DNA of 64,000 bases from the NCBI GenBank assembly GCA_958296125.1, contig OY282444.1, positions 186,001 through 250,000 on the forward strand, given 5' to 3'. Made by a program: the position numbers and the translations under genes. How positions within the stretch are numbered: position 1 is the stretch's first letter; each line of letters opens with the position of its first letter. This document shows, in pieces, positions 1 to 64,000 of the stretch. The notes beneath the pieces were generated by a model. The model did no database searches. It worked only from the letters and a program-made list of their open reading frames with translations, and was not told the origin of the DNA. The DNA is from an uncultured Poribacteria bacterium. Its GTDB lineage: Bacteria > Poribacteria > WGA-4E > PCPOR2b.

Positions 1-131
1 CCAGTGGGGTCAGCGTAGTCACGGTTGGAATTGAACGACGAATCAAAGTAGATCAGATTAACGATCTTGCTATTTATTCCGTACATAGTGGGCAAGTTAT
101 CCTCAATGAAGATTTTGTTTTTCCAGTTCAT
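1..131 (-). pseudogene. 5' end of a DNA methyltransferase with damaged catalytic motif (runs off window)
   Basis: Only the first 43 codons are present; the gene continues beyond base 1. Read on the minus strand from ATG at 131 it begins MNWKNKIFIEDNL and closely parallels the start of the methyltransferase at 1414-2844 (MNWKDKTLFIGDNL). The motif IV position, DPPF in that paralogue, reads DSSF here, while the flanking FNSNR is conserved. DPPF/DPPY is the catalytic motif of amino-methyltransferases, so this copy is probably inactive. An in-frame ATG at 140 is an alternative start. It follows the type I R-like gene by about 45 bases on the same strand. Homology is clear; calling it a pseudogene is inference because the remainder is not visible. 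Confidence 0.6.
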
Positions 132-175
132 GGCTCTCATAGCCTTTCAGTCTGCGCTTAATCGAGGCAATATAA

Positions 176-1159
176 TTACTCGATTGTTGCCTTACATCCG
201 AAGCGTGAGGCAACGCTCTCTACCATCCTTTTTATCGCCTTGCTGCTGAAGTAGTTATAAACATAAATATCTGTTCCTCCTATCTTACGAGATATAAGAT
301 TGTCAGAGACTTTTGAAAAGTAATTGCGCCCATTTTTTCTCAACTTAAAATCTAATAACACCCTTTCAAACTGATCTCTCCGAATTTCTAACAAGATTTC
401 CAAGCATTTGTCAAGACATGCCATATAGTTCTTGCACTTACGTTTGTAGGTCTTGTGTTTATCGTCTTCCAATATAAGTGTTTTTTCATCTTCTGGCTCT
501 TCGTCGTCGGTCGACTGTTCGGAGGAATTATCTTGACCAGCAGACGGTTTCGGGGTGCGGGAGGGCTGCGGGTGTTGTTCTTTCATGAACTCGTTGCTCT
601 GCCTGCTAGGTGCATCTGATGCAGATTTTGGTGGTACGAAGACTGGTTCCGTTGCTTTAGATGGACTACCAGAGGAAAGATTTGGGTTCCACATTGAGAG
701 AGAAGCCAATGCACAATGATGAGGCTCATCACAAACAATATCAAAACGAACGATTGGCTCAAGTGACTCAAGGCTCGTCGTCAGAGTCCGCTCGTACAAT
801 AGCCAAGTAACACCATTGGTTAGTACGAAAAACTGTACCCCTGCATAGCGAGCGTAGTTGTCAGTCTGTTCAAGATGCTCCAAATCATCAATTTTCTTGT
901 CTATATTCTTGGCTTCCACAACGGCAACATTTTTCCCACTGTTCTTTAGGATATAATCCGCAGATTCCCGTTTACTTGTGGCTGGTTGATCTTCCAGCGC
1001 CACAAGATCTGGATTCTCAACATCCCAACCTAACTCTCGCAACAATGGATCGATCAGCACTTGTCGAGTACGTGTTTCATTTTCAGATAGATAATCACGA
1101 TGCCTGCCAATCATCTCCTGCAACTTCTCAATAACCTGTTGTAAATCATCTAACGCCAT
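176..1159 (-). CDS. Type I restriction enzyme R subunit N-terminal-like nuclease domain protein
   Basis: A 327-residue protein. Residues 1-155 resemble the HsdR N-terminal nuclease domain: an N-terminal helix, LRELGWD near residue 40, Asp68 in SADYIL, and Glu82-x-Lys84 in VVEAK, which together make a PD-(D/E)XK pattern. Residues 165-225 are a low-complexity Ser/Pro/acidic linker. Residues 226-327 are a basic domain I do not recognise. No helicase domain is present, so it is not a full HsdR (usually about 1000 residues). ATG at 1159 is preceded by AAAGGAGTGA, a good ribosome binding site. It may act alone as a nuclease or as a regulator or partner of the methyltransferases around it. The family call is fairly sure; the function is not. 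Confidence 0.7.
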   Translation of the reverse strand: MALDDLQQVIEKLQEMIGRHRDYLSENETRTRQVLIDPLLRELGWDVENPDLVALEDQPATSKRESADYILKNSGKNVAVVEAKNIDKKIDDLEHLEQTDNYARYAGVQFFVLTNGVTWLLYERTLTTSLESLEPIVRFDIVCDEPHHCALASLSMWNPNLSSGSPSKATEPVFVPPKSASDAPSRQSNEFMKEQHPQPSRTPKPSAGQDNSSEQSTDDEEPEDEKTLILEDDKHKTYKRKCKNYMACLDKCLEILLEIRRDQFERVLLDFKLRKNGRNYFSKVSDNLISRKIGGTDIYVYNYFSSKAIKRMVESVASRFGCKATIE

Positions 1160-1222
1160 ATCTCACTCCTTTCCTCACTTTCCTGTTGCCCGATTCATCG
1201 GGCATCAAGATGAATCGCTGAA

Positions 1223-1408
1223 CTACGGAACTACGGGTTCTACCCCTATGATAAAAATTCCGCCTTGTGTATTAGCAAAAGATGAAATGATTTTAGGAAT
1301 ATCCTTAGTCATCTGTTGCTTATACTCTACCCTCACACCTTCACTATACCCATCACAAAACTCTTTAATATCCGAAAATGTGATGTCCGAGGCTAATTTT
1401 GTGAACAT
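1223..1408 (-). pseudogene. Truncated AlbA_2 (Schlafen-type) domain fragment
   Basis: About 61 codons from ATG at 1408 to a stop at 1223. The sequence carries the opening of an AlbA_2 domain: an EGVRVEYK stretch, then ISSFANTQGGIFIIGV, the typical glycine-rich segment. It stops right after GVEPVVP, whereas the domain normally continues for about 60 more residues and usually sits in proteins of 200-500 residues. A longer reading from 1495 overlaps the methyltransferase and adds a run with no family likeness. The ATG lies 5 bases after the stop of the methyltransferase gene, so it was probably co-transcribed with it. I read it as the 5' remnant of a lost gene. Confidence 0.6.
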
Positions 1409-1413
1409 AACTT

Positions 1414-2844
1414 TTAACTGCTTTCTAACTTCGCCCGCAGCTCCGCAACCGTCCCTGTCCCCTTCGCAGAATTGCAAGCCCCACACAATAGCCACAGGTT
1501 TTCAAAGTGATCTGTTCCCCCCTTACTGCGAGGGATTTTGTGATCAATCGTCAAATTCCGAAACGGGAAGAAAATCCCACAGCCCCCACACAACCCCTCC
1601 TGCAATCCAAACAGCGTGTGCTTATGAGTTCGAGCGGGCGGTATCTCCCCCATATCCGTCCGTTTTGGGTAGTCGTCGCGGTGGACAATCTCCGGGAATA
1701 AGCCTTGATCCGCTTTGATCCGCTTCACCACCAACTCCGCCGCCTTCGGTGAAATGTCAATCCCTACCCATGACCGCTGTAACCGGTCCGCCGCCACCAA
1801 TGTCGTAGCACACCCACAGAAAGGGTCAAACACGACATCGCCGGGGTTGCTACTCGCTTTGATGATACGTTCCAGAAGCGCGATAGGCTTCTGTGTGGGG
1901 TAGCCGGTGCGTTCCTTAGCATGTGCTCCAAGCTGATTAATGTCAACGATTATATCCTGTAGCAGACGACCCGGGCTGGCAGCCAAATATCGCTTGAGTC
2001 TTGGTATGGCTCCCCTATCGGGCCAATAAATCAACCCCGCCTCATCAAGGGCGTTTAGGCGATTATGTACACCTGATATTTGTCTGTAGTTTGGAATGAA
2101 ATGTTTTTCGATATATTCGGAATATGCGCCGGTAAGCGGCACAGCCCAATGCCTTCCAATATCCGTGGGGTCAACGTTACACCACGGTTGCCCAGACTCT
2201 CCTTCACTCGTTCCTGGACCGGTGAGATTATCAACACTATACCGTCCACGAGCGTCTTGATGACGGTAGTTTTTTTTAATGTAGTCTGGATCATGTGCTT
2301 CATGTTGCAAATTCCACGGCGCGCCCCTTCCCTTGACATAATAAAGGAGGGTATCGTGGATGCGCCCGAATCGACCAGGGTCGTTGTGTGCGGATGTCCG
2401 CTTCCAAATCACCTCATTCCGAAAGTTATCCTTTCCAAACACCGTATCCATTACCAACTTCAGATAATGGCTCGCTGTCGAATCACAGTGGAGGTAGATG
2501 CTGCCGGTATCTTTCAGAATACGGCTCATCTCCAGCAGGCGGATGGACATCATGATGAGGTAGCTCTGCATCCCCTTCCCATGCGCCTCTCGCGCTGCTT
2601 GTATCACGGTGTGCAGGGATGGGGCACCCTCGGCAAGTTCGCCATGTTCGGCGAGATCAACGTCGGAAAGTGTCCAAGTGTCTTTGAAGGCGGCACCGGC
2701 GGCTTTACTGCCGATGGGTGCGGCGTAGTTGCGGTTGGAATTGAATGGGGGATCGAGATAGATGAGATCGACGCTATCGCTATTCATCCCCCGCATGATA
2801 TGTAGGTTGTCACCGATGAAGAGGGTTTTGTCTTTCCAGTTCAT
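1414..2844 (-). CDS. DNA adenine/cytosine-N4 methyltransferase with C-terminal HNH domain
   Basis: 476 residues. The N-terminal 395 residues are a beta-class amino-methyltransferase (N6_N4_Mtase): catalytic motif IV LDPPFNSNR at residues 30-38 comes first, and the SAM-binding motif DPFCGCATT comes late (about residue 345), followed by WVGIDIS. A TRD-like central region separates them. Residues 405-476 form an HNH nuclease: CGGC, then DHKIPRSKGG, NLWLLCGACN and KG, with two Cys pairs that should bind zinc. Fusion of modification and cleavage modules in one chain suggests a single-protein restriction-modification enzyme, but target sequence and activity are unknown. The AlbA_2 fragment follows by 5 bases; a diverged paralogue lies at the window edge. 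Confidence 0.85.
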   Translation of the reverse strand: MNWKDKTLFIGDNLHIMRGMNSDSVDLIYLDPPFNSNRNYAAPIGSKAAGAAFKDTWTLSDVDLAEHGELAEGAPSLHTVIQAAREAHGKGMQSYLIMMSIRLLEMSRILKDTGSIYLHCDSTASHYLKLVMDTVFGKDNFRNEVIWKRTSAHNDPGRFGRIHDTLLYYVKGRGAPWNLQHEAHDPDYIKKNYRHQDARGRYSVDNLTGPGTSEGESGQPWCNVDPTDIGRHWAVPLTGAYSEYIEKHFIPNYRQISGVHNRLNALDEAGLIYWPDRGAIPRLKRYLAASPGRLLQDIIVDINQLGAHAKERTGYPTQKPIALLERIIKASSNPGDVVFDPFCGCATTLVAADRLQRSWVGIDISPKAAELVVKRIKADQGLFPEIVHRDDYPKRTDMGEIPPARTHKHTLFGLQEGLCGGCGIFFPFRNLTIDHKIPRSKGGTDHFENLWLLCGACNSAKGTGTVAELRAKLESS

Positions 2845-2897
2845 TTTTTTTGTTGTAAGATTAAGAATAGTCCCCTGGATATCTCCATCTTTTACGG

Positions 2898-3269
2898 TTA
2901 CTGGTTACTACTAATGTACTCCTCCTCCAAGCTACCGCGTTCACCTAGGTTCACAACTTTCAGTCGCTGCCCGTTATACGTGTCAATGTTCGATGAGTTA
3001 TATGGCGGTGAGTGCCAATTGATGGTAAGTGCTTCAGTATCCTTGATAACCTTCTTTCGATTATACGCATCATAATCTTCACTTACAATTCGACCAACAT
3101 GGATAGAGCCCCCTTCCTCCTCTAACCACCCGGTGTGTTCGGCAAATCGTTGACTGAAAGTCTGGTTTGTTTCTCCAATGTAGAGCAGAGAATCCGCCCC
3201 AAAGATGATGTGACGGCCGTAGATCTGGTATATGCCGAAATCCTTGTTCTTATTATCCAGTTCTAGCAC
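2898..3269 (-). CDS. GIY-YIG-like domain protein
   Basis: 123 residues with GIYQIYG near residue 12 and LLYIGETNQTFSQRFAEH near residue 28, matching the GIY and YIG strands and the Arg-bearing helix of the GIY-YIG fold. No second domain is visible. The start is uncertain: GTG at 3269 is the first usual start in frame, and the frame is open only to about 3303. Such small proteins can be nucleases or inactive structural relatives; the catalytic Glu is not certain here. It sits upstream of, and on the same strand as, the methyltransferase-HNH gene, within a restriction-like patch. Confidence 0.6.
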   Translation of the reverse strand: MLELDNKNKDFGIYQIYGRHIIFGADSLLYIGETNQTFSQRFAEHTGWLEEEGGSIHVGRIVSEDYDAYNRKKVIKDTEALTINWHSPPYNSSNIDTYNGQRLKVVNLGERGSLEEEYISSNQ

Positions 3270-3465
3270 TGCATCAATAGAGAGGTCCTTCCCATTCGAC
3301 CCTTACGCTGTGCATCATTCGCCCTTTTCTTCCTTGAGAATCACCATCCGCTTATTAACATTATCATCAAAGATGAGAAGTTAAATGAACAGCGGCTTTC
3401 TCGATTTATCGTGTATCAATCCAATCCGACAGGTTTCAAACGGGTTCTAAGAAATCTTGCACGTA

Positions 3466-4764
3466 TCACGTCAATTCAATCGTCTCAACCCCACCCATGT
3501 AAGGCACGATAGCCTCTGGAATCCGAATGCTCCCATTTTCCTGCTGATAGGTTTCGAGGATTGCGATGACCAATCGTGGCAGTGCGGTCCCGGAGGCGTT
3601 CAGGGTATGCACCAATTCAGGTTTCGCACCCGGCTCACGCCGGAAACGGATATTCGCACGCCGCGTCTGAAAATCCTCAAAATTACTGCACGAAGAAATT
3701 TCCAAGTTAAACTTTTCGTCGACCGGGCCCCATAATTCAACATCGTAACATTTTGACGCACTAAATCCGAGGTCCGCTGTGCAAAGAGATATGACACGAT
3801 AGGGCAAATCGAGAGCTTGCAAGACCTTTTCAGCATTACGCAGCAACGATTCATGTTCATCGTAAGATGTTTCAGGAAGGGTGAATTTCACCATTTCAAC
3901 TTTATCAAACTGGTGGAGCCGTTGCAATCCGCGCGTCTCCCGACCGTAAGAACCCGCTTCTCGTCGGAAACAGGGGGTGTATGCGGTATAGTAAATCGGC
4001 AGATCCTCGGCACTCAAAATCTCCCCGGCGAAAATATTGGTGACTGGCACCTCTGCTGTTGGTATGAGAAAGAGATCCATATCCTCATTCTCTTCGTCAC
4101 GATCGCACCGATACATATCTGATTCAAATTTCGGCAACTGTCCTGTCCCCGTCATTGTTGGACGGTTGGCGACAAAAGGCGGGGAGACTTCTGTATACCC
4201 GTGTTGCGAGACATGCAGATCGATCATAAAGTTGATCAGCGCACGTTCCAGTTTCGCCCCTAACCCTTTGAATAACACGAAGTTACTGCCGGCAACCTTC
4301 GCCCCCCGCTGAAAATCAACGATGTCCAACGCTTCCGCAAGTTCCCAGTGTGGCTTCGGCTCAAAATTGAAGTTTCGGATATCTCCCCAACGCTTGATCT
4401 CGATATTATCCGCTTCACTATTCCCGATCGGTGTGCTGGCATTCGGCATATTTGGGATGAGTGCTAAAATCTTATCAACTTCATTTTTATGGCACTGTGC
4501 CTGCTCGTTCAACGTCTTAATTTTCTGAGACACCGTTCTCATCTCGGCGATCTGATCGGAGGCATCCTGCTTGCTTCTCTTGAGTTGTGCAATTTCTTTC
4601 GAGACGATGTTCTGATGACTTCTGAGTGATTCTGCCTCCCCCAATAGTTCACGCCATTTGCGGTCTGCTTCAATGAGTTCCTCCAACGGTGCTGTCATCC
4701 GGCGAGCGGCTAGCATCGCTCGCACCGCATCGGGGTTTTCGCGGATGAATTTGAGATCTAACAC
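3466..4764 (-). CDS. serS: Seryl-tRNA synthetase
   Basis: Charges tRNA-Ser (and tRNA-Sec if present) with serine in the cytoplasm. The N-terminal coiled-coil arm runs over residues 1-110; the class II core has motif 2 [15 protein letters not shown] and motif 3 [16 protein letters not shown], the latter ending near the C-terminus. I start it at GTG 4764, giving 432 residues and the usual family beginning ([18 protein letters not shown], with V read as Met); AGGAGG lies 7 bases upstream. An ATG at 4833 would add 23 residues that match nothing and run into the terminator hairpin. The gene lies downstream of three tRNA genes on the same strand, separated from them by a terminator. Confidence 0.97.
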
Positions 4765-4820
4765 AAGAACGCCTCCTTCTGGTAGGGAAGGCAAATCTGC
4801 GTTCCCTACGATCTGTAGAT

Positions 4821-4860
4821 ATGAAAAAGCCACAGACTGTTGAGAACAACCTGTGGCTTT
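4821..4860 (-). terminator. Intrinsic terminator after the tRNA cluster
   Basis: Perfect 10-bp arms AAAGCCACAG / CTGTGGCTTT (4826-4835 and 4851-4860) around a 15-base loop. Read on the minus strand the stem ends in a T-run (GGCTTTTTCAT). It lies just downstream of tRNA-Asp and upstream of serS. It most simply ends the tRNA transcript. It could also act as a leader hairpin for serS, but no T-box sequence is visible. Confidence 0.8.
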
Positions 4861-4866
4861 AACAAC

Positions 4867-4945
4867 TGGCGGACCCGACGGGATTTGAACCCGCGATCTT
4901 CTGCGTGACAGGCAGATGTGTTAAGCCAGGCTACACTACGGGTCC
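4867..4945 (-). tRNA. tRNA-Asp (GTC), copy 1
   Basis: Folds as a full cloverleaf on the minus strand: acceptor GGACCCG/CGGGTCC, D-stem GTGT/ACAC, anticodon stem TCTGC/GCAGA with loop CTGTCAC (anticodon GTC), T-loop TTCAAAT. Discriminator G and an encoded CCA are present (4867-4869). Identical in sequence to the copy at 5152-5230, and last of the three tRNAs before the terminator. Confidence 0.97.
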
Positions 4946-4966
4946 GACAAGGGTCGCTTTTAGTTC

Positions 4967-5043
4967 TGGTAGGCGGAACAGGACTTGAACCTGTGACCTA
5001 CGGCTTGTAAGGCCGTCGCTCTGGCCAACTGAGCTACCCGCCC
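4967..5043 (-). tRNA. tRNA-Val (TAC)
   Basis: Minus-strand cloverleaf with anticodon stem ACGGC/GCCGT and loop CTTACAA, giving anticodon TAC. The acceptor pairs GGGCGGG with TCCGCCT through two G-U pairs; discriminator A and encoded CCA are present (4967-4969). It sits between the two identical tRNA-Asp genes. A TATACT box about 25 bases upstream could be an internal promoter, but no good -35 accompanies it. Confidence 0.95.
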
Positions 5044-5151
5044 AAAATCCAACCTTGATTGACAGAGTATAATCTCGGTGGCTTCTCAATGCGGTGTGAA
5101 CATTTTTTTTCGCTCACGCTGCAAAGATGTTGATACGAAAAGATAAATAGA

Positions 5152-5230
5152 TGGCGGACCCGACGGGATTTGAACCCGCGATCTTCTGCGTGACAGGCAG
5201 ATGTGTTAAGCCAGGCTACACTACGGGTCC
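5152..5230 (-). tRNA. tRNA-Asp (GTC), copy 2
   Basis: Base-for-base identical to the tRNA-Asp at 4867-4945, including the encoded CCA. First gene of the cluster, about 10 bases downstream of a near-consensus promoter. The duplication around tRNA-Val suggests a local gene amplification. Confidence 0.97.
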
Positions 5231-5242
5231 GACATGACTTAT

Positions 5243-5271
5243 ATTTTAGACGATAATCCTCGGTTTGTCAA
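5243..5271 (-). promoter_or_regulatory. Sigma70-type promoter of the tRNA cluster
   Basis: On the minus strand TTGACA (5266-5271), a 17-base spacer and TAAAAT (5243-5248), 12 bases before the mature 5' end of tRNA-Asp copy 2. Perfect -35, five of six at -10 and ideal spacing: a strong stable-RNA promoter. Confidence 0.85.
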
Positions 5272-5312
5272 GAGGATAATTGACAGCACTTAAAACATTT
5301 GAAATTTCTGCA

Positions 5313-5909
5313 CTATTTTAGGCATGCCTGCACAATCTCCCGGTAAGTATCAATCACAGGTGTCTCTAAGCCCTTCACCTTGGCAAAGTCATCCCACCGC
5401 CGCAGTTGGAGCGCATCCTGATAATGCGGGATACGTTCAAACGCTGCCCTTTCTTCGTCCGACATGACCCCGCCCTGAAGCTGAAAACTCCTTTTCGATG
5501 CCTCGGATAAGCCATCATAGTATGATGCGTCGGTAGTGCACAAATACCGTTTCGCTGGCACATGCAGTCGAATCGGGGTTGTGACCGCTTCCGGGAAAAA
5601 TGGATCCAGATAATCTGCCCCGACCTCTTCGTGATTCTGATCTTCCTCCAAAAAGTCGTTCTCGGCATTGTGTTCGTCTAACAGAAAATGTCCGATGTCA
5701 TGTAAAAGCGCACTCGCAACCTGTGTGGTGCTTCCATCGTGCAGCAGTGCCTGATTCGCGCATTGACACGCATGTTCCAGTTGCGTTACGGACTCATCAT
5801 AGAACGATTGCCCCCTGCGTTCCATGTAATCCAACAGTGTGGCAACCTGCTCCGCTGCTGTCATGCCTGTCATCTGGTTCGCGAGCGTTTGATCAATCCG
5901 ATTGTTCAT
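5313..5909 (-). CDS. phnZ: HD-domain oxygenase, PhnZ-like (phosphonate C-P bond cleavage)
   Basis: 198 residues of the HDIG family found in phosphonate operons. PhnZ is a mixed-valence diiron oxygenase that splits 1-hydroxy-2-aminoethylphosphonate to glycine and phosphate; TmpB is a related enzyme. His46, His70-Asp71 (LLHDIGH), His93, His116 and Asp173/174 (WDD) reproduce the spacing of the PhnZ metal ligands as I recall them. Glu39 falls at the place of the PhnZ lid Glu; the lid Tyr position is Phe36, with Tyr37 beside it, so substrate preference may differ. The start overlaps the end of the PhyH gene by 17 bases, implying coupled translation. Substrate assignment is inference. Confidence 0.75.
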   Translation of the reverse strand: MNNRIDQTLANQMTGMTAAEQVATLLDYMERRGQSFYDESVTQLEHACQCANQALLHDGSTTQVASALLHDIGHFLLDEHNAENDFLEEDQNHEEVGADYLDPFFPEAVTTPIRLHVPAKRYLCTTDASYYDGLSEASKRSFQLQGGVMSDEERAAFERIPHYQDALQLRRWDDFAKVKGLETPVIDTYREIVQACLK

Positions 5910-6690
5910 GGTTCAGCACCGTCCTCCCCTGAAAATGCCCAATTTTGCTGATTTGACTTGCCTGTGTTGAACTATTTTTTGTGTGTTCCAAAAATGCCTG
6001 TCGTTTGTCCTCATAATACCGTTCCCGCCAATCGCCTTCGGAGCGGACGTTGTAGGTCACATAAATAATGCGTCGCGGTTGATTGGAACGGTTTACTCCA
6101 CTCTTGTGTGGGATATAAGACCCAAAAAGCAGGATGTCCCCCGGCTCTGTTGGCACCTCAACCCATTCCATCTCCGAAGCGACCTCCTCTGCAATACAAC
6201 CCTTTTCATCGGGCGCAATGAAGCCTTTCTGGTATTGCCCCGGTGAGAAAGAGAGGCAGCCGCTCTCCGGTGTTGCTGCGTCAACGGAGATTAAACAGGT
6301 AATATGGAATTTAACAAACTCGTAAGCGGGTGCGTCCTGATGTGCGGCGTAGCCACCACCGCCGGGGTATTTATAATTGATTTTCTCTTTGTAGAGGACT
6401 GCCGGTTCGCCCATCAATCCTGAAACAACGTCTAACACCTTTCCGCTTGTCAAGGTCTTTTTCAGACCTGCGTGGTATGGCACGAAATTTTCCGATCGGG
6501 AAAGCCGCGTCCCATCTGGCGTGGCTTCAAAATGGTGCATCCACTTGTCACGAATCGGTTTCCACTGCCCAATGTCGGTGACCCATTGTTGCAATGCCGT
6601 CACCTCTTCATCTGAGAAGAAGCCGGCAATCTTTAGGTAATTGTTATCTTTCCAATCTCTATGATGTGTCGGTTCTAGGTAATTTGACAT
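5893..6690 (-). CDS. phnY: Phytanoyl-CoA dioxygenase family protein, PhnY-like
   Basis: 265 residues, Fe(II)/2-oxoglutarate dioxygenase of the PhyH family. The facial triad is His117-x-Asp119 (AHQDAP) and His195 (IPHKSG), with Arg201 or Arg206/207 as likely 2-oxoglutarate anchor. ATG at 6690 has GAGGAGG 7 bases upstream. In known systems PhnY hydroxylates 2-aminoethylphosphonate at the carbon next to phosphorus, and PhnZ then cleaves the product. Here the PhnZ-like gene overlaps the 3' end, so the pair is probably one functional unit. PhyH proteins are numerous and varied, so without the neighbour the call would be only family level. Confidence 0.72.
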   Translation of the reverse strand: MSNYLEPTHHRDWKDNNYLKIAGFFSDEEVTALQQWVTDIGQWKPIRDKWMHHFEATPDGTRLSRSENFVPYHAGLKKTLTSGKVLDVVSGLMGEPAVLYKEKINYKYPGGGGYAAHQDAPAYEFVKFHITCLISVDAATPESGCLSFSPGQYQKGFIAPDEKGCIAEEVASEMEWVEVPTEPGDILLFGSYIPHKSGVNRSNQPRRIIYVTYNVRSEGDWRERYYEDKRQAFLEHTKNSSTQASQISKIGHFQGRTVLNHEQSD

Positions 6691-6856
6691 GGTTGACCTC
6701 CTCGCTGTTTGATTCGTTGATGAAGCGTCTGATTTTACCGTGGCGGCGGGGGCGAGCGTGTCTCGCCCAAATTTTGAGGAACGGTTCGATTAGCCCCCGC
6801 GCGCCCCTACACAAAATCCCGGAACAGCACATTAGTGTGACATACGAATGGATGCT
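6691..6856. repeat. Intergenic stretch with GC-rich repeat-like segments
   Basis: No gene seen. About 6731-6760 reads GGCGGCGGGGGCGAGCG then TCTCGCCC, and about 6792-6811 reads GCCCCCGCGCGCCCCTAC, giving G-rich and C-rich partners that can pair. This looks like a decayed REP-type element, but only one copy is in view. Confidence 0.35.
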
Positions 6857-7435
6857 TTAGCTAGCTCGCGCTTGGCGTCTTTGTGCTTTGCGAGACTGTA
6901 ACAGAATACCGTCCAAATGCAAATGCGTCGCATACCCGATTAAACTGGCTGTATAGAAAGGGAGACTACCTTTGATCAAAACAAGATTCTGTGCTGCCAA
7001 CAAGTCGTGTCGGTCCAATTGGTCGCCCTGGACGTAGACCGGCAAAATCAGGAAAACCGCAGGTAACAGTAGCATCGTCAGTTTGGAATGCGTCCACCCT
7101 CGGTGGTTACCGATGAGAGGAAACATAGCAAATAAGCCGAGAAATGCCGATATGGAATAATATCCCTCATAAATCAGCACGGCGTTGGATAGGAGGAAGA
7201 GTCGATAGAAAATCTGTTGACTTTTGCTTTTGATATCCACATCGGGCCACAACCCTGAGAGAACCGCGATGGCAAAGCAAGTCGCGATTTTCAGAGGCTC
7301 CAGGGAAACCGTTGGATTCCAGTCAATTGGCTGCCGAAACGCGAAGAAGCCGATGAGTGTTGCTACAAGTGAAATTGCGAAAAACGAAGTGTAAGTAACC
7401 AATCCGCCGATCCAATGTTCACGAAACATACTCAT
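6857..7435 (-). CDS. YdjM/DUF457-type membrane metal-dependent hydrolase
   Basis: 192 residues with about five hydrophobic segments (near residues 11-32, 48-62, 80-112, 119-133, 155-170). Conserved polar motifs of the LexA-regulated YdjM family are present: GLWPDVDIKSK near 62, HRGWTHSK near 132 and GYATHLHLDG near 166, all His/Asp-rich and probably metal-binding at the membrane. The reaction is not established for the family. Its ATG overlaps the stop of the phosphofructokinase gene by four bases (ATGA), so the two are co-translated. The link to sugar phosphate metabolism is unexplained. Confidence 0.75.
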   Translation of the reverse strand: MSMFREHWIGGLVTYTSFFAISLVATLIGFFAFRQPIDWNPTVSLEPLKIATCFAIAVLSGLWPDVDIKSKSQQIFYRLFLLSNAVLIYEGYYSISAFLGLFAMFPLIGNHRGWTHSKLTMLLLPAVFLILPVYVQGDQLDRHDLLAAQNLVLIKGSLPFYTASLIGYATHLHLDGILLQSRKAQRRQARAS

Positions 7436-8730
7436 GATGCTCCCTCCATTGTCCCCCCACTTGCGGGGGAATGCAAGAGGGCGGCTGATGCGTCAGTCGA
7501 GGGACTGACAGGAATTGGCTCCAACCGCACATCCTCCACGATAGGGTCTGGTTCTAAAGCAGCTGGCAGCCTTCCGCCAATCAACGGCACCGCGTACTTC
7601 TCAAATGCCTCGGTGACAAAGTTACCCGCTTCGTTTATGAAAACCTCCGGTACCACTCTCTCAGATCTCGCTCCAAGTCCGAGTCGGACCATACCGATTA
7701 AAGAGCTATAAGGCTTGTTGGAGTCCAAGTGTCGAGAAATGGTAATCATGAAGCCGTTCATCCCATCAACGGCACGGCGGACAGCCGCTTGTCCCGCCAT
7801 CAACGCCTCCCCTGAATCAACCACCGAAGCGGACTGCATTGCGAATTGAGAGAGATTTTCAAGTTTATCACAACTTGCCTTGAGTTTCAGTTGATCGGCG
7901 AGAAGTTCACGCAGATATTCCCCTATACGCCCATCCGGCGGAGCATTAGGCGGAAGGGCGCGTCCGTCCACCCCTTTCACTCCCTCACTGAGGACGACCA
8001 TACAGTAACCTAATCGCCGATGCACCGCCTCCACATCAACGAGAAATCGATCCGGATCTAGCCCACTTTCCGGGAGATAGATTAGGTGTGGCGCGCTATC
8101 ATCAGAATCTTTTGCCAAGGCAGTTGCTGCGGCAAGCCAACCGGAATGACGTTCCATTGTCTCAACGATTTTCACACCTGCCGTGACACCCATTGCTTCG
8201 GCGTCGCGTCCGACGTTTCGCATCACGATAGCGTTTGCTCGCGCGGCGGTGCCGTAGCCAAAACAGTGATCTGTGAAGCCGAAGGTATTCTCCACGGAGT
8301 GCGGAATCCCTATGCAGCAGAGCGGGTAGCCTTCAGCTTCAGTAAATTCCGCCAGTTGATCTGCTGTAGACATTGCCCCCTTATCGCCCATGTAGATAAC
8401 AAAACGGATCTTATATTTTTTGCAGATTTCTAAAGCGCGACCATAATCCTCGTCCGCAAAGGCATCGTGGTTAGAAGGGAGTGCGGCGGCTGAAGCGTTT
8501 TTCAGGTTTTCGAGGATTGCAGGCTTCTGCTGCCCTAGATCGATTAGGGACCCTTTCAGCAGCCCCCCGACACCATCCACCATACCGTAGATGTTTTGGA
8601 TTTCGGGGTGTCCCTTCGCCTCATGGATTGCGCCGTAGAGGCAGGCGTTGAAGACTGCCGATGGATTTCCGGATTGTCCGACAACCAGATTTCCTCTGAC
8701 TTTTAGGGTTGGCTCTATTTGTTGGAGCAT
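7432..8730 (-). CDS. 6-phosphofructokinase family protein with altered active-site motifs
   Basis: 432 residues, PFK fold. Family marks: GQSGNPSAVFNA at 18-29, TDHCFGYGTAAR at 153-164 (TDHTPGFGSAA in PPi enzymes), METMERHSGWLAAA around 195 and IYLPE. The two diagnostic sites are changed: GGDG/GGDD is MGDKG at 114-118, and PKTIDND is PHSVENT at 143-149, so the general-base Asp is Glu and the second Asp is Thr. The phosphoryl donor cannot be predicted from the usual Gly/Asp and Gly/Lys positions (here Lys and His). The last codons encode SPASGG from a GC palindrome. It may be a divergent PPi-PFK or a paralogue with a different sugar phosphate. Confidence 0.8.
   Translation of the reverse strand: MLQQIEPTLKVRGNLVVGQSGNPSAVFNACLYGAIHEAKGHPEIQNIYGMVDGVGGLLKGSLIDLGQQKPAILENLKNASAAALPSNHDAFADEDYGRALEICKKYKIRFVIYMGDKGAMSTADQLAEFTEAEGYPLCCIGIPHSVENTFGFTDHCFGYGTAARANAIVMRNVGRDAEAMGVTAGVKIVETMERHSGWLAAATALAKDSDDSAPHLIYLPESGLDPDRFLVDVEAVHRRLGYCMVVLSEGVKGVDGRALPPNAPPDGRIGEYLRELLADQLKLKASCDKLENLSQFAMQSASVVDSGEALMAGQAAVRRAVDGMNGFMITISRHLDSNKPYSSLIGMVRLGLGARSERVVPEVFINEAGNFVTEAFEKYAVPLIGGRLPAALEPDPIVEDVRLEPIPVSPSTDASAALLHSPASGGTMEGAS
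7450..7480. repeat. GC palindrome inside the 3' end of the phosphofructokinase gene
   Basis: CCCCCC-ACTTG-CGGGGG, in frame, encoding SPASGG close to the C-terminus. The core CCCCCRCTTGCGGGGG recurs, in either orientation, in the R-M gene near 36660 and 37610, also in frame. Confidence 0.6.
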
Positions 8731-8922
8731 GGCGGTTTGGATTGAATCTAAATTGCTCTTTGTTTGAACCTAGAAATTTAAGCCAATTTCCTCTCCATAC
8801 TGTGCACCGAGAGATATTGTTGACCGAGTGCATTATGAATAGAAAAACACAGGGGTTTTGTGATACTATACTACCTACAGTTTCTGATGAGATGATCCAT
8901 CGGAGTAGCTATTGAGATTAGG

Positions 8923-9756
8923 TTACCATTGTTTGCCGTTTGACAACAGTAAGTGCTCCATGCCCAGTTGTTGACAAATCTTTTTTGCGCCCGCCATACT
9001 TGGGTAAAGTTCAAATGCCATGCTCAACATCTCTTTCGCTCGGTTAATCTGGTTAATATCAATATAGCACTCCGATAACCTTTTATAAATCCATGCTGTT
9101 TCACGTTTCGATAAGTTCAACCCGCGAATCTTTTCTAAATCGGTCGGAATATCTTCAAGGTTCTGAGGGTTCGTGAGGACGTGGAAATAGACCCGTTTCA
9201 GCCGTTCCTTAATTTCATCGATGAAGTGGTGAAAACAGGGACACCGTTTTTCGGACTCGATTAACGATTCATAAATTGCCATAGCCGTTCGATAATCCCC
9301 AAGCGTCTGGTAGGCTTCCGCGATGAGGAATTCGCAGTCACGGCTGTCTGCATAGCCCAAAAAGTCGTCAATGCAGCCCTTTCTCTGCTCACGTTGCAAC
9401 CGCTCGTAAATTTCGAGGCCCGCTTCAATGTTTTCGTTCAGCAACTCCTGAAACATGAGACGATATTGGTGTCGGGTTTGGTTCGACTTTCGTAGCCCCT
9501 CAAAGGGGTGAGGCTGCCACTCGTGCTCTGAATCTACTGACTTGAGCGTGAGATCATATTTCAACTTCCGCTCGGGATTGCTAAGAATTTCATAAGCGAT
9601 GCAGATTCGGCGAAACATGCGTTCGGCATACTGCTTCTGCCCCGGATTTTTATCCGGGTGGTGCCGCTTCACCTGCTTGCGGTATGCCTGTTTAATATCC
9701 TTTGCCGTTGCGCGGCGATCTATTTCTAATGTGCGGTAGTAGTCTGGAATTTGCAT
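8923..9756 (-). CDS. J-domain (DnaJ-like) protein with helical repeat C-terminus
   Basis: A J domain occupies residues 1-75: PDYYRTLEIDRRAT, helix II ending in the invariant HPD (RHHPDKNPG), and AYEILSNPERKLKYD. It would stimulate a DnaK-type ATPase. Residues 100-277 look like TPR-type helical pairs (AYQTLGDYRTAMAIYESL, INRAKEMLSMAFELYP); the Gly/Phe, zinc and C-terminal DnaJ domains are absent, so this is a specialised co-chaperone, not DnaJ itself. I start at ATG 9756; the longer TTG reading at 9828 begins in what looks like a -35 box. No strong ribosome binding site is visible. Confidence 0.8.
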   Translation of the reverse strand: MQIPDYYRTLEIDRRATAKDIKQAYRKQVKRHHPDKNPGQKQYAERMFRRICIAYEILSNPERKLKYDLTLKSVDSEHEWQPHPFEGLRKSNQTRHQYRLMFQELLNENIEAGLEIYERLQREQRKGCIDDFLGYADSRDCEFLIAEAYQTLGDYRTAMAIYESLIESEKRCPCFHHFIDEIKERLKRVYFHVLTNPQNLEDIPTDLEKIRGLNLSKRETAWIYKRLSECYIDINQINRAKEMLSMAFELYPSMAGAKKICQQLGMEHLLLSNGKQW

Positions 9757-9798
9757 CTGATTTGGTGGTATCCGATCGATAGTGAATGTAACAATACT

Positions 9799-9828
9799 AT
9801 AATTCCACACACAGCTTTGTTTTGTCAA
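9799..9828 (-). promoter_or_regulatory. Probable promoter of the J-domain gene
   Basis: Minus strand TTGACA at 9823-9828 with AATTAT 18 bases on (9799-9804); a TATAGT lies three bases further. The -35 is perfect, the -10 only moderate. It explains why the TTG at 9828 should not be used as start codon. Confidence 0.45.
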
Positions 9829-9875
9829 GCTAAAGTTTAAGTGAAACGTGATGCGTGAAGCGTAAGGAGCAATGA

Positions 9876-11351
9876 ATGACGCGAAATACCATTGAGACTC
9901 AGAATTCTTTTAAGATCGAAGTTCATCTTCCCATTACCATTTTTATTTTCTTTTGCTACTGTATGGCGATAGCTTTCGCTGCGCCGGAGAGGGATTTGAA
10001 CCGTGCAGTGGCAGGGGTTACGGGTGAGATTGTCGCGAAATTGCCGAAGGATTCCGGCGCAGAGAGAATCGCGTTGATTCCCCTAAACGCGACAGAACCA
10101 GATCTAAAAACAGTTAGCCGCATTTTGACAAGCATGCTTGCATCTCAGTTGGTAAGGGAGATTGGCGATACGCTTATTGGTCCAGAGCGTTTGGATTGGC
10201 ATCAATACCCCACAGATGGCAGCCTGTTGACTCCTGAGCAGGTGAAGCAGTATGGCAAATCCCTAGCATGTCAGTGGCTGATATCGGGGCGCATCACGAA
10301 GTTCGATCTGGTGGTCAACCTCAATCTTTTTTTGTGGGAGGTGAAAACAGGGTATCTCCGATATGTTGCCAATCGTCAGTTATCCCCCTCTGCTGCATTG
10401 GCAGCACTTTATGCGACAGCACCTGCCTCGAACCTTCAACCCTACTTCCTCAAATGGCAAAGCTTGCCGGACATGGACTATTTTGCGCTGGCAGTTGAGG
10501 TTTCAGATCCGGACGGAGATGGTTTTAACGAAGTGCTGGTTGCGAGCGAAAAGCGCGTGAAGGTATTGAAATGGAGTGGGGTCGATTTTGGGAAACACCT
10601 TGACCTTTCAGAGATCCAATATGCTACCGATGAGATGTCCGTTTTGGCGCGGCCCCGACGGATAATGCTTGCTGCAGACCGGAATGGGGACGACCGGGAT
10701 GAGATTTATATCGGCATCCCGCCGGATCTAACGCGGCGAGTCGAATGGGGGGCAGACAGGGGTGTAACCACTTTCGCAGAGGAATCGCTATTTCTCGCCC
10801 AAGGGGGGGAGCGACTAATCTTTGGGGAAACTGATGCCAATCAACTGACATATCGCGGTAAATCAACAAACTGTTGGGTGTGGCGTATGGGAAAAATTCA
10901 CCTGAAACACCCGTGCCCGTTGCCTGTTGATTACCATTCAATTGCTACGCACGTGGTAGCGATAGATCGGTTCACAAGCGAAGTCGCCATTGTCGATTTG
11001 GAGGGACATCTGCAAATCTACCACATTGACAACAACACGACTCGGCTCTTATGGCAGACACCACCGATCTTCGGTGAAGGAATTGCGGTCGGGGATCTGA
11101 ACGGGGATGGCACGCCGGAGATGGTTGGGACCGTGAAAAATCTTCCCAGTACCCTTGAGTTTTCAGATCAGTTTATCATCCTTGAGCAAAAAGGGGATTT
11201 GTATGTGGAGGGATGGAGAAGTCCGTTACTCGATGGGCAGATTATGGATATGAAAATTGCCGATGCTGACAATGATGATCGACCGGAGCTGATCGTTTGT
11301 CTACGCAGTCAAAAGGGCAGTCAAATTCAGTTGTATGTGGCAACCGAGTGA
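9876..11351 (+). CDS. Exported FG-GAP/VCBS-type repeat protein
   Basis: 491 residues. A hydrophobic stretch at about 18-35 followed by AFAAPERD is a signal peptide with a plausible cleavage site. Residues 40-170 form a domain resembling FlgO/CsgG-like envelope proteins (RIALIPLNAT, LISGRITKFDL), a weak likeness. Then acidic calcium-type FG-GAP motifs: DPDGDGFNEVLV, DRNGDDRDEIYI, DLNGDGTPEMVG, DADNDDRPELIV, suggesting a beta-propeller in the periplasm or at the surface. Role unknown. It begins a plus-strand run with two glycosyltransferases, so a surface role is likely. Confidence 0.7.
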   Translation: MTRNTIETQNSFKIEVHLPITIFIFFCYCMAIAFAAPERDLNRAVAGVTGEIVAKLPKDSGAERIALIPLNATEPDLKTVSRILTSMLASQLVREIGDTLIGPERLDWHQYPTDGSLLTPEQVKQYGKSLACQWLISGRITKFDLVVNLNLFLWEVKTGYLRYVANRQLSPSAALAALYATAPASNLQPYFLKWQSLPDMDYFALAVEVSDPDGDGFNEVLVASEKRVKVLKWSGVDFGKHLDLSEIQYATDEMSVLARPRRIMLAADRNGDDRDEIYIGIPPDLTRRVEWGADRGVTTFAEESLFLAQGGERLIFGETDANQLTYRGKSTNCWVWRMGKIHLKHPCPLPVDYHSIATHVVAIDRFTSEVAIVDLEGHLQIYHIDNNTTRLLWQTPPIFGEGIAVGDLNGDGTPEMVGTVKNLPSTLEFSDQFIILEQKGDLYVEGWRSPLLDGQIMDMKIADADNDDRPELIVCLRSQKGSQIQLYVATE

Positions 11352-11372
11352 TAGGAATATACAATCAAACAG

Positions 11373-12680
11373 ATGAGCAATCAACAATCTAGAGAGAATA
11401 CTAGGAAACTCCGAATCGTACTCAGCACATGGGGGTCAACCGGCGACATCCAACCTTTCCTCGCGCTCTCCGAGCGGTTATTAAAAGTGGGACACGAGGT
11501 TCGTGTGTGTGCGTCAGAAGTCTATCGAGATCGATTCGCCAAACGCGGGATTGACTTCTACCCTGTCGGTGTTCCTTTCGATTCAGATCATTTGAATCGA
11601 GCGATGGATGCAATCGTTCAAATTAAGGATCCACTGAAATCAGCGACCTTCGTTGCGAAGGAAGGTATTCTGTATAAAGCGGACAAATGGTACGAAGATT
11701 GCCTCAAGGGAATGGAAGGGTATGACCTTGCAATCTGCCATTCTGCCGATGTGCCGGGTCAGGAAGCGGCAATCCGAAATAATCTGCCGTGGATCACCGT
11801 CAGTTACTGCCCCGGCTTTATTAAGACACGCTATGAAGCTCCAGCCCCGATACCGAACCTTGGGGCACCGTTAAATACGCTAATTTGGAAAGTTGCAGAA
11901 CACCTGATGCGAAAGCAGGTCGATCCGCTGTTCAATGACTTTATTACCGCCATCGGTGGAGAGAAACGGGAGTGCATCGGTTTAGAGGGGATGTATTCTC
12001 CAGAATTGAATCTGATCGCGGCTTCGCCGAGTGTCAGCAAGCCCCCGCCCGATTTGCCCAACAAGCACAAATTCACGGGCGTGTGGTTTCTTGAGGAGTT
12101 AGATTACGAGGTTCCCCCTGCGCTTCAGGAGTTTTTAGATCAAGGGTCACCTCCAATTATCATCTCCTTTGGGTCAATGGGCGGCAGCAGAAACGCCGAA
12201 ACAACAAGCATCCTCGTCGAAACCGTGCAACGCACCGGGCAACGCGCCATCATTCAGGCAGGCTGGGGCAATCTTGGAATGGAGAGGCCCCCTGACAATA
12301 TCCGCTTTGTCGAATATGTTCCCCACAATTTTCTCTTTCGTCAAGGGTATTGTGTCATCCATCATGGCGGAGCAGGCACGACTGCCGCAGCGTGCCGGGC
12401 TGGCGTGCCCTCCATCATTATTCCGCATTTGGGAGATCAGTTGTATTGGGGGCATACCTTACGCAAAATCGGTGTCGCTCCCAAACCTCTTCATCGTCAG
12501 GAGATGACCCCCAAACGGTTGGCGCAGCGTATTAACGAGGTTATATCTTCTCGATCGATGGCGGAGAGGGCAAGGATATTGATGGAGGAAATCAAAACGG
12601 AAGACGGTTTGACAACTGCTGTCAGGTTAATCGAAGCGTTCGCTACAGAAGTTTGCCTGAACCACCATTACACATCATGA
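11373..12680 (+). CDS. GT1-family glycosyltransferase (sterol/lipid glucosyltransferase-like)
   Basis: 435 residues, GT-B fold. The N-terminal Rossmann domain opens with VLSTWGSTGDIQPFLALSERL, typical of sterol/lipid glucosyltransferases. The C-terminal domain has the donor-binding block VEYVPHNFLFRQGYCVIHHGGAGTTAAA and PHLGDQLYWG. It probably moves a hexose from UDP-sugar to a lipid or hydrophobic acceptor at the membrane. The stop overlaps the next ATG (ATGA at 12677-12680), so translation is coupled to the GT9 gene. Acceptor unknown. Confidence 0.85.
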   Translation: MSNQQSRENTRKLRIVLSTWGSTGDIQPFLALSERLLKVGHEVRVCASEVYRDRFAKRGIDFYPVGVPFDSDHLNRAMDAIVQIKDPLKSATFVAKEGILYKADKWYEDCLKGMEGYDLAICHSADVPGQEAAIRNNLPWITVSYCPGFIKTRYEAPAPIPNLGAPLNTLIWKVAEHLMRKQVDPLFNDFITAIGGEKRECIGLEGMYSPELNLIAASPSVSKPPPDLPNKHKFTGVWFLEELDYEVPPALQEFLDQGSPPIIISFGSMGGSRNAETTSILVETVQRTGQRAIIQAGWGNLGMERPPDNIRFVEYVPHNFLFRQGYCVIHHGGAGTTAAACRAGVPSIIIPHLGDQLYWGHTLRKIGVAPKPLHRQEMTPKRLAQRINEVISSRSMAERARILMEEIKTEDGLTTAVRLIEAFATEVCLNHHYTS

Positions 12681-13717
12681 TCAAAAAGATTCTGGTCTTC
12701 AGCTTCAGCTTTATCGGTGATGCGGTCCTTTCGACAGCGGTCATCAGTCCATTACGCCGTCACTTCCCCGATGCGAAAATTACCTTCCTCGTTGGTGTCC
12801 GTGCCTTCGAGCTGTTGGCTGCCGACCCACAGATTGGTCAGGTCCTTGTTTACGACAATCTTGGTGAACACGCCGGCTGGCGTGGGAAAGTCCGCCTGAT
12901 TGAATCTTTGCGTCGTGAAGGGTTCGATCTGGTCGTAGATCTCCGAGATAGCTTATGGTCCCGGCTCGTTGGTGGAAAACATTGGAGCATGCGGTTAAGG
13001 GGGAAGGATACCCATGCCGTCACCCGATACCTCGATGTGCTTCGGCGACACGGTCTCAATGTTGAGGGCGCACGACCCCGGCTTCAATTCACCGCTCCAA
13101 GGCTCGCAAAGCGCGATGCTTTTTTAATGGAAAATGGGGTCAATCGTCGTCAGGTTCTCGTTGGAATGCACCCCGGCGGGAACTGGGTTTACAAGCTGTG
13201 GGGACCAAAGAACTTTGCACAAATCGCGGACCGGTTGTGTGAAAAATGGAACGCGCAGGTTCTGTTATTTGCTGGCCCTGACGAGAGGCAGCTACAAGCG
13301 AAAGTTGCCAATCTGATGTCCTGGGAACCGATCTGCGTGAAAGAACACGATTTGTGTCAGGTCGCTGAACTTATCGCAGCCTGTGACTTCTATATCGGCA
13401 ATGATACTGGACCAATGCACATCGCGGCTGCTGTCGGAACCCCTGTCGTCGCCATTTTCGGATCGACGAACCATTATCGCAGCGGGCCCTATGGGAGGGA
13501 ACACATCGTCGTCCACAGCGGTGTTGAACTCGGTTGTAATCCGTGCCACCCCGGCGCGCGTCCCGGCGGATGTGGGAAAGGGGGATGTGCGGTCATAGAA
13601 GCGGTAACTGTTGAGCAGGTGTTCAATGCTGCCGAAAAACTGAAGCCTATGATTGACCAAACGGTGGGGCGGAATCTCGTTAGCTGGCCCGCAAATACGT
13701 CGTATCTGGGAACCTAA
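12677..13717 (+). CDS. GT9-family heptosyltransferase-like glycosyltransferase
   Basis: About 346 residues from ATG 12677. Begins MIKKILVFSFSFIGDAVLSTAV, the GT9 opening, and carries VGMHPGGNWVYKLW and NDTGPMHIAAAVGTPVVAIFG, which line the ADP-heptose site in WaaC/WaaF. It probably adds a heptose or similar sugar to lipid A core or a glycan. An upstream ATG at 12653 lies inside the GT1 gene and adds eight residues with no match. Coupled by ATGA overlap to the GT1 gene. Confidence 0.85.
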   Translation: MIKKILVFSFSFIGDAVLSTAVISPLRRHFPDAKITFLVGVRAFELLAADPQIGQVLVYDNLGEHAGWRGKVRLIESLRREGFDLVVDLRDSLWSRLVGGKHWSMRLRGKDTHAVTRYLDVLRRHGLNVEGARPRLQFTAPRLAKRDAFLMENGVNRRQVLVGMHPGGNWVYKLWGPKNFAQIADRLCEKWNAQVLLFAGPDERQLQAKVANLMSWEPICVKEHDLCQVAELIAACDFYIGNDTGPMHIAAAVGTPVVAIFGSTNHYRSGPYGREHIVVHSGVELGCNPCHPGARPGGCGKGGCAVIEAVTVEQVFNAAEKLKPMIDQTVGRNLVSWPANTSYLGT

Positions 13718-13825
13718 ATGGTGTTATACCGTAGTGCGCCGTCAACTTTGTCATAACGTCTCTTCACGAACCCGTCAATTTTCGTGTGACAAGTCCCAAG
13801 GCGGATAAAGTCGAGTCATTTTCGC

Positions 13826-13854
13826 TTGAGATTTTTCTGATGTTTGGCTATAAT
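13826..13854 (+). promoter_or_regulatory. Sigma70-type promoter upstream of queC
   Basis: TTGAGA (13826-13831), 17-base spacer, TATAAT (13849-13854). Five of six and six of six matches. About 75 bases of leader follow before the start codon. I looked for a preQ1 riboswitch there and did not find one. This promoter could drive queC and perhaps the glycan operon behind it. Confidence 0.8.
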
Positions 13855-13931
13855 CAAGTACCTAAATCAGTATTGATAGCTTTAATCATCGGTGGAGCAT
13901 ATTTAAAAAATAAACAAAGGAGGAATTCAGG

Positions 13932-14621
13932 TTGGGAAAAAAAGCGATAGTGCTTTTGAGCGGAGGTGTCGATTCCACAACAGTACTCGCGATTGCACAA
14001 TCTCAGAGCTACGATGCCTATACCATGAGTTTCCGATACGGTCAGCGACATGCTATGGAACTTGACCGTGCAAAGCAGATTTCAGAGAAAATGGGAGTCA
14101 AAAAGCATGTCATTGTCAATATAGATCTTCGGGCATTCGGTGGCTCTGCTTTGACGGATGACATTGATGTTCCCAAAGAACGGTCAGATCAGGAAATCGG
14201 GACAGGTATCCCGATTACCTACGTTCCTGCGCGAAATACGATATTTCTGTCTTTTGCACTCGCTTGGGCGGAAACGTTAGAAATCGACACGATTTTCATC
14301 GGTGTCAACGCACTTGATTATAGCGGCTATCCTGATTGCAGACCAGAATATATTGAGGCGTATCAACAAATGGCAAATCTGGCAACGAAGGCTGGGGTTG
14401 AAGGCAAAACGCAGCTAAAGATTCAAACTCCCCTGATCTCAATGACTAAAGCGCAGATTATACAGAAAGGAGCGAAACTTGGTGTTGACTACGGACTTAC
14501 CCTCAGTTGTTACGATCCCAACCCACAAGGGCGGGCGTGCGGTGCGTGTGATAGCTGTTTATTGCGGATAAAGGGATTTGAGGAAGCGGGGGTCGCAGAT
14601 CCAACCGTTTACAGCACTTGA
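13932..14621 (+). CDS. queC: 7-cyano-7-deazaguanine (preQ0) synthase
   Basis: 229 residues. Converts 7-carboxy-7-deazaguanine to preQ0 with ATP and ammonia in queuosine synthesis. PP-loop SGGVDST at 10-16, the YGQRH segment near 37, and four Cys near the C-terminus (SCYDP, CGACDSC) that bind zinc. The start is TTG at 13932 with AAAGGAGG 8 bases upstream; no ATG fits. No other que genes are nearby, so it stands alone ahead of a surface-glycan cluster. Confidence 0.95.
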
Positions 14622-14657
14622 AAGCTCTTACTGCAAAGCGCAGATTGAAATAACGGT

Positions 14658-14875
14658 ATGAAAGAATCCAAGATAACCCTTGGAATGGTTGGCTTAGGGT
14701 ATTGGGGCCCAAATCTGCTTCGGAACTTTGATCAACTATCCAAATCCTTAATTGTATCATGAATCATTGCAAACCCAGAAGCGATGGGAGAGATGGGCTT
14801 CGCGTTGTGCGAGCCCTACAAGCGGCACAGCAATCACGCAACCGAAACGGCGAACCGGTGGACATCAAAATGTGA
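14658..14875 (+). pseudogene. Internally deleted Gfo/Idh/MocA dehydrogenase (WlbA-like)
   Basis: Two ends of one gene survive. From ATG 14658 the frame gives an NAD-binding start with GMVGLGYWGPNLLRNF and stops at 14762. From about 14765, in another frame, the sequence reads KPRSDGRDGLRVVRALQAAQ then GEPVDIKM and stops at 14873-14875; this is the usual C-terminal tail of WlbA-type UDP-GlcNAcA 3-dehydrogenases. About 250-280 central codons, including catalytic and most NAD-binding residues, are gone, and the join is frameshifted. Position fits: the next genes are a WlbB-like acetyltransferase, an epimerase and a WlbC-like aminotransferase. It cannot be functional. Confidence 0.8.
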
Positions 14876-14914
14876 TGTATAATTGTGCTGTCACTCACCC
14901 CAAAGGGGAATTGT

Positions 14915-15526
14915 ATGGAAAAGTCGTATTTTGTTCATGAATCCTCTTATATCGATGAGCCGGTTTCGATTGGCGATGGCACCAAGATTTGGCATTTCTG
15001 CCATATTATGAAGGACAGTCAAATCGGACAAAATTGCACACTTGGGCAGAACGTTAATATTGATAGTGGGGTGCGTCTTGGAAACAACGTCAAGATCCAA
15101 AACAATGTTTCTGTTTACAAGAAGGTAACAATCGAAGACGATGTCTTTTGCGGTCCCTCAGTGGTGTTCACGAACGTCATCAATCCAAGAAGTGCTATTC
15201 CCAGAACAATTGATGAATATGATTCCACATTGGTAAAACGCGGTGCAACAGTTGGCGCTAATGCGACGATTGTCTGCGGCATCACCATTGGTGAACATGC
15301 CTTCATCGGTGCAGGGACTGTGGTAACGCGGGCGGTGCCCGATTACGCCTTAGTCTATGGCAACCCTGCGAGGCAACACGGTTGGATGTGTCAATGTGGA
15401 ACCCGTTTGGAACTGATAGACAATTTCGCACAGTGTAATCGCTGCCATCGAGAATATCAGTGCCACAATGATCGACTTACAGCTTCCAATCAAGGGTCGG
15501 GATTAAGCAACATGCGCTCATCCTAA
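14915..15526 (+). CDS. Left-handed beta-helix N-acetyltransferase (WbpD/WlbB-like)
   Basis: About 203 residues from ATG 14915, which has AAAGGGGAA upstream; ATG 14885 adds ten residues lacking likeness. Hexapeptide repeats run through residues 15-140 ([49 protein letters not shown]). Ends in a short Cys-rich tail ([17 protein letters not shown]), probably zinc-binding. Family members acetylate the 3-amino group of UDP-2-acetamido-3-amino-glucuronate using acetyl-CoA. The dehydrogenase of that route is broken just upstream, so supply of substrate must come from another locus or the route is dying. Confidence 0.85.
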
Positions 15527-15536
15527 AAGGAACGCA

Positions 15537-16517
15537 ATGGAGTTAAAAGGTAAACGTATCTTAGTTATTGGTGGAGCCGGCTTTATTGGGAGCCATGTCG
15601 TTGATCGGCTAATCGAGACGGACGTTGCTGAAATTATGGTGTATGATAATTTCACGCGAGGGCTTCAAGAAAATTTGAGAGATGCGTTGAACGACCCCAG
15701 GGTTTCGGTATATCCCCACGGTGGAGATATACTGCACCGTGACATATTGGAGTCGGCTATGGAGGGGGTCCACGGTGTTTTCCATTTGGCAGCACTCTGG
15801 CTGTTACATTGCCACGAATATCCTCGTTCCGCCTTTGAAGTCAACATTGGAGGCACCTTCAACGTGCTGGAAGCGGCAATTAAACAGGGAGTAGAACGCG
15901 TGATCTATTCCTCCTCCGCTTCAGTATACGGGGACGCTGTGGCGCTGCCTATGACGGAGGAGCACCCTTATAATAACTATACTTTTTATGGGGCAACCAA
16001 GATTGCCGGTGAACAGATGTTTAAGGCTTTGGGACAGCACTATAATCTAGGTTGGGTGGGGCTGCGTTATATGAATGCCTACGGGCCCCGCCAAGATTAT
16101 AAGGGGGCTTACACCGCTGTTATGATGAAGATTCTGGACCGCATTGGTCAGAAATTGCCTCCGGTTGTTTACGGAGATGGCAGTCAGCAATATGACTTTA
16201 TCTACGTGAGTGATATTGCCCAAGCGAATGTCTGTGCCATGCAGGCTGACGTGACTGACAAAAACTACAATGTTGGACGGGGCATCGGCACGTCAATCAA
16301 AGCGTTGACGGAGTTGCTGCTGCGGTTGACGGATAGCAATCTTGAGATTAGGTATGAACCCGCCGGTCAAACTTTTGTGACAAACCGAATCGGCTCTACT
16401 CAAGCCGCTGAACGGGATTTAGGCTTCCGGTGGCAAGTCGATCTGGAAGATGGGATGCGCCGATTGATAGATTGGCGGAATGCCGATAAAAAAGGCGGTG
16501 TTACCGTTGAAGGATGA
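15537..16517 (+). CDS. NAD-dependent nucleotide-sugar epimerase/dehydratase
   Basis: 326 residues, extended SDR. GGAGFIGSH binds NAD near residue 12; SSSASVYG gives the catalytic Ser, and YGATK near 152 the Tyr-x-x-x-Lys pair. The substrate-binding RYMNAYGPRQ follows. Likely acts on a UDP-sugar, as GalE or a 4-epimerase of UDP-HexNAc does; exact sugar not decided. AAAGGAA precedes the ATG. The 3' end overlaps the aminotransferase start, depending on the start chosen for that gene. Confidence 0.85.
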   Translation: MELKGKRILVIGGAGFIGSHVVDRLIETDVAEIMVYDNFTRGLQENLRDALNDPRVSVYPHGGDILHRDILESAMEGVHGVFHLAALWLLHCHEYPRSAFEVNIGGTFNVLEAAIKQGVERVIYSSSASVYGDAVALPMTEEHPYNNYTFYGATKIAGEQMFKALGQHYNLGWVGLRYMNAYGPRQDYKGAYTAVMMKILDRIGQKLPPVVYGDGSQQYDFIYVSDIAQANVCAMQADVTDKNYNVGRGIGTSIKALTELLLRLTDSNLEIRYEPAGQTFVTNRIGSTQAAERDLGFRWQVDLEDGMRRLIDWRNADKKGGVTVEG

Positions 16518-17694
16518 GACAGCACCTCAAAAGATACCAATCACCAAACCGTTTTTCGGAGCAGAGGAGGCGGCTGCGATCGTTGCTCCTTTGCACAGCG
16601 GTTGGGTGGTTCAGGGCCCCTTCGTTAAACAATTTGAGGAGAAATTTTCAACCTTCACGGAATCGCGTTTTTCGATTGCAACTAGTTCCTGCACAGCGGC
16701 ACTGCACCTCGCTGTCGCTACGTTAGGGTTGAAGCCCGGTGACGAAGTGATTGTGCCGGCCTTTACATGGATTTCTACCGCTAACGTGGTGGAATATATG
16801 GGGGCGAAGCCGGTTTTTTGCGATATTGACCTGCCCACATTCAATATAGATGTGGGGCAGATTGAAGGGCTGATTACGCCACGAACGGTAGGTATCATCC
16901 CGGTACACCTGTTTGGACTATGCGCGGAGATGCAGCCAATTCAGAAAGTCGCCCAAAAGCATAACCTATGGGTTGTGGAAGATGCTGCTTGTGCATTCGG
17001 TGCCCGGTATCACGGAAAATATGCAGGCACGTTCGGCGAGATGGGCTGCTTCAGCTTCCACCCGCGCAAGTCTATCACCACCGGCGAAGGTGGCATGATC
17101 ACAACGCGGCGGGCGGATTTCGATCAACTGGCGCGCAGCTTACGAGATCACGGTGCATCGCGTTCCGATCTCTTGCGCCACACGGGCAAAGCGGGCTTTT
17201 TACTGTCAGAGTATAATCACCTCGGCTATAATTACCGTATGACAGATATCCAAGGCGCACTCGGTTGTGCACAGATGGATCGGGCAGCATGGATCTTAGA
17301 AACGCTTGCACAACGCGCCCAGCACTACAACCAGCTGCTGATTGAGGTAGACTGGCTGGGAACTCCGAGAGTCCCCGATGGTTTCGTCCACGGATATCAG
17401 GCTTATGTTTGTCTGTTTCGTCCGGAAGAACCCACCCTGAACAACGTGGATCGACTCCACCAACAGCGCAACGAATTGATGATACAGCTGGAGGCGAAAG
17501 GGATTGCGACCCGCCAGGGAACCCACGCCCCAGTCATTCAGGGCTATTATACGGAAAAATACGCGCTACGTTCTGAGCAGTTTCCCAATGCTTATTTGGC
17601 AGATCGATTGGGACTGACGCTGCCGCTCTATGCACAAATGACAGAAGTTGAACAAGCGTTGGTATATCAAAGTCTTCAGCAGGTCATGGGTTAG
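16480..17694 (+). CDS. DegT/DnrJ/EryC1/StrS sugar aminotransferase
   Basis: Up to 404 residues, PLP-dependent. SSCTAALHLAVATLGLKPGD binds the PLP phosphate, EDAACAFGARYHGK holds the ring-stacking Asp, and CFSFHPRKSITTGEGG holds the Schiff-base Lys. It probably transfers an amino group from glutamate to a 3- or 4-keto UDP-sugar (WlbC/WbpE type). The start is unsure: ATG 16480 lies inside the epimerase gene; GTG 16498 or TTG 16507 would remove 6-9 residues. Part of the operon from 14915 on. Confidence 0.88.
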   Translation: MPIKKAVLPLKDETAPQKIPITKPFFGAEEAAAIVAPLHSGWVVQGPFVKQFEEKFSTFTESRFSIATSSCTAALHLAVATLGLKPGDEVIVPAFTWISTANVVEYMGAKPVFCDIDLPTFNIDVGQIEGLITPRTVGIIPVHLFGLCAEMQPIQKVAQKHNLWVVEDAACAFGARYHGKYAGTFGEMGCFSFHPRKSITTGEGGMITTRRADFDQLARSLRDHGASRSDLLRHTGKAGFLLSEYNHLGYNYRMTDIQGALGCAQMDRAAWILETLAQRAQHYNQLLIEVDWLGTPRVPDGFVHGYQAYVCLFRPEEPTLNNVDRLHQQRNELMIQLEAKGIATRQGTHAPVIQGYYTEKYALRSEQFPNAYLADRLGLTLPLYAQMTEVEQALVYQSLQQVMG

Positions 17695-17697
17695 GTT

Positions 17698-19743
17698 ATG
17701 TGTGGTATAACTGGAGCAATATCTCTCAATCATGGTCCCCTCCAAGTAGAACGCCTGAAATCGATGGTAGATGTCATCGCTCACAGAGGCCCAGACGATG
17801 CGGGTTATCTCGTCTGGCAAATAGGGGCTCATCCCCCACTCGGTCAGGATTTTACAGATAGCCAATTTCAAGACATTTGCCCGCTGCTGCCCGTAATTGA
17901 TTCACCTGCTGGACAGAATGGATTGCATTCAGAAAAATGGAATCTGTTTTTCGGACACCGAAGATTGTCGGTTATTGATCTCTCCCCACGTGGACATCAA
18001 CCGATGTGTGATAAATCACATCAGATTTGGCTGATTTACAATGGGGAAATCTACAATTTTAGGGAAATACGTCAGGAGTTGAAAGCACTCGGTTCCCACT
18101 TTTCTAGTTCCTCTGACACCGAGGTCATCATTCACGCCTACCACGAATGGGGAACGGACTGCATTCACCGATTCAACGGGATGTTCGCCCTCGCGCTGTA
18201 TGACAGCCGCGATCAAAAAGTCTGGCTCGCTCGCGATCGCTACGGCATCAAGCCACTCTACTATGCCCTCACCAATGAAGGCACATTTCTGTTTGGGTCC
18301 GAAATTAAATCCATTCTGGCATACCTGCCTGAAACACCGGACGTAGATCTCGCAGCGTTAAACGAATACTTCTCGTTCCAAAACATTTTGAGTGATCGGA
18401 CCCTCTTTTCAGGGATTCAGCTACTCCCGCCCGGACATTGCTTGGAACTCGATTTATCGTATGTTACTTTGAATCCCAATCTGATCGGCGGGCAGATTTC
18501 CAAGACCCAATACTGGGATTTTGACTTCGGGCAGGAGATGAATGCCCCTGCGAAGGAACTCGAGGACCAACTTTACAACCTATTGACACAGGCTGTTAAG
18601 CGACAGTGTGTCAGCGACGTTCCGGTTGGCAGTTACTTGAGTGGAGGTATGGATTCAGGAACTGTGAGCGCGATTACTGCCTCTGCCTTCGGACGGATCT
18701 CCACATTTACGATAGGTTTTGACCTCTCGGAAGCCACAGCCCATGAACTCCACTTTGATGAACGGGAGTTAGCCACATATATGGCAAACCTGTTTGAGAC
18801 GGAGCATCACGAGGACGTGCTGCATTCTGGCGATATGGAAGCGATCATGGGAGATCTCATCTGGCACCTAGAAGATTTGCGCGTTGGACAGTGCTATCCA
18901 AACGACTATGCGGCTCGGCTGGCGAGCAAGTTTGTTAAAGTGGTCATGTCTGGAATAGGAGGCGATGAATTATTTGGCGGTTATCCGTGGCGATATGCCA
19001 CAGCGATTGGAAACAGTGTCGAGAGCTATACAGACAATTATTACCGCTACTGGCAGAGATTGGTATATAATAAAGAGAAACCCCTACTTTTCAACCAAGA
19101 AGTTGGAGATCGATTGCGAAAAATGGATATTGACGGGGCGATCCCCTTCAAAGACCACACTTTGATGGCATTCCAGAATGTCTATCCAGCGGAAATTCGG
19201 TGCACCAGCTGGGAGGAACAGGTCAACCACTCTCTCTACTTTGAATGCAAGACCTTTCTGCACGGGTTGCTTGTGGTTGAAGACAAAATTTCGATGGCTC
19301 ATTCGTTGGAAACGAGAGTGCCGCTTCTGGATAATGACTTGGTCGATTTTGCTTGCCAGACCCCCGTCCGCTACAAAATTGCCAACTTGCATAACTGGAA
19401 AGCTTCCGATGAGAATATTCGACGCAAGGGGAAAACCTATCTGGAACGGACGGATGTCGGCAAAAACATCCTGCGAAAAACGATGGGACGGATTATCCCT
19501 AAATCAATTACACAAGCCAAGAAACAGGGCTTCAGCGCGCCCGATGAATCATGGTTTCGCGGCAGCAGCGAAAAGTATATCCGGGATCTTTTGCTGGCTG
19601 ATAGGGCTCGAATTAACGAATATCTCAATCCCGAATATGTGCAACAGGTCATTGACACCCACAGTTCTGGTGCAGAGAACAAGCGACTCCTAATCTGGTC
19701 GTTGTTGAGTTTTGAGTGGTGGTTGAAGCGGTTCGTAAAATGA
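17698..19743 (+). CDS. asnB: Glutamine-hydrolysing asparagine synthetase
   Basis: 681 residues. Cys2 after the initiator Met (MCGITGAI) is the nucleophile of the class II glutaminase domain; HRGPDD and YNGEIYNF follow. The synthetase domain has the PP-loop SYLSGGMDSG and a GIGGDELFGGYPW segment. It makes Asn from Asp, Gln and ATP, or, in glycan clusters, may amidate a uronic acid instead. It is longer than E. coli AsnB because of a 40-residue insert near residue 45. Its stop overlaps the next gene by ATGA (19740-19743). Confidence 0.9.
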   Translation: MCGITGAISLNHGPLQVERLKSMVDVIAHRGPDDAGYLVWQIGAHPPLGQDFTDSQFQDICPLLPVIDSPAGQNGLHSEKWNLFFGHRRLSVIDLSPRGHQPMCDKSHQIWLIYNGEIYNFREIRQELKALGSHFSSSSDTEVIIHAYHEWGTDCIHRFNGMFALALYDSRDQKVWLARDRYGIKPLYYALTNEGTFLFGSEIKSILAYLPETPDVDLAALNEYFSFQNILSDRTLFSGIQLLPPGHCLELDLSYVTLNPNLIGGQISKTQYWDFDFGQEMNAPAKELEDQLYNLLTQAVKRQCVSDVPVGSYLSGGMDSGTVSAITASAFGRISTFTIGFDLSEATAHELHFDERELATYMANLFETEHHEDVLHSGDMEAIMGDLIWHLEDLRVGQCYPNDYAARLASKFVKVVMSGIGGDELFGGYPWRYATAIGNSVESYTDNYYRYWQRLVYNKEKPLLFNQEVGDRLRKMDIDGAIPFKDHTLMAFQNVYPAEIRCTSWEEQVNHSLYFECKTFLHGLLVVEDKISMAHSLETRVPLLDNDLVDFACQTPVRYKIANLHNWKASDENIRRKGKTYLERTDVGKNILRKTMGRIIPKSITQAKKQGFSAPDESWFRGSSEKYIRDLLLADRARINEYLNPEYVQQVIDTHSSGAENKRLLIWSLLSFEWWLKRFVK

Positions 19744-20816
19744 ACATCAAACGCATTGAAAAACTCATTAGCGACGCAATAGACACATACAACCTAGACC
19801 TATCAGGGCTCACTGTTTTCACAGAGGCGGCAAATGGAAACTATGTCGTGACCCCCCTAATTGCAGCGGTGGCTGGTTCAGATCGAGTTTTTGCAATCAC
19901 ACGGAACTCAAGCTACGGTCAAGTCGTTGATATACGGAATCTCACCCTTGAATTGGCGCAAAAGTGGGGAGTCGGGGATCGAATTGAGGTCATCTCTGAT
20001 AAGATTCCATTGATACTGTCACAAGTTGATATTGTAACGAATCTTGGGTTTGTGCGCCCTATCGATAAAAACATGATTGCCCACCTAAAACCAACCGCTG
20101 TCCTCCCGCTGATGTGGGAGACGTGGGAATTTCGCGAGGCGGATCTGGATCTCGCAGAATGTCGGCGGGTGGGAATTATGGTTTTAGGGACAAATGAGCG
20201 GGAGGTGGGGCTAGACCTTTTCACCTATGTCGGATATTTGGCAGTCAAATTAGCGTTTGAATTGGAGATTGAAATTTACAGATCGAAAGTTGTGGTTGTC
20301 GGAAGTGGGCGCTTTGGTGAAAGCAGCGTCAAGGCATTTGATAAGCTAGATGCTGATATAAAATATATTGATCTATCTGCGGGGAATTCCTTGGAGACCG
20401 AATCTGCTAAATCTACACTTCGCGATGCGGATCTCGCTGTTTTGGTAGAACACCACAGCCCAATTTGCTTAATCGGCAGCAAAGGACAGATAACCGTTGA
20501 TGAACTGTTAACGTTAAGCTCCCATTTGTCTATTGTCCACATCGCTGGAAATATAAATCGAAAAGAAATTGATAACGCAGCCATTCCATGTGTTCCGAAA
20601 AAATCGGCAGCACCCGGTTACATGAGCGTTGCAACCGATTACTTGGGTCCTAAACCGGTGGTCGCCTTGCATACCGCCGGACTCAAGGTGGGTGAGGCAA
20701 TGGCGCGGATGCGTCTCGCAGGTCTCAACCCAGTTGAGGCAGAAAAAAAAGTCTTGCATCAGCTCCCGCTTGCCATGGAATTTGCCACCTCACACAAATA
20801 TACACAAACAGCTTAG
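19740..20816 (+). CDS. Unrecognised Rossmann-fold NAD(P)-binding protein of a glycan operon
   Basis: About 358 residues from ATG 19740, which overlaps the asnB stop. The N-terminal half has conserved-looking segments (TEAANGNYVVTPLIAA, TNLGFVRPID). The second half starts with VVVVGSGRFGESSVKAF, a GxGxxG dinucleotide site, then YIDLSAGNSLE where an Asp would hold NAD ribose. The two-domain order resembles S-adenosylhomocysteinase or D-2-hydroxyacid dehydrogenases, but I cannot assign a family. Coupling to asnB and the methyltransferase suggests a modification step on a sugar or lipid. Confidence 0.6.
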   Translation: MNIKRIEKLISDAIDTYNLDLSGLTVFTEAANGNYVVTPLIAAVAGSDRVFAITRNSSYGQVVDIRNLTLELAQKWGVGDRIEVISDKIPLILSQVDIVTNLGFVRPIDKNMIAHLKPTAVLPLMWETWEFREADLDLAECRRVGIMVLGTNEREVGLDLFTYVGYLAVKLAFELEIEIYRSKVVVVGSGRFGESSVKAFDKLDADIKYIDLSAGNSLETESAKSTLRDADLAVLVEHHSPICLIGSKGQITVDELLTLSSHLSIVHIAGNINRKEIDNAAIPCVPKKSAAPGYMSVATDYLGPKPVVALHTAGLKVGEAMARMRLAGLNPVEAEKKVLHQLPLAMEFATSHKYTQTA

Positions 20817-20830
20817 AGACTCAGCTTTCA

Positions 20831-21601
20831 ATGTCTAAGACCAGCAAAATTGAGATTCCAGATTGGTTGCTGCATCGTTTAAGCGTGAATGACACTGGAT
20901 TTTTGCAGCGGGTATACTCTGGCGGATTGGATAAGTATAAAAAACACTTGGATCGTATTGGCTTCGTTGGGAAGGAAAGAATTCTGGATGCAGGCTGCGG
21001 GTTTGGGCAATGGACATTTGCAATGGCACAGACCTCAAAGCAAGCGATTGGTATGGATGTTGATCCGGAACGCTTATTTGTTAGCACTCAACTCGCATCA
21101 ATCAATGATTTCAAAAATGCAGAATTTCGTCGAGCAAGTCTGGAAGATATTCCCGATTTTGAAGAGACATACGATGCCGTTTTTTGTTATAGCGTTGTGT
21201 ATCTAACGGACTACCCCAAGGTCTTTAGGGATTTCTTTCGCATCTTGAAAAAAGGGGGCGACCTTTATATCTGCACCAATGGACCCGGCTGGTATCTCTA
21301 TAATATTATCGAGCAACCTAATCCTTCGATAGACTTCCATCCAAGACGGTACGGCGTTCAAACTTTCTGGAATACACTGATCCGAAAACGAAGTGGATTT
21401 TCACTGAGTGCCGGTGCCCGTATAATGACCCCCAGTGGCACCAAACGTGCCTTGGACAAATCTGGATTCGATGTCGTTGCTTTAGGCGCAGAGGGGACTT
21501 TGGCGATTGATGATAGACACACCCCTCAACCGGAACCAAATTATAATGCAACGTATATGGGGCTCGTTAATGTGTTTGAAGTGATCGCCCGTAAGCCCTA
21601 A
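20831..21601 (+). CDS. Class I SAM-dependent methyltransferase
   Basis: 256 residues. Motif I ILDAGCGFGQWTFAMA near residue 53, the acidic end of strand 2 at GMDVDPERL, and YDAVFCYSVVYLTDYP as the motif IV region. No DNA or rRNA recognition domain. Likely methylates a sugar or small molecule in the glycan pathway. Weak ribosome binding site; lies 14 bases after the previous stop. Confidence 0.82.
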   Translation: MSKTSKIEIPDWLLHRLSVNDTGFLQRVYSGGLDKYKKHLDRIGFVGKERILDAGCGFGQWTFAMAQTSKQAIGMDVDPERLFVSTQLASINDFKNAEFRRASLEDIPDFEETYDAVFCYSVVYLTDYPKVFRDFFRILKKGGDLYICTNGPGWYLYNIIEQPNPSIDFHPRRYGVQTFWNTLIRKRSGFSLSAGARIMTPSGTKRALDKSGFDVVALGAEGTLAIDDRHTPQPEPNYNATYMGLVNVFEVIARKP

Positions 21602-21660
21602 AAAACACGGATGAGAGCCAATTTTTTTATCCCTATCAGGATTTAGTTCTCCGTAAAGCA

Positions 21661-22491
21661 ATGTCTATGGTTGATATTTTCTTCATCATCGGTTGCGCGC
21701 GAAGTGGGACAACAGCACTGGTGAAAATGCTAAATACGTCCCAGAACGCGACTGTCTTTGTGGAGCAGAAACCGAATCTGTGCATCGAAGCGCGGAATTT
21801 ATGTCGGGGCATATTAAGAGATCCGAAACAGGTCATTCAGATAGCAAAGTCAGAGTCAATTCAAAAGGTGCTGTCTAAGGGTCTAAAGTATGGAGACAAA
21901 AATCCAAACTATCTGCTATTTGTTCCATATATCGCTGAACTATGGGATTGCAGATTCCTTTTTCCGGTGCGGGATGGACGGGAGGTCGTACGCTCTTTGA
22001 TGGACTGGCACCACTTCTATCGTCAGAAATTCTCGCATAGTGGGGTTTTTGCCATGAACGAAGACGACCCAAATTCGCCAATTGACTCGCCCGAACAGGA
22101 TTGGTGGGATTACAGTCGTTTACGTCCCGGGCCCGGCAATCCATATTTTGAGGAATGGCAACAGCTCTCGCGTTTTGAAAAGTGTGCTTGGTATTGGGCT
22201 AATTTTAATAAAAAAGCGTTGGAGTTGTTCTCTCAACTAGATAATCAACATTGGCTTCAGGTGGATATGAAATCACTGGACGGGTTCAAGATGAGACAAA
22301 TTTTCGATTTTTTAGGATTAGACGGATTTAACGCCAATCGGATAGGAGAGATGATAAACGCACGTATTAACTCATTGCAGGAACGGGCAGGTTTACCTGA
22401 TAAGTTTCCGAGTTGGACTGATTGGACCCACGAACAACGAAACGCATTCGATCGGATTGCAGGTGAAATGATGGAATGCTTGATATACTAA
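21661..22491 (+). CDS. Sulfotransferase family protein
   Basis: 276 residues. The PAPS 5'-phosphosulfate loop reads IGCARSGTTALVKML near the N-terminus, and the 3'-phosphate site FPVRDGREVVRSL lies near residue 103. Transfers sulfate from PAPS, most likely to a carbohydrate given the flanking glycan genes. No membrane anchor or signal peptide, so cytoplasmic. Sulfated surface glycans are a plausible product; the acceptor is not known. Confidence 0.85.
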   Translation: MSMVDIFFIIGCARSGTTALVKMLNTSQNATVFVEQKPNLCIEARNLCRGILRDPKQVIQIAKSESIQKVLSKGLKYGDKNPNYLLFVPYIAELWDCRFLFPVRDGREVVRSLMDWHHFYRQKFSHSGVFAMNEDDPNSPIDSPEQDWWDYSRLRPGPGNPYFEEWQQLSRFEKCAWYWANFNKKALELFSQLDNQHWLQVDMKSLDGFKMRQIFDFLGLDGFNANRIGEMINARINSLQERAGLPDKFPSWTDWTHEQRNAFDRIAGEMMECLIY

Positions 22492-22646
22492 GCCCTCTAA
22501 ACACCCAAATCTAAGGCTATTATATGTCTCCGCAGATGCGAACTTTCGGATGCCGCCGCTTTAGGGAATCCGCCGTGGGGAAGTTAGGAAAATCCCGGCG
22601 CGGTAGTTCAATTCCGGTTTAGTGGCAAGAAAGGAAAGCCGCGAAA

Positions 22647-24227
22647 ATGCTCTACATTGAAGTTGTAGGCATCTGTTTCTTGGGGCTTGTGACACGTCTG
22701 ATTTTTCTGCTCCATGCAGGCAGCGATCTGGATGCACATCTCTGGCTCACGAAACTGCGGCGCGACTTGGGGGGGGTGAGAGGTATCGGCAGGCACCGCG
22801 TGAAGGATTCGCTTGTCCCCGGGATTAGAGGCTATCCGCCGCTGCCACACGCTATTATCGCGCTTATCAATCCGAAATACTGGGTGCTAGCTGGTCGGAT
22901 GACCAATCTTGCTTTTGATTTAGCGAGTATCCTGTTAGTTTATTTTATGGGGCACCTGCTGTTTGAGCGCGTTTGGCAGATATCTTCTGGACAACTCATT
23001 TCCGCTACGGGGGCGGTGACCCTTCCCTACGCGACCAGTCCCAAGCTGCATCCGGTAACCGCTCGATTGCAAGCGATGGGAGGGAGAACGCTAGGAAATC
23101 TCTTAGTTCTGCTCTATTTCACCTGCTTCGGCGTTGGTTATCTGTTTGGAATCCCTTGGTTCTACATACCTTGTCTTCTCATAGGAACGCTGACAGTGCT
23201 TTCTTCTCAGTTTGGGATGCAGGTATTGGTAGTGAATTCGATTGTGCTATCCTGTTTTTACCAAGACTTCGTCCCGTTACTACTGCTGTTAGCGACCTTT
23301 GGACTTTGTATATTCGTTCCGCAGCTCGGCATCAAGCAGTTATTTGCACGTAAATGGGCACACTATAAGTGGTATTTCACCGCTATAAAAACGGGCACAA
23401 CGCCAATAGCAGAAAGGAATCGTTTAAAAGATTTTGTCGCGTTACCGGCTTACCTATTTTCTCGACCGAGGGAGTTTGGCAGGATAGTTTTTACCAAGGC
23501 AACACCGATCATTATCCTTTATTCGATACCAATCATCCCACTTCTCCTATACTGGTGGCACTCTTCACCGAATAGTTTCACGGCGTTCTTTTCTGACGAT
23601 GTCATTTGGTATGTAACTGGACTGACCCTCGCCAGTTTCGTCGCATTTGTTATCACATCTATCAAGTATATCCTGTTCCTAGGTGAGGCAGAAAGATATC
23701 TTGAGTATTCGCTAGCCTGTATTCATTTGATTTTTGTTAGGTATTGCATTGTATCCAAACATTCATACGAAATAATCTATATAATCACCCTGATTCATAT
23801 CGGGTTCGTTTTGGTGAATTTTCTGTATCTCAGTTCGGTTAACATTAAAAACAACCTGTTGCCTACCAGAGAAACGGCTCTTGCAGCCGTTATCAAATTC
23901 TTGAATGGGAGAAGTGGACAGAATATAATTACCATCCCGACGAAGTTCAGTTATACTTTGGCTGAAAGCATGGAGGAAACTGATTCTCGTTTTTACTACC
24001 CTTCGATGTCCGAACCGGGCCGAGGGATGAGGTATATGCAAGAAGATCATGTGTACCTCTATTTGATGAAGCCAGACTTTGACTATTTTCGCGTCCGATA
24101 TGGGGTCAATACACTGGTGGCTCAAAAACGAGCGGTAGAATTGGCGGCGCAACGGGGAATTGAATACCCCTTGAGTTCGCTGAAACTGTTATACGACAAT
24201 GAGGGTTATGCGGTTTATAGTGTATGA
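22647..24227 (+). CDS. Polytopic membrane protein, possible GT-C-type glycosyltransferase
   Basis: 526 residues with about ten hydrophobic segments through residue 405, then a soluble tail. An early acidic loop (GSDLDAHLWLTKLRRD, residues 25-40) follows the first membrane helix, where GT-C enzymes carry their catalytic Asp. No firm family match. It lies between the sulfotransferase and the flippase-like gene, and its stop overlaps the flippase start (ATGA at 24224-24227). Alternatives are a Wzy-like polymerase or a ligase. Confidence 0.6.
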   Translation: MLYIEVVGICFLGLVTRLIFLLHAGSDLDAHLWLTKLRRDLGGVRGIGRHRVKDSLVPGIRGYPPLPHAIIALINPKYWVLAGRMTNLAFDLASILLVYFMGHLLFERVWQISSGQLISATGAVTLPYATSPKLHPVTARLQAMGGRTLGNLLVLLYFTCFGVGYLFGIPWFYIPCLLIGTLTVLSSQFGMQVLVVNSIVLSCFYQDFVPLLLLLATFGLCIFVPQLGIKQLFARKWAHYKWYFTAIKTGTTPIAERNRLKDFVALPAYLFSRPREFGRIVFTKATPIIILYSIPIIPLLLYWWHSSPNSFTAFFSDDVIWYVTGLTLASFVAFVITSIKYILFLGEAERYLEYSLACIHLIFVRYCIVSKHSYEIIYIITLIHIGFVLVNFLYLSSVNIKNNLLPTRETALAAVIKFLNGRSGQNIITIPTKFSYTLAESMEETDSRFYYPSMSEPGRGMRYMQEDHVYLYLMKPDFDYFRVRYGVNTLVAQKRAVELAAQRGIEYPLSSLKLLYDNEGYAVYSV

Positions 24228-25738
24228 TAATAGATCACATAAAAAGAACGGTGCAACTGGGAAGTATCTATAGCATCGGTAGTATATCTCAAGGTGCTTT
24301 ATTCGTTTTACTTTTCCCAATCTATACCTCGTTCTTGTCGCCTCAGGATTTTGGCATTATTGGGTTGATGTCCATTACCATTAATTTGCTGACTCGGTTC
24401 GTGTCATCACCTGTAAATAGTGCCTTTACTCGGTTCTACTATGCACCGGAATATAGAGAAAAAAGGGGGATCTTACTGTTCAACCTGTTTTTATGGGTGT
24501 TGCTGATAATTACCTGCTGTGCAGTTATATTTTGGCAAATCAGTGAACACCTCGCCGGGATCCTTCTACAAGATAAGAACCTAGCCCCCCTCCTCAAGAT
24601 ATATGCGTTGATACTGTTTTTACAACCACTTTCGTCCTTGTTTCTGTGTTTGCTTCGCATGTTGGAGCGGGCAAAATACTTCGTTTTCACATCTATATCA
24701 AGCCTATTGCTCTCTGCTGGTTTGACACTATATCTGCTCACTGTTTTGAAGAAGGGGGTCCTCGCCCTTATCGTCGGAAACTTGATCGGTCTGATGGTCA
24801 CAGTAATCATGGTGTTTCCTGTTTTTATCAAAAGATTGACATTTCAGCTGTCTCGTTCGACCCTGATTCCACCGCTGAAATATGCTTATCCGTTGTTGTT
24901 ATCGGAATACTCCAATCTGCTCATCCAATCTGGCGATCGGTATGTTTTAAGAATCTTCAACTCCGTTAGCATGGTGGGGCTCTACGCTTTTGGCTATCAA
25001 ATCGCTGGAATCCTTCAGACCGCTTTGGTGACTCCGCTGAAACAAGCCCTTCAACCTATTGTTCTCAAGCAGGAAGCGGATCCCGAAACTATAAGGCATT
25101 TTCTAAGGGTGGGTGCCACGTATTTCTATCTGATAGGCTGTGCTGCGTGCCTGCTGATTTCGCTTTTCAGTCGAGAAATTCTGATGCTTTTTGCCCGGAA
25201 AGAAGCGTTCTGGGCAGCTTGGGTCATCGTTCCACTCATCACTTATTCCTACGTTCAGCATGGGATTGGTAATTTTGTCGGGTGGGGGATGGGATTGATG
25301 AAAAAATCGTTCCATGTTTCGGGAATAGTTTTGCTATCGGCATTGGTAAATATTGGATTGAACTTTCTCTTTGTTCCCCGTTGGGGTATGCTAGGAGCTG
25401 CGTGTGCCACTATGCTATCTTACGTTGTATGGAACTTCCTGAAAGCGTACTATTCGGCAAAATTCTATGATCTCCACTTCGAGGTCGGGAGACTTTTACA
25501 TATCACAGGAATCGGATTCGGACTTTACGGGCTGTCTTTGTTGGCCGCCAATAACAGGGCTATGGAAATTAATGTGGCTCTGAAGTTCTTGTTCTTTTTG
25601 GGGTATCCTCTCATTCTCTGGAAGACAGGCTTCTTTTTAGAGAGCGAAAAGACATACCTACTAAAGTCGGTAAACGGATTCAAAAGAATCTACCGACGCG
25701 TATTTTTTTTTAAGGATAAACTAGAACGCGAAAGGTAA
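24224..25738 (+). CDS. Wzx-like polysaccharide/lipid-linked oligosaccharide flippase
   Basis: 504 residues with 12-14 hydrophobic segments, in the MATE/MOP polysaccharide-export fold. The opening GSIYSIGSISQGALFVLLFP then FLSPQDFGIIGLM is the usual start (regular YLSPEEYG in the family). It would move undecaprenyl-linked repeat units across the inner membrane. Closes the glycan operon and is translationally coupled to the membrane protein before it. Confidence 0.85.
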   Translation: MIIDHIKRTVQLGSIYSIGSISQGALFVLLFPIYTSFLSPQDFGIIGLMSITINLLTRFVSSPVNSAFTRFYYAPEYREKRGILLFNLFLWVLLIITCCAVIFWQISEHLAGILLQDKNLAPLLKIYALILFLQPLSSLFLCLLRMLERAKYFVFTSISSLLLSAGLTLYLLTVLKKGVLALIVGNLIGLMVTVIMVFPVFIKRLTFQLSRSTLIPPLKYAYPLLLSEYSNLLIQSGDRYVLRIFNSVSMVGLYAFGYQIAGILQTALVTPLKQALQPIVLKQEADPETIRHFLRVGATYFYLIGCAACLLISLFSREILMLFARKEAFWAAWVIVPLITYSYVQHGIGNFVGWGMGLMKKSFHVSGIVLLSALVNIGLNFLFVPRWGMLGAACATMLSYVVWNFLKAYYSAKFYDLHFEVGRLLHITGIGFGLYGLSLLAANNRAMEINVALKFLFFLGYPLILWKTGFFLESEKTYLLKSVNGFKRIYRRVFFFKDKLERER

Positions 25739-25780
25739 CTATATCGGCATCAACAGCGTTGATGACAGTAGAGGACAGAG

Positions 25781-26362
25781 ATGAAAATTGCCATCATGGG
25801 CGGCACCTTCAACCCCATCCACTATGCCCATCTGCTGAGTGCGGAGGAGGTGCGTGATAGCTTGGGTTATGATAAAATCCTTTTTATCCCGTCCGCCCGT
25901 CCCCCCCATAAAGATTCGCGGGATATCATTGATCCGGAACACCGCTATCAGATGACCCGCCGCGCAACATCGGATAACTCTGATTTCGAGGTATCGCGGA
26001 TCGAGTTAGATCGCATCGGTCCTTCCTTTGCTATTCAGACTATCAAAGAGTTACAAGCTTTCTACGGCAAGGCATGTGATCTCGCGTTTATTATCGGTGC
26101 CGATTCACTCATCGACTTCAAGATCTGGAAGGATTATGATGAGATTCTCGACATCTGCCGCTTTATCGCAACCACTCGGCCCAACTATCGCCTTGATAAA
26201 GTTCCTCCGGATCTTCGAGACCGGGTCCAATACTTTTCAATAACGGGGGTTGACATTTCCGCAACCAAAATTCGTGAGCGCATCCGATCCGGACGTTCCA
26301 TTCGATACCTCGTCCCGGAACCTGTCTGGGAGTATATTGAACATCATCAACTATACCAGTAA
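25781..26362 (+). CDS. nadD: Nicotinate-nucleotide adenylyltransferase
   Basis: 193 residues. Joins nicotinate mononucleotide and ATP to deamido-NAD. [12 protein letters not shown] holds the (H/T)xGH-like nucleotidyltransferase motif (here HYAH); IPSARPPHK near 39 and the C-terminal [16 protein letters not shown] (usual ISSTxIR) match NadD. Length is standard. First of a nadD-yacG-yqeK-rsfS block, a common arrangement. Confidence 0.95.
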
Positions 26363-26475
26363 ATCTAAGAACCCAATTCTGTGTTCTTATAAAGAACTAT
26401 CATGTAAAAAAGTGAGGGATCCAAAGAGGCCAACGGACAGGTCGCTCATTCACGCACAAGGTAGGTGATTTCAGG

Positions 26476-26730
26476 ATGAAACACAAATGTAGTGTCTGCG
26501 GAACAGTTTGCGAATTTGATTACAAACCCGGTGGGAAACTGCCGCCAAACTTTCCCTTCTGTAGTGCGCGCTGTAAGGCAGTAGATCTCGGTAAATGGTT
26601 CAGCGAGGATTATCGGATCAGTGCGCCGCTGCCGAATGCCGACCTAATGGCAGATGAAGAAAAAGAAGCACTTGCGCGGTTTCTACTTGATGCGGGAGAA
26701 GTGGACGAAATTACAAATGAAGAGGAATAA
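26476..26730 (+). CDS. yacG: YacG-like zinc protein (DNA gyrase inhibitor family)
   Basis: 84 residues with Cys5-x2-Cys8 and Cys29-x3-Cys33 (KCSVCG and FCSARCK), then DLGKWFSEDYRIS, the family signature. In E. coli YacG binds zinc and inhibits DNA gyrase. The C-terminus is longer and acidic compared with E. coli. The next gene starts inside its last codons. Confidence 0.9.
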   Translation: MKHKCSVCGTVCEFDYKPGGKLPPNFPFCSARCKAVDLGKWFSEDYRISAPLPNADLMADEEKEALARFLLDAGEVDEITNEEE

Positions 26731-27340
26731 CGACGACATCGGAAAAGCAGCCCTACTTGCAGAACCAAAAGCTGTTGAGATTGAAACATATCTCAAAGCC
26801 AAATTAACGCCGAATCGGTATACTCACGTCCTATCTGTTCGAGAGTTGGCACTTGACTTGGCGCAGAAATATGGAGCGGATTTGCGAAAAGTGAATCTTG
26901 CTGCCCTTCTACACGACTGTGCGAAGTGGATGCGGACTTCGGAGTTGTATGAAACGGCGGTGAACCATGGGATTCAACTTGATGAAATTGAGCACCACAA
27001 CCCGTCGCTTGTGCACGCGCCCGTTGGAGCGATGCTCGCTGTTTCACATTTCGACATTGATACCCCTGAGATCCTTGATGCCATCCGAATCCACACAACC
27101 GGATCCGGCAAGATGACAATTATCGATAAGATTCTGTATATCGCCGATTTTGCTGAACCTAAGCGCAACTACGTGGAGGCACATTCTGTGCGTGCGCTTG
27201 CCTATCAGGATCTAAACAGAGCCGTTTTTGAAGTCAGTCGCTACAAAATTGAACACCTCCTCGCCAAAGGTGTCCTCATTCACCCGCATACAATTGATGC
27301 CTATAACAGCGTGCTCCAAGAAATCGGCGAATCAAAGTAG
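26717..27340 (+). CDS. yqeK: YqeK-type HD-domain phosphohydrolase (Ap4A hydrolase)
   Basis: About 207 residues from ATG 26717, overlapping yacG by 14 bases; an ATG at 26654 would put 21 extra basic residues in front. HD motif AALLHDCAKWM near residue 60, His in YTHVLSVRELA, and IHTTGSGKMTIIDKILYIADF match YqeK, a symmetrical diadenosine tetraphosphatase. Commonly found between nadD and rsfS, as here. Confidence 0.9.
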   Translation: MKRNNDDIGKAALLAEPKAVEIETYLKAKLTPNRYTHVLSVRELALDLAQKYGADLRKVNLAALLHDCAKWMRTSELYETAVNHGIQLDEIEHHNPSLVHAPVGAMLAVSHFDIDTPEILDAIRIHTTGSGKMTIIDKILYIADFAEPKRNYVEAHSVRALAYQDLNRAVFEVSRYKIEHLLAKGVLIHPHTIDAYNSVLQEIGESK

Positions 27341-27343
27341 CAT

Positions 27344-27589
27344 TTGTCAAGCTCAATTCGATTAGATAGAGTTATTGAGCACTCCCCAAAGCAGCGTGTA
27401 TCTGTGCATCTGCTTAATGGATCAGTAGAATTCCAAGCTGCTTTATTCATCATTGCAGGGTTATTTGCAATCGGGTTACTTTTAGGCTACCATACCCGTT
27501 TTGTGACACCCGTTGTTTGGTTCCTGACAATTTCCTTATCAATTATCGAAATCGCCGGGTGTCTCAACCTAACAAAGAGTTACTTCTAA
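27344..27589 (+). pseudogene. Fragment of an HTTM-domain membrane protein
   Basis: An 81-codon frame from TTG 27344, without a convincing ribosome binding site. The middle part, SVHLLNGSVEFQAALF then GLFAIGLLLGYHTRFVTPV and LTISLS, closely matches an internal segment of HTTM (vitamin K carboxylase-like) proteins, which are 280-500 residues long. After LTISLS the likeness ends. Neither the first membrane helix nor the catalytic part is present. A DCC-family gene, the usual HTTM partner, survives about 2.4 kb downstream. Confidence 0.6.
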
Positions 27590-27647
27590 GCTATACCTGT
27601 GAATCGATTTCTCAGAAAGTCCAGTCGCAACGAGAAGGAGGAATAAC

Positions 27648-28109
27648 ATGCAAGAAAACATGCTAGAAATGGTCCAAGCCGCTGCTGCTACCGCCTTGAG
27701 CCGACGGGCTCGCAATGCGATTATCCTCGATTTAAGGCAGTTACCCTCGTTTACGAGCTTTTTTGTCATCTGTAGCGGCATCTCAGATACGCAGGTCGAA
27801 GGTATATCTGATGCTGTGCTAGATGAACTGGCAGACCACTGGAATGAACGGCCTTGGCATCGAGAAGGGGGCCGCAAGGCAGACTGGGTCTTGCTAGACT
27901 ACGTTGATTTTGTGGTACATATTTTTCTCGAAGAGAAGCGAGAATACTATAATCTCGAACGCCTTTGGGCTGACGCTCCACAGATTGAAGTCCCTGATGT
28001 GGAAGTTATCACTGAATATGAGGAAGATGAAGAAGCATACGACGAACTTGAGGGCTACGAGTTTGATGACGAAAGTCTTTTCCCGTCCCAACCTAGCGAA
28101 GAAAAGTAG
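27648..28109 (+). CDS. rsfS: Ribosomal silencing factor RsfS
   Basis: 153 residues. Binds ribosomal protein uL14 and blocks subunit joining in starvation. ILDLRQLPSFTSFFVICSG, the central WHREGGRKADWVLLDYVDFVVHIF and YYNLERLWADAP are family marks. The C-terminal 40 residues form an acidic tail not found in E. coli. GAAGGAGGAAT precedes the ATG. Confidence 0.95.
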   Translation: MQENMLEMVQAAAATALSRRARNAIILDLRQLPSFTSFFVICSGISDTQVEGISDAVLDELADHWNERPWHREGGRKADWVLLDYVDFVVHIFLEEKREYYNLERLWADAPQIEVPDVEVITEYEEDEEAYDELEGYEFDDESLFPSQPSEEK

Positions 28110-28118
28110 GAGAGAGGG

Positions 28119-29885
28119 ATGTTAATTACCAACATTAAAACTGAGATTTTAACCGTAGTAGCGGCTGCCTGCCGAAACCTATTTGGACTACAACCGGAAC
28201 CCCTCAAATTGGGGTATCCACCGCAGGTCGAATTGGGTGACTTTACGGTGGAGTGCTTCCCGTTGGCAAAACAGTTTCGACAGAACCCAGCCAAGATTGC
28301 TCAAACGATCGCAGCGGAAATTGAGCCGAGCGAATCGATCCAATCAGTGAGAGCGGTGGGTCCCTATTTGAACGTTAAGATCCACAATCACGCCCTGTTC
28401 GGCGGTGTATGTGATGAAATCGTGCGACAGAAGGAGAGTCTGGGAAACGCCGATAGGGGTCAGGGCCAACGGGTCATGGTCGAGTACCTGTCCCCCAACA
28501 CCAATAAACCCTTGCACCTCGGACATATCCGCAACGGTGTCCTCGGAATGACCGTGTCAAAGTTACTTGAAACAACAGGGCATACGGTGATTAAGGCAAA
28601 CCTCGTGAATGACCGTGGCGTTCACATCTGCAAATCGATGCTCGCTTGGCTGAAGTGGGGAGAGGGTAGAACACCGGAGACGACCGGCACAAAGGGCGAT
28701 CACTTCGTTGGAGATTGGTATGTTCGTTACGCACAAGCGGAAAATCAGCAGCCAGATCTGGAACAAGGGACACAGGAGATGCTTCGGAAGTGGGAATCCG
28801 GCGATCCAGAAACACTCAAACTCTGGGAGCTGATGAACGGGTGGGTTTACGGTGGATTCGCCGAAACCTATCAAAAACTCGGCTTGGAATTTGACGCTTT
28901 CTACTACGAATCCCATACCTACAATCTCGGCAAAGATCTCATCCAAATGGGTTTGGAAAAGGGTGCCTTCGTCGAGACTGAAGATGGTGCTGTGATTGCC
29001 AAATTGCCTGTCAATGAATTCGGCACTCAAAGGGATGGGAGTCAGAAGGTGGAGACACTGCTTCGTAGCGATGGCACAAGTGTTTACGTCACGCAGGACC
29101 TGGGGACAGCAAAGATGAAGTTTGACGAACATCAACTCGACCGTTCCATTTATGTCGTCGGTTCAGAACAGAACTACCATTTCCAGTGCTTATTCAAATT
29201 ACTCGATATGCTCGGTTTTGAATGGGCACCTGAGTGTTATCACCTGTCGTATGGCATGGTGAATCTGCCAGAAGGTAAAATGAAATCGCGTGAGGGAACA
29301 GTGATTGATGCTGATGATCTAATTGAGGAGATGTTTCAGCTTGCCGCAGATGAAATTTGGCAACGCGACTCGGCGGGCAGATTGTCGGACGAGGAGGTTC
29401 AGAAACGTGCCTTCGCCATCGGGATGGCGGCAATTAAATTCTATCTGCTGCGTGTCCGCCCTGAACTCACTATCAACTTTGACCCGAAAGAGTCTATCTC
29501 TTTCGACGGTTTTACTGGACCCTATTGTCAGTATGCTTACGCACGCTGTGCCAGCATCCTACGAAGGGCACAAACCCAAGACCTTGCCTCGGTTGATGCA
29601 GATTTTTCGCTGCTCGGCAACAAAGAGGAATTGCAGTTAATTCGTGCGCTGATCCAGTTCCCTGAAGTTGTGGAAGAAGCCGCTAGGGATTTATCCCCCG
29701 CTCGTGTCTGTAATCATCTGTTCATAGTAGCGCAAACCGTTAATCAATTCTATCACAAGCACCCCGTGCTTTCTGCTGAAAGCTCGCCATTGATAAAAGC
29801 GCGATTGGCACTCGTAAACGCTTCAGCAGCTGTTATCAAGAAAGCCTTAGCCTTGCTGGGCATCGAAACGCTTGAGGAGATGTAG
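28119..29885 (+). CDS. argS: Arginyl-tRNA synthetase
   Basis: 588 residues, class Ia. The HIGH motif is HLGH within SPNTNKPLHLGHIRNGVLG near residue 130; the KMSKS-like site is KMKSREG near 390. An N-terminal Arg-tRNA domain precedes and an anticodon-binding DALR domain ends the chain (YCQYAYARCASILRR onwards). Follows rsfS by 9 bases with AGGAGAGAGG before the ATG, so the two are likely co-transcribed. Confidence 0.97.
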   Translation: MLITNIKTEILTVVAAACRNLFGLQPEPLKLGYPPQVELGDFTVECFPLAKQFRQNPAKIAQTIAAEIEPSESIQSVRAVGPYLNVKIHNHALFGGVCDEIVRQKESLGNADRGQGQRVMVEYLSPNTNKPLHLGHIRNGVLGMTVSKLLETTGHTVIKANLVNDRGVHICKSMLAWLKWGEGRTPETTGTKGDHFVGDWYVRYAQAENQQPDLEQGTQEMLRKWESGDPETLKLWELMNGWVYGGFAETYQKLGLEFDAFYYESHTYNLGKDLIQMGLEKGAFVETEDGAVIAKLPVNEFGTQRDGSQKVETLLRSDGTSVYVTQDLGTAKMKFDEHQLDRSIYVVGSEQNYHFQCLFKLLDMLGFEWAPECYHLSYGMVNLPEGKMKSREGTVIDADDLIEEMFQLAADEIWQRDSAGRLSDEEVQKRAFAIGMAAIKFYLLRVRPELTINFDPKESISFDGFTGPYCQYAYARCASILRRAQTQDLASVDADFSLLGNKEELQLIRALIQFPEVVEEAARDLSPARVCNHLFIVAQTVNQFYHKHPVLSAESSPLIKARLALVNASAAVIKKALALLGIETLEEM

Positions 29886-29989
29886 GAGTGATGCGCCAAA
29901 TGGGATTGGTTCCTTTTGCCGCTTCCGTGAAATTCCGCAAGGGGGGTTTCCCGCATAAAGATCGCGACCTCAACAGGAGGATTTACTTC

Positions 29990-30394
29990 ATGAAAACGAA
30001 TAACGCAACAAAACTAACCAAACCCGTTATCATCTACGATGGAGCGTGTAATTTTTGCTTAAACGGTATCCGCCGGATTCAGAATACAGATCAAGCGGAT
30101 CAATTTACCTATACCCCCAAACAAACCCCGGACCTCTACGCGCACTATCCACAACTGGAAGCCATCGAAGCAAAAGAAGGGATGCGATTCATCAATTCAA
30201 ACGGGAAGGTCTATTGCGGAGCGGATACCATCTACCAGATTTATAGACGGCTTGGTAGGTATCGCTATATCACATGGCTCTACCTGGTGCCTGTCATTCG
30301 GACGCTGCTGAGGGGGGCATACCTAATCATTGCGAAGAATCGGTCTCGTTTGAGTAGATCGGACTGTGAATCTGAAACCTGTTCTGTTGAATGA
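29990..30394 (+). CDS. DCC-family thiol-disulfide oxidoreductase (DUF393)
   Basis: About 134 residues from ATG 29990, with AGGAGG 9 bases upstream; ATG 29888 adds 34 residues without family match. IIYDGACNFCLNGIRRI carries the D-x-x-C-x-x-C motif. The TIYQIYRRLGRYRYITWLYLVP segment is typical. These proteins often accompany HTTM proteins; here only an HTTM remnant remains upstream. The redox partner is unknown. The stop overlaps an ATG at 30391. Confidence 0.85.
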   Translation: MKTNNATKLTKPVIIYDGACNFCLNGIRRIQNTDQADQFTYTPKQTPDLYAHYPQLEAIEAKEGMRFINSNGKVYCGADTIYQIYRRLGRYRYITWLYLVPVIRTLLRGAYLIIAKNRSRLSRSDCESETCSVE

Positions 30395-30402
30395 GGGTGC
30401 AC

Positions 30403-31485
30403 ATGAAAATTAAAGCGATCGAAACCCATACCGTAGATGTCAACCACCGCGGAGATTGGGTCTTTGTTAAAATCCATGCTGAAGATGGTTCGGCAGGCAT
30501 TGGCGAAGCCTCTCACGGTCACGATGGACGTGTAGTTCAAATTATCGAGGGACTTAACTCCGTTCTTATCGGTCAGGATGTTTTTCAAATTGAGGACTTC
30601 CACCGCCGGTTGTATCATGAGCACGAAGGACGCGCCTATCACACGGCAATCAGCGGAATCGAACAGGCACTCTGGGATCTTGTCGGCAAGGCGTTGAATG
30701 CCCCCATCCATCAACTCCTGGGGGGTAGGTGTCGGCAAAAGATTCGCCTATATGCCAACATCAATCGTGCGACTGTGAACCGAACCCCCAAAGGCTTCGC
30801 GCAAAATGCCCGAAAAGCAGTCGAGGAAGGGTTCACGGCGGTTAAGTGCGCCCCCTTTGACGATGTTTCTACGCGCGACATATCGCACGCTACTTTGACA
30901 CCTGCGATTCGGACGGGGATTGAACGTATCCGCCGCATCCGTGAGACCATCGGACCTGACGTTGATTTGATGGTTGATTGTCATAGCCGTTTCAATCCGG
31001 GCTTGATTGTCCAGACAGCAAAAGCCCTCGATGACCTTCATCTTTTCTGGATCGAAGATCCGATTCCTATGACAAATCTGGATGCCCTTTCACACGTCAG
31101 CCAATCCACCTCAATGCCAATCGCGACCGGCGAGCAGCTACGAACCAAATCCGCATTTCAAAGGCTTTTAGAGAAGCGGGCTGCCGACTATATTTTGCCA
31201 GATGTGAAGCATGTCGGCGGAATCTTGGAATTGAAAAAGATTGCGGCGATGGCGGAAGCAGCGGACGTGATGGTTACGCCCCATAACCCAAGTGGTCCGG
31301 TTGCAGCCGCGGCAAGTGTGCAGTGCATGGCAACTGTGCCGAACTTTGCGATTTTGGAGTATGCATGGGGTGAGGTGGAATGGCGGGCAGAACTCCTTAA
31401 CCCCCCGGAGCAGGTAGTTTCTGGGTATATCGAACTGGCCGATCGCCCCGGTTTAGGGATTGACCTCGTGATGCGCGAAACGTAA
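30403..31485 (+). CDS. Enolase-superfamily (mandelate racemase/galactonate dehydratase-like) enzyme
   Basis: About 360 residues from ATG 30403; the earlier ATG 30391 adds four. Metal ligands Asp192 (LMVDCHSR), Glu218 (FWIEDP) and Glu244 (ATGEQ), and the Asp267/His294 dyad (PDVKH, TPHNPSGP) are present. His194 two residues after Asp192 is a feature of galactonate dehydratase-type members. The Lys-x-Lys site reads K148-C-A, so one base is absent. It should abstract a proton alpha to a carboxylate of a sugar acid and probably dehydrates it; the substrate is not predictable. Confidence 0.8.
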   Translation: MKIKAIETHTVDVNHRGDWVFVKIHAEDGSAGIGEASHGHDGRVVQIIEGLNSVLIGQDVFQIEDFHRRLYHEHEGRAYHTAISGIEQALWDLVGKALNAPIHQLLGGRCRQKIRLYANINRATVNRTPKGFAQNARKAVEEGFTAVKCAPFDDVSTRDISHATLTPAIRTGIERIRRIRETIGPDVDLMVDCHSRFNPGLIVQTAKALDDLHLFWIEDPIPMTNLDALSHVSQSTSMPIATGEQLRTKSAFQRLLEKRAADYILPDVKHVGGILELKKIAAMAEAADVMVTPHNPSGPVAAAASVQCMATVPNFAILEYAWGEVEWRAELLNPPEQVVSGYIELADRPGLGIDLVMRET

Positions 31486-31518
31486 AATACAGGATTTCAT
31501 TTAACGAAGGAGAAACCG

Positions 31519-32241
31519 ATGATAGAATTGCCGCAATATGACTGTGTTCGGATCGATGGTGAAATAAAGATTGATGGCACGCTCACAGATGCTGCATGGG
31601 CATCAGCCGATGTCATTGAATTGCTGAGGACGGATACCGGCGAAAAACCACGTCAACCAACAGAGGTTCGGCTGCTCTGGAATAGCGAGGCCCTCTACGT
31701 CGGCTTTCTGTGTTATGATCAAGATATTTGGGGAACAATCCATGAGCGTGATGGGGACATCTATGACGAAGAGGTGGTCGAAGTTTTTCTTGATCCGGAC
31801 AGCAATCTCCGGACATACATCGAGCTTGAGGTGAGTCCCCTCAATACACTGTTTGATGCCTTCGTCGTCAACGGTAAATCGCACGGGCAGGGACTCCATG
31901 TGCTGCGCGATTGGGATAGCGAAACGTTGCAACACGCTGTTTCTGTTAATGGCACAGCAAAAACGACCGCCCCTGCTGACAGGGGGACACCCATCAATCC
32001 GCCGGATACATCTTGGTCCTGTGAAATTGCTGTTCCCTTCAAGGACCTACTGACTGCCCCAAACATTCCACCAAAAGTGGGAGATGTCTGGCGTATGAAC
32101 CTATATCGGATTGATCGCGGGAAAACAGAAGCCGAGGACGAATACACCGCATGGTCTCCAACCCGAAAGATTGATTATCACCGACCCCAGCATTTTGGTG
32201 CTTTGCGGTTCATTGAAATACAAACTGAAAGCGACGGGTAG
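31519..32241 (+). CDS. CBM9-like carbohydrate-binding domain protein
   Basis: 240 residues forming a single CBM9-like beta-sandwich: IDGEIKIDGTLTDAAWASA at the start, LLWNSEALYVGFLCYDQD in the middle and a conserved EEVVEVFLDPD edge. No signal peptide is visible, which is odd for a carbohydrate binder, so it may be cytoplasmic or use another route. AAGGAGAAACCG leads to the ATG. Lies between the enolase-family enzyme and the CocE hydrolase; the three could serve one substrate. Confidence 0.8.
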   Translation: MIELPQYDCVRIDGEIKIDGTLTDAAWASADVIELLRTDTGEKPRQPTEVRLLWNSEALYVGFLCYDQDIWGTIHERDGDIYDEEVVEVFLDPDSNLRTYIELEVSPLNTLFDAFVVNGKSHGQGLHVLRDWDSETLQHAVSVNGTAKTTAPADRGTPINPPDTSWSCEIAVPFKDLLTAPNIPPKVGDVWRMNLYRIDRGKTEAEDEYTAWSPTRKIDYHRPQHFGALRFIEIQTESDG

Positions 32242-32293
32242 AGGAGCGATTGGTTTATTAATGAACTAGTGAACTAAAAAACAGGAGAAAACC

Positions 32294-33970
32294 ATGGCGA
32301 ATTACGATGTGGAAATGCGTTTGAACATAAAAACACCGATGCGTGATGGGGTGAATCTCTCATCAGATATCTATCTCCCAAAAGCACCGGGAAAGTTTCC
32401 GACGGTGTTGATGCGCACACCTTATAGTAACAACATGGACACAATGATAGAAAAAGCACGTCAACTAGCAAATAACAGCTACGCCTGTGTGATTCAGGAT
32501 GTACGAGGGCGCTGGGATTCAGATGGCGAGCATTATCCTTTTAAGAATCACGGCACAGACGGCTACGACACTCAGGAGTGGATTGGTCAGCAGGAGTGGT
32601 GTAACGGAAAAATCGGTATGGCGGGCGGGTCGTATGTGGGTTTGGTGCAATGGCAGAGTGCCCCCCACCGCAGCGAATTTCTGACCTGTATGGTGCCGCG
32701 CGTCATTTGCAACGACTTTTACACCGGATTAGTCTATCCCGGTGGAGCCTTCCAGCTCAATGTGTTGATGACTTGGGGGATGCGCACCAACGGACGGACT
32801 GCCCAGAGCATTGAATACCACCACTGGACAGAGGCATTCCGAAAACTACCACTTATCGAGATGGACGAACTCGCCGGGCGCAAACTCCAGTTCTGGAAGG
32901 ACTGGATCGAACACGCAGCCTATGATGACTATTGGGATGCAATCAACGTTGAAACCAAATGGGGTGAGATTACTGCTCCCGCGTTCAACATGGGCGGATG
33001 GTATGACCTTTACGCACAGCACACCTTTATCAATTTCAACGGCTTGCGTCAGAACGGACGCACCCCTGAATCGCGACAGAGCAAACTCATTGTTGGACCG
33101 TGGCCACACTCCCTGAGTGCTTCCACCCACACAGGCGATATTGACTTCGGCGCGCCTTCAATGGTTGACTTAGACGGGGAAGAACTTCGCTGGTTCGACT
33201 ACTGGCTCAAGGGAATTGATAACGGGATTGTTGATGAACCCCCATTACGACTGTTTATCATGGGAGTCAACGAGTGGCGTGATGAGCATGAGTGGCCCCT
33301 TGCACGAACACAGTGGCAGAAATGGTATCTCCACTCAAATGGCAAAGCTAACGCTGTCCTCGGCGATGGAGAACTATCCACCGAGGCTCCAGCGCATGAG
33401 CCAACGGATCACTTCGTTTACGACCCGCGCTATCCGGTCCAAACGATAGGGGGCAACAACTGCTGTTCACCCCATATCGTTCCGTGGGGACCCTACGATC
33501 AACGCCCGGCTGAGATGCGTGGCGACGTGCTCTGTTATACCAGTGAACCGATGGCGGAGGACATGGAGGTGACGGGACCAATTAAGGTTATCCTCTACGC
33601 TGCTACTGATGGGTTGGACACCGACTGGACAGCGAAACTGGTGGATGTTTCACCAACGGGTTATGCAATGAACCTGTGTGACGGGATTATTCGCGCCCGA
33701 TATCGCGAGAGTTTCACCAACCCAACGCTCCTCGAACCGAACACAGTTTATGAGTATGAAATCGACGTTGCAGTCACCGGGAATGTTTTCCAAAAGGGGC
33801 ATTGCGTCCGCGTGGAAATCTCGTCCTCTAACTTCCCACGCTTTGATCGCAACCCAAACACCGGAAACACATTAGGGGTTGATGCGGAGATGCGCTCGGC
33901 ACAGCAGACGGTCTATCATACGAGCCAATATCCATCGCATATTCTGCTTCCGGTTATTCCGACGCAGTGA
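32294..33970 (+). CDS. CocE/NonD-family alpha/beta hydrolase
   Basis: 558 residues. X-Pro dipeptidyl-peptidase-like catalytic domain: MRDGVNLSSDIYLPK near residue 16, oxyanion region RTPYSNN, nucleophile Ser in AGGSYVGLVQW near 118. The catalytic Asp and His are likely near 260-290 (GPWPHSLS). C-terminal jelly-roll from about 330 (PMAEDMEVTGPIKV, VRVEISSSNFPRFDRN). Hydrolyses esters or acyl-amide bonds; no signal peptide. AGGAGA precedes the ATG. Confidence 0.88.
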   Translation: MANYDVEMRLNIKTPMRDGVNLSSDIYLPKAPGKFPTVLMRTPYSNNMDTMIEKARQLANNSYACVIQDVRGRWDSDGEHYPFKNHGTDGYDTQEWIGQQEWCNGKIGMAGGSYVGLVQWQSAPHRSEFLTCMVPRVICNDFYTGLVYPGGAFQLNVLMTWGMRTNGRTAQSIEYHHWTEAFRKLPLIEMDELAGRKLQFWKDWIEHAAYDDYWDAINVETKWGEITAPAFNMGGWYDLYAQHTFINFNGLRQNGRTPESRQSKLIVGPWPHSLSASTHTGDIDFGAPSMVDLDGEELRWFDYWLKGIDNGIVDEPPLRLFIMGVNEWRDEHEWPLARTQWQKWYLHSNGKANAVLGDGELSTEAPAHEPTDHFVYDPRYPVQTIGGNNCCSPHIVPWGPYDQRPAEMRGDVLCYTSEPMAEDMEVTGPIKVILYAATDGLDTDWTAKLVDVSPTGYAMNLCDGIIRARYRESFTNPTLLEPNTVYEYEIDVAVTGNVFQKGHCVRVEISSSNFPRFDRNPNTGNTLGVDAEMRSAQQTVYHTSQYPSHILLPVIPTQ

Positions 33971-34075
33971 CAGTGATGGAGCACCATTTTTTGAGTGCGT
34001 GGGAGAAATAGAGGGAAGTCAGTTTCCCAACCCCATCCGGTATTTGATGTCGTAGTTGATGATGAAGTTTAAGGC

Positions 34076-34549
34076 CTAAGGTCTAACAATGCGTTCTTGC
34101 CTACGTGTTTCGATCTCCTGCTGCAAGGCTTCAATTTTTGCGTCTTGTGCACGGATGTCTTTTCGCTGCATGGCGACAATAATCTGGGGGATTCCGATGA
34201 CCACGGCAACGAAAGCTACCAAAACCATCACGAGCGCAAAGAGCCGATCCAACTGTTTGTCCAATGATCTGATTTCGCCGGTCAGGCGTGAGTCTAAGGC
34301 TCTGATTTCGCCGGTCAAGCGTGAGTCTAAGGCTCTGATTTCGCCGGTCAAGCGTCTATCCATCTCTTCAATTTTGATGTTGACTTTTGCAATTTCTTGG
34401 GAGACGTATTCTTTGACTCGCGTTTCGGATGCGATGGTTTCCTCTTTGATAATTGAGCGAATCTTCTCAATGTCCTCTACGGTCAGTGCGCTGAACGCAG
34501 GGACGGTAAATAGCAAAAGCACTGCGCTTAAAATCAGGATTAATTTCAT
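34076..34549 (-). CDS. Membrane-anchored coiled-coil protein, copy A
   Basis: 157 residues. Signal-like segment at 3-20 ending AFSA, then a charged coiled coil to about 105, then a strong transmembrane segment (LFALVMVLVAFVAVVIGI) and a second charged helical tail (AQDAKIEALQQEIETRR). Three consecutive 11-residue units RLTGEIRALDS/SLDK lie in the coiled coil, encoded by 33-bp repeats; copy B has one. TAAGGAGAG-type site (AAGGAGAGTAAA) precedes the ATG. No enzymatic motif. Function unknown; proximity and coupling suggest a role with the R-M gene. Confidence 0.75.
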   Translation of the reverse strand: MKLILILSAVLLLFTVPAFSALTVEDIEKIRSIIKEETIASETRVKEYVSQEIAKVNIKIEEMDRRLTGEIRALDSRLTGEIRALDSRLTGEIRSLDKQLDRLFALVMVLVAFVAVVIGIPQIIVAMQRKDIRAQDAKIEALQQEIETRRQERIVRP

Positions 34550-34626
34550 TTTACTCTCCTTGGGTTGAGTCAGTTTCCCAACCCCATCCGATATTTGATG
34601 TCGTAGTTGATGATGAAGTTTAAGGC

Positions 34627-35055
34627 CTAAGGTCTAACAATGCGTTCTTGCCTACGTGTTTCGATCTCCTGCTGCAAGGCTTCAATTTTTGCGTCTTGTG
34701 CACGGATGTCTTTTCGCTGCATGGCGACGATAATCTGGGGGATTCCGATGACCACGGCAACGAAAGCTACCAAAACCATCACGAGCGCAAAGAGCCGATC
34801 CAACTGTTTGTCCAATGACCTGATTTCGCCGGTCAAGCGTCTATCCATCTCTTCAATTTTGATGTTGACTTTTGCAATTTCTTGGGAGACGTATTCTTTG
34901 ACTCGCGTTTCGGATGCGATGGTTTCCTTTTTGACAGCGGTGATTTCCTCTTTGATAATTGAGCGAATCTTCTCAATGTCCTCTACGGTCAATGCGCTGA
35001 ACGCGGGGACGGTAAATAGCAAAAGCACTGCGCTTAAAATCAGGATGAACTTCAT
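34627..35055 (-). CDS. Membrane-anchored coiled-coil protein, copy B
   Basis: 142 residues, near-identical to copy A except for one 11-residue repeat instead of three and an extra ITAVKKE near residue 37. Signal-like N-terminus, coiled coil, one transmembrane segment, helical tail. Its ATG overlaps the stop of the R-M gene (ATGA, 35052-35055), so it is translated together with that enzyme. This is the copy in the ancestral position; copy A arose from it. What it does is unknown. Confidence 0.8.
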   Translation of the reverse strand: MKFILILSAVLLLFTVPAFSALTVEDIEKIRSIIKEEITAVKKETIASETRVKEYVSQEIAKVNIKIEEMDRRLTGEIRSLDKQLDRLFALVMVLVAFVAVVIGIPQIIVAMQRKDIRAQDAKIEALQQEIETRRQERIVRP

Positions 35056-38000
35056 TTTACTCTCCTTGGGTTGAGTCTGTTTCCCAACCCCATTCGGTAT
35101 TTGATGTCGTAGTTGATGATGAAGTCTAATTCTTCGTCGGTGAAGCCGTAGTGTTGGGCAAGGGCGCGGTCTATTTCGTCTATGATAGGTTTGGACTTTG
35201 CTGGGAAAAATTGCTTCTCTATGACTATTTGACGATTTTTGGCTTTCTTTTTTTGAAGTATAGAATTTTGTTCATATGATTTTAAAAGTAATTTTGCTAG
35301 CTTAGTATAGACAGGTGAATCTGGCTTGGGGGGTATTGAAATATTGAAAGCGTCGGTCTTCGTGAATCTATAACAGTCCGAAGACATAATCCAATACCAA
35401 TAGGACAACTGACTATTCAATATGCACAAAACACACGATGAATATTTTTCATTTATTTCAAATACCTGGTAGTTATCAGACAGTTTTTCGTAAATACATT
35501 TTCGCCAGTAACGTCCAAAACTATGGAAAGCCAATTGCGTTTGTGAATCCATTTTATTGGAAGTCAAGATAGAAGTTATTGAATTGATTCCAGCAGATAG
35601 CTTTGACCAAATAGAAATTTCTAAATTATTGCCAAATTTCGCAAAGCTCGAAATTTTAATGGCCTCTTCATTTTTAACATATGAAAGATTCGGGAAAAGG
35701 AAAGGTCGAAAACCTGAAGGCCATCTCAAAAATGACGTGGTATAATAATTCTGCATTTCACTTGAATCACAAGTTCCGCAAATGATAGTTAGGTTCATAT
35801 CTACTCCAACGAACAATTTACTTGGTCTCACTGCAAAATGGGAAATATGAAGTGTGGAAAGTTCCCGCATTTTGGATTGTAAGGAGGAGTGCCCATTAGC
35901 ATTGGTACTACTTAACGGTAATATGACTCCAAAACGCCCCTGTTTTATAGCTAAATCAAAAACTTTTTCTGTAACTAGTGCATAGAGATTTCCACATTTA
36001 ATGGTTTCAAAATTTCTCTCAATTACGCGGTATTCTTTTTTCGTTTTTGAATAGCTTACATACGGCGGGTTGCCAATAATCACATCAAACCCACCGTCCT
36101 TGAGAATTCCGTAAAATTCAATGAACCAGTGGAAGGGCTTGTGCGAAGACAGCCAGCTCTGATAAGCAGCTTGCTTGTTCGGATCTACGCCGTATTCATC
36201 AGCGAGGAATCGGTTGAGTTCATCTTCTAACGCCTTGAGTTTATCGCGGAGCACTTGTTTATCATCAGACCTCACGGCACCGCCCAAGTCCGTTTGCTGT
36301 TGACGAAACAGATTAAACAACCGCTCGATATCCTCCGCGCTTTCTTTAATGCGGTTGATGGTGTTGTTGAAGTCTAGTTTACCGGTGACCGCTGTTTCCA
36401 CCTCGTCGTATGTCGCATATCCGACGAGCGTATTCCCTGCTTGTATATTAAAGTCGATGTCGGGCAGCGGTTCAATCTGTCTCACGTCCTCAATCTGCGC
36501 CACCATTTTGAGGAAGAGCCGCAACTTGCAAATCTCTATCGCCTCCTCCATAATATCGACACCGTAAAGGTTGTTGATGATGATGGATTTGAGGATGAAA
36601 TAACGGCGGTTTGGGTGTTGCTCGATGCGTTCAAGGATTTTGCGGAAGTCGTTACCCCCCCTGCCCCCCCGCAAGCGGGGGGGAGCGGGTTCAGAATGCA
36701 AGTGGGAGGGAGCGGGTTCAGAATGCAAGTGGGGGGGAGCAGGTTCAGAATGTAAGTGGGGGGGAGTGGGTTCAGAATGCAAGCGGGGGGGAGCGGGTTG
36801 TAGGTCTGTCAGGAATATTTCCATCCGATCCAGACACGCTTCGTAGAGCGGTTCAAGGATATTGAGAGCGGCAAATAGGAACGCACCGGAACCGCAGGTC
36901 GGATCAAGGATTGTTACCCCAGTGATGGCTTTCCAGAAGGCGCGGAGTAGTTCGGGTCCCTCACAATTTTCGATTACGTCGTGTGCAAATTGACGGATGT
37001 CGAGATTATAGGTAATGAGGGCGTTAATGTCGTCTATTTCTCCGTTTGACAGCTTGGCGTGAATTTTTTTGTATCGCTCCCGCCGCGCGACGGTCTCTCG
37101 CCATATCTCGGTGGGCAGAGCGTATTCATTGGGCGCGGGCTCGTTCCACAGGCCGCGTTTGGATACATCGTCAATCCCTGCCGCAATATCTTCTGGTAAA
37201 TCTAATTTGACACCCCTTTTGACGGCATCGTAGATGTAACGATCGGGATCGGCTTGTAGCAGTTGCCAGACGCTCCCTCCCACTGAATCGGGATTAGAAA
37301 TCCCTCCTACTGGTTCAAAGGCGATTTGACACGCTTTTCGTGCGGTGTCAAAGAGAAAGGGAATCACCGTATTTTTGCTGATATACTCCGTGATGTCCTC
37401 TTTGGTGTAGTACGCCCCCATCTGCTTCTGGTTGATGTATTTTTCAAAGATGTAGCCGAGGACATCGGGATTAATCTCGTTATCATTTCGCGGTGGGCGT
37501 TCGTCAAGGTGCCATTGGTAATCTTCAAAGAAGTCAAAAAGCCCCTCAAATGCAGCGTCAGCAATTTGAATCGACCTTCCCCTTCCCCCACTTTCAGAGG
37601 CTCGCCCTTCCCTTCCCCCCGCTTGCGGGGGGCCAGGGGGGTCATGAAGTTCCTCAAGTGAGTGTCGCTGAAAGATGCCGCCGTTCAGGTAAGGCACTTT
37701 TCCGAGCAGGCGTTTCGTCTCTCTGCTCCGTTCGGACTCCGGTTTCGCGAACCCCTCAAAGAAGAGTGGACAGAGAAAATCGGTGTAGTATCGATCAGTA
37801 CCATTGACTTGGGTCTCTTTGAGCTGGGTCTGCAAATAGTTGGGGTCGTCGTTGAGGAATCCCTTTTTTTGGATAAAGTAGATGAACATCAGCCGATTCA
37901 GCATCACCGAGGCGTACCAGCGTTCCATCTCTGGGTCGGGAATCCCGTTGAGGAATTTGAGAAATCGAGCGTGTTCCGTTTTGAAACGGTCATAAAATCG

Positions 38001-38513
38001 TTTGGTCACGCGCTCAAGGTCAAAGGCTGCCCGGACGCGGCCGGTTACATCTGGCAGCGTGAGCCTTTCTTCCTCGTCTAAGTGAAAAGCAATGGTTTCC
38101 AGTTTTTGAATCAGGGGCTCACCGGACTGTTGGTGCCGATAGGGGTATTCACGACATGCGATAGGCTTCCCTGGTTCCCGTTTGACCCACTGCCAGATTT
38201 GTGTGGCCCCCCCTTTCTCCCCTCCGTGAACAGGGGCGGTGTAGATGATGAGATGTTCGTGGACAGATTTGGCAACCTCCCGTTGAATTTGATGTCGGGT
38301 TGCGTAATCTGGAATACCTCCATCGGTCCTGCCCGCGCAGTGAAAAACAACCATCCCACGTTTTTCAGCGATTGCGGTCAATAGATACTCGGTTTCATCA
38401 ACGGTAACGCTGAGTCTTTGTGTGTGATAATCCCAACCAAGTTCGTCAATCCAGAGCGTTTTGAATTCAGAATCTCTCAGGAGTTGACGGATCCGGGGAC
38501 GATTAATTTGCAT
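35052..38513 (-). CDS. Eco57I-type restriction-modification enzyme / large DNA methyltransferase
   Basis: 1153 residues. N-terminal domain with LWIDELGWD near 20 and a possible nuclease core; helical middle with ERWYASVMLNRLMFIYFIQ near 200 and YIFEKYINQKQMGAYYTKEDI near 375. SAM motif I LDPTCGSGAFL near 534 and catalytic IGNPPYVSYSK near 813 define a gamma-type N6-adenine methyltransferase; the C-terminus is a likely target-recognition region. Low-complexity inserts occur near 300 (PPGPPQAGG) and 572-615 (four to five 9-residue HLHSEPAPP units). GAGGAG precedes the ATG. Probably a single-chain type IIG-like system; specificity unknown. Confidence 0.85.
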   Translation of the reverse strand: MQINRPRIRQLLRDSEFKTLWIDELGWDYHTQRLSVTVDETEYLLTAIAEKRGMVVFHCAGRTDGGIPDYATRHQIQREVAKSVHEHLIIYTAPVHGGEKGGATQIWQWVKREPGKPIACREYPYRHQQSGEPLIQKLETIAFHLDEEERLTLPDVTGRVRAAFDLERVTKRFYDRFKTEHARFLKFLNGIPDPEMERWYASVMLNRLMFIYFIQKKGFLNDDPNYLQTQLKETQVNGTDRYYTDFLCPLFFEGFAKPESERSRETKRLLGKVPYLNGGIFQRHSLEELHDPPGPPQAGGREGRASESGGRGRSIQIADAAFEGLFDFFEDYQWHLDERPPRNDNEINPDVLGYIFEKYINQKQMGAYYTKEDITEYISKNTVIPFLFDTARKACQIAFEPVGGISNPDSVGGSVWQLLQADPDRYIYDAVKRGVKLDLPEDIAAGIDDVSKRGLWNEPAPNEYALPTEIWRETVARRERYKKIHAKLSNGEIDDINALITYNLDIRQFAHDVIENCEGPELLRAFWKAITGVTILDPTCGSGAFLFAALNILEPLYEACLDRMEIFLTDLQPAPPRLHSEPTPPHLHSEPAPPHLHSEPAPSHLHSEPAPPRLRGGRGGNDFRKILERIEQHPNRRYFILKSIIINNLYGVDIMEEAIEICKLRLFLKMVAQIEDVRQIEPLPDIDFNIQAGNTLVGYATYDEVETAVTGKLDFNNTINRIKESAEDIERLFNLFRQQQTDLGGAVRSDDKQVLRDKLKALEDELNRFLADEYGVDPNKQAAYQSWLSSHKPFHWFIEFYGILKDGGFDVIIGNPPYVSYSKTKKEYRVIERNFETIKCGNLYALVTEKVFDLAIKQGRFGVILPLSSTNANGHSSLQSKMRELSTLHISHFAVRPSKLFVGVDMNLTIICGTCDSSEMQNYYTTSFLRWPSGFRPFLFPNLSYVKNEEAIKISSFAKFGNNLEISIWSKLSAGINSITSILTSNKMDSQTQLAFHSFGRYWRKCIYEKLSDNYQVFEINEKYSSCVLCILNSQLSYWYWIMSSDCYRFTKTDAFNISIPPKPDSPVYTKLAKLLLKSYEQNSILQKKKAKNRQIVIEKQFFPAKSKPIIDEIDRALAQHYGFTDEELDFIINYDIKYRMGLGNRLNPRRVK
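36650..36800. repeat. In-frame 27-bp tandem repeats with GC palindrome in the R-M gene
   Basis: About four units of GCGGGTTCAGAATGCAAGTGG-type sequence, 27 bp each, preceded by CCCCCCCGCAAGCGGGGG. Multiple of three, so the frame stays open and encodes repeated HLHSEPAPP. It sits between motif I and motif IV of the methyltransferase, in a place where a loop can be tolerated. Confidence 0.8.
37575..37645. repeat. Second GC palindromic insert in the R-M gene
   Basis: CCCCCCGCTTGCGGGGGG with flanking C-rich sequence encodes PPGPPQAGG and GRASESGG in the protein. Same core as the elements near 7460 and 36660; inserted in frame. Confidence 0.6.
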
Positions 38514-38641
38514 CGGCGTTCTCCTCTCCGCTTCAACGAACGCGCTACTACAACTGTATATCGTAAAGGGATGCCCAAAACGCAGCGATGTCGGAATTAT
38601 AGCGAATTGACATGCGTCGGCAGCGAGTCTTGTGGGAAGAG

Positions 38642-40042
38642 CTAAGGCAGTAGCTGACCTGGGTCCTCGATGCGTGCCCGCAATTCTCCGAGGAAACGAG
38701 CACAGGGGGCACCGTCGATCACTCGGTGGTCAAAGGTAAGCACCAACGTTGCTACGTCTCGGAACTGGATAGATCGATCAGCTACCACCGCAGCCTGACG
38801 GACACGCCCCACTCCCAAAATTGCACACTGCGGGGGATTGAGAACCGGCGTGAACCAATCCACGCCAAGACCGCCGAGATTTGTCACCGTGAACGTGCCA
38901 CCCGTAAAATCGTCAAGCCCCAGCTTTCCATTTCGGGCTCGGTCAGCAAGTTCTCTGACTTTGCCTGCGAGTGCTATTACGCCGAGCGTGTCAACCTTCC
39001 GAACCACCGGCACAACCAACCCCGACTCAATGTCAATGGCAACCCCTAGATTGATGTCGCTATACTGATGTATCGCGTCGTCAATCAATGCCGCGTTGAG
39101 CTGAGGGTGCGATTTCAACGCTTTGGCGGTCGCTTTCAGCACAAAGTCGTTGAGCGTCGGTGTAACTCCATAAGCATCGCGCCACGCCTCCGCATTTGCC
39201 GTGCGGGCGGCTTGGAGTGCGGTGAAATCGACCTCGATCCCTTCCGTAACATGTGGTGCTTGGGACCAGATTGTTCCCAAACGCTCGGCAGTGGTGCGAC
39301 GGATGCCGGCAAGTGGAATAACCTCAACGCCCGCGGCCGGACTATCGGTAGCTGCTTTTTGTGGTGTGTCATCGGTTGTCGTTAACGGAGTGGCAGTGCC
39401 GTCATCAATGGCGCGCTGCACGTCTTCCTTAGTGACCCGTCCCCCCGGACCCGTTCCCTGCAACACTTCAGCATCTACACCGTGTCGTTGGGCAAGCCGC
39501 AAGGCAACAGGAGTCACCCGCGACCCCGCAGGACGATCTGCAGCTGGCTTCTTGGGCTGCGCTGCGGGGCTAGGAGCTGGAGCCTCGCTAGGCACTTTTA
39601 GCGGAGTGGCAGTGCCGTCATCAATGGCGCGCTGCACATCTTCCTTAGTGACCCGTCCCCCCGGACCCGTTCCCTGCAACGCTTCAGCATCCACACCGTG
39701 CCGTTGGGCGAGCCGCAGGGCAACAGGAGTTGCCCGTGATTCTGTAGCTTGCTTCGCAGCGGGTGCTTGGGACTGTTCTGCGGATTCGGTCGGCACCTCT
39801 TCCCCTTCTTCTCCAATCCAAGCGAGGGTTGCGCCAACGTCGTACACACCATCAGCCTGACCCACAATGCGCAATAGCACACCACTGACCGGCGACTCGA
39901 TGTCAGCGACCGCTTTGTCTGTCTCGATCGACACCAGCAGCTGCCCCTCCTCGATTTTACTACCTTCAGCTATGTGCCACTCCACAACGCGACCCGTTTC
40001 CATGGTGTGGCCGAGAGCCGCTAAACGGAACTGTATTGCCAT
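38642..40042 (-). CDS. pdhC: Dihydrolipoamide acyltransferase (E2) of a 2-oxoacid dehydrogenase complex
   Basis: 466 residues. Lipoyl domain 1-80 with Lys43 (IETDKAVAD) as lipoylation site. Two peripheral subunit-binding domains, residues 103-141 and 175-213, are almost identical (VTKEDVQRAIDDGTATPL in both). The catalytic domain from about 240 ends with FDHRVIDGAPCARF, holding the His-x-x-x-Asp-Gly. Transfers acetyl or acyl groups from lipoate to CoA. Tandem binding domains are unusual and could recruit E1 and E3 side by side. Follows pdhB by 22 bases. The acetoin dehydrogenase variant is an alternative. Confidence 0.88.
   Translation of the reverse strand: MAIQFRLAALGHTMETGRVVEWHIAEGSKIEEGQLLVSIETDKAVADIESPVSGVLLRIVGQADGVYDVGATLAWIGEEGEEVPTESAEQSQAPAAKQATESRATPVALRLAQRHGVDAEALQGTGPGGRVTKEDVQRAIDDGTATPLKVPSEAPAPSPAAQPKKPAADRPAGSRVTPVALRLAQRHGVDAEVLQGTGPGGRVTKEDVQRAIDDGTATPLTTTDDTPQKAATDSPAAGVEVIPLAGIRRTTAERLGTIWSQAPHVTEGIEVDFTALQAARTANAEAWRDAYGVTPTLNDFVLKATAKALKSHPQLNAALIDDAIHQYSDINLGVAIDIESGLVVPVVRKVDTLGVIALAGKVRELADRARNGKLGLDDFTGGTFTVTNLGGLGVDWFTPVLNPPQCAILGVGRVRQAAVVADRSIQFRDVATLVLTFDHRVIDGAPCARFLGELRARIEDPGQLLP
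39385..39745. repeat. In-frame duplication of the E1/E3-binding domain in the E2 gene
   Basis: Two blocks of about 140 bp starting near 39386 and 39602, offset 216 bp (72 codons) and differing at few bases, several of them silent. Each encodes one peripheral subunit-binding domain. Confidence 0.85.
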
Positions 40043-40064
40043 GAATCCTCCCTTTCTCCTCGTG

Positions 40065-41036
40065 CTACATCATTACGCGACTAACCGCCTCAGTGATATT
40101 AGCAACTTCAGGTACAACGTGCTTGACCAGCTCAGAACTGAACGGCATCGGCACATGCGGACTGCCAACCCGAACGACCGGCCCATTAAGGTCTCTGAAA
40201 CAGTTTTCACCGATCATCGCCGCTATCTCAGAAGCTGCCCCGGCAAAACTGGAGTCCTCTCCACAGACCACGGCATGACCCGTCCGGCTTACCGACTCAC
40301 AAATCGTCTCGCTATCTAACGGTGACAGACTTCTAGCATCGACAACCTCAACGTCGTAGCCATCGTCCTCTAACAGCACCGCTGCTTCCAGGGACTTCTG
40401 CACCATTGGACCGATGGCAACAACGGTCGCGTCCTCTCCGTCTCGACAGATTTTGGCTTGACCGAGGGGTATGATGTGTTCCCCATCCGGGACCTGACCC
40501 CGAGAGGTATAAATCCGCTTGTACTCGAAAAACAGCACCGGGTCAGGACTGCGTATTGCGGATTTGAGTAATCCCTTGGCATCGCCGGGGGTCGAGGGCA
40601 CGACCACCTGTAAGCCCGGAACGTGCATGAACCACGACTCCATAATTTGCGAGTGCTGCGCCGCCAGCAACCGCCCGACACCACACGGGAGGCGGATGAC
40701 CATCGGTACACTAGCTTGGCCCCCGGTCATGTAACGCATCTTTGCTGCTTGGTTGACCACTTCGTCCATGGCGCAAGTGACGAAATCCATGTACATAATC
40801 TCGACTACAGGGTTCATCCCCGCCATGGCGGCACCGACCCCCACACCCATAATCCCTGCCTCTGCGATCGGTGTCTCGAAAATCCGATCCGGGAAACGCT
40901 CCGCAATGCCCTCCGTCACCTTGTAAGGTCCGCCGTGCGTAATGACATCTTCGCCGATGACGAATATCGTCTCATCGCGCTCCATCTCCTCGTGCAGTGC
41001 CTCTCGTAATGCCTCGCTGAAAGTTAGCGTTCTCAT
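40065..41036 (-). CDS. pdhB: 2-oxoacid dehydrogenase E1 component, beta subunit
   Basis: 323 residues, transketolase-like. FVIGEDVITHGGPYKVTEG near 25, FETPIAEAGIMGVGVGAAMAG (catalytic Glu binding the aminopyrimidine) near 53, and the C-terminal DARSLSPLD and KHVVPEVANI match PdhB/AcoB. With the alpha subunit it decarboxylates pyruvate (or acetoin) on thiamine diphosphate. The ATG shares a base with the alpha stop (TAATG at 41036-41038), so translation is coupled. Confidence 0.92.
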   Translation of the reverse strand: MRTLTFSEALREALHEEMERDETIFVIGEDVITHGGPYKVTEGIAERFPDRIFETPIAEAGIMGVGVGAAMAGMNPVVEIMYMDFVTCAMDEVVNQAAKMRYMTGGQASVPMVIRLPCGVGRLLAAQHSQIMESWFMHVPGLQVVVPSTPGDAKGLLKSAIRSPDPVLFFEYKRIYTSRGQVPDGEHIIPLGQAKICRDGEDATVVAIGPMVQKSLEAAVLLEDDGYDVEVVDARSLSPLDSETICESVSRTGHAVVCGEDSSFAGAASEIAAMIGENCFRDLNGPVVRVGSPHVPMPFSSELVKHVVPEVANITEAVSRVMM

Positions 41037-42016
41037 TATGCCACCTCCTGCACAGGAGCGAGGACATCCGTGGTGACGCTATCAGGTGTCGGGAACGGAC
41101 TCTCCTCGGCAAATCTTACTGCCTCGGTAATCTCATCTTTGACCTCGTTCTGGATTTGGGTGTCCTCCTCTTCGGTCAACCATCCCTGCTCCATCATCGT
41201 CGATTGGAAGGTGGTGATCGGGTCACGGTTGGTCCGCCACTCTTCAACCTCAGCGGCGGGACGGTACTGCTCTTCGTCCCCCAAGCTGTGTCCGTAGAAG
41301 CGGTAGGTTCGTGCCTCAATCAATGTAGGTCCGCCGCCTTTGCGGGCCCGCTCAACTGCTTCACCCGCGACCTCGTAGACCTCGACGAGGTTCTGACCAT
41401 CGACCGACACACCGGGGATTGCATAAGAGCCCGCCATATCGGCGACTGAATCGAGCACCGCCACATTCATGCGCGGCACCCACTGCTGATACTGGTTATT
41501 CTCGCAGACGTAGACAACGGGGAGCTTCCACAAAGCCCCAAGCCCGATGCCTTCGTGAAAGGTGCCACGTGCAGCCGCACCATCACCAAAGAAGCACACC
41601 GATACCTGATCCGTTCCGCGTAGCTTGCTAGCGAGTGCGGCACCGGTGGCTGGCGCGATGCCGGCACCGACAATGCCGTTAGCACCGAGCATGTTGAGCG
41701 AGAAATCGGCGATGTGCATCGAACCACCTTTCCCTGCGCACGTCCCTGTGGCTTTGCCGAAAAGTTCTGCCATCATACGGTGTGATTCAGCCCCCTTGGC
41801 TAAGCAGTGACCATGGCTGCGGTGCGTGCCGAGAACATAATCGTCATCCCGTAGGTTGGAACAGACACCAACAGCGACTGCCTCTTCCCCACAGTACATG
41901 TGAAGGGCACCAACCACGGAGCCGAGACTTGTCTGGCGATTCGCCTCTTCCTCAAAGAGGCGGATGCGCCACATATCTCTGTACATCGTTTTGCACAATT
42001 CAGATGATAGGGACAT
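41036..42016 (-). CDS. pdhA: 2-oxoacid dehydrogenase E1 component, alpha subunit
   Basis: 326 residues. Thiamine diphosphate motif GDGAAARGTFHEGIGLGALW ending in CENNQY; LGTHRSHGHCLAKG and MHIADFSLNMLGANGIVGAG contain the conserved His and phosphorylation-loop region. First gene of pdhA-pdhB-pdhC on the minus strand; AGGAGA 9 bases before the ATG. Length and gene order also fit acetoin dehydrogenase. No E3 gene is in view. Confidence 0.92.
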   Translation of the reverse strand: MSLSSELCKTMYRDMWRIRLFEEEANRQTSLGSVVGALHMYCGEEAVAVGVCSNLRDDDYVLGTHRSHGHCLAKGAESHRMMAELFGKATGTCAGKGGSMHIADFSLNMLGANGIVGAGIAPATGAALASKLRGTDQVSVCFFGDGAAARGTFHEGIGLGALWKLPVVYVCENNQYQQWVPRMNVAVLDSVADMAGSYAIPGVSVDGQNLVEVYEVAGEAVERARKGGGPTLIEARTYRFYGHSLGDEEQYRPAAEVEEWRTNRDPITTFQSTMMEQGWLTEEEDTQIQNEVKDEITEAVRFAEESPFPTPDSVTTDVLAPVQEVA

Positions 42017-42038
42017 AAGCTATTCTCCTAGGGTTAAG

Positions 42039-42056
42039 TTGTAATGTATATTACAA
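42039..42056. promoter_or_regulatory. Palindromic operator candidate before pdhA
   Basis: TTGTAAT-GTAT-ATTACAA, perfect 7-bp arms around four bases, 23 bp upstream of the pdhA ATG. The size and symmetry fit a dimeric repressor such as a GntR- or TetR-family protein. No regulator gene is adjacent. Confidence 0.5.
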
Positions 42057-42267
42057 GATCCGACTACTGTAAATGTTCTGCGCTACAAAGTGTGCGGTTT
42101 GGTATTATCTCATCTTCTATTATACCGAACCGGAATAAAATAAGCAAATCATTGCAGGACAAACCGGCGCAATCACTATGTTCGGGAGTTATCGCTCGTG
42201 CGATTTTCAAAAAACACGAGATCCGTTCCTGTGGTGGTATCATACTGTTCACTCTGTGCCTTCATAC

Positions 42268-44001
42268 CTATGGGCGCTCTATCACCCCATCCGCGGGTAT
42301 CGCGTTGCTCTGCAATAACCTCTTAACTTCGGCGGTAATCTCCTGCTGGACCCTCGCAACGAATTCATCGGTCGTAAATCCTTTCACACGGGTCTCCAAA
42401 CCATACTCCCCAAATCCAAATTCCACCGTCTCCTTCATATACTTCTCCGGTCCATCGAAGTAGTATGGGTGCGTCCCCCGCAGCGTCTCGTAGAGGTCAT
42501 CGCCCTCGGTCCTGTAGATGTCGGCATTTGATATGACGACCTGCGGCTTATCAGCTGCCGGGTCGGGGAATTCTGCCCGCATCGCGAAATCTCCAAGCAT
42601 CACATACTCTTTCAGCTCCGGTGCCCAGCAGGTAATCTTGTATGTCAGACCGGGCTGCACCCACGGCTTTATCAATCGCCGCACAACATCAAATTCGTAC
42701 CACTTCCTTAGCTCCGATAGGTGAGGGACCGCGCCTTCATGCACATACTTGGAGAGGTCGCCCCCCGCCCGGATGTCGTTGAAGACCATGAACCAGTTCA
42801 CGTAGTCTCGCGCACCTCGCGACATCTTCATCATGCCGGGGCCCCTAAGTGGGTTACGTGCGTCAACGATGACCAGATGCGGCATCTTCTCGCTTAACTC
42901 TCTGACAAAATCTTGGGGAAAGCCTGCCCGCACCTTATGATCCGCTTCGTAGGGGACTCTGAGCCTGAACGACATGTGGGAACGAATGCGGTCGTATCGG
43001 AGCGTGAAATCGTCCTTCAGATAGTCCTGAAGCGGCTCAACAACCCACTGCCTGCCATAGCGATCGTTCCCAACCACCACGATTGGCCTTGATGTCCTCG
43101 CCTTAAAGTGTCTGAGGAATTGCAGGAAACACGCAGCGTGGTATCCGTAACGTTTCGCTTGGGCGAGATGCTGATCGCTCAGTTCAACTATCTCTTGGCA
43201 AGGTGGCGGCAGCACCGATAGCACCTTGAAGGTAGCGTATTGCTCATCGTCACCCCTTCGCCCCCCATGGAGGTTCGCGTTCAAGTGAGCGAACCGGTGA
43301 AATTCCAGATCCCTCTGGAGTTCGTTATCGAGCAGGAACCGTCCCCTCAACGTTTCCGCCCGGAGCCGGTCAAACTCTGCCAAAGCTGCCTCAAAGTCTG
43401 AGTGTGCTGCCAAGTAACGAGTTACCACCGGGGTGAACATCACGCCCTCGTAATTCCGACCTTCAAACTGCGTCATCCACTGTCCGAGTCTATCTAAACG
43501 GCGTATGATCTCGTCGGTCGAGTTGTGATAGCGGAAGGGGGTCAGGAACGCCTGAATCTGATCTATGTCGACCCGGAGTCCAAGCTGATACACTCGAATA
43601 ACGAGTCGCGCAACCCCCGCAATATCGCTTGACTTGAAGACGAAGGCAAGCAGGTCGTAAACATTGTCCTTACTGACCGCTGGGCCCCGTTCTATCTCTG
43701 CGAGTGCGGATAGTATCAAATCTCTGGCAGCCACCAACTGATTCGGAATTGTTCTCGCCCGTATCTCAGTGAGTCGGCCTGCCACGAGCTCATCAAACCA
43801 GTGACTAAACACCGCATCGGTGCTATCATCGAGCTCGCCTGCTGACCGAATGCGCTCTATTTCCGATGCTAGCGCAGCCGCACACCGCGGAATGCGGTGC
43901 TCTCCCTCTTTCACCATCTGATCGAGTCGCCGCCGGACCCGCGCCGGAATTTGCACCCGCTGGCGCAGATATTCAATTTCTGCTTCAATGGGGACCATCA
44001 T
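42268..44001 (-). CDS. Large protein of unknown function
   Basis: 577 residues, not recognised. Residues 1-240 are mostly helical and basic (LRQRVQIPARVRRRLDQMV). Around 310 comes PIVVVGNDRYGRQWVVEPLQDYLK and near 385 HLVIVDARNPLRGPGMMKMS, two strand-loop segments of a possible Rossmann-like or phosphosugar-binding domain; they lack the Asp-Asp-x-x-Thr-Gly of phosphoribosyltransferases. The C-terminal part has YKITCWAPELKEYVMLGDF and ends in a helix. No membrane segment or signal peptide. Stands alone between the pdh operon and the amidohydrolase gene. The ATG follows no strong ribosome site. Confidence 0.6.
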   Translation of the reverse strand: MMVPIEAEIEYLRQRVQIPARVRRRLDQMVKEGEHRIPRCAAALASEIERIRSAGELDDSTDAVFSHWFDELVAGRLTEIRARTIPNQLVAARDLILSALAEIERGPAVSKDNVYDLLAFVFKSSDIAGVARLVIRVYQLGLRVDIDQIQAFLTPFRYHNSTDEIIRRLDRLGQWMTQFEGRNYEGVMFTPVVTRYLAAHSDFEAALAEFDRLRAETLRGRFLLDNELQRDLEFHRFAHLNANLHGGRRGDDEQYATFKVLSVLPPPCQEIVELSDQHLAQAKRYGYHAACFLQFLRHFKARTSRPIVVVGNDRYGRQWVVEPLQDYLKDDFTLRYDRIRSHMSFRLRVPYEADHKVRAGFPQDFVRELSEKMPHLVIVDARNPLRGPGMMKMSRGARDYVNWFMVFNDIRAGGDLSKYVHEGAVPHLSELRKWYEFDVVRRLIKPWVQPGLTYKITCWAPELKEYVMLGDFAMRAEFPDPAADKPQVVISNADIYRTEGDDLYETLRGTHPYYFDGPEKYMKETVEFGFGEYGLETRVKGFTTDEFVARVQQEITAEVKRLLQSNAIPADGVIERP

Positions 44002-44424
44002 TCGTCTCTGCCCTCGTTTGCCAGTAGATTACGTGGCATATATTCCACACCATTTCTGATAGAATCGTTACCTGTCTCAGCACCTCTCTGTCGCAAGATA
44101 TAGGATAGCAAAATCCGATAAAATCGTCAACACTTTTCCGCCAGTTTTCCATGTCCCCAAGGTGATGACACATAGACACCCCCAAAACGCTATCACAATG
44201 CCAATACTGACATTGGGTTGTCGGGAAAATTTTAGAAACCGCTGCAAATAGGGCAACAATACCGCAGATTAATCGCTGGTTACCCTACTTAGGATTTACC
44301 ATTTCAGCCGTGGATTCCGCCCGGTTTCATGTTGACAAACAGGCTGTAAACTGGTATCCTAAAAATGTTTGAACATCTGTAGAATGATTTGGTAACTTAC
44401 ACCAAAAAGGGCGAAGACATAAGA
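44002..44424. other. Intergenic region between divergent genes
   Basis: 423 bases with no supportable gene. It holds a good plus-strand promoter (44332-44360). No clear minus-strand promoter for the gene ending at 44001, and no repeat or hairpin of note. Short antisense frames are present but have no family likeness. Confidence 0.6.
44332..44360 (+). promoter_or_regulatory. Sigma70-type promoter of the amidohydrolase gene
   Basis: TTGACA (44332-44337), 17-base spacer, TATCCT (44355-44360), followed by a leader of about 58 bases before ATG 44425. Perfect -35, four of six at -10. Confidence 0.65.
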
Positions 44425-45504
44425 ATGGAGAATGGAAAACCGAATTTCGTGACCGCGGGCTTGCCCGTAATTGACTGCGATCTCCACAACCGAACCCCCT
44501 CACTCGAAATGCTCTACCCGTATCTGCCGGGCTACTGGTGCGATCATTGCGAAGAATCGGGCTTTTTCGGACCTGATGCGAACGACTATCCAGACGGCGC
44601 ACCGACTTCAACACGGCCTGAGATTCCAGAACCGTCAGAAGATCGACCCAAATCAGATTTGGCCCTGCTACGCGACCACGCGCTTGATGCCTGGGATGTC
44701 GAATACGGCATACTGACCTGTGCCTATCGCGTCCAGAGCGTGCACAATGAAGATCTGGCGGCGGCACTTGCCTCAGCGGTCAATGATTGGCAGATTGAGC
44801 ATTGGCTTGACCCTGAGCCGCGCCTGCGGGGATCGTTGATTATACCGAGCCAAAACCCCAAACTCGCAGCAAGAGAGATTGAGCGTTTGGCAGACCATCC
44901 GGGCTTTGTGCAGGTGATGCTGCCGGTGCGTTCGCAGGCACCTTATGGAAATCGACGTTATCACCCGATCTACGCCGCTGCGGTGCGCCACGATCTGGTA
45001 GTCGGCATTCATTACGGTGGGGCACCAGGACTTCCGCCGACATCAGTTGGCTGGCCCTCAACATATTTGGAGGAATACGTCGGTATGTCTCAGGTGTTTC
45101 AGGCGCAGGTGCTGAGTCTGGTGTCGGAAGGCGTTTTTGACCAGTTTCCGTCCCTGAGAGTGGCACTCATCGAAGCGGGGTTTACGTGGATGCCGTCGCT
45201 CATGTGGCGGTTTGACAAGGAGTGGCGCGGCCTGCGACGGTTTACACCGTGGGTCAAACGGTTGCCATCAGCGTATATCCGCGAACACATGCGTATGACA
45301 CTCCAGCCAATTGATGGACCGCCAACTGTGGAGCAACTACTTCAGATTATCGGTCAACTCGAATCGGACGACTTTCTGATGTTTTCAACGGACTATCCCC
45401 ACTGGCACTTCGATTCCCCCGAAGAAGCCTTCCCCACAAAGTTATCCACGTCGCTTGCACGTAAGATTTTGTCCGAAAATGCGAGGGAATTTTATCGGCT
45501 TTAA
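44425..45504 (+). CDS. Amidohydrolase family 2 (ACMSD-like) metal-dependent hydrolase
   Basis: About 359 residues from ATG 44425; the longer frame starts at a TTG with no ribosome site. Metal site PVIDCDLHNRTP at 14-25; a later His in VGIHYGG near 190, VALIEAGFTWMP near 240, and the catalytic Asp in FSTDYPHWHFDSP near 325. The DCDLHN version of the first motif is usual in one subfamily. Could decarboxylate or hydrolyse an aromatic or lactone acid. Followed by an outer-membrane gene at 45544. Confidence 0.85.
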   Translation: MENGKPNFVTAGLPVIDCDLHNRTPSLEMLYPYLPGYWCDHCEESGFFGPDANDYPDGAPTSTRPEIPEPSEDRPKSDLALLRDHALDAWDVEYGILTCAYRVQSVHNEDLAAALASAVNDWQIEHWLDPEPRLRGSLIIPSQNPKLAAREIERLADHPGFVQVMLPVRSQAPYGNRRYHPIYAAAVRHDLVVGIHYGGAPGLPPTSVGWPSTYLEEYVGMSQVFQAQVLSLVSEGVFDQFPSLRVALIEAGFTWMPSLMWRFDKEWRGLRRFTPWVKRLPSAYIREHMRMTLQPIDGPPTVEQLLQIIGQLESDDFLMFSTDYPHWHFDSPEEAFPTKLSTSLARKILSENAREFYRL

Positions 45505-45543
45505 GCGTGTGTTCGTATAATCTAAGGAAAAGGAGCGTGATTC

Positions 45544-47793
45544 ATGCCTAAATGGATCTTCGTTAATGTTGTTGTCCTTCTCAGTCTTTTTGCCGGGGCC
45601 TTATGTGCACACGAGCCGGGCTCGGCAAAGTACGTTGTAGAAGCCTACCGGCTTGAGCCCGGCGTTCCTGCCCCAAAGATCGACGGAAAACTAGACGACC
45701 CCGCGTGGCAAAAAGCAAAACCTGTAAGCGGCTTCATTCAGCTCGTGCCAGATCGAGCCAAACCCGCCACCGATGACACCGCGTTTTATATCGCTTATGA
45801 CTCGCATCACCTCTACGTCGCCTTTCGGTGCTATGATGAATCACCTGATAAAGTTGTCAACCGCATTGTGCGACGGGATGGGGGTATCTACGACTCAGAT
45901 GTGATATCCTTTTTCATGGACCCGCATCATGACCATCGCACCGGCTATAAGTTTGCGACTACCCCCGGCGGTGTCCAGAGCGATGCGTATCGCTTCAACG
46001 ACATCCGGTCCGACTCCAGTTGGAGAGGCATCTGGTGGCTAGAAACCGGCATTGATGAGCAGGGCTGGGTCGCTGAATTCAAGATCCCGTTCGCAAATTT
46101 CCGCTTCCCCGATAAGTCGGAACAGGTGTGGGGATTCGACGTTGAACGGGTGCATCGGCGAAAAAATGAGGTCACTGTTTGGAAACAGATGACCCAAGCC
46201 GGGGGGACCACGCGGATGTCCGATCTTGGGCTTATGATCGGGCTTCGGGACATTGGCGGTGCCAAACCGTTTGAAATCTCGCCCTATCTTTTGAGTGGAG
46301 TCTCCGACACGGAATCGCTCGATGGACAACTGGGGACGGGGCTCGATGTTCAGTATAATCTGACAAGCACCCTCAAGACAAATGTCACCGTCAACCCGGA
46401 TTTCGCGCAAGTAGAAGCGGATCAGCTAGAGATTAACTTGACTCGCTTTCCGACCCGTTTCCCGGAGCGGCGGCCTTTCTTCGTCGAAGGAAACAGCTTT
46501 TTTGAGACACCCCTGGAACTCTTTTATAGTCGACGGATCGGCAGTCGAGGAGATATCCTCTGGGGTAGCAAAATGACCGGCAAGATTGGCAGTTATTCCC
46601 TCGGTATGCTCGGAAGCCAAACAGGTAGTTTCGGATCCCTGGAAATTGGTCAAGCGTCTGAATCCAAGGAGGAGGCGTTATATTCGACGGTCCGGCTGAA
46701 GAGAGATATCCTAGAACGCTCCAGTGTTGGACTGCTCTTTGCTAACAAAGAGCACCTCGGCGAGGAAGAGGGCTACGGTCGAGTGGGTGGATTCGACACA
46801 GACCTGTTCTTTTTTAAAACCTATCGGCTATCGGGCCAATATGCGATGAGTTTTAACCCCGGCGAAAATACAGAGAACGAAAACCGGCGGAATAAAGCCT
46901 ACCTCGTCGAGCTCGCTCAGAGCAATTACCTCTGGAACGCCAGAGTGCGGCTAGAACGAATCGATCCGCTATTTGAAGCAAATGAGACAGGATTTCTTCG
47001 CAAAGAGAGATACCGAGGTTGGCAGCAGATGAATTTCACGACAACCTATATCCCTCGGTTCGGATCGCATCGCGCAGCCTTCAGCGTTCGGGGCAGCGTC
47101 TCCCAAGATCTGTTCACCGATACATATTTTGACCATTGGGAACGGGATAATCCAGGACTGACCCTTTCACCGGAATTTGATGAGGATTCAATCAGTTGGA
47201 ACTTTAACACTTCGGCGGATTGGAGGCCCACCGAGTCGTTCTGGCAGGGAATTGGCATATCTTATGGACGCAGTCGGGCGGTCGAACTGACGGAGGTATT
47301 TACGACCGATGGATATGAACTGTCCTTCCTTACAAACACTTCGCGACCCGTTTCGGTGGGCTTGGATGGGGGAATAGGAAATTACTTCAATTTCTCGCGG
47401 CAGGCGGTGGGGAAGCAACGGCAGCTTTCCCTCTCAACCACTATCCGTCCTCAGAGCAATTTCACCATTGATCTTGAAAGCAGTTATGCCCTGAGTTTGA
47501 CCCAGGGGGATGTCATCGATGGACGCTTTTTCGCGAGCTCTCTGCGTGTCACCTATCTGTTTACACGGGATTTATTTCTTAGAGTGTTTACGCAAGCCGG
47601 GCGTGAGCGCACCGCTTTCCATCAGATTCAGACCCGTGAGAACTATCTGGTCAGCACCCTCTTCGGTTGGGAATATAGCCCCAAAAGCCATATTTTCCTT
47701 GCGTATAATGAAGATTGGCACACCGATAAAGGGGAGTTACAACTAGGCGATAGGGTCGTTGTGTTCAAGGTCTCTTATCTCTGGAACCTCTAA
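45544..47793 (+). CDS. Outer-membrane DUF5916 protein with CBM9-like domain
   Basis: 749 residues. Signal peptide at 1-22 (VVVLLSLFAGALCAH). CBM9-like domain at about 30-230: KIDGKLDDPAWQKAKPV, YIAYDSHHLYVAFRCYDE, VISFFMDPHHDHRTGY. From 240 a membrane beta-barrel with alternating strands; FPTRFPERRPFFVEGNSFF is the family hallmark. Ends in an aromatic YLWNL, a typical barrel C-terminus recognised by BamA. Likely binds or admits a carbohydrate-like ligand at the surface. AAGGAGCG precedes the ATG. Confidence 0.88.
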   Translation: MPKWIFVNVVVLLSLFAGALCAHEPGSAKYVVEAYRLEPGVPAPKIDGKLDDPAWQKAKPVSGFIQLVPDRAKPATDDTAFYIAYDSHHLYVAFRCYDESPDKVVNRIVRRDGGIYDSDVISFFMDPHHDHRTGYKFATTPGGVQSDAYRFNDIRSDSSWRGIWWLETGIDEQGWVAEFKIPFANFRFPDKSEQVWGFDVERVHRRKNEVTVWKQMTQAGGTTRMSDLGLMIGLRDIGGAKPFEISPYLLSGVSDTESLDGQLGTGLDVQYNLTSTLKTNVTVNPDFAQVEADQLEINLTRFPTRFPERRPFFVEGNSFFETPLELFYSRRIGSRGDILWGSKMTGKIGSYSLGMLGSQTGSFGSLEIGQASESKEEALYSTVRLKRDILERSSVGLLFANKEHLGEEEGYGRVGGFDTDLFFFKTYRLSGQYAMSFNPGENTENENRRNKAYLVELAQSNYLWNARVRLERIDPLFEANETGFLRKERYRGWQQMNFTTTYIPRFGSHRAAFSVRGSVSQDLFTDTYFDHWERDNPGLTLSPEFDEDSISWNFNTSADWRPTESFWQGIGISYGRSRAVELTEVFTTDGYELSFLTNTSRPVSVGLDGGIGNYFNFSRQAVGKQRQLSLSTTIRPQSNFTIDLESSYALSLTQGDVIDGRFFASSLRVTYLFTRDLFLRVFTQAGRERTAFHQIQTRENYLVSTLFGWEYSPKSHIFLAYNEDWHTDKGELQLGDRVVVFKVSYLWNL

Positions 47794-47811
47794 TAGTAGG
47801 AGAGCTAAAAC

Positions 47812-48801
47812 ATGCCTCCATCATCTGAAATACAATTTTCATCGGCAGAGCTCCTCGACCGTAATTTTGTAAACTACAAACCGCGCTTAGCATTCGACGG
47901 GGATACCGTTGATGCGTGGCGGGATTGGCGAACCCAACTGCTCCCTGAGCTGCGCGAACAACTTGGACCTTTCCCGGACGAAGCATTTCCCCTGAATCCG
48001 CGAATTGTCTCCACCGAAGCCTACGATAGGTGTACGATTTACAAAGTAATCTATTACTCACGAGCGGAAGTTGCGATTCCCGCGTATCTGTCAATCCCGA
48101 AAGGCGTAACGACAAAAACACCAGCTGTCCTCTGCATCCACGGACATGTGCCGGGCGGCAAAGCGAGCGTTATCTCCGGTAATGGACAGTTCGGAGCCCC
48201 CTACGGTCGTGATCTCGCGGAGCAGGGGGTCATCACGTTGTGTCCCGATAACGCTGGGATGGGAGAACGCGCTCACCCGTCGGGCGGTTGTGATTTCCTC
48301 TGGCGACGCCTGAATTATCTCGGATACGATCTGACGGGGTATCGAGTCTATGACCTGATGCGGGGCGTGGACTATCTCCAAAGCCTGCCGGAGGTGGATG
48401 AAAGGCAAATCGGCATTGCAGGGTTATCCGGCGGTTGCTGGCTTGGCATCGTTCACGCCGCATTAGACGAGCGTGTTCGTGCAGCGGTGTTGAGCGGCTA
48501 TTTTACAACCTTCGCACAAACGTCATGGTTTGGGCACTGTATTTGCCATCATCCGAAAGGCATCGGTGAACTCTGTGAGCTGCCTGACATCGCAGGGCTT
48601 ATTGCGCCGCGTCCAATCTTCGTGGAGTGGGGAACAGGGGACGTGAGCCGCCCAGTCCACCCTGCCTTTGAGATGGCACAGCGGATCTATCGCGCTGCGA
48701 ATGCCGGTGACCAGATTACCCTACAAGAATTTGATGCCGGACACCTCTTTTCAGGGGAACAATCATTGCCGTGGTTGATCCAAACGCTATCCCGGAAGTA
48801 G
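47812..48801 (+). CDS. Alpha/beta hydrolase (dienelactone/acetyl-xylan-esterase-like)
   Basis: 329 residues. Nucleophile Ser in IAGLSGGCWLG near 207, LCIHGHVPGGK as oxyanion region near 105, Asp probably in FVEWGTGDVSRPVHP, and His in FDAGHLFSGEQ near 306. No signal peptide. Family members cleave esters of plant or sugar acids. Starts 18 bases after the outer-membrane gene with TAGGAGAG before its ATG, so likely one transcript. Confidence 0.85.
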   Translation: MPPSSEIQFSSAELLDRNFVNYKPRLAFDGDTVDAWRDWRTQLLPELREQLGPFPDEAFPLNPRIVSTEAYDRCTIYKVIYYSRAEVAIPAYLSIPKGVTTKTPAVLCIHGHVPGGKASVISGNGQFGAPYGRDLAEQGVITLCPDNAGMGERAHPSGGCDFLWRRLNYLGYDLTGYRVYDLMRGVDYLQSLPEVDERQIGIAGLSGGCWLGIVHAALDERVRAAVLSGYFTTFAQTSWFGHCICHHPKGIGELCELPDIAGLIAPRPIFVEWGTGDVSRPVHPAFEMAQRIYRAANAGDQITLQEFDAGHLFSGEQSLPWLIQTLSRK

Positions 48802-48901
48802 AACACGCCTCTATGTTAATTATAAACCAATACAGTTCCAGCGGGGTAATAGGCGGCAACTTGCGCTAACTTATAATTTCGCGCATTCGGAGGAGATACC
48901 A

Positions 48902-50092
48902 ATGAACCCTTTACGAATCGCCGTAATCGGTGCCGGGGCTTACGAAACCTCCCGCTCACGCGCCTATCAGGCGGTCATTAAAAAACTGACACACCTCTAC
49001 ACATTTTGCGCTATCTGCGACAGAAACGCGGAGGCATGTCATACCGCAGCCGAGACCTACGATATCCCGGCGCAATACACAGATGTTGAGGAGATGCTTC
49101 AGTCCGAAAAGCTGGACGTGGTCTTCTGTTTGACGCCAACCGATTCGCTCAATGTCATGGCGATGATGGTTGCCAAGCACCGGATCAACGTCATCACCGA
49201 AATTCCTATCGCCCTCTCGTTGCCAATAGCAGATGCCATCACAGAGACGTGCCGACAGAGCGGTGTCAAACACGAAATCGCCGAAAATGTCTGGCACTGG
49301 CCCCATGAGCAGTTGAAACAGAAGATTGTCCGGGCGGGATTGCTTGGAAAGATTCGACATGCGCGACTCTGGTACGCATCGGGCAGCTATCACGGCATCA
49401 ACGCGATTCGCATGATCCTCGGATGCGAGCCGATACGTGCCTTGGGATATGCAGCCGAGGTGCCAACGCAGCCCTACACCGGCTACGGTAAGGAAGCGAT
49501 GAGGACACGGTGGTGGGAATCCGGCATCATTGAGTTCCCGGGAGGAATCACCTGCCTTTACGAGATGCCACCGCCGGGGGCGCGGGGCAGCCACTGGGAG
49601 ATTGAAGGGACAGAAGGGCATCTCTCCGGGGACCAGTTGACCCTTTACAACGACGGTGGAGATTATCAGATTGAGGATGTCTATACAGAGATTGACAGCG
49701 AACAGGTGTTAGACCATGTTCGGATAGAGACCTCTCCGCCGATTGTGTGGTCGAACCCGTTTACGAAGTACAAAATCTCTGCATCGGACGATGTTGCCAA
49801 AGCGAGCATCCTCCACAGTATGTACCGCGCCGTGACGGAGGATATTGAGCCTGTGTATGGACCTATCAACGCCCGACGAGATCTGGAACTGTGGATCGCA
49901 ATTCGGGAGAGTGCCCGACGCGGGAGCGCGTGGATAAACTTGCCAATTCAGGAAATGACGGGGCTCGAACGCCAGATTCATGAAACGTATGAGCGCAAAT
50001 ATGGAGGGCATCCGATTTCGGGAGTCGAGGCACTCAAGGATGCACCCTTCAGTCGATCGAGTGTGATTTGGGCGGTTGCAGGCTGGCTGTAA
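48902..50092 (+). CDS. Gfo/Idh/MocA-family dehydrogenase 1
   Basis: 396 residues. N-terminal NAD-binding AVIGAGAYETSRSRAY; the EKP motif reads TEIPIALS, so the Lys is absent, which points to a different chemistry or a non-catalytic role. Conserved WHWPHEQLKQKIV and the C-terminal sheet domain are present. Probably oxidises or transforms a sugar derivative. GGAGGAGA precedes the ATG. Heads a run of four redox genes. Confidence 0.8.
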   Translation: MNPLRIAVIGAGAYETSRSRAYQAVIKKLTHLYTFCAICDRNAEACHTAAETYDIPAQYTDVEEMLQSEKLDVVFCLTPTDSLNVMAMMVAKHRINVITEIPIALSLPIADAITETCRQSGVKHEIAENVWHWPHEQLKQKIVRAGLLGKIRHARLWYASGSYHGINAIRMILGCEPIRALGYAAEVPTQPYTGYGKEAMRTRWWESGIIEFPGGITCLYEMPPPGARGSHWEIEGTEGHLSGDQLTLYNDGGDYQIEDVYTEIDSEQVLDHVRIETSPPIVWSNPFTKYKISASDDVAKASILHSMYRAVTEDIEPVYGPINARRDLELWIAIRESARRGSAWINLPIQEMTGLERQIHETYERKYGGHPISGVEALKDAPFSRSSVIWAVAGWL

Positions 50093-50152
50093 AAAATCAA
50101 CACATCTCCGAATAAGAGGAGCTTCCCTTGGCGCGAGGCGTAAGGAGGAGAC

Positions 50153-51184
50153 ATGCTGAAAATTGGAATTGTCGGTGCCGGAAAGATGGGACACCGCCAT
50201 CAAAGCACTATCGCTGCCTACGGCGCACAAGTTGTTGCAGTTCACGACCTTCATCTGTCGGCGGCGCAGGAGCTTGCGACGATAGCAGGTGCGAAAATCG
50301 CTACGACTGACCTTGAACGGTTCTTCGAGCCTAAAATGGATGGGATGGTCATCACCGCTCCACCTCCTGTACGACTAGAGCCGGTCCGGGGGGCTTGTGA
50401 ACGCGGTATTCATCTGATGATTGAAAAGCCGCCTGCCTTAAGCATGGCTGAGGGACGTGCCTGCTTCGCACATATCAAGAATGCTGCGGTGATTGCTGCG
50501 GTCGGCTTTCAACTGCGATATACCCCAATCTATGAACGACTCAAAGCATTGCTGGAAGGTGAAACGGTGCATCTCGCTCACACAGCTTGTACAGTCGATT
50601 ATTACCTCAACTTTCGGATGTCACCGTGGTTCTTGCAACGTCAAATCAGCGGCGGTCCCATCGCCGAGCAAGCGATTCATATCCTCGATTGTGTCCGCTT
50701 CATTATGGGAAACGCCGAGCCGATTCAAGCACACGCACTCGGTGCCAAGAATATGGCACTAGATCGAACCGAGTTTGACGCTGAAAACGCCATCCAGATG
50801 ATGTATGAACTCGATAACGGTGTCTTCGGTACGCACCTGAACCACTGCGGCACGGAAAGAGGCGGTTTCGCGTTGGAAGCCATCGGGCCTCACTTACACC
50901 TTCAGGCAGGTGCCCAAGGAGGTGCCAGCAGCGATCGAATCGTCGGCTATCTGCATGGAAACGATTTCAATGAGCCAGTGCCTCCTGAAAATAGCCTCGG
51001 TCTCGATAAGATTTCGGCATGGCTTCGCGCCATCGAAACGGGGGACCGCTCGCTAATCCGGTCAGACTTCGAGGATGCGATGCACACCCTGGCGTTAGTA
51101 GAAGCGGCTATCGAAAGTCAGGGCACCGGCAGCTTTGTAAAGGTTGCTTCAAACCCTAATCCTGTCGGGGAGGAGAAATATTAA
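50153..51184 (+). CDS. Gfo/Idh/MocA-family dehydrogenase 2
   Basis: 343 residues. GIVGAGKMGHRHQSTI binds NAD(P); MIEKPPALSM holds the usual Glu-Lys-Pro; QAIHILDCVRFIMG supplies the catalytic His region. An inositol- or sugar-dehydrogenase-like enzyme with full active-site motifs. AAGGAGGAGAC precedes the ATG. It is followed after 3 bases by an SDR gene, so co-translation is likely. Confidence 0.85.
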   Translation: MLKIGIVGAGKMGHRHQSTIAAYGAQVVAVHDLHLSAAQELATIAGAKIATTDLERFFEPKMDGMVITAPPPVRLEPVRGACERGIHLMIEKPPALSMAEGRACFAHIKNAAVIAAVGFQLRYTPIYERLKALLEGETVHLAHTACTVDYYLNFRMSPWFLQRQISGGPIAEQAIHILDCVRFIMGNAEPIQAHALGAKNMALDRTEFDAENAIQMMYELDNGVFGTHLNHCGTERGGFALEAIGPHLHLQAGAQGGASSDRIVGYLHGNDFNEPVPPENSLGLDKISAWLRAIETGDRSLIRSDFEDAMHTLALVEAAIESQGTGSFVKVASNPNPVGEEKY

Positions 51185-51187
51185 CGC

Positions 51188-51952
51188 ATGAAAATCAGGA
51201 AAATCCTCATCACCGGTGCAGCGGGGTATCTCGCCGGTTTTATCATCCAACGCCTTCGATCCAAATATGAACTCACGCTCACCGATCGGATTGAGCCCAA
51301 GCTGGATCTCAAGGATCTGCCCTTTATGCAGGCTGACATAACGAACTACGCAGAAATTGAGAAAGTTTGTGAAGGGCATGATGCCATTGTCCATCTCGTA
51401 GCATTGGTGCGTGAACGTTTCGACAAGCCGGCATGGCTGTTCGCCGATGTGATGGTCAAGGGAACGTGGAACGTCGCCGAAGCCTGCGCGGCGGGTGGGG
51501 TGCAAAGGCTCGTCAACATTTCGAGTATCTCCGCCTGCAGCCCGCTTCCGGGGGATGAGTTGCCCTATCGTGTCGGTGCGCCGTTTGGGTTCAATTCGGG
51601 TGGACTGTCCTACGCTCTTGCGAAATACTTGGGCGAACAGGTTGGGGAGGCTTACTATCAAGCGCACGGGTTGAGCGTCATTCACCTGCGTCCCGGTGTT
51701 ATCGCCGGCGATGGACGCAACCCCGGGCCCCAAGCCCCCGAAAACCCAACCGAGCCGTGGTTTGTGTATGTTGACCCACGCGATGTTGCACAAGCGGTTG
51801 AGTTGGCAATTGAAACGCAAGACGTGATGTACGGTTCGTACAACGTGGTCGCGGGCCGCGAGGATTCTCGATTCGATTGGAAGCAAACTGCTCAAGAACT
51901 CGGCTATCGGCCAGAACACAACTGGGACGAAATCCCAGAGAACAGCGGTTAA
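51188..51952 (+). CDS. NAD-dependent epimerase/dehydratase (uronate dehydrogenase-like)
   Basis: 254 residues, extended SDR of short form. ILITGAAGYLAGFI is the NAD loop; LVNISSISAC gives the catalytic Ser, and SYALAKYLGE the Tyr-x-x-x-Lys; LRPGVIAGDG follows. The size matches uronate dehydrogenases. Likely oxidises a sugar or sugar acid together with the flanking genes. Confidence 0.8.
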   Translation: MKIRKILITGAAGYLAGFIIQRLRSKYELTLTDRIEPKLDLKDLPFMQADITNYAEIEKVCEGHDAIVHLVALVRERFDKPAWLFADVMVKGTWNVAEACAAGGVQRLVNISSISACSPLPGDELPYRVGAPFGFNSGGLSYALAKYLGEQVGEAYYQAHGLSVIHLRPGVIAGDGRNPGPQAPENPTEPWFVYVDPRDVAQAVELAIETQDVMYGSYNVVAGREDSRFDWKQTAQELGYRPEHNWDEIPENSG

Positions 51953-51967
51953 AGAGGGGGGCAAAAC

Positions 51968-52969
51968 ATGAAAGTCTTGATTATCGGTGGTACTGGAAAT
52001 ATCAGCCGTGGGATTGTCGCAGTGCTGCTCAAGCGAAATCACGAAGTGGTGATGTTCAATCGGGGGCAGCATCCGGATGCACCACCACCGGAGATACAGG
52101 TCATTCACGGGGATCGGCGTGACCGCGAGGATTTCGAGAACAAGATGCGCGCTGAAAAATTCGATGCTGTCATCGACATGATCTCTTATAACGCTGATGA
52201 TGCCGCCTCTGCCCTGCGAGCGTTTCGTGGCCGGGTGGACGGATTTATTCACTGTTCAACGGTCATGACCTATGGGCCGCCGTTCCCGTTTAGCGGTGTC
52301 AACATCTCTGAAACCGCGCCGCTGAATGGGACATCTGAATACGGGCGCGGCAAGATTGCTGCGGACCAGCTACTCTTGGATGCACACGCCGAAGATGGTT
52401 TTCCTGTAACAATCTTCAAACCTTCCTACACGCACGGACCCGGAATGTCGGTGCATCGACAGGTCGGAGGCGACGGGAGTTGGATCGACCGCCTGCACAA
52501 AGGCAAGCCAATCCTCTCAGCGGGAGACGGGTTGAACTATTTCCAATTTCTCGCATCGCGGGACGCAGGGGTAGGATTTGCGGCGGCACTCGGACGGTCA
52601 GAATGCTTGGGTCAAGTTTACAACATCGTCCACCCGGAAGCACGAACATGGGACGAATGGCACCGCACCGTCGCCCAAGCGTTGGGTGTCGAAGCCGAAA
52701 TTGTGCACGTTCCCCAAGAGACGCTCATCGCCATTTCACCGGAACGGTTCCGCGGGTTAAGTGGAAACTTCGGTCATACACAAATCTATAGCGGTGCGAA
52801 ACTTGCGCGAGACATACCGGAATTTCAACCGGAGACACCGCTTGTGAAGAGCCTTGCAGAAAACATCGCTTGGATGGACAAACACAATCGTGTGCCGGAC
52901 AGTGATGCCGATGATTTAGAGGATCGAATCATCGCAGCGGTGTGTGACCTGCCAACCCGTTTTCATTGA
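51968..52969 (+). CDS. NAD-dependent epimerase/dehydratase family protein
   Basis: 333 residues. VLIIGGTGNISRGIVAVLL is the nucleotide loop and VVMFNRGQ places the cofactor ribose. The catalytic Ser region is FIHCSTVMTYG; the Tyr is in TSEYGRGKIAAD (Tyr-x-x-x-Lys). Atypical SDR related to isoflavone-reductase-like and mRNA-binding CSP41 proteins. AGAGGGGGG precedes the ATG. Ends the catabolic block. Confidence 0.78.
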   Translation: MKVLIIGGTGNISRGIVAVLLKRNHEVVMFNRGQHPDAPPPEIQVIHGDRRDREDFENKMRAEKFDAVIDMISYNADDAASALRAFRGRVDGFIHCSTVMTYGPPFPFSGVNISETAPLNGTSEYGRGKIAADQLLLDAHAEDGFPVTIFKPSYTHGPGMSVHRQVGGDGSWIDRLHKGKPILSAGDGLNYFQFLASRDAGVGFAAALGRSECLGQVYNIVHPEARTWDEWHRTVAQALGVEAEIVHVPQETLIAISPERFRGLSGNFGHTQIYSGAKLARDIPEFQPETPLVKSLAENIAWMDKHNRVPDSDADDLEDRIIAAVCDLPTRFH

Positions 52970-53035
52970 GGATTGAACGTTCGGTGATTTTGCCGTTGAT
53001 TAACCCTGAGTGATTGTAGTAGGATACAAAAAAAG

Positions 53036-53989
53036 ATGTCCACCGATACCCTCCAAAAATATGTCCAAAAGATGAAACGCTTGCGAGTAGACAGGGCACA
53101 CGGAGTCGCTCCTCACAAGCCACTTCTGCTGTTAGCCGTTATCGAGCTGATTGAGCGAGGACAAATTCGGGAAAATAAAATTCCCCTCTCCCCAGATTTG
53201 GCAGAGACTTTCATGAGATATTGGTCAAAGGTAACGAATCGAAAACCCAATATCGCCTTGCCATTTTTCCACTTAAAAAGCGATGGATTCTGGTATTTCC
53301 ACCCAAACGCTGGATACGAAAAGGTATTGGACGTTACCGATCGAATTACAAAAATTTCTCGTCTCCGTGAAGTTATCGCGTATGCGAGTTTGGATGACGA
53401 CCTCTTTGTTTTACTCACTAATGCCGGTAAGCGAGAGATAATCCGTCAAACCCTTATCTACGTCTATCTTCTAGAGTTCAAGGGTGGAATCGAAAGTCTG
53501 ATTACAGAAAGACAACAGATTACAGAATATGAACAGTCACTAAGCAGCGAAGTTGAACAGCCGTTTTCACCTCAGAAGCTGACAGCACTAATTCCAGTAG
53601 AATCGCCAATTCGTAGTGCAGGTTTCCGGCAAGTGATCATGGGATTATACGATTACACCTGCGCTGTTTGTGAGCTGCGTATCGTTACAATGGACGGAGA
53701 AAGCGTGACTGACGCTGCACATATCATCCCGTATCGCATTTCAAAAAATGATGACATACGGAATGGGATCTCCCTTTGCAAACTGCACCATTGGAGCTTT
53801 GATAAAGGGCTAATCTCCTTGAGCAAAACCTATCAAGTGCTTGTTTCATCGCTTATGTCCGATCGACGGCCAACAGAATGGAGGTTGACAGAACTCCAAG
53901 ATAAGTCCATACTGTTACCGGAACGCAATCAACTTTACCCGGCGCAAGATGCCTTGGCTTGGCATCGTGAGGAAGTGCTTAGACGGTAG
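53036..53989 (+). CDS. HNH endonuclease with PHKPLLLL-type N-terminal domain
   Basis: 317 residues. N-terminal GVAPHKPLLLLAVIELIERG and FFHLKSDGFWYF resemble the sulfur-binding domain of ScoMcrA/SprMcrA-type enzymes that cut phosphorothioate DNA. C-terminal HNH: FRQVIMGLYDYTCAVC, DAAHIIPYRISKNDDIRNGI, LCKLHHWSFDKGL. Could be a type IV modification-dependent nuclease or a conventional type II enzyme. An AGGATACAAAAAAAG leader precedes the ATG. Sits upstream of an R-M pair on the same strand. Confidence 0.8.
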   Translation: MSTDTLQKYVQKMKRLRVDRAHGVAPHKPLLLLAVIELIERGQIRENKIPLSPDLAETFMRYWSKVTNRKPNIALPFFHLKSDGFWYFHPNAGYEKVLDVTDRITKISRLREVIAYASLDDDLFVLLTNAGKREIIRQTLIYVYLLEFKGGIESLITERQQITEYEQSLSSEVEQPFSPQKLTALIPVESPIRSAGFRQVIMGLYDYTCAVCELRIVTMDGESVTDAAHIIPYRISKNDDIRNGISLCKLHHWSFDKGLISLSKTYQVLVSSLMSDRRPTEWRLTELQDKSILLPERNQLYPAQDALAWHREEVLRR

Positions 53990-54212
53990 CTTAACACGGT
54001 GCCCAATGCTATTTTATGAGCATTTCCCGTTACTGTCAATAAACGGCTAAAACTGCGGATCATACGGGTGGTCGCTTAGATCTCCTGGATCGGATGGATG
54101 TGGAGATGCTCGGTGAGTCTATCATTATTTAATAGCAATCCGTCTGCCCTACGCCGCGTGATTGTGGTAGGAAACAGAGTTAGGGGACTGTTCAACTCTG
54201 TTGGGAGTTTTC

Positions 54213-54992
54213 ATGGAGTACGACGAGTTTGAGTTTAAAATTCCACAGGAAAATGAAGATTATCCAGAGTGCTCAGAGTTCGTAACTTCTTCGGTAGAAT
54301 CTATCATTCAAGAAGCAATGGAAAACGGCAGAAACAAAATCATCATCAATACCAACCTCAAGTTGGGGCTGCCGATGGAAAATATCAATAAAATCGCTGG
54401 ACCCTTTGTGGAGGCTTGGGTGCTTGAGAAGTTCTATGAAGTAGTGGAGAACCAAGATAACAAATACTGTTTAGTGAATGTCGAATCGCAAGAGCACCTT
54501 CATAGAGCAGATGTTATTCTCCAATTTAGGAGGGAAGGGAAGATCGAATCGGGTATTACAGCGGAAGTCGATGTTAAATCCACATCGGAGGATATCGAAT
54601 CAAGTGGCAAATCACCCAACATTACCGCTTTTGGTCGTATTCGCTCTGCATATATTGAAGATCCAGACTACATCTTTGTGATACTTTCGCTCAAGTATCG
54701 AGTTTATTCAACGAAGAATCCAACTTCGGGGTTAATGGATGGGATTATGGAGGTTGTCGCATATAATGCTTATGATCTCAAGTATCTTTCCTCAAAAGAT
54801 TTCAATTACAATCCAGCCCTTGGAACGGGACAGATTCAGGTGAAAGACATTCATTATATTTCGTTGGAGAGGAAAACTACTTGGGAATTTTGCCAACTAT
54901 TAGATCGCAAATATCTCAGTTCTACCAGAAAAACACTCCAAGATTGGCTGAATCTTGCGATAAGGCATGATTGGATAAAGTATGACGGGTGA
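54213..54992 (+). CDS. Putative type II restriction endonuclease
   Basis: About 259 residues from ATG 54213 (GGGAG 6 bases upstream); a TTG at 54201 adds four. LHRADVILQF (Asp100) and ITAEVDVKSTS (Asp120-x-Lys122) fit a PD-(D/E)XK nuclease core; Glu67 or Glu72 may complete it. No known restriction family comes to mind, so specificity is open. Its last codons overlap a GTG that could start the methyltransferase. The pairing with that gene is the main support for the function. Confidence 0.65.
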   Translation: MEYDEFEFKIPQENEDYPECSEFVTSSVESIIQEAMENGRNKIIINTNLKLGLPMENINKIAGPFVEAWVLEKFYEVVENQDNKYCLVNVESQEHLHRADVILQFRREGKIESGITAEVDVKSTSEDIESSGKSPNITAFGRIRSAYIEDPDYIFVILSLKYRVYSTKNPTSGLMDGIMEVVAYNAYDLKYLSSKDFNYNPALGTGQIQVKDIHYISLERKTTWEFCQLLDRKYLSSTRKTLQDWLNLAIRHDWIKYDG

Positions 54993-55024
54993 ATTTTATA
55001 GCCCTATCAACGGGGGTAACAGGA

Positions 55025-55957
55025 ATGAGTAATTTACAAATTATTGAGGGAGACGTTCTGGAACAACTCCCTCATATCCCTAGTGAATCGGTAGATCTTA
55101 TTATCGCTGACCCACCGTATAACTTAGGTAAAGAATACGGTAATAACTACGATCTGAAGGAATTCGATGAATACCTCAGGTTCTCAACGCTCTGGCTAAC
55201 GGAAGCTTGCAGAATTCTTAAGCCAACGGGAACCATTTATGTGTTTATGGGCTTTCGATTTATCTCTTATTTGTACGATATACTTGACCGCGAACTCCAG
55301 ATGTTTTTCAACAGTTGGATTTGCTGGCACTATACACAAGGAATGGGAAAAACAAAGGGGTTCTCTCCGCGGCATGACGACATTCTAATGTTCACCAAAG
55401 GCAAAACGTTCAAATTCAACCTAGACAATATAAGAGTACCTCAGAAATACTATCGCGAGCGCAACAACATGAGAGGAGCAAACCCGGGGGATGTCTGGCA
55501 ATTTTCTCATGTGCACTATTGCAACGGAAACAGACGCAATCATCCCACTCAAAAACCAGAAGGTTTAATCGAAAGGATGATATTCGCCTCGTCCGATGAA
55601 GAAGATCTGGTCTTAGATTTATTCGCAGGTAGTGGCACCACTTTAAGGGTTTGCCAGCAATTAAACAGAAATTGCACCGGTATCGAATTAAATCCAGGAT
55701 ACGTTAAAATGATCAAGGAACGTCTGAATAGTGAATTTACAGGGTTTGATAGTATAGATCCTCGAATGGAGCGCATTCCCTTAGATTTGAATACAAAAAA
55801 AGTTAGACAAGAATATTTTGAGAACCATAAACAATGGTTTCTCAATCAGCACGCCCCCTTAATTGACAAATTTGAGGAATCAGTTCAGAAATTGTATGGC
55901 GAGGAACAAACAGAAATACAAGAAGAGTTTGATTTTGACAACACAACAAGAAAATGA
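55025..55957 (+). CDS. DNA methyltransferase (N6-adenine/N4-cytosine, beta class)
   Basis: About 310 residues from ATG 55025; GTG 54989 would overlap the nuclease stop and add 12. Catalytic IIADPPYNLG near residue 28 precedes the SAM-binding VLDLFAGSGTTLRV near 200, the beta-class order. HPTQKPEGLIERMI lies before motif I. It protects host DNA from the nuclease encoded just upstream. The tail is charged and long. Confidence 0.88.
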   Translation: MSNLQIIEGDVLEQLPHIPSESVDLIIADPPYNLGKEYGNNYDLKEFDEYLRFSTLWLTEACRILKPTGTIYVFMGFRFISYLYDILDRELQMFFNSWICWHYTQGMGKTKGFSPRHDDILMFTKGKTFKFNLDNIRVPQKYYRERNNMRGANPGDVWQFSHVHYCNGNRRNHPTQKPEGLIERMIFASSDEEDLVLDLFAGSGTTLRVCQQLNRNCTGIELNPGYVKMIKERLNSEFTGFDSIDPRMERIPLDLNTKKVRQEYFENHKQWFLNQHAPLIDKFEESVQKLYGEEQTEIQEEFDFDNTTRK

Positions 55958-56084
55958 AACAGAGCCAGAATCTCTGGAACTTGCGCCTTGTGTCTACGAC
56001 GGTCTTTCTGACGAGGATATTGACGAGATTGAACAAATCGCGCTAGATCTGCGTAATTTTTTTGGCATAAGGAGTATGGACTGA
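55896..56084 (+). CDS. Small acidic protein overlapping the methyltransferase 3' end (possible)
   Basis: From ATG 55896 a 62-codon frame overlaps the methyltransferase by about 60 bases and extends beyond it. The C-terminal half, YDGLSDEDIDEIEQIALD then RNFFGI, is helical and looks like antitoxin tails with a LSxEDxxEIExIALDRxxFF pattern, a recollection I cannot verify. No ribosome binding site stands out. Could be a small partner of the R-M genes or chance. Confidence 0.3.
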   Translation: MARNKQKYKKSLILTTQQENETEPESLELAPCVYDGLSDEDIDEIEQIALDLRNFFGIRSMD

Positions 56085-56375
56085 TGGCGGCTGATACTAT
56101 GGACTAAAGATATTCTTTCGACTCCTCCCTCGCGGCGGCACTTCCTTGCGACGATGAGCAAGGGGGCTGCGCTCGCCGGGGTGGGGGCTTTGGTACTAGT
56201 TCGGAGGCTATTGTGAGAGGTTGAACAAGATTTACTCCCTAAGTCGGATATGATCATCCACTCGGAGATCTCTTTTAACGGTGATGTGACCCCACCGCCC
56301 GACACTTCGTTCGCAATAACAGCAGCATACCGGGGTCCGCTATATTTTGAATACTTGAAATGGAGATGAGCAGCG

Positions 56376-57596
56376 ATGCCAGAACCAATTTACATGGATA
56401 GCCACGCCACCACCCCCCTCGATCCACGGGTATTGGAAGCGATGATGCCGTACCTGACTACCCATTTTGGGAACGCTGCCAGCAGCACGCACCTATTCGG
56501 GGAGCGCGCGAAAGATGCGGTAGACGCTGCACGCGGTCAGGTCGCAGATCTAATCGGTTGTTTGGCAGAGGAGATTATATTTACCAGTGGTGCGACAGAA
56601 TCGGATAATCTCGCAGTCAAGGGGGTTGCCTATCAGTACAGAGACCGTGGGAATCATGTCATCACCAGTGCTGTCGAACATCACGCGGTTTTAGATTCAT
56701 GCCAAGCATTAGAAAAATCGGGGTTTGATGTAACCTATCTCCCCGTGGACAAGTATGGGATGGTCTATCCGCAGCAGGTCAAAGATGCTATCACAGACCA
56801 GACCGTCCTGATTAGCCTTATTTACGCCAACGGTGAAGTCGGAACAATCAACCCCGTCACAGAAGTGGGCGAAATCACGGAGCAATATGGTATACTTTTC
56901 CATTCCGATGCAACGCAAGGGATTGGCAAAGTTGAATCGGATGTCAGCAAACTGAAAGTAGATCTGATGTCGCTCACCGCCCATAAGATGTATGGGCCCA
57001 AAGGAATCGGTGCCCTGTATGTCCGAAAGAAAGATCCACCGATCCAGTTATATCCACTGCTGCACGGCGGTGGGCAGGAAAATAACGTCAGATCTGGAAC
57101 GCTCAACGTCCCCGGTATTGTCGGTTTCGGAGCAGCCTGTGAACTGTGCAAGCAGGAGATGGAGGAAGAAGCGCAACGAATCTTGGCGTTACGCGCGCAG
57201 CTCTATTACGGCTTAGACAAACGGATCGAGCTAGTCCACCTCAACGGGCATCCGACACAACGCCTCCCGGGCAATCTCAACCTAAGTTTTGAGTTTGTCG
57301 AAAGCCAGTCGATACTCTCAGGCTTAAAAGGGATAGCACTGTCATCGGGCTCCGCCTGCAACTCCGACTCCGTTGAGCCCTCTTATGTCTTACGTGCGAT
57401 GGGCGTTAAAGATGAACTCGCCCTCGGTGCCCTCCGGTTCGGATTAGGACGCTATAATACAGAGGCGGAGGTTGCTACGGTTGTCGAGTATGTCGCATCA
57501 CAGGTCGCCCGGTTACGTGAATTGTCCCCCCTTTACGAGATGGCACAGGGTGGAAACTACGAAGCAGCAATACCACAAAACGGAGAGAAATCATGA
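56376..57596 (+). CDS. iscS: Cysteine desulfurase (IscS/NifS type)
   Basis: 406 residues. PLP Lys204 in SLTAHKMYGPKG and active Cys328 in LSSGSACNSDSVEPSYVL, at the same numbers as E. coli IscS. SAVEHHAVL holds the conserved His. Supplies sulfur as persulfide for Fe-S clusters and thiolation. C-terminal LRELSPLYEMA is IscS-like. The next gene starts within its stop (ATGA). Confidence 0.93.
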   Translation: MPEPIYMDSHATTPLDPRVLEAMMPYLTTHFGNAASSTHLFGERAKDAVDAARGQVADLIGCLAEEIIFTSGATESDNLAVKGVAYQYRDRGNHVITSAVEHHAVLDSCQALEKSGFDVTYLPVDKYGMVYPQQVKDAITDQTVLISLIYANGEVGTINPVTEVGEITEQYGILFHSDATQGIGKVESDVSKLKVDLMSLTAHKMYGPKGIGALYVRKKDPPIQLYPLLHGGGQENNVRSGTLNVPGIVGFGAACELCKQEMEEEAQRILALRAQLYYGLDKRIELVHLNGHPTQRLPGNLNLSFEFVESQSILSGLKGIALSSGSACNSDSVEPSYVLRAMGVKDELALGALRFGLGRYNTEAEVATVVEYVASQVARLRELSPLYEMAQGGNYEAAIPQNGEKS

Positions 57597-58549
57597 ACTT
57601 GTTTAAAAAAGACAAGAAGACAGAAACAAAAAATCCAGAGTCAGCCAAGCCGCGTATGACGAGCCATCCGGAACTCAAAATGGCAGAGGGAGCATCGGCT
57701 GGCAGACCCGCCGCCCCACAGATGGGGATGCCCCACCAAGGACAACCGCAAAATATCCTCATCCCAAATGTCAAGTCTACGATTGCTGTGGCGAGTGGAA
57801 AGGGCGGCGTTGGTAAATCAACAGTTGCCACCAATCTGGCAATCGCTTTGGCGCAAAACGGATCGCAGGTCGGATTGATGGATGCGGATGCCTACGGGCC
57901 CAGCATCCCCACCATGATGGGGGCGAAAGAGCAGCCGCAGACCAGCCCAGAAAAGAAACTTATCCCGATTGTCCGACACAGTATCAAGTTGATGTCCATC
58001 GGCTTCCTTGTCCCCGATGAGCAGGCGTTGATTTGGCGGGGACCCATGCTACACAGTGCGGTTCGTCAATTTCTGGGTGATGTGATTTGGGGTGAACTCG
58101 ATTACCTCATCATCGACTTACCCCCCGGCACAGGGGATGTCGCCCTCTCTTTAACGCAGTCGATTCCGTTGACAGGCGGTGTGATTGTGACGACACCGCA
58201 GGATGTCGCACTCGCCGATGTACGGCGCGGTGCCGCCATGTTTGACAAATTGGGCGTGCCTATTCTGGGCATCGTCGAAAACATGAGCTATTTTTCCTGC
58301 CCTCACTGCGGGGAAAGAACGGACATCTTCCGGCGAGATGGCGGGGTCAAAACCAGTGAAAAACTGGGAACTCGATTCTTGGGGGCGATTCCCCTCGATG
58401 CCGAGGTTTGTACCGCCGGGGATCTCGGCGTGCCTATTGTCGCATCTCACCCGGATTCACCGCAATCCCGATCGTTCCATCATATAGCCAATCAACTCGT
58501 GGAAGAGCTCCATGACCAAGATTCCGATAACGAGTTAAAGATTATTTAG
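57593..58549 (+). CDS. mrp: Mrp/ApbC-family Fe-S cluster carrier ATPase
   Basis: 318 residues. Walker A deviant ASGKGGVGKST at 68-78, DADAYGPSIPTMMG as switch, IIDLPPGTGD, and a Cys-x-x-Cys (FSCPHCGE) near 237 that holds the cluster at a dimer interface. The N-terminal MIP18 domain of many Mrp proteins is replaced by 55 residues of charged, Pro/Gln-rich sequence. Coupled by ATGA overlap to the desulfurase, consistent with cluster assembly and transfer. Confidence 0.92.
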   Translation: MNLFKKDKKTETKNPESAKPRMTSHPELKMAEGASAGRPAAPQMGMPHQGQPQNILIPNVKSTIAVASGKGGVGKSTVATNLAIALAQNGSQVGLMDADAYGPSIPTMMGAKEQPQTSPEKKLIPIVRHSIKLMSIGFLVPDEQALIWRGPMLHSAVRQFLGDVIWGELDYLIIDLPPGTGDVALSLTQSIPLTGGVIVTTPQDVALADVRRGAAMFDKLGVPILGIVENMSYFSCPHCGERTDIFRRDGGVKTSEKLGTRFLGAIPLDAEVCTAGDLGVPIVASHPDSPQSRSFHHIANQLVEELHDQDSDNELKII

Positions 58550-58813
58550 AGTTTTGTGTTTTTGTTCTATTTACTAGACCTGCTCGGCTTGGATGGACAT
58601 ATCCAAGCCATAAACACCCGGCCTATAGCGCAACGTTCCGGGTTGATTGAGCCAGGCTTGTCGCCCCATAGTGTCTAGTATTCCGTTGCACAATGTGCCG
58701 GGTATCTTGTGCAGTGGCTTTGTCAATCCACTATAAGCAGCACTGACTCGATCTAGTTGCCGCTCTTCCGGCTCCGCAATTTTATTTGATGTTTTAGACA
58801 GGAGGTTTGTCCA

Positions 58814-60223
58814 ATGAAAGAAAACGATCCGCTCATTTCTGAACTTGCAAATATCGTTGGATCGGAGCATGTAATCACCGATCCAACCTCGCTTTCCGTT
58901 TATGAATGCGACGGGGCAACTGTATTCAAAGCACTCCCCGATGTTGTCGTTTTTCCGACAACCGCACAAGATATTTCCGAGATCGTCAAGATAGCAAACA
59001 AGCACAATGTGCCCTTCGTTGCGCGGGGAGCAGGAACCGGCTTGAGTGGCGGCATGTTACCTGTCAGCGGCGGCATCATTATTGCGCTGAACCGAATGAA
59101 TCGTATCCTTGAAATCGATATAGCGAACCAACAGGCAGTAGTCGAGCCGGGAGTTGTAAACCTTGGGTTGACTCAAGCCGTTCAAGATGATGGATACTAC
59201 TACGCACCCGATCCTTCTAGCCAGCAGGCTTGTAGCATCGGCGGCAACATCGCTGAAAACTCCGGTGGGCCCCACACACTCAAATATGGCGTTACCTCAA
59301 ACCACGTTCTGGGATTAGAAGTGGTGTTGACCGATGGCGAAATTGTCGAGTTCGGCGGTGCTGTTGAAGAAACACCCGGCTACGATATTCGGGGTGTCAT
59401 GATTGGATCGGAAGGCACCTTCGGCATTGTGACAAAGGCGGTCGTCCGGCTCTTACGCAAGCCGGAAGGTTATCAAACCCTGCTCGGCATCTTTGAAACG
59501 ATCGACGAGGCATCTAATGTGGTGTCCAGTATCATTGCGAAAGGTATCATTCCCGCTGCGCTGGAAATGATGGATCACTTTGTTATCAAAGCGGTTGAGG
59601 AGGCATTCCACTGGGGATTCCCGCTTGATGCCGGTGCTGTCCTCATCGTTGAACTGGACGGCATAAAGGCTGGGATGCAGCAGCAAGCGGAGCAGATAAC
59701 TGAAATCTTCAACGAGAACAACTGCCGCGAGACCCGCTATGCCAAAGACGAGGCAGACCGGCAGCAGATCTGGAAATCGCGTAAAAGTGCTTTCGGATCG
59801 TTTGGAAGGCTCGCACCCAACTACATCACACAAGATGGGGTGGTGCCTCGCACCCAGCTTCCCAAAGTCCTTAGGCGAGTCGCAGAAATTTCTGAAAAGT
59901 ACGATATCCCTATCGCCAATGTGTTTCACGCCGGTGATGGCAATATCCACCCAATCGTCCTGTTTGATGAACGCGACTCAGACCAGTGTGAGCGAGTTGA
60001 AGCGGTGAATATGGAGATTCTCAGCGCGTGTGCAGAAGCCGGTGGGACCATCACAGGTGAACACGGCATCGGGGTTGAAAAGATGGACTATATGCCCTTG
60101 ATTTTCAGTCCTGAAGATCTGGCGGTGATGGCAACCGTTAAAGCGATTTTCAACCCATCAGGATTGTGCAACCCCGGAAAAATATTCCCAACCGCCGAAT
60201 CTTACGCGAAACTTGGGCGATAA
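58814..60223 (+). CDS. glcD: FAD-linked glycolate/lactate oxidase subunit GlcD-like
   Basis: 469 residues, FAD-binding type 4 with FAD-oxidase C-terminal domain. PFVARGAGTGLSGGM and SIGGNIAENSGGPHTLKYG are FAD motifs; the C-terminal FHAGDGNIHP and GGTITGEHGIGVEK are conserved catalytic segments. Oxidises glycolate or D-lactate to the keto acid, normally with GlcE and GlcF. ACAGGAGG precedes the ATG. GlcE follows; GlcF is absent here. Confidence 0.9.
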   Translation: MKENDPLISELANIVGSEHVITDPTSLSVYECDGATVFKALPDVVVFPTTAQDISEIVKIANKHNVPFVARGAGTGLSGGMLPVSGGIIIALNRMNRILEIDIANQQAVVEPGVVNLGLTQAVQDDGYYYAPDPSSQQACSIGGNIAENSGGPHTLKYGVTSNHVLGLEVVLTDGEIVEFGGAVEETPGYDIRGVMIGSEGTFGIVTKAVVRLLRKPEGYQTLLGIFETIDEASNVVSSIIAKGIIPAALEMMDHFVIKAVEEAFHWGFPLDAGAVLIVELDGIKAGMQQQAEQITEIFNENNCRETRYAKDEADRQQIWKSRKSAFGSFGRLAPNYITQDGVVPRTQLPKVLRRVAEISEKYDIPIANVFHAGDGNIHPIVLFDERDSDQCERVEAVNMEILSACAEAGGTITGEHGIGVEKMDYMPLIFSPEDLAVMATVKAIFNPSGLCNPGKIFPTAESYAKLGR

Positions 60224-60273
60224 CGGTCTAAAGCAGGGCGGAAGGTAGAATAACAGTTGAGTCACTTATTGAT

Positions 60274-61626
60274 ATGCCTAACTCAAATCAGTTACACGAG
60301 GATCTGATTCAGATTGTCGGTGAAGCAGGGTTACTTCTCCGTTCCGAGAATCTTCAACCTGATGACCAGCGGAGTTGTTATACGATTGACGGTATCGGTC
60401 CCCGAGCCGTCGTTTTACCCGCGTCGATCCACGAAATTCAAGAAGTGTTAGGCTATGCTGCGGATAGCAAGTTGTCGGTCATCCCCGCAGGGAGTGGGAC
60501 AAAACTGGGAATCGGCAATTCTCCGGAGCAGGTCGATTTGGTTCTTTCAACGTCACGGTTGGACCAAGTGTTGGAATATGAACCCGCCGATTTAACGGTG
60601 ACGGTAGAGGCGGGCATTCCGCTCGCCGTGCTCCAAGCGAAGTTGGCTGAACATGGACAATACTTGCCACTCGATCCGCCTTACACTGACCGATGCACGA
60701 TTGGTGGAATGACTGCAACCAATTCCAGTGGCCCTTCGCGGCTTCGATACGGCAGCACCCGGGATTGTGTGCTTGGAATGCGCGTGGTCCAATCGAGTGG
60801 GACCGTTGTTAAGAGCGGCGGCAAGGTGGTCAAAAATGTGGCGGGATATGATCTCAACAAGCTGTATCTTGGATCGTTCGGCACCCTGGGAATCATCACG
60901 GAAGTCTCGCTCAAGTTGCAACCGTTACCAGAAATTGAACGCTCTGTCTTCTTAACTTTTACAGAAATTGGGGAGGCGGTCAATGTTGCGTCAGAGATTG
61001 CAAGATCTCAACTTCTGCCCACCTTCCTCAATCTGTTCGTCAATGGCGCACCGCTCACCGAGAGTCCTGAACCTTGCCTCCTAATTGGAGTGGACGGACA
61101 CCCCGAAACCGTTGAATGGCAAATTGATGCTGTCAAAACAATAGCGAAACAAAACGGGGCTATCGGTGTGGAAGTGTATGAAGGGCAGCGGCAACAGGAG
61201 CTCCATGCGTCAATGTGTGCTTTCCCAGAAGGCGAATCGGCTGCCCCTATCGTCATCAGTCGAGCCAATCTCCGTATGACCGATGTCGCGGGCTTCGTTA
61301 ATACCGTCGTAGAGGTGAATGATGCATCCACTTGGCAGGTCCGAGCGATGGGATTGATGGGAAACGGCATCGTCTACGTTGCCTTTTCAGACTTTCCTGA
61401 CGGTGATGTTCCGATGCAGTATGTTGCCGACACAGTCGCAAATCTGCGCGATGCTGCCACGAATGTTGGCGGAAATCTGATCGTCGAGTCAGCCCCGACT
61501 GCGCTCAAACGTCAAATCGACGTTTGGGGACCGGTCGGTCGTAGCTTTGAACTGATGAAAGCAATCAAAGCCAAGCTAGATCCGATCGGTTTGTTGAATG
61601 TGGGGCGTTTCGTTGGCGGGATTTAG
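60274..61626 (+). CDS. glcE: FAD-binding oxidase subunit GlcE-like
   Basis: 450 residues. VIPAGSGTKLGIGN and TIGGMTATNSSGPSRLRYG bind FAD; SGGKVVKNVAGYDLNKLYLGSFG is the GlcE signature. Longer than E. coli GlcE (350 residues), with an extra 90 in the middle-to-C-terminal part. Should form a complex with the GlcD-like subunit 50 bases upstream. The Fe-S subunit that passes electrons on is not in the window. Confidence 0.88.
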   Translation: MPNSNQLHEDLIQIVGEAGLLLRSENLQPDDQRSCYTIDGIGPRAVVLPASIHEIQEVLGYAADSKLSVIPAGSGTKLGIGNSPEQVDLVLSTSRLDQVLEYEPADLTVTVEAGIPLAVLQAKLAEHGQYLPLDPPYTDRCTIGGMTATNSSGPSRLRYGSTRDCVLGMRVVQSSGTVVKSGGKVVKNVAGYDLNKLYLGSFGTLGIITEVSLKLQPLPEIERSVFLTFTEIGEAVNVASEIARSQLLPTFLNLFVNGAPLTESPEPCLLIGVDGHPETVEWQIDAVKTIAKQNGAIGVEVYEGQRQQELHASMCAFPEGESAAPIVISRANLRMTDVAGFVNTVVEVNDASTWQVRAMGLMGNGIVYVAFSDFPDGDVPMQYVADTVANLRDAATNVGGNLIVESAPTALKRQIDVWGPVGRSFELMKAIKAKLDPIGLLNVGRFVGGI

Positions 61627-61642
61627 TATCGAAATCATTATG

Positions 61643-61668
61643 CAGAATAAGGCTAAACCCGTATTCTG
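61643..61668. other. Hairpin between glcE and the Nudix gene
   Basis: CAGAATA / TATTCTG, perfect 7-bp arms around a 12-base loop, followed by ATTACGTTTT. It could be a weak terminator after glcE, but the T-run is set off by five bases, so I do not call it one. Confidence 0.35.
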
Positions 61669-61683
61669 ATTACGTTTTACGCA

Positions 61684-62256
61684 ATGTACATCACCCAAGA
61701 AATTCTAAATCGACTGGAACAGAAGTATGGTGTGCCACGCATCCTTCGCACTGCCTACACGATGAACCAACAAGCGTTTGACCTGCTCAAGTGGAGTATG
61801 CGACACGGACGGGCGCACGACGTAACTTTATTCATTTCCAAAGGTGATAAGATTGCCGTTATCCGAAAACCGAGTTATCCTCTCGATGTCTACCGTCCGC
61901 CCAGCGGTGGCGTTGAACGAGGGGAGGCCTTTGAAACAGGCGCGCGGCGCGAAGCCCATGAGGAAACAGGCTTAGAGGTTCAACTCCAGAAGTACCTCCT
62001 CAAAGTGTATGTTGACTTCTCTTTTGAGGGCGAAAAGGTGTTCTGGACATCTCATGTGTTTACTGCTCAGGCAATAGGTGGGCGTTTACAACCTATTGAT
62101 ACTAAAGAAATCGCTGACGCGCGCTGGGCAACTTTTGATGAGTTAAATACCAATCTTTTGAAAGCTCTGCAAGAGTCGGAATCTGCCGGTTTGAGATACC
62201 GTGCAGAGCTGCAAGCTGCAACTTTACAGCAATATAGGGAGGGTGAGGTGATATGA
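61684..62256 (+). CDS. Nudix hydrolase
   Basis: 190 residues. The Nudix box GGVERGEAFETGARREAHEE then TG is complete (Gx5Ex7REUxEExGU) near residue 80, with metal-binding Glu residues. An unusual N-terminal 45 residues precede the fold. Substrate (a nucleoside diphosphate derivative) is unknown. The stop lies 1 base before the PorX-like gene, so the two are co-translated. Confidence 0.9.
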   Translation: MYITQEILNRLEQKYGVPRILRTAYTMNQQAFDLLKWSMRHGRAHDVTLFISKGDKIAVIRKPSYPLDVYRPPSGGVERGEAFETGARREAHEETGLEVQLQKYLLKVYVDFSFEGEKVFWTSHVFTAQAIGGRLQPIDTKEIADARWATFDELNTNLLKALQESESAGLRYRAELQAATLQQYREGEVI

Positions 62257-62257
62257 A

Positions 62258-63820
62258 ATGCAAGCACAAACAAGGAGGATTTTGTGGATTGATGATGAGA
62301 TTAACAGGTTAGAAACACACATTCTATTTTTGGAACAAAAGGGCTATCAGATTACGCCTGCGATAAAGGGTGCTGATGGGTTATCACTGTTGCAGGAAAA
62401 AACTTACGACGCGGTCCTAATCAACCATATCATGCCCGATATGGATGGGATGCGTCTGCTTTCGGCAATCAAGAAGCGATACCCCCATTTACCGGTGGTT
62501 GTGGTAACCGAAAGCGAGCAACGGGAGATTATGAATGAGGCAATTATCCATCGTGTTGATGACTTTTTAATGAAACCGTTGAATCCAAAACAGATTGCCT
62601 CACAACTGGCATTCCTCCTGGAATATGATGCCGTTAAAGAAGATTACACCGCTCAAGAATATGTTATTGACTTTAACAAGCGAAGCGCATTAAAACAGGA
62701 GGAAGTCGATTGGAAAACATGGATTGATATTTACACCCAGCTCGCGGAGTGGGATCTGCGCCTAGATGAGCTTGACATTGCCGATAACTTACGTGAAACA
62801 CACAGGTTGGAAAAACAGGAATGTAACGCCCTATTTGCCCGCTATGTTGAAGAGAACTATTCTGATTGGTTGGTTGGTCAGGATTCTCCTGTGTTATCGG
62901 TAGATTTGCTTTACAAACATGTCATTCCAGAGATACAGGTTGGCAAGCAGGTATTCTTTATGGTGATGGACTGCATGCGGCTGGATCACTGGCTAAAAAT
63001 TAAGCCCCTCCTAGACCCATACTTTCAGATTACCACACACTATCACTACTCAATTTTGCCAACGGCAACGAACTACTCGCGGAACTCGATTTTCAGCGGT
63101 CTGTTTCCGTTGGAGTTTGCACAACGCTATCCCGATTTATGGGTAGAAACTGATGATGAGAACACCAGTGTCAATCGCTATGAAAAAGATTTGATGCGAT
63201 TCCAACTAGAGAGGCACGGTATTCATCTCAAACCCACGCCGCACTATTTTAAGATCTTTGATGGGCGCGGGGAAATGGAGTATCTACAGTGGATTAGCAG
63301 TGTCAAACGCATCAGTTTAGCAGCAGTCGTCGTTGGTTTTATCGATCGCCTGACGCATAAACGCTCTGAAATCGCCTTGCTTAAACAACTCATTCCTGAT
63401 GAGACTGCGTTTCGCACATTTGTGCGAGGCTGGTTTCAGCATTCTGGGTTGTATAAGATTTTGAAGTTGTTGGCAGATCGAGGCGTTACGGTCATTTTAA
63501 CGACGGATCACGGCTCAATCTTGTGTCAGCATGCAGCGAAGGTTTCAGGTGACAGACCTGCAACGAATGGGCTTCGATTCAAGGTCGGCGGTGAGCTGAT
63601 ATGTAATGAAGAAACCGGGTTGAGGATTACCCAGCCAGAACAGTACATGCTGCCCGATGTGGCTTACGAAAAAAATTACGCCCTTGCCAAAGAGGACTAT
63701 TACTTCGTTTATCCAAACCAGTTTCACGACTATAAGCACCAGTTTAACGGAGGATTCCAGCACGGCGGCATCTCAATGGAGGAGATGATTTTACCCTGTG
63801 CTATCCTTGAACCGAAGTAA
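62258..63820 (+). CDS. porX: PorX-like response regulator with PglZ domain
   Basis: 520 residues. Receiver domain 1-120: acidic Asp12-Asp13 (LWIDDE), Thr84 and Lys106 (FLMKPL), but the phosphoacceptor site is Asn56 (VLINHIMPDMDG), codon AAC. Helical linker 130-220. PglZ/alkaline-phosphatase-like domain from about 230: MVMDCMRLDHW, catalytic-Thr region LPTATNYSRNSIFSGLFP, ILTTDHGSI and QHGGISMEEMI with metal-binding His/Asp. In Bacteroidetes PorX controls the type IX secretion system and hydrolyses oligonucleotides. Here phosphorylation on Asp appears impossible. No partner kinase is in view. Confidence 0.9.
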   Translation: MQAQTRRILWIDDEINRLETHILFLEQKGYQITPAIKGADGLSLLQEKTYDAVLINHIMPDMDGMRLLSAIKKRYPHLPVVVVTESEQREIMNEAIIHRVDDFLMKPLNPKQIASQLAFLLEYDAVKEDYTAQEYVIDFNKRSALKQEEVDWKTWIDIYTQLAEWDLRLDELDIADNLRETHRLEKQECNALFARYVEENYSDWLVGQDSPVLSVDLLYKHVIPEIQVGKQVFFMVMDCMRLDHWLKIKPLLDPYFQITTHYHYSILPTATNYSRNSIFSGLFPLEFAQRYPDLWVETDDENTSVNRYEKDLMRFQLERHGIHLKPTPHYFKIFDGRGEMEYLQWISSVKRISLAAVVVGFIDRLTHKRSEIALLKQLIPDETAFRTFVRGWFQHSGLYKILKLLADRGVTVILTTDHGSILCQHAAKVSGDRPATNGLRFKVGGELICNEETGLRITQPEQYMLPDVAYEKNYALAKEDYYFVYPNQFHDYKHQFNGGFQHGGISMEEMILPCAILEPK

Positions 63821-63849
63821 GTGTGCAACCTGATGTGACGTTATATCTG

Positions 63850-63915
63850 CGCGGATTGTGGATGTCGAGCAAATAGGGTGTCCGCAACCCGCGATTGATT
63901 TTCTCTCTTTTTCCT
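63850..63915 (+). terminator. Possible terminator after the PorX-like gene
   Basis: CGCGGATTGTGGA (63850-63862) pairs with TCCGCAACCCGCG (63881-63893) in 12 of 13 positions, one by G-U, around an 18-base loop. A T-rich tract (GATTTTCTCTCTTTTTC) follows. Loop is long, so confidence is moderate. Confidence 0.45.
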
Positions 63916-63951
63916 GCCCCTTTGCCCCCTCCTTGCAAATATGGAAAGGTT

Positions 63952-63978
63952 TTGACATCCGGGAAAATTATATATGAT
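63952..63978 (+). promoter_or_regulatory. Possible promoter for a gene beyond the window
   Basis: TTGACA (63952-63957) and TATGAT (63973-63978) separated by 15 bases, two short of ideal. It lies after the likely terminator, so it may start the next transcription unit. Confidence 0.5.
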
Positions 63979-64000
63979 AAGCAAATCAGTTGTTCGCCCT

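What the first reader, a model, noticed from the sequence alone, without database searches (positions are those of the whole stretch)
5313..6690. Overlapping PhnY/PhnZ-like genes for oxidative phosphonate cleavage
The PhyH gene has a His-x-Asp...His triad and the HD gene keeps the six metal ligands at PhnZ spacing, and the two overlap by 17 bases. Known PhnY/PhnZ and TmpA/TmpB pairs use phosphonates as a phosphate source. No transporter, regulator or phosphatase gene flanks this pair, and the Tyr of the PhnZ lid is Phe here, so the substrate may be new.
Basis: partly seen in the sequence, partly recalled or inferred. Interest (0 to 1): 0.6.

Follow-up and report, generated by a model that had tools for sequence, protein, structure and literature searches.

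The report
Sponge-symbiont gene pair for methylphosphonate oxidation
Two overlapping genes in a bacterium of the sponge-associated Poribacteria closely match the two enzymes a marine planctomycete uses to burn methylphosphonate to formate and phosphate; it is a real but ordinary member of a known pathway, not a sign of a new substrate.

Summary
In detail: a PhyH-type 2-oxoglutarate oxygenase gene (5893-6690, -) and a PhnZ-type HD gene (5313-5909, -) overlap by 17 bases, with all metal ligands in place. The best explanation is the methylphosphonate pathway described from Gimesia maris: PhnY* hydroxylates methylphosphonate, and PhnZ1 splits the product into formate and phosphate. Both proteins score best against the two NCBIfam models built on that pair (345 and 274 bits, below their strict cut-offs of 500 and 300). 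They are 55% and 56% identical to a Gimesia-type pair and join it in well-supported clades that exclude PhnZ, TmpB and the genome's other PhyH proteins. In 59 relatives the pair is conserved: 43 have the PhyH gene, always next to the HD gene, while flanking genes change. The lid Tyr is not lost: Tyr37 is invariant (71 of 71 sequences) in a loop one residue shorter, and "Phe" is the variable neighbour. The Gimesia-type pair also lacks a flanking phosphonate transporter. A phnY-phnZ pair in Poribacteria was published in 2014 and assigned to 2-aminoethylphosphonate; the assignment to methylphosphonate is the modest news. No enzyme was assayed, so the substrate is inferred.

The parts
5893..6690 (-). 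phnY*-like gene: PhyH-family Fe(II)/2-oxoglutarate oxygenase, 265 aa; H117, D119, H195 metal triad, R206 likely 2OG ligand
   Evidence: ORF; Pfam PhyH; NF052437 345 bits; 55% identity to a Gimesia-type PhnY*; clade with it 99/95
5313..5909 (-). phnZ1-like gene: HD-domain (mixed-valent diiron type) oxygenase, 198 aa; ligands H46, H70, D71, H93, H116, D173
   Evidence: ORF; NF052439 273.6 bits; 56% identity to a Gimesia-type PhnZ1; clade 100/97; fold Z 24.9 to TmpB and PhnZ
5893..5909 (-). 17-base overlap of the two reading frames, suggesting translational coupling
   Evidence: same 17 bases in most relatives
5793..5801 (-). lid Y37-D38-E39 (YxE, one residue shorter than the YxxE of PhnZ/TmpB)
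6697..6702 (-). AGGAGG ribosome-binding site of the phnY*-like gene
   Evidence: sequence

Best explanation
A two-gene operon for using methylphosphonate as a phosphorus source in a Poribacterium. Step 1 (inferred): the PhyH enzyme (PhnY*), with Fe(II), O2 and 2-oxoglutarate, hydroxylates methylphosphonate to hydroxymethylphosphonate. Step 2 (inferred): the HD enzyme (PhnZ1), with a mixed-valent diiron centre and O2, cleaves the C-P bond to formate and inorganic phosphate; Tyr37 of a shortened lid probably guards the second iron until substrate binds. Shown here: the gene pair, its conserved adjacency, both clade placements, the fold of the HD protein, and conservation of ligands and phosphonate-pocket residues. 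Not shown: the substrate and any activity.
For: NF052437 (G. maris methylphosphonate hydroxylase) and NF052439 (its hydroxymethylphosphonate dioxygenase) are the best models, 345 and 273.6 bits; TmpB model only 158. In the own genome the next of 51 PhyH stretches scores 71 on NF052437. Trees: HD with Gimesia-type PhnZ1 100/97, apart from PhnZ, TmpB and the genome's other HD oxygenase; PhyH with Gimesia-type PhnY* 99/95, apart from other PhyH. Identities 55% and 56%. HD model (pLDDT 90) matches TmpB and PhnZ at Z 24.9, myo-inositol oxygenase at 11.3. 43 of 59 relatives have PhnY*, all 43 with PhnZ1 adjacent. Published: GmPhnY* is specific for methylphosphonate, GmPhnZ cleaves HMP and (R)-HAEP (PMC10574752). 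No C-P lyase phnJ in the genome, pstSCAB-phoU present.
Against: Both proteins fall below the NCBIfam equivalog cut-offs (345 of 500; 273.6 of 300). No assay. No sequence of a proven AEP-type PhnY* could be put in the PhyH tree. No dedicated phosphonate importer was identified: the one strong PhnD-family protein in the genome fits the putative selenate-binding model best. No formate-tetrahydrofolate ligase was found, so the fate of formate is open.
Confidence: 0.7

Rival explanations
1. The pair degrades 2-aminoethylphosphonate (AEP), as PhnY*/PhnZ of HF130_AEPn_1 does, giving glycine and phosphate.
For: Kamke et al. 2014 assigned poribacterial phnY-phnZ pairs to AEP from 40% identity (PMC3909097). 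AEP is common in marine invertebrates. The lid Glu that binds the amino group in PhnZ is kept as E39, and GmPhnZ cleaves (R)-HAEP too.
Against: Closer to the methylphosphonate pair (55-56%) than the 40% reported against the AEP enzyme; HD clade excludes PhnZ; PhnY* is the specificity step and GmPhnY* is methylphosphonate-specific.
Confidence: 0.15
2. The pair handles another small alkyl or hydroxyalkyl phosphonate not yet tested for this class.
For: Scores lie between the Gimesia-type set (400 bits and more) and other Phn-HD proteins (197 and less); some lineages keep the HD gene without PhnY*.
Against: The segment around the H-x-D motif, LYKEKINYKYPGGGGYAxHQDAPAYEF, is identical to the Gimesia-type PhnY* except for the x; no neighbour gene points to another substrate.
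Confidence: 0.12
3. Not a phosphonate system: a PhyH and an HD protein with another role such as small-molecule hydroxylation.
For: PhyH proteins are hugely expanded in this genome (51 stretches), most of unknown role.
Against: HD protein keeps every PhnZ metal ligand and the pocket residues H74, K120, S138, S141, R170; near-strict pairing across the order; fold match far above the non-phosphonate HD oxygenase.
Confidence: 0.03

Closest known systems
Gimesia maris PhnY*/PhnZ1 (methylphosphonate oxidation; NCBIfam NF052437/NF052439)
   Same: gene order, overlapping genes, protein lengths, YxE lid length, 55% and 56% identity, shared clades, no flanking phosphonate transporter
   Different: below the equivalog cut-offs; overlap 17 bases rather than 4; residue before the lid Tyr is Phe here, Phe or Tyr there
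PhnY*/PhnZ of HF130_AEPn_1 (AEP oxidation)
   Same: enzyme types, metal ligands, fold (Z 24.9)
   Different: lid loop one residue longer (YxxE); outside the PhnZ1 clade; HD about 35-37% identical
TmpA/TmpB of Leisingera caerulea
   Same: HD oxygenase fold and ligands (Z 24.9)
   Different: TmpB model 158 bits against cut-off 300; window partner is PhyH type (TmpA is not, from general knowledge); longer lid in TmpB
Poribacteria SAG 3G and 4E phnY-phnZ (Kamke et al. 2014, PMC3909097)
   Same: same phylum, same kind of gene pair
   Different: assigned there to AEP, before the methylphosphonate pathway was known; sequences not compared here

Membership tests
Oxidative PhnY*/PhnZ-type phosphonate pathways (broad class) | PhyH/2OG oxygenase gene next to a PhnZ-type HD oxygenase gene | tested here: met
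Oxidative PhnY*/PhnZ-type phosphonate pathways (broad class) | H...HD...H...H...D diiron ligands and lid Tyr and Glu | tested here: met
   H46, H70-D71, H93, H116, D173; Y37, E39; loop is YxE, not YxxE
Oxidative PhnY*/PhnZ-type phosphonate pathways (broad class) | fold of PhnZ/TmpB | tested here: met
   Z 24.9, next non-phosphonate oxygenase 11.3
G. maris-type PhnY*/PhnZ1 clade | HD and PhyH proteins group with Gimesia-type proteins | tested here: met
NCBIfam equivalogs NF052437 / NF052439 | score over curated cut-offs 500 / 300 bits | tested here: not met
   345.2 and 273.6 bits; so not filed as these equivalogs
G. maris-type PhnY*/PhnZ1 clade | activity on methylphosphonate and hydroxymethylphosphonate | not testable with these tools
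   needs assay
TIGR03276 Phn-HD | score over 214.6 bits | tested here: not met
   204.2 bits; a Gimesia-type PhnZ1 itself scores 201.0, so this cut-off does not discriminate
TmpA/TmpB | TmpB equivalog score over 300 bits | tested here: not met
   158.2 bits
Myo-inositol oxygenase | closest fold is MIOX | tested here: not met
   MIOX Z 11.3, PhnZ/TmpB Z 24.9

The most novel reading that the evidence does not exclude
The shortened-lid (YxE) HD oxygenases form a functionally distinct branch that handles small alpha-hydroxyphosphonates from more than one source. In Poribacteria it is fed by PhnY*; in sponge-associated Latescibacterota and Gemmatimonadota, where the same HD gene stands without PhnY*, it acts on free hydroxymethylphosphonate or on the product of another oxygenase.
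Probability: 0.2. Interest if true: 0.5.

Novelty: new member of a known kind. Interest (0 to 1): 0.25.

Why it matters
If right, an abundant group of sponge symbionts can take phosphorus from methylphosphonate without releasing methane. Methane from methylphosphonate through C-P lyase has been proposed for the sponge Aplysina aerophoba (PMC9999580); a formate-yielding route in Poribacteria would compete with it. It would also correct the 2014 assignment to AEP. It does not change enzymology.

Tried and rejected
The Gama 2019, TmpA/TmpB and PhnZ structure papers are not in the library, so lid and specificity facts come from reviews. 'Phe lid means new substrate' rejected. 'No transporter nearby means new function' rejected. 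A PhnCDE-like transporter at 1.69 Mb was considered as the importer and set aside, because its binding protein fits the putative selenate model at 375 bits, over its cut-off. No PhnY* relatives in viral contigs; one phage-record hit for the HD protein, not pursued. The PhyH structure model is only moderate (pLDDT 70) and was used for family-level fold only. PhnZ and TmpB are long branches that meet in the HD tree, so their placement relative to each other is not used. The genome-contig scan used FYDE as a search pattern, so those loci alone cannot prove lid conservation; the model-based searches, from which most of the lid exceptions came, were not so biased.

Full report
The observation. The upstream gene has a clear AGGAGG six bases before its start. 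On one side lie tRNA genes and serS; on the other a YdjM-family membrane protein and a phosphofructokinase. There is no transporter, regulator or phosphatase next to the pair.

Organism. The closest relatives with names are Candidatus Poribacteria metagenome-assembled genomes (90% identical HD protein). The window's genome is one 5.16 Mb contig.

Identity of the proteins. The HD protein scores 273.6 bits on NF052439 (hydroxymethylphosphonate dioxygenase PhnZ1, named for G. maris) against 204 on the general Phn-HD model and 158 on TmpB. The PhyH protein scores 345 on NF052437 (methylphosphonate hydroxylase) and nothing else above 23. Both lie below the equivalog cut-offs (300 and 500). Pairwise identities to a Gimesia-type pair are 56% over 182 residues and 55% over 244. 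The PhyH of one of them scores 560 on NF052437.

Phylogeny. In the HD tree the window protein sits in a 28-sequence clade (100/97) with Gimesia-type PhnZ1, other Poribacteria, Latescibacterota, Gemmatimonadota and some planctomycetes, apart from PhnZ, TmpB, other planctomycete Phn-HD proteins and the genome's second HD oxygenase. The PhyH tree gives the matching result: window, Poribacteria, Gimesia-type and two other planctomycete PhnY* plus an actinobacterial plasmid pair form a 99/95 clade, well away from the other PhyH proteins of these genomes. In the own genome the next best PhyH scores 71 on the PhnY* model.

Fold. The HD model (pLDDT 90, pTM 0.88) aligns to TmpB and PhnZ at Z 24.9 (rmsd 1.6-1.9) and to myo-inositol oxygenase at 11.3.

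The lid. A review describes a YxxE loop whose Tyr binds the second iron until substrate displaces it (PMC8177086). Across 71 clade members, however, residue 37 is always Tyr and residue 36 is F (64), R (2), N (2), Y (2) or H (1). The distance from Tyr to His is 9 in all 71, 10 in 18 other Phn-HD proteins and in PhnZ and TmpB, and 11 in the genome's second copy. So a Tyr is kept and the loop is one residue shorter. That Tyr37 does the same job is inferred. Gimesia-type enzymes have FYDE or YYDE, so the lid is a mark of this clade and says nothing about a new substrate. The residues recalled as the PhnZ phosphonate pocket (H62, K108, S126, T129, R158; from memory) correspond to H74, K120, S138, S141, R170, all invariant in the clade.

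Conservation of the unit. Of 59 related genomes, 46 have a PhnZ1-scoring HD gene (one of them split) and 43 have PhnY*. Every PhnY* genome has the HD gene beside it; the HD gene is without PhnY* in three (G011, G014, G036). The overlap is 17 bases in most, otherwise 8, 11 or 44. Outside the genus none of the window's flanking genes accompanies the pair, while the pair stays. The Gimesia-type pair likewise has no phosphonate transporter at its side.

Metabolic setting. No PhnJ, with E. coli as positive control; no PEP mutase over its cut-off (122 of 320 bits); pstSCAB-phoU present. The only strong PhnD-family protein fits the putative selenate-binding model best (375 bits), so the importer is unknown. 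No formate-tetrahydrofolate ligase.

Function. By published work, GmPhnY* is specific for methylphosphonate and its PhnZ cleaves HMP and (R)-HAEP, giving formate and phosphate from methylphosphonate (PMC10574752). Prochlorococcus MIT9301 shows the same chemistry in vivo (PMC6581173). Kamke et al. (PMC3909097) reported phnY-phnZ pairs in two poribacterial single-cell genomes and assigned them to AEP from 40% identity. The closer match to the methylphosphonate pair makes methylphosphonate the better reading. I found no paper in the library making that assignment for Poribacteria, which is a limited search.

Verdict. Real, conserved, and a member of a known kind of pathway. Confidence in methylphosphonate as the main substrate is about 0.7, resting on homology alone.

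Noticed in passing
L003:9466-12665 (own genome, G000:C1 about 1.992-1.996 Mb): A second Phn-HD oxygenase in a cluster glyoxalase-like, PhyH, Gfo/Idh dehydrogenase, HD; conserved in all five genus members examined, including two without the phnY*-phnZ1 pair. Its lid is one residue longer (YxxxE). It may be a different phosphonate route with a dehydrogenase.
   Followed up: partly
L098-L103, L104, L106, L108: PhnZ1-clade HD genes without a PhnY* ortholog found in the genome, in sponge-associated Latescibacterota and Gemmatimonadota (63% identical), two deep-branching Poribacteria and a Pirellulaceae genome. In the L099 locus a TauD-family dioxygenase gene lies about 2 kb upstream.
   Followed up: partly
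own genome; L043, L050-L052, L059, L080, L096: Huge PhyH expansion (51 PhyH-like stretches in the own genome) and runs of PhyH genes shortly upstream of the pair in other Poribacteria.
   Followed up: no
L172:409-6531: PhnE-like two-domain permease, PhnC-like ATPase and a PhnD-family protein of the putative selenate type, with a Bmp-like lipoprotein and a restriction S-subunit-like gene between them.
   Followed up: partly
L152, L153 (Rhodococcus and Dietzia plasmids): PhnY*-like and PhnZ-like pair (41-43% and 48-50% identical) beside a methionine-synthase-II-like gene, another 2OG oxygenase and a YaaH-family transporter.
   Followed up: no
L159 / L130 (planctomycete G328): PhnZ1-clade HD gene with only a fragment (about 92 residues) of PhnY* upstream, suggesting a frameshifted or decaying partner.
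   Followed up: no
window 1414-2844: DNA N6/N4 methylase fused to an HNH endonuclease domain.
   Followed up: no
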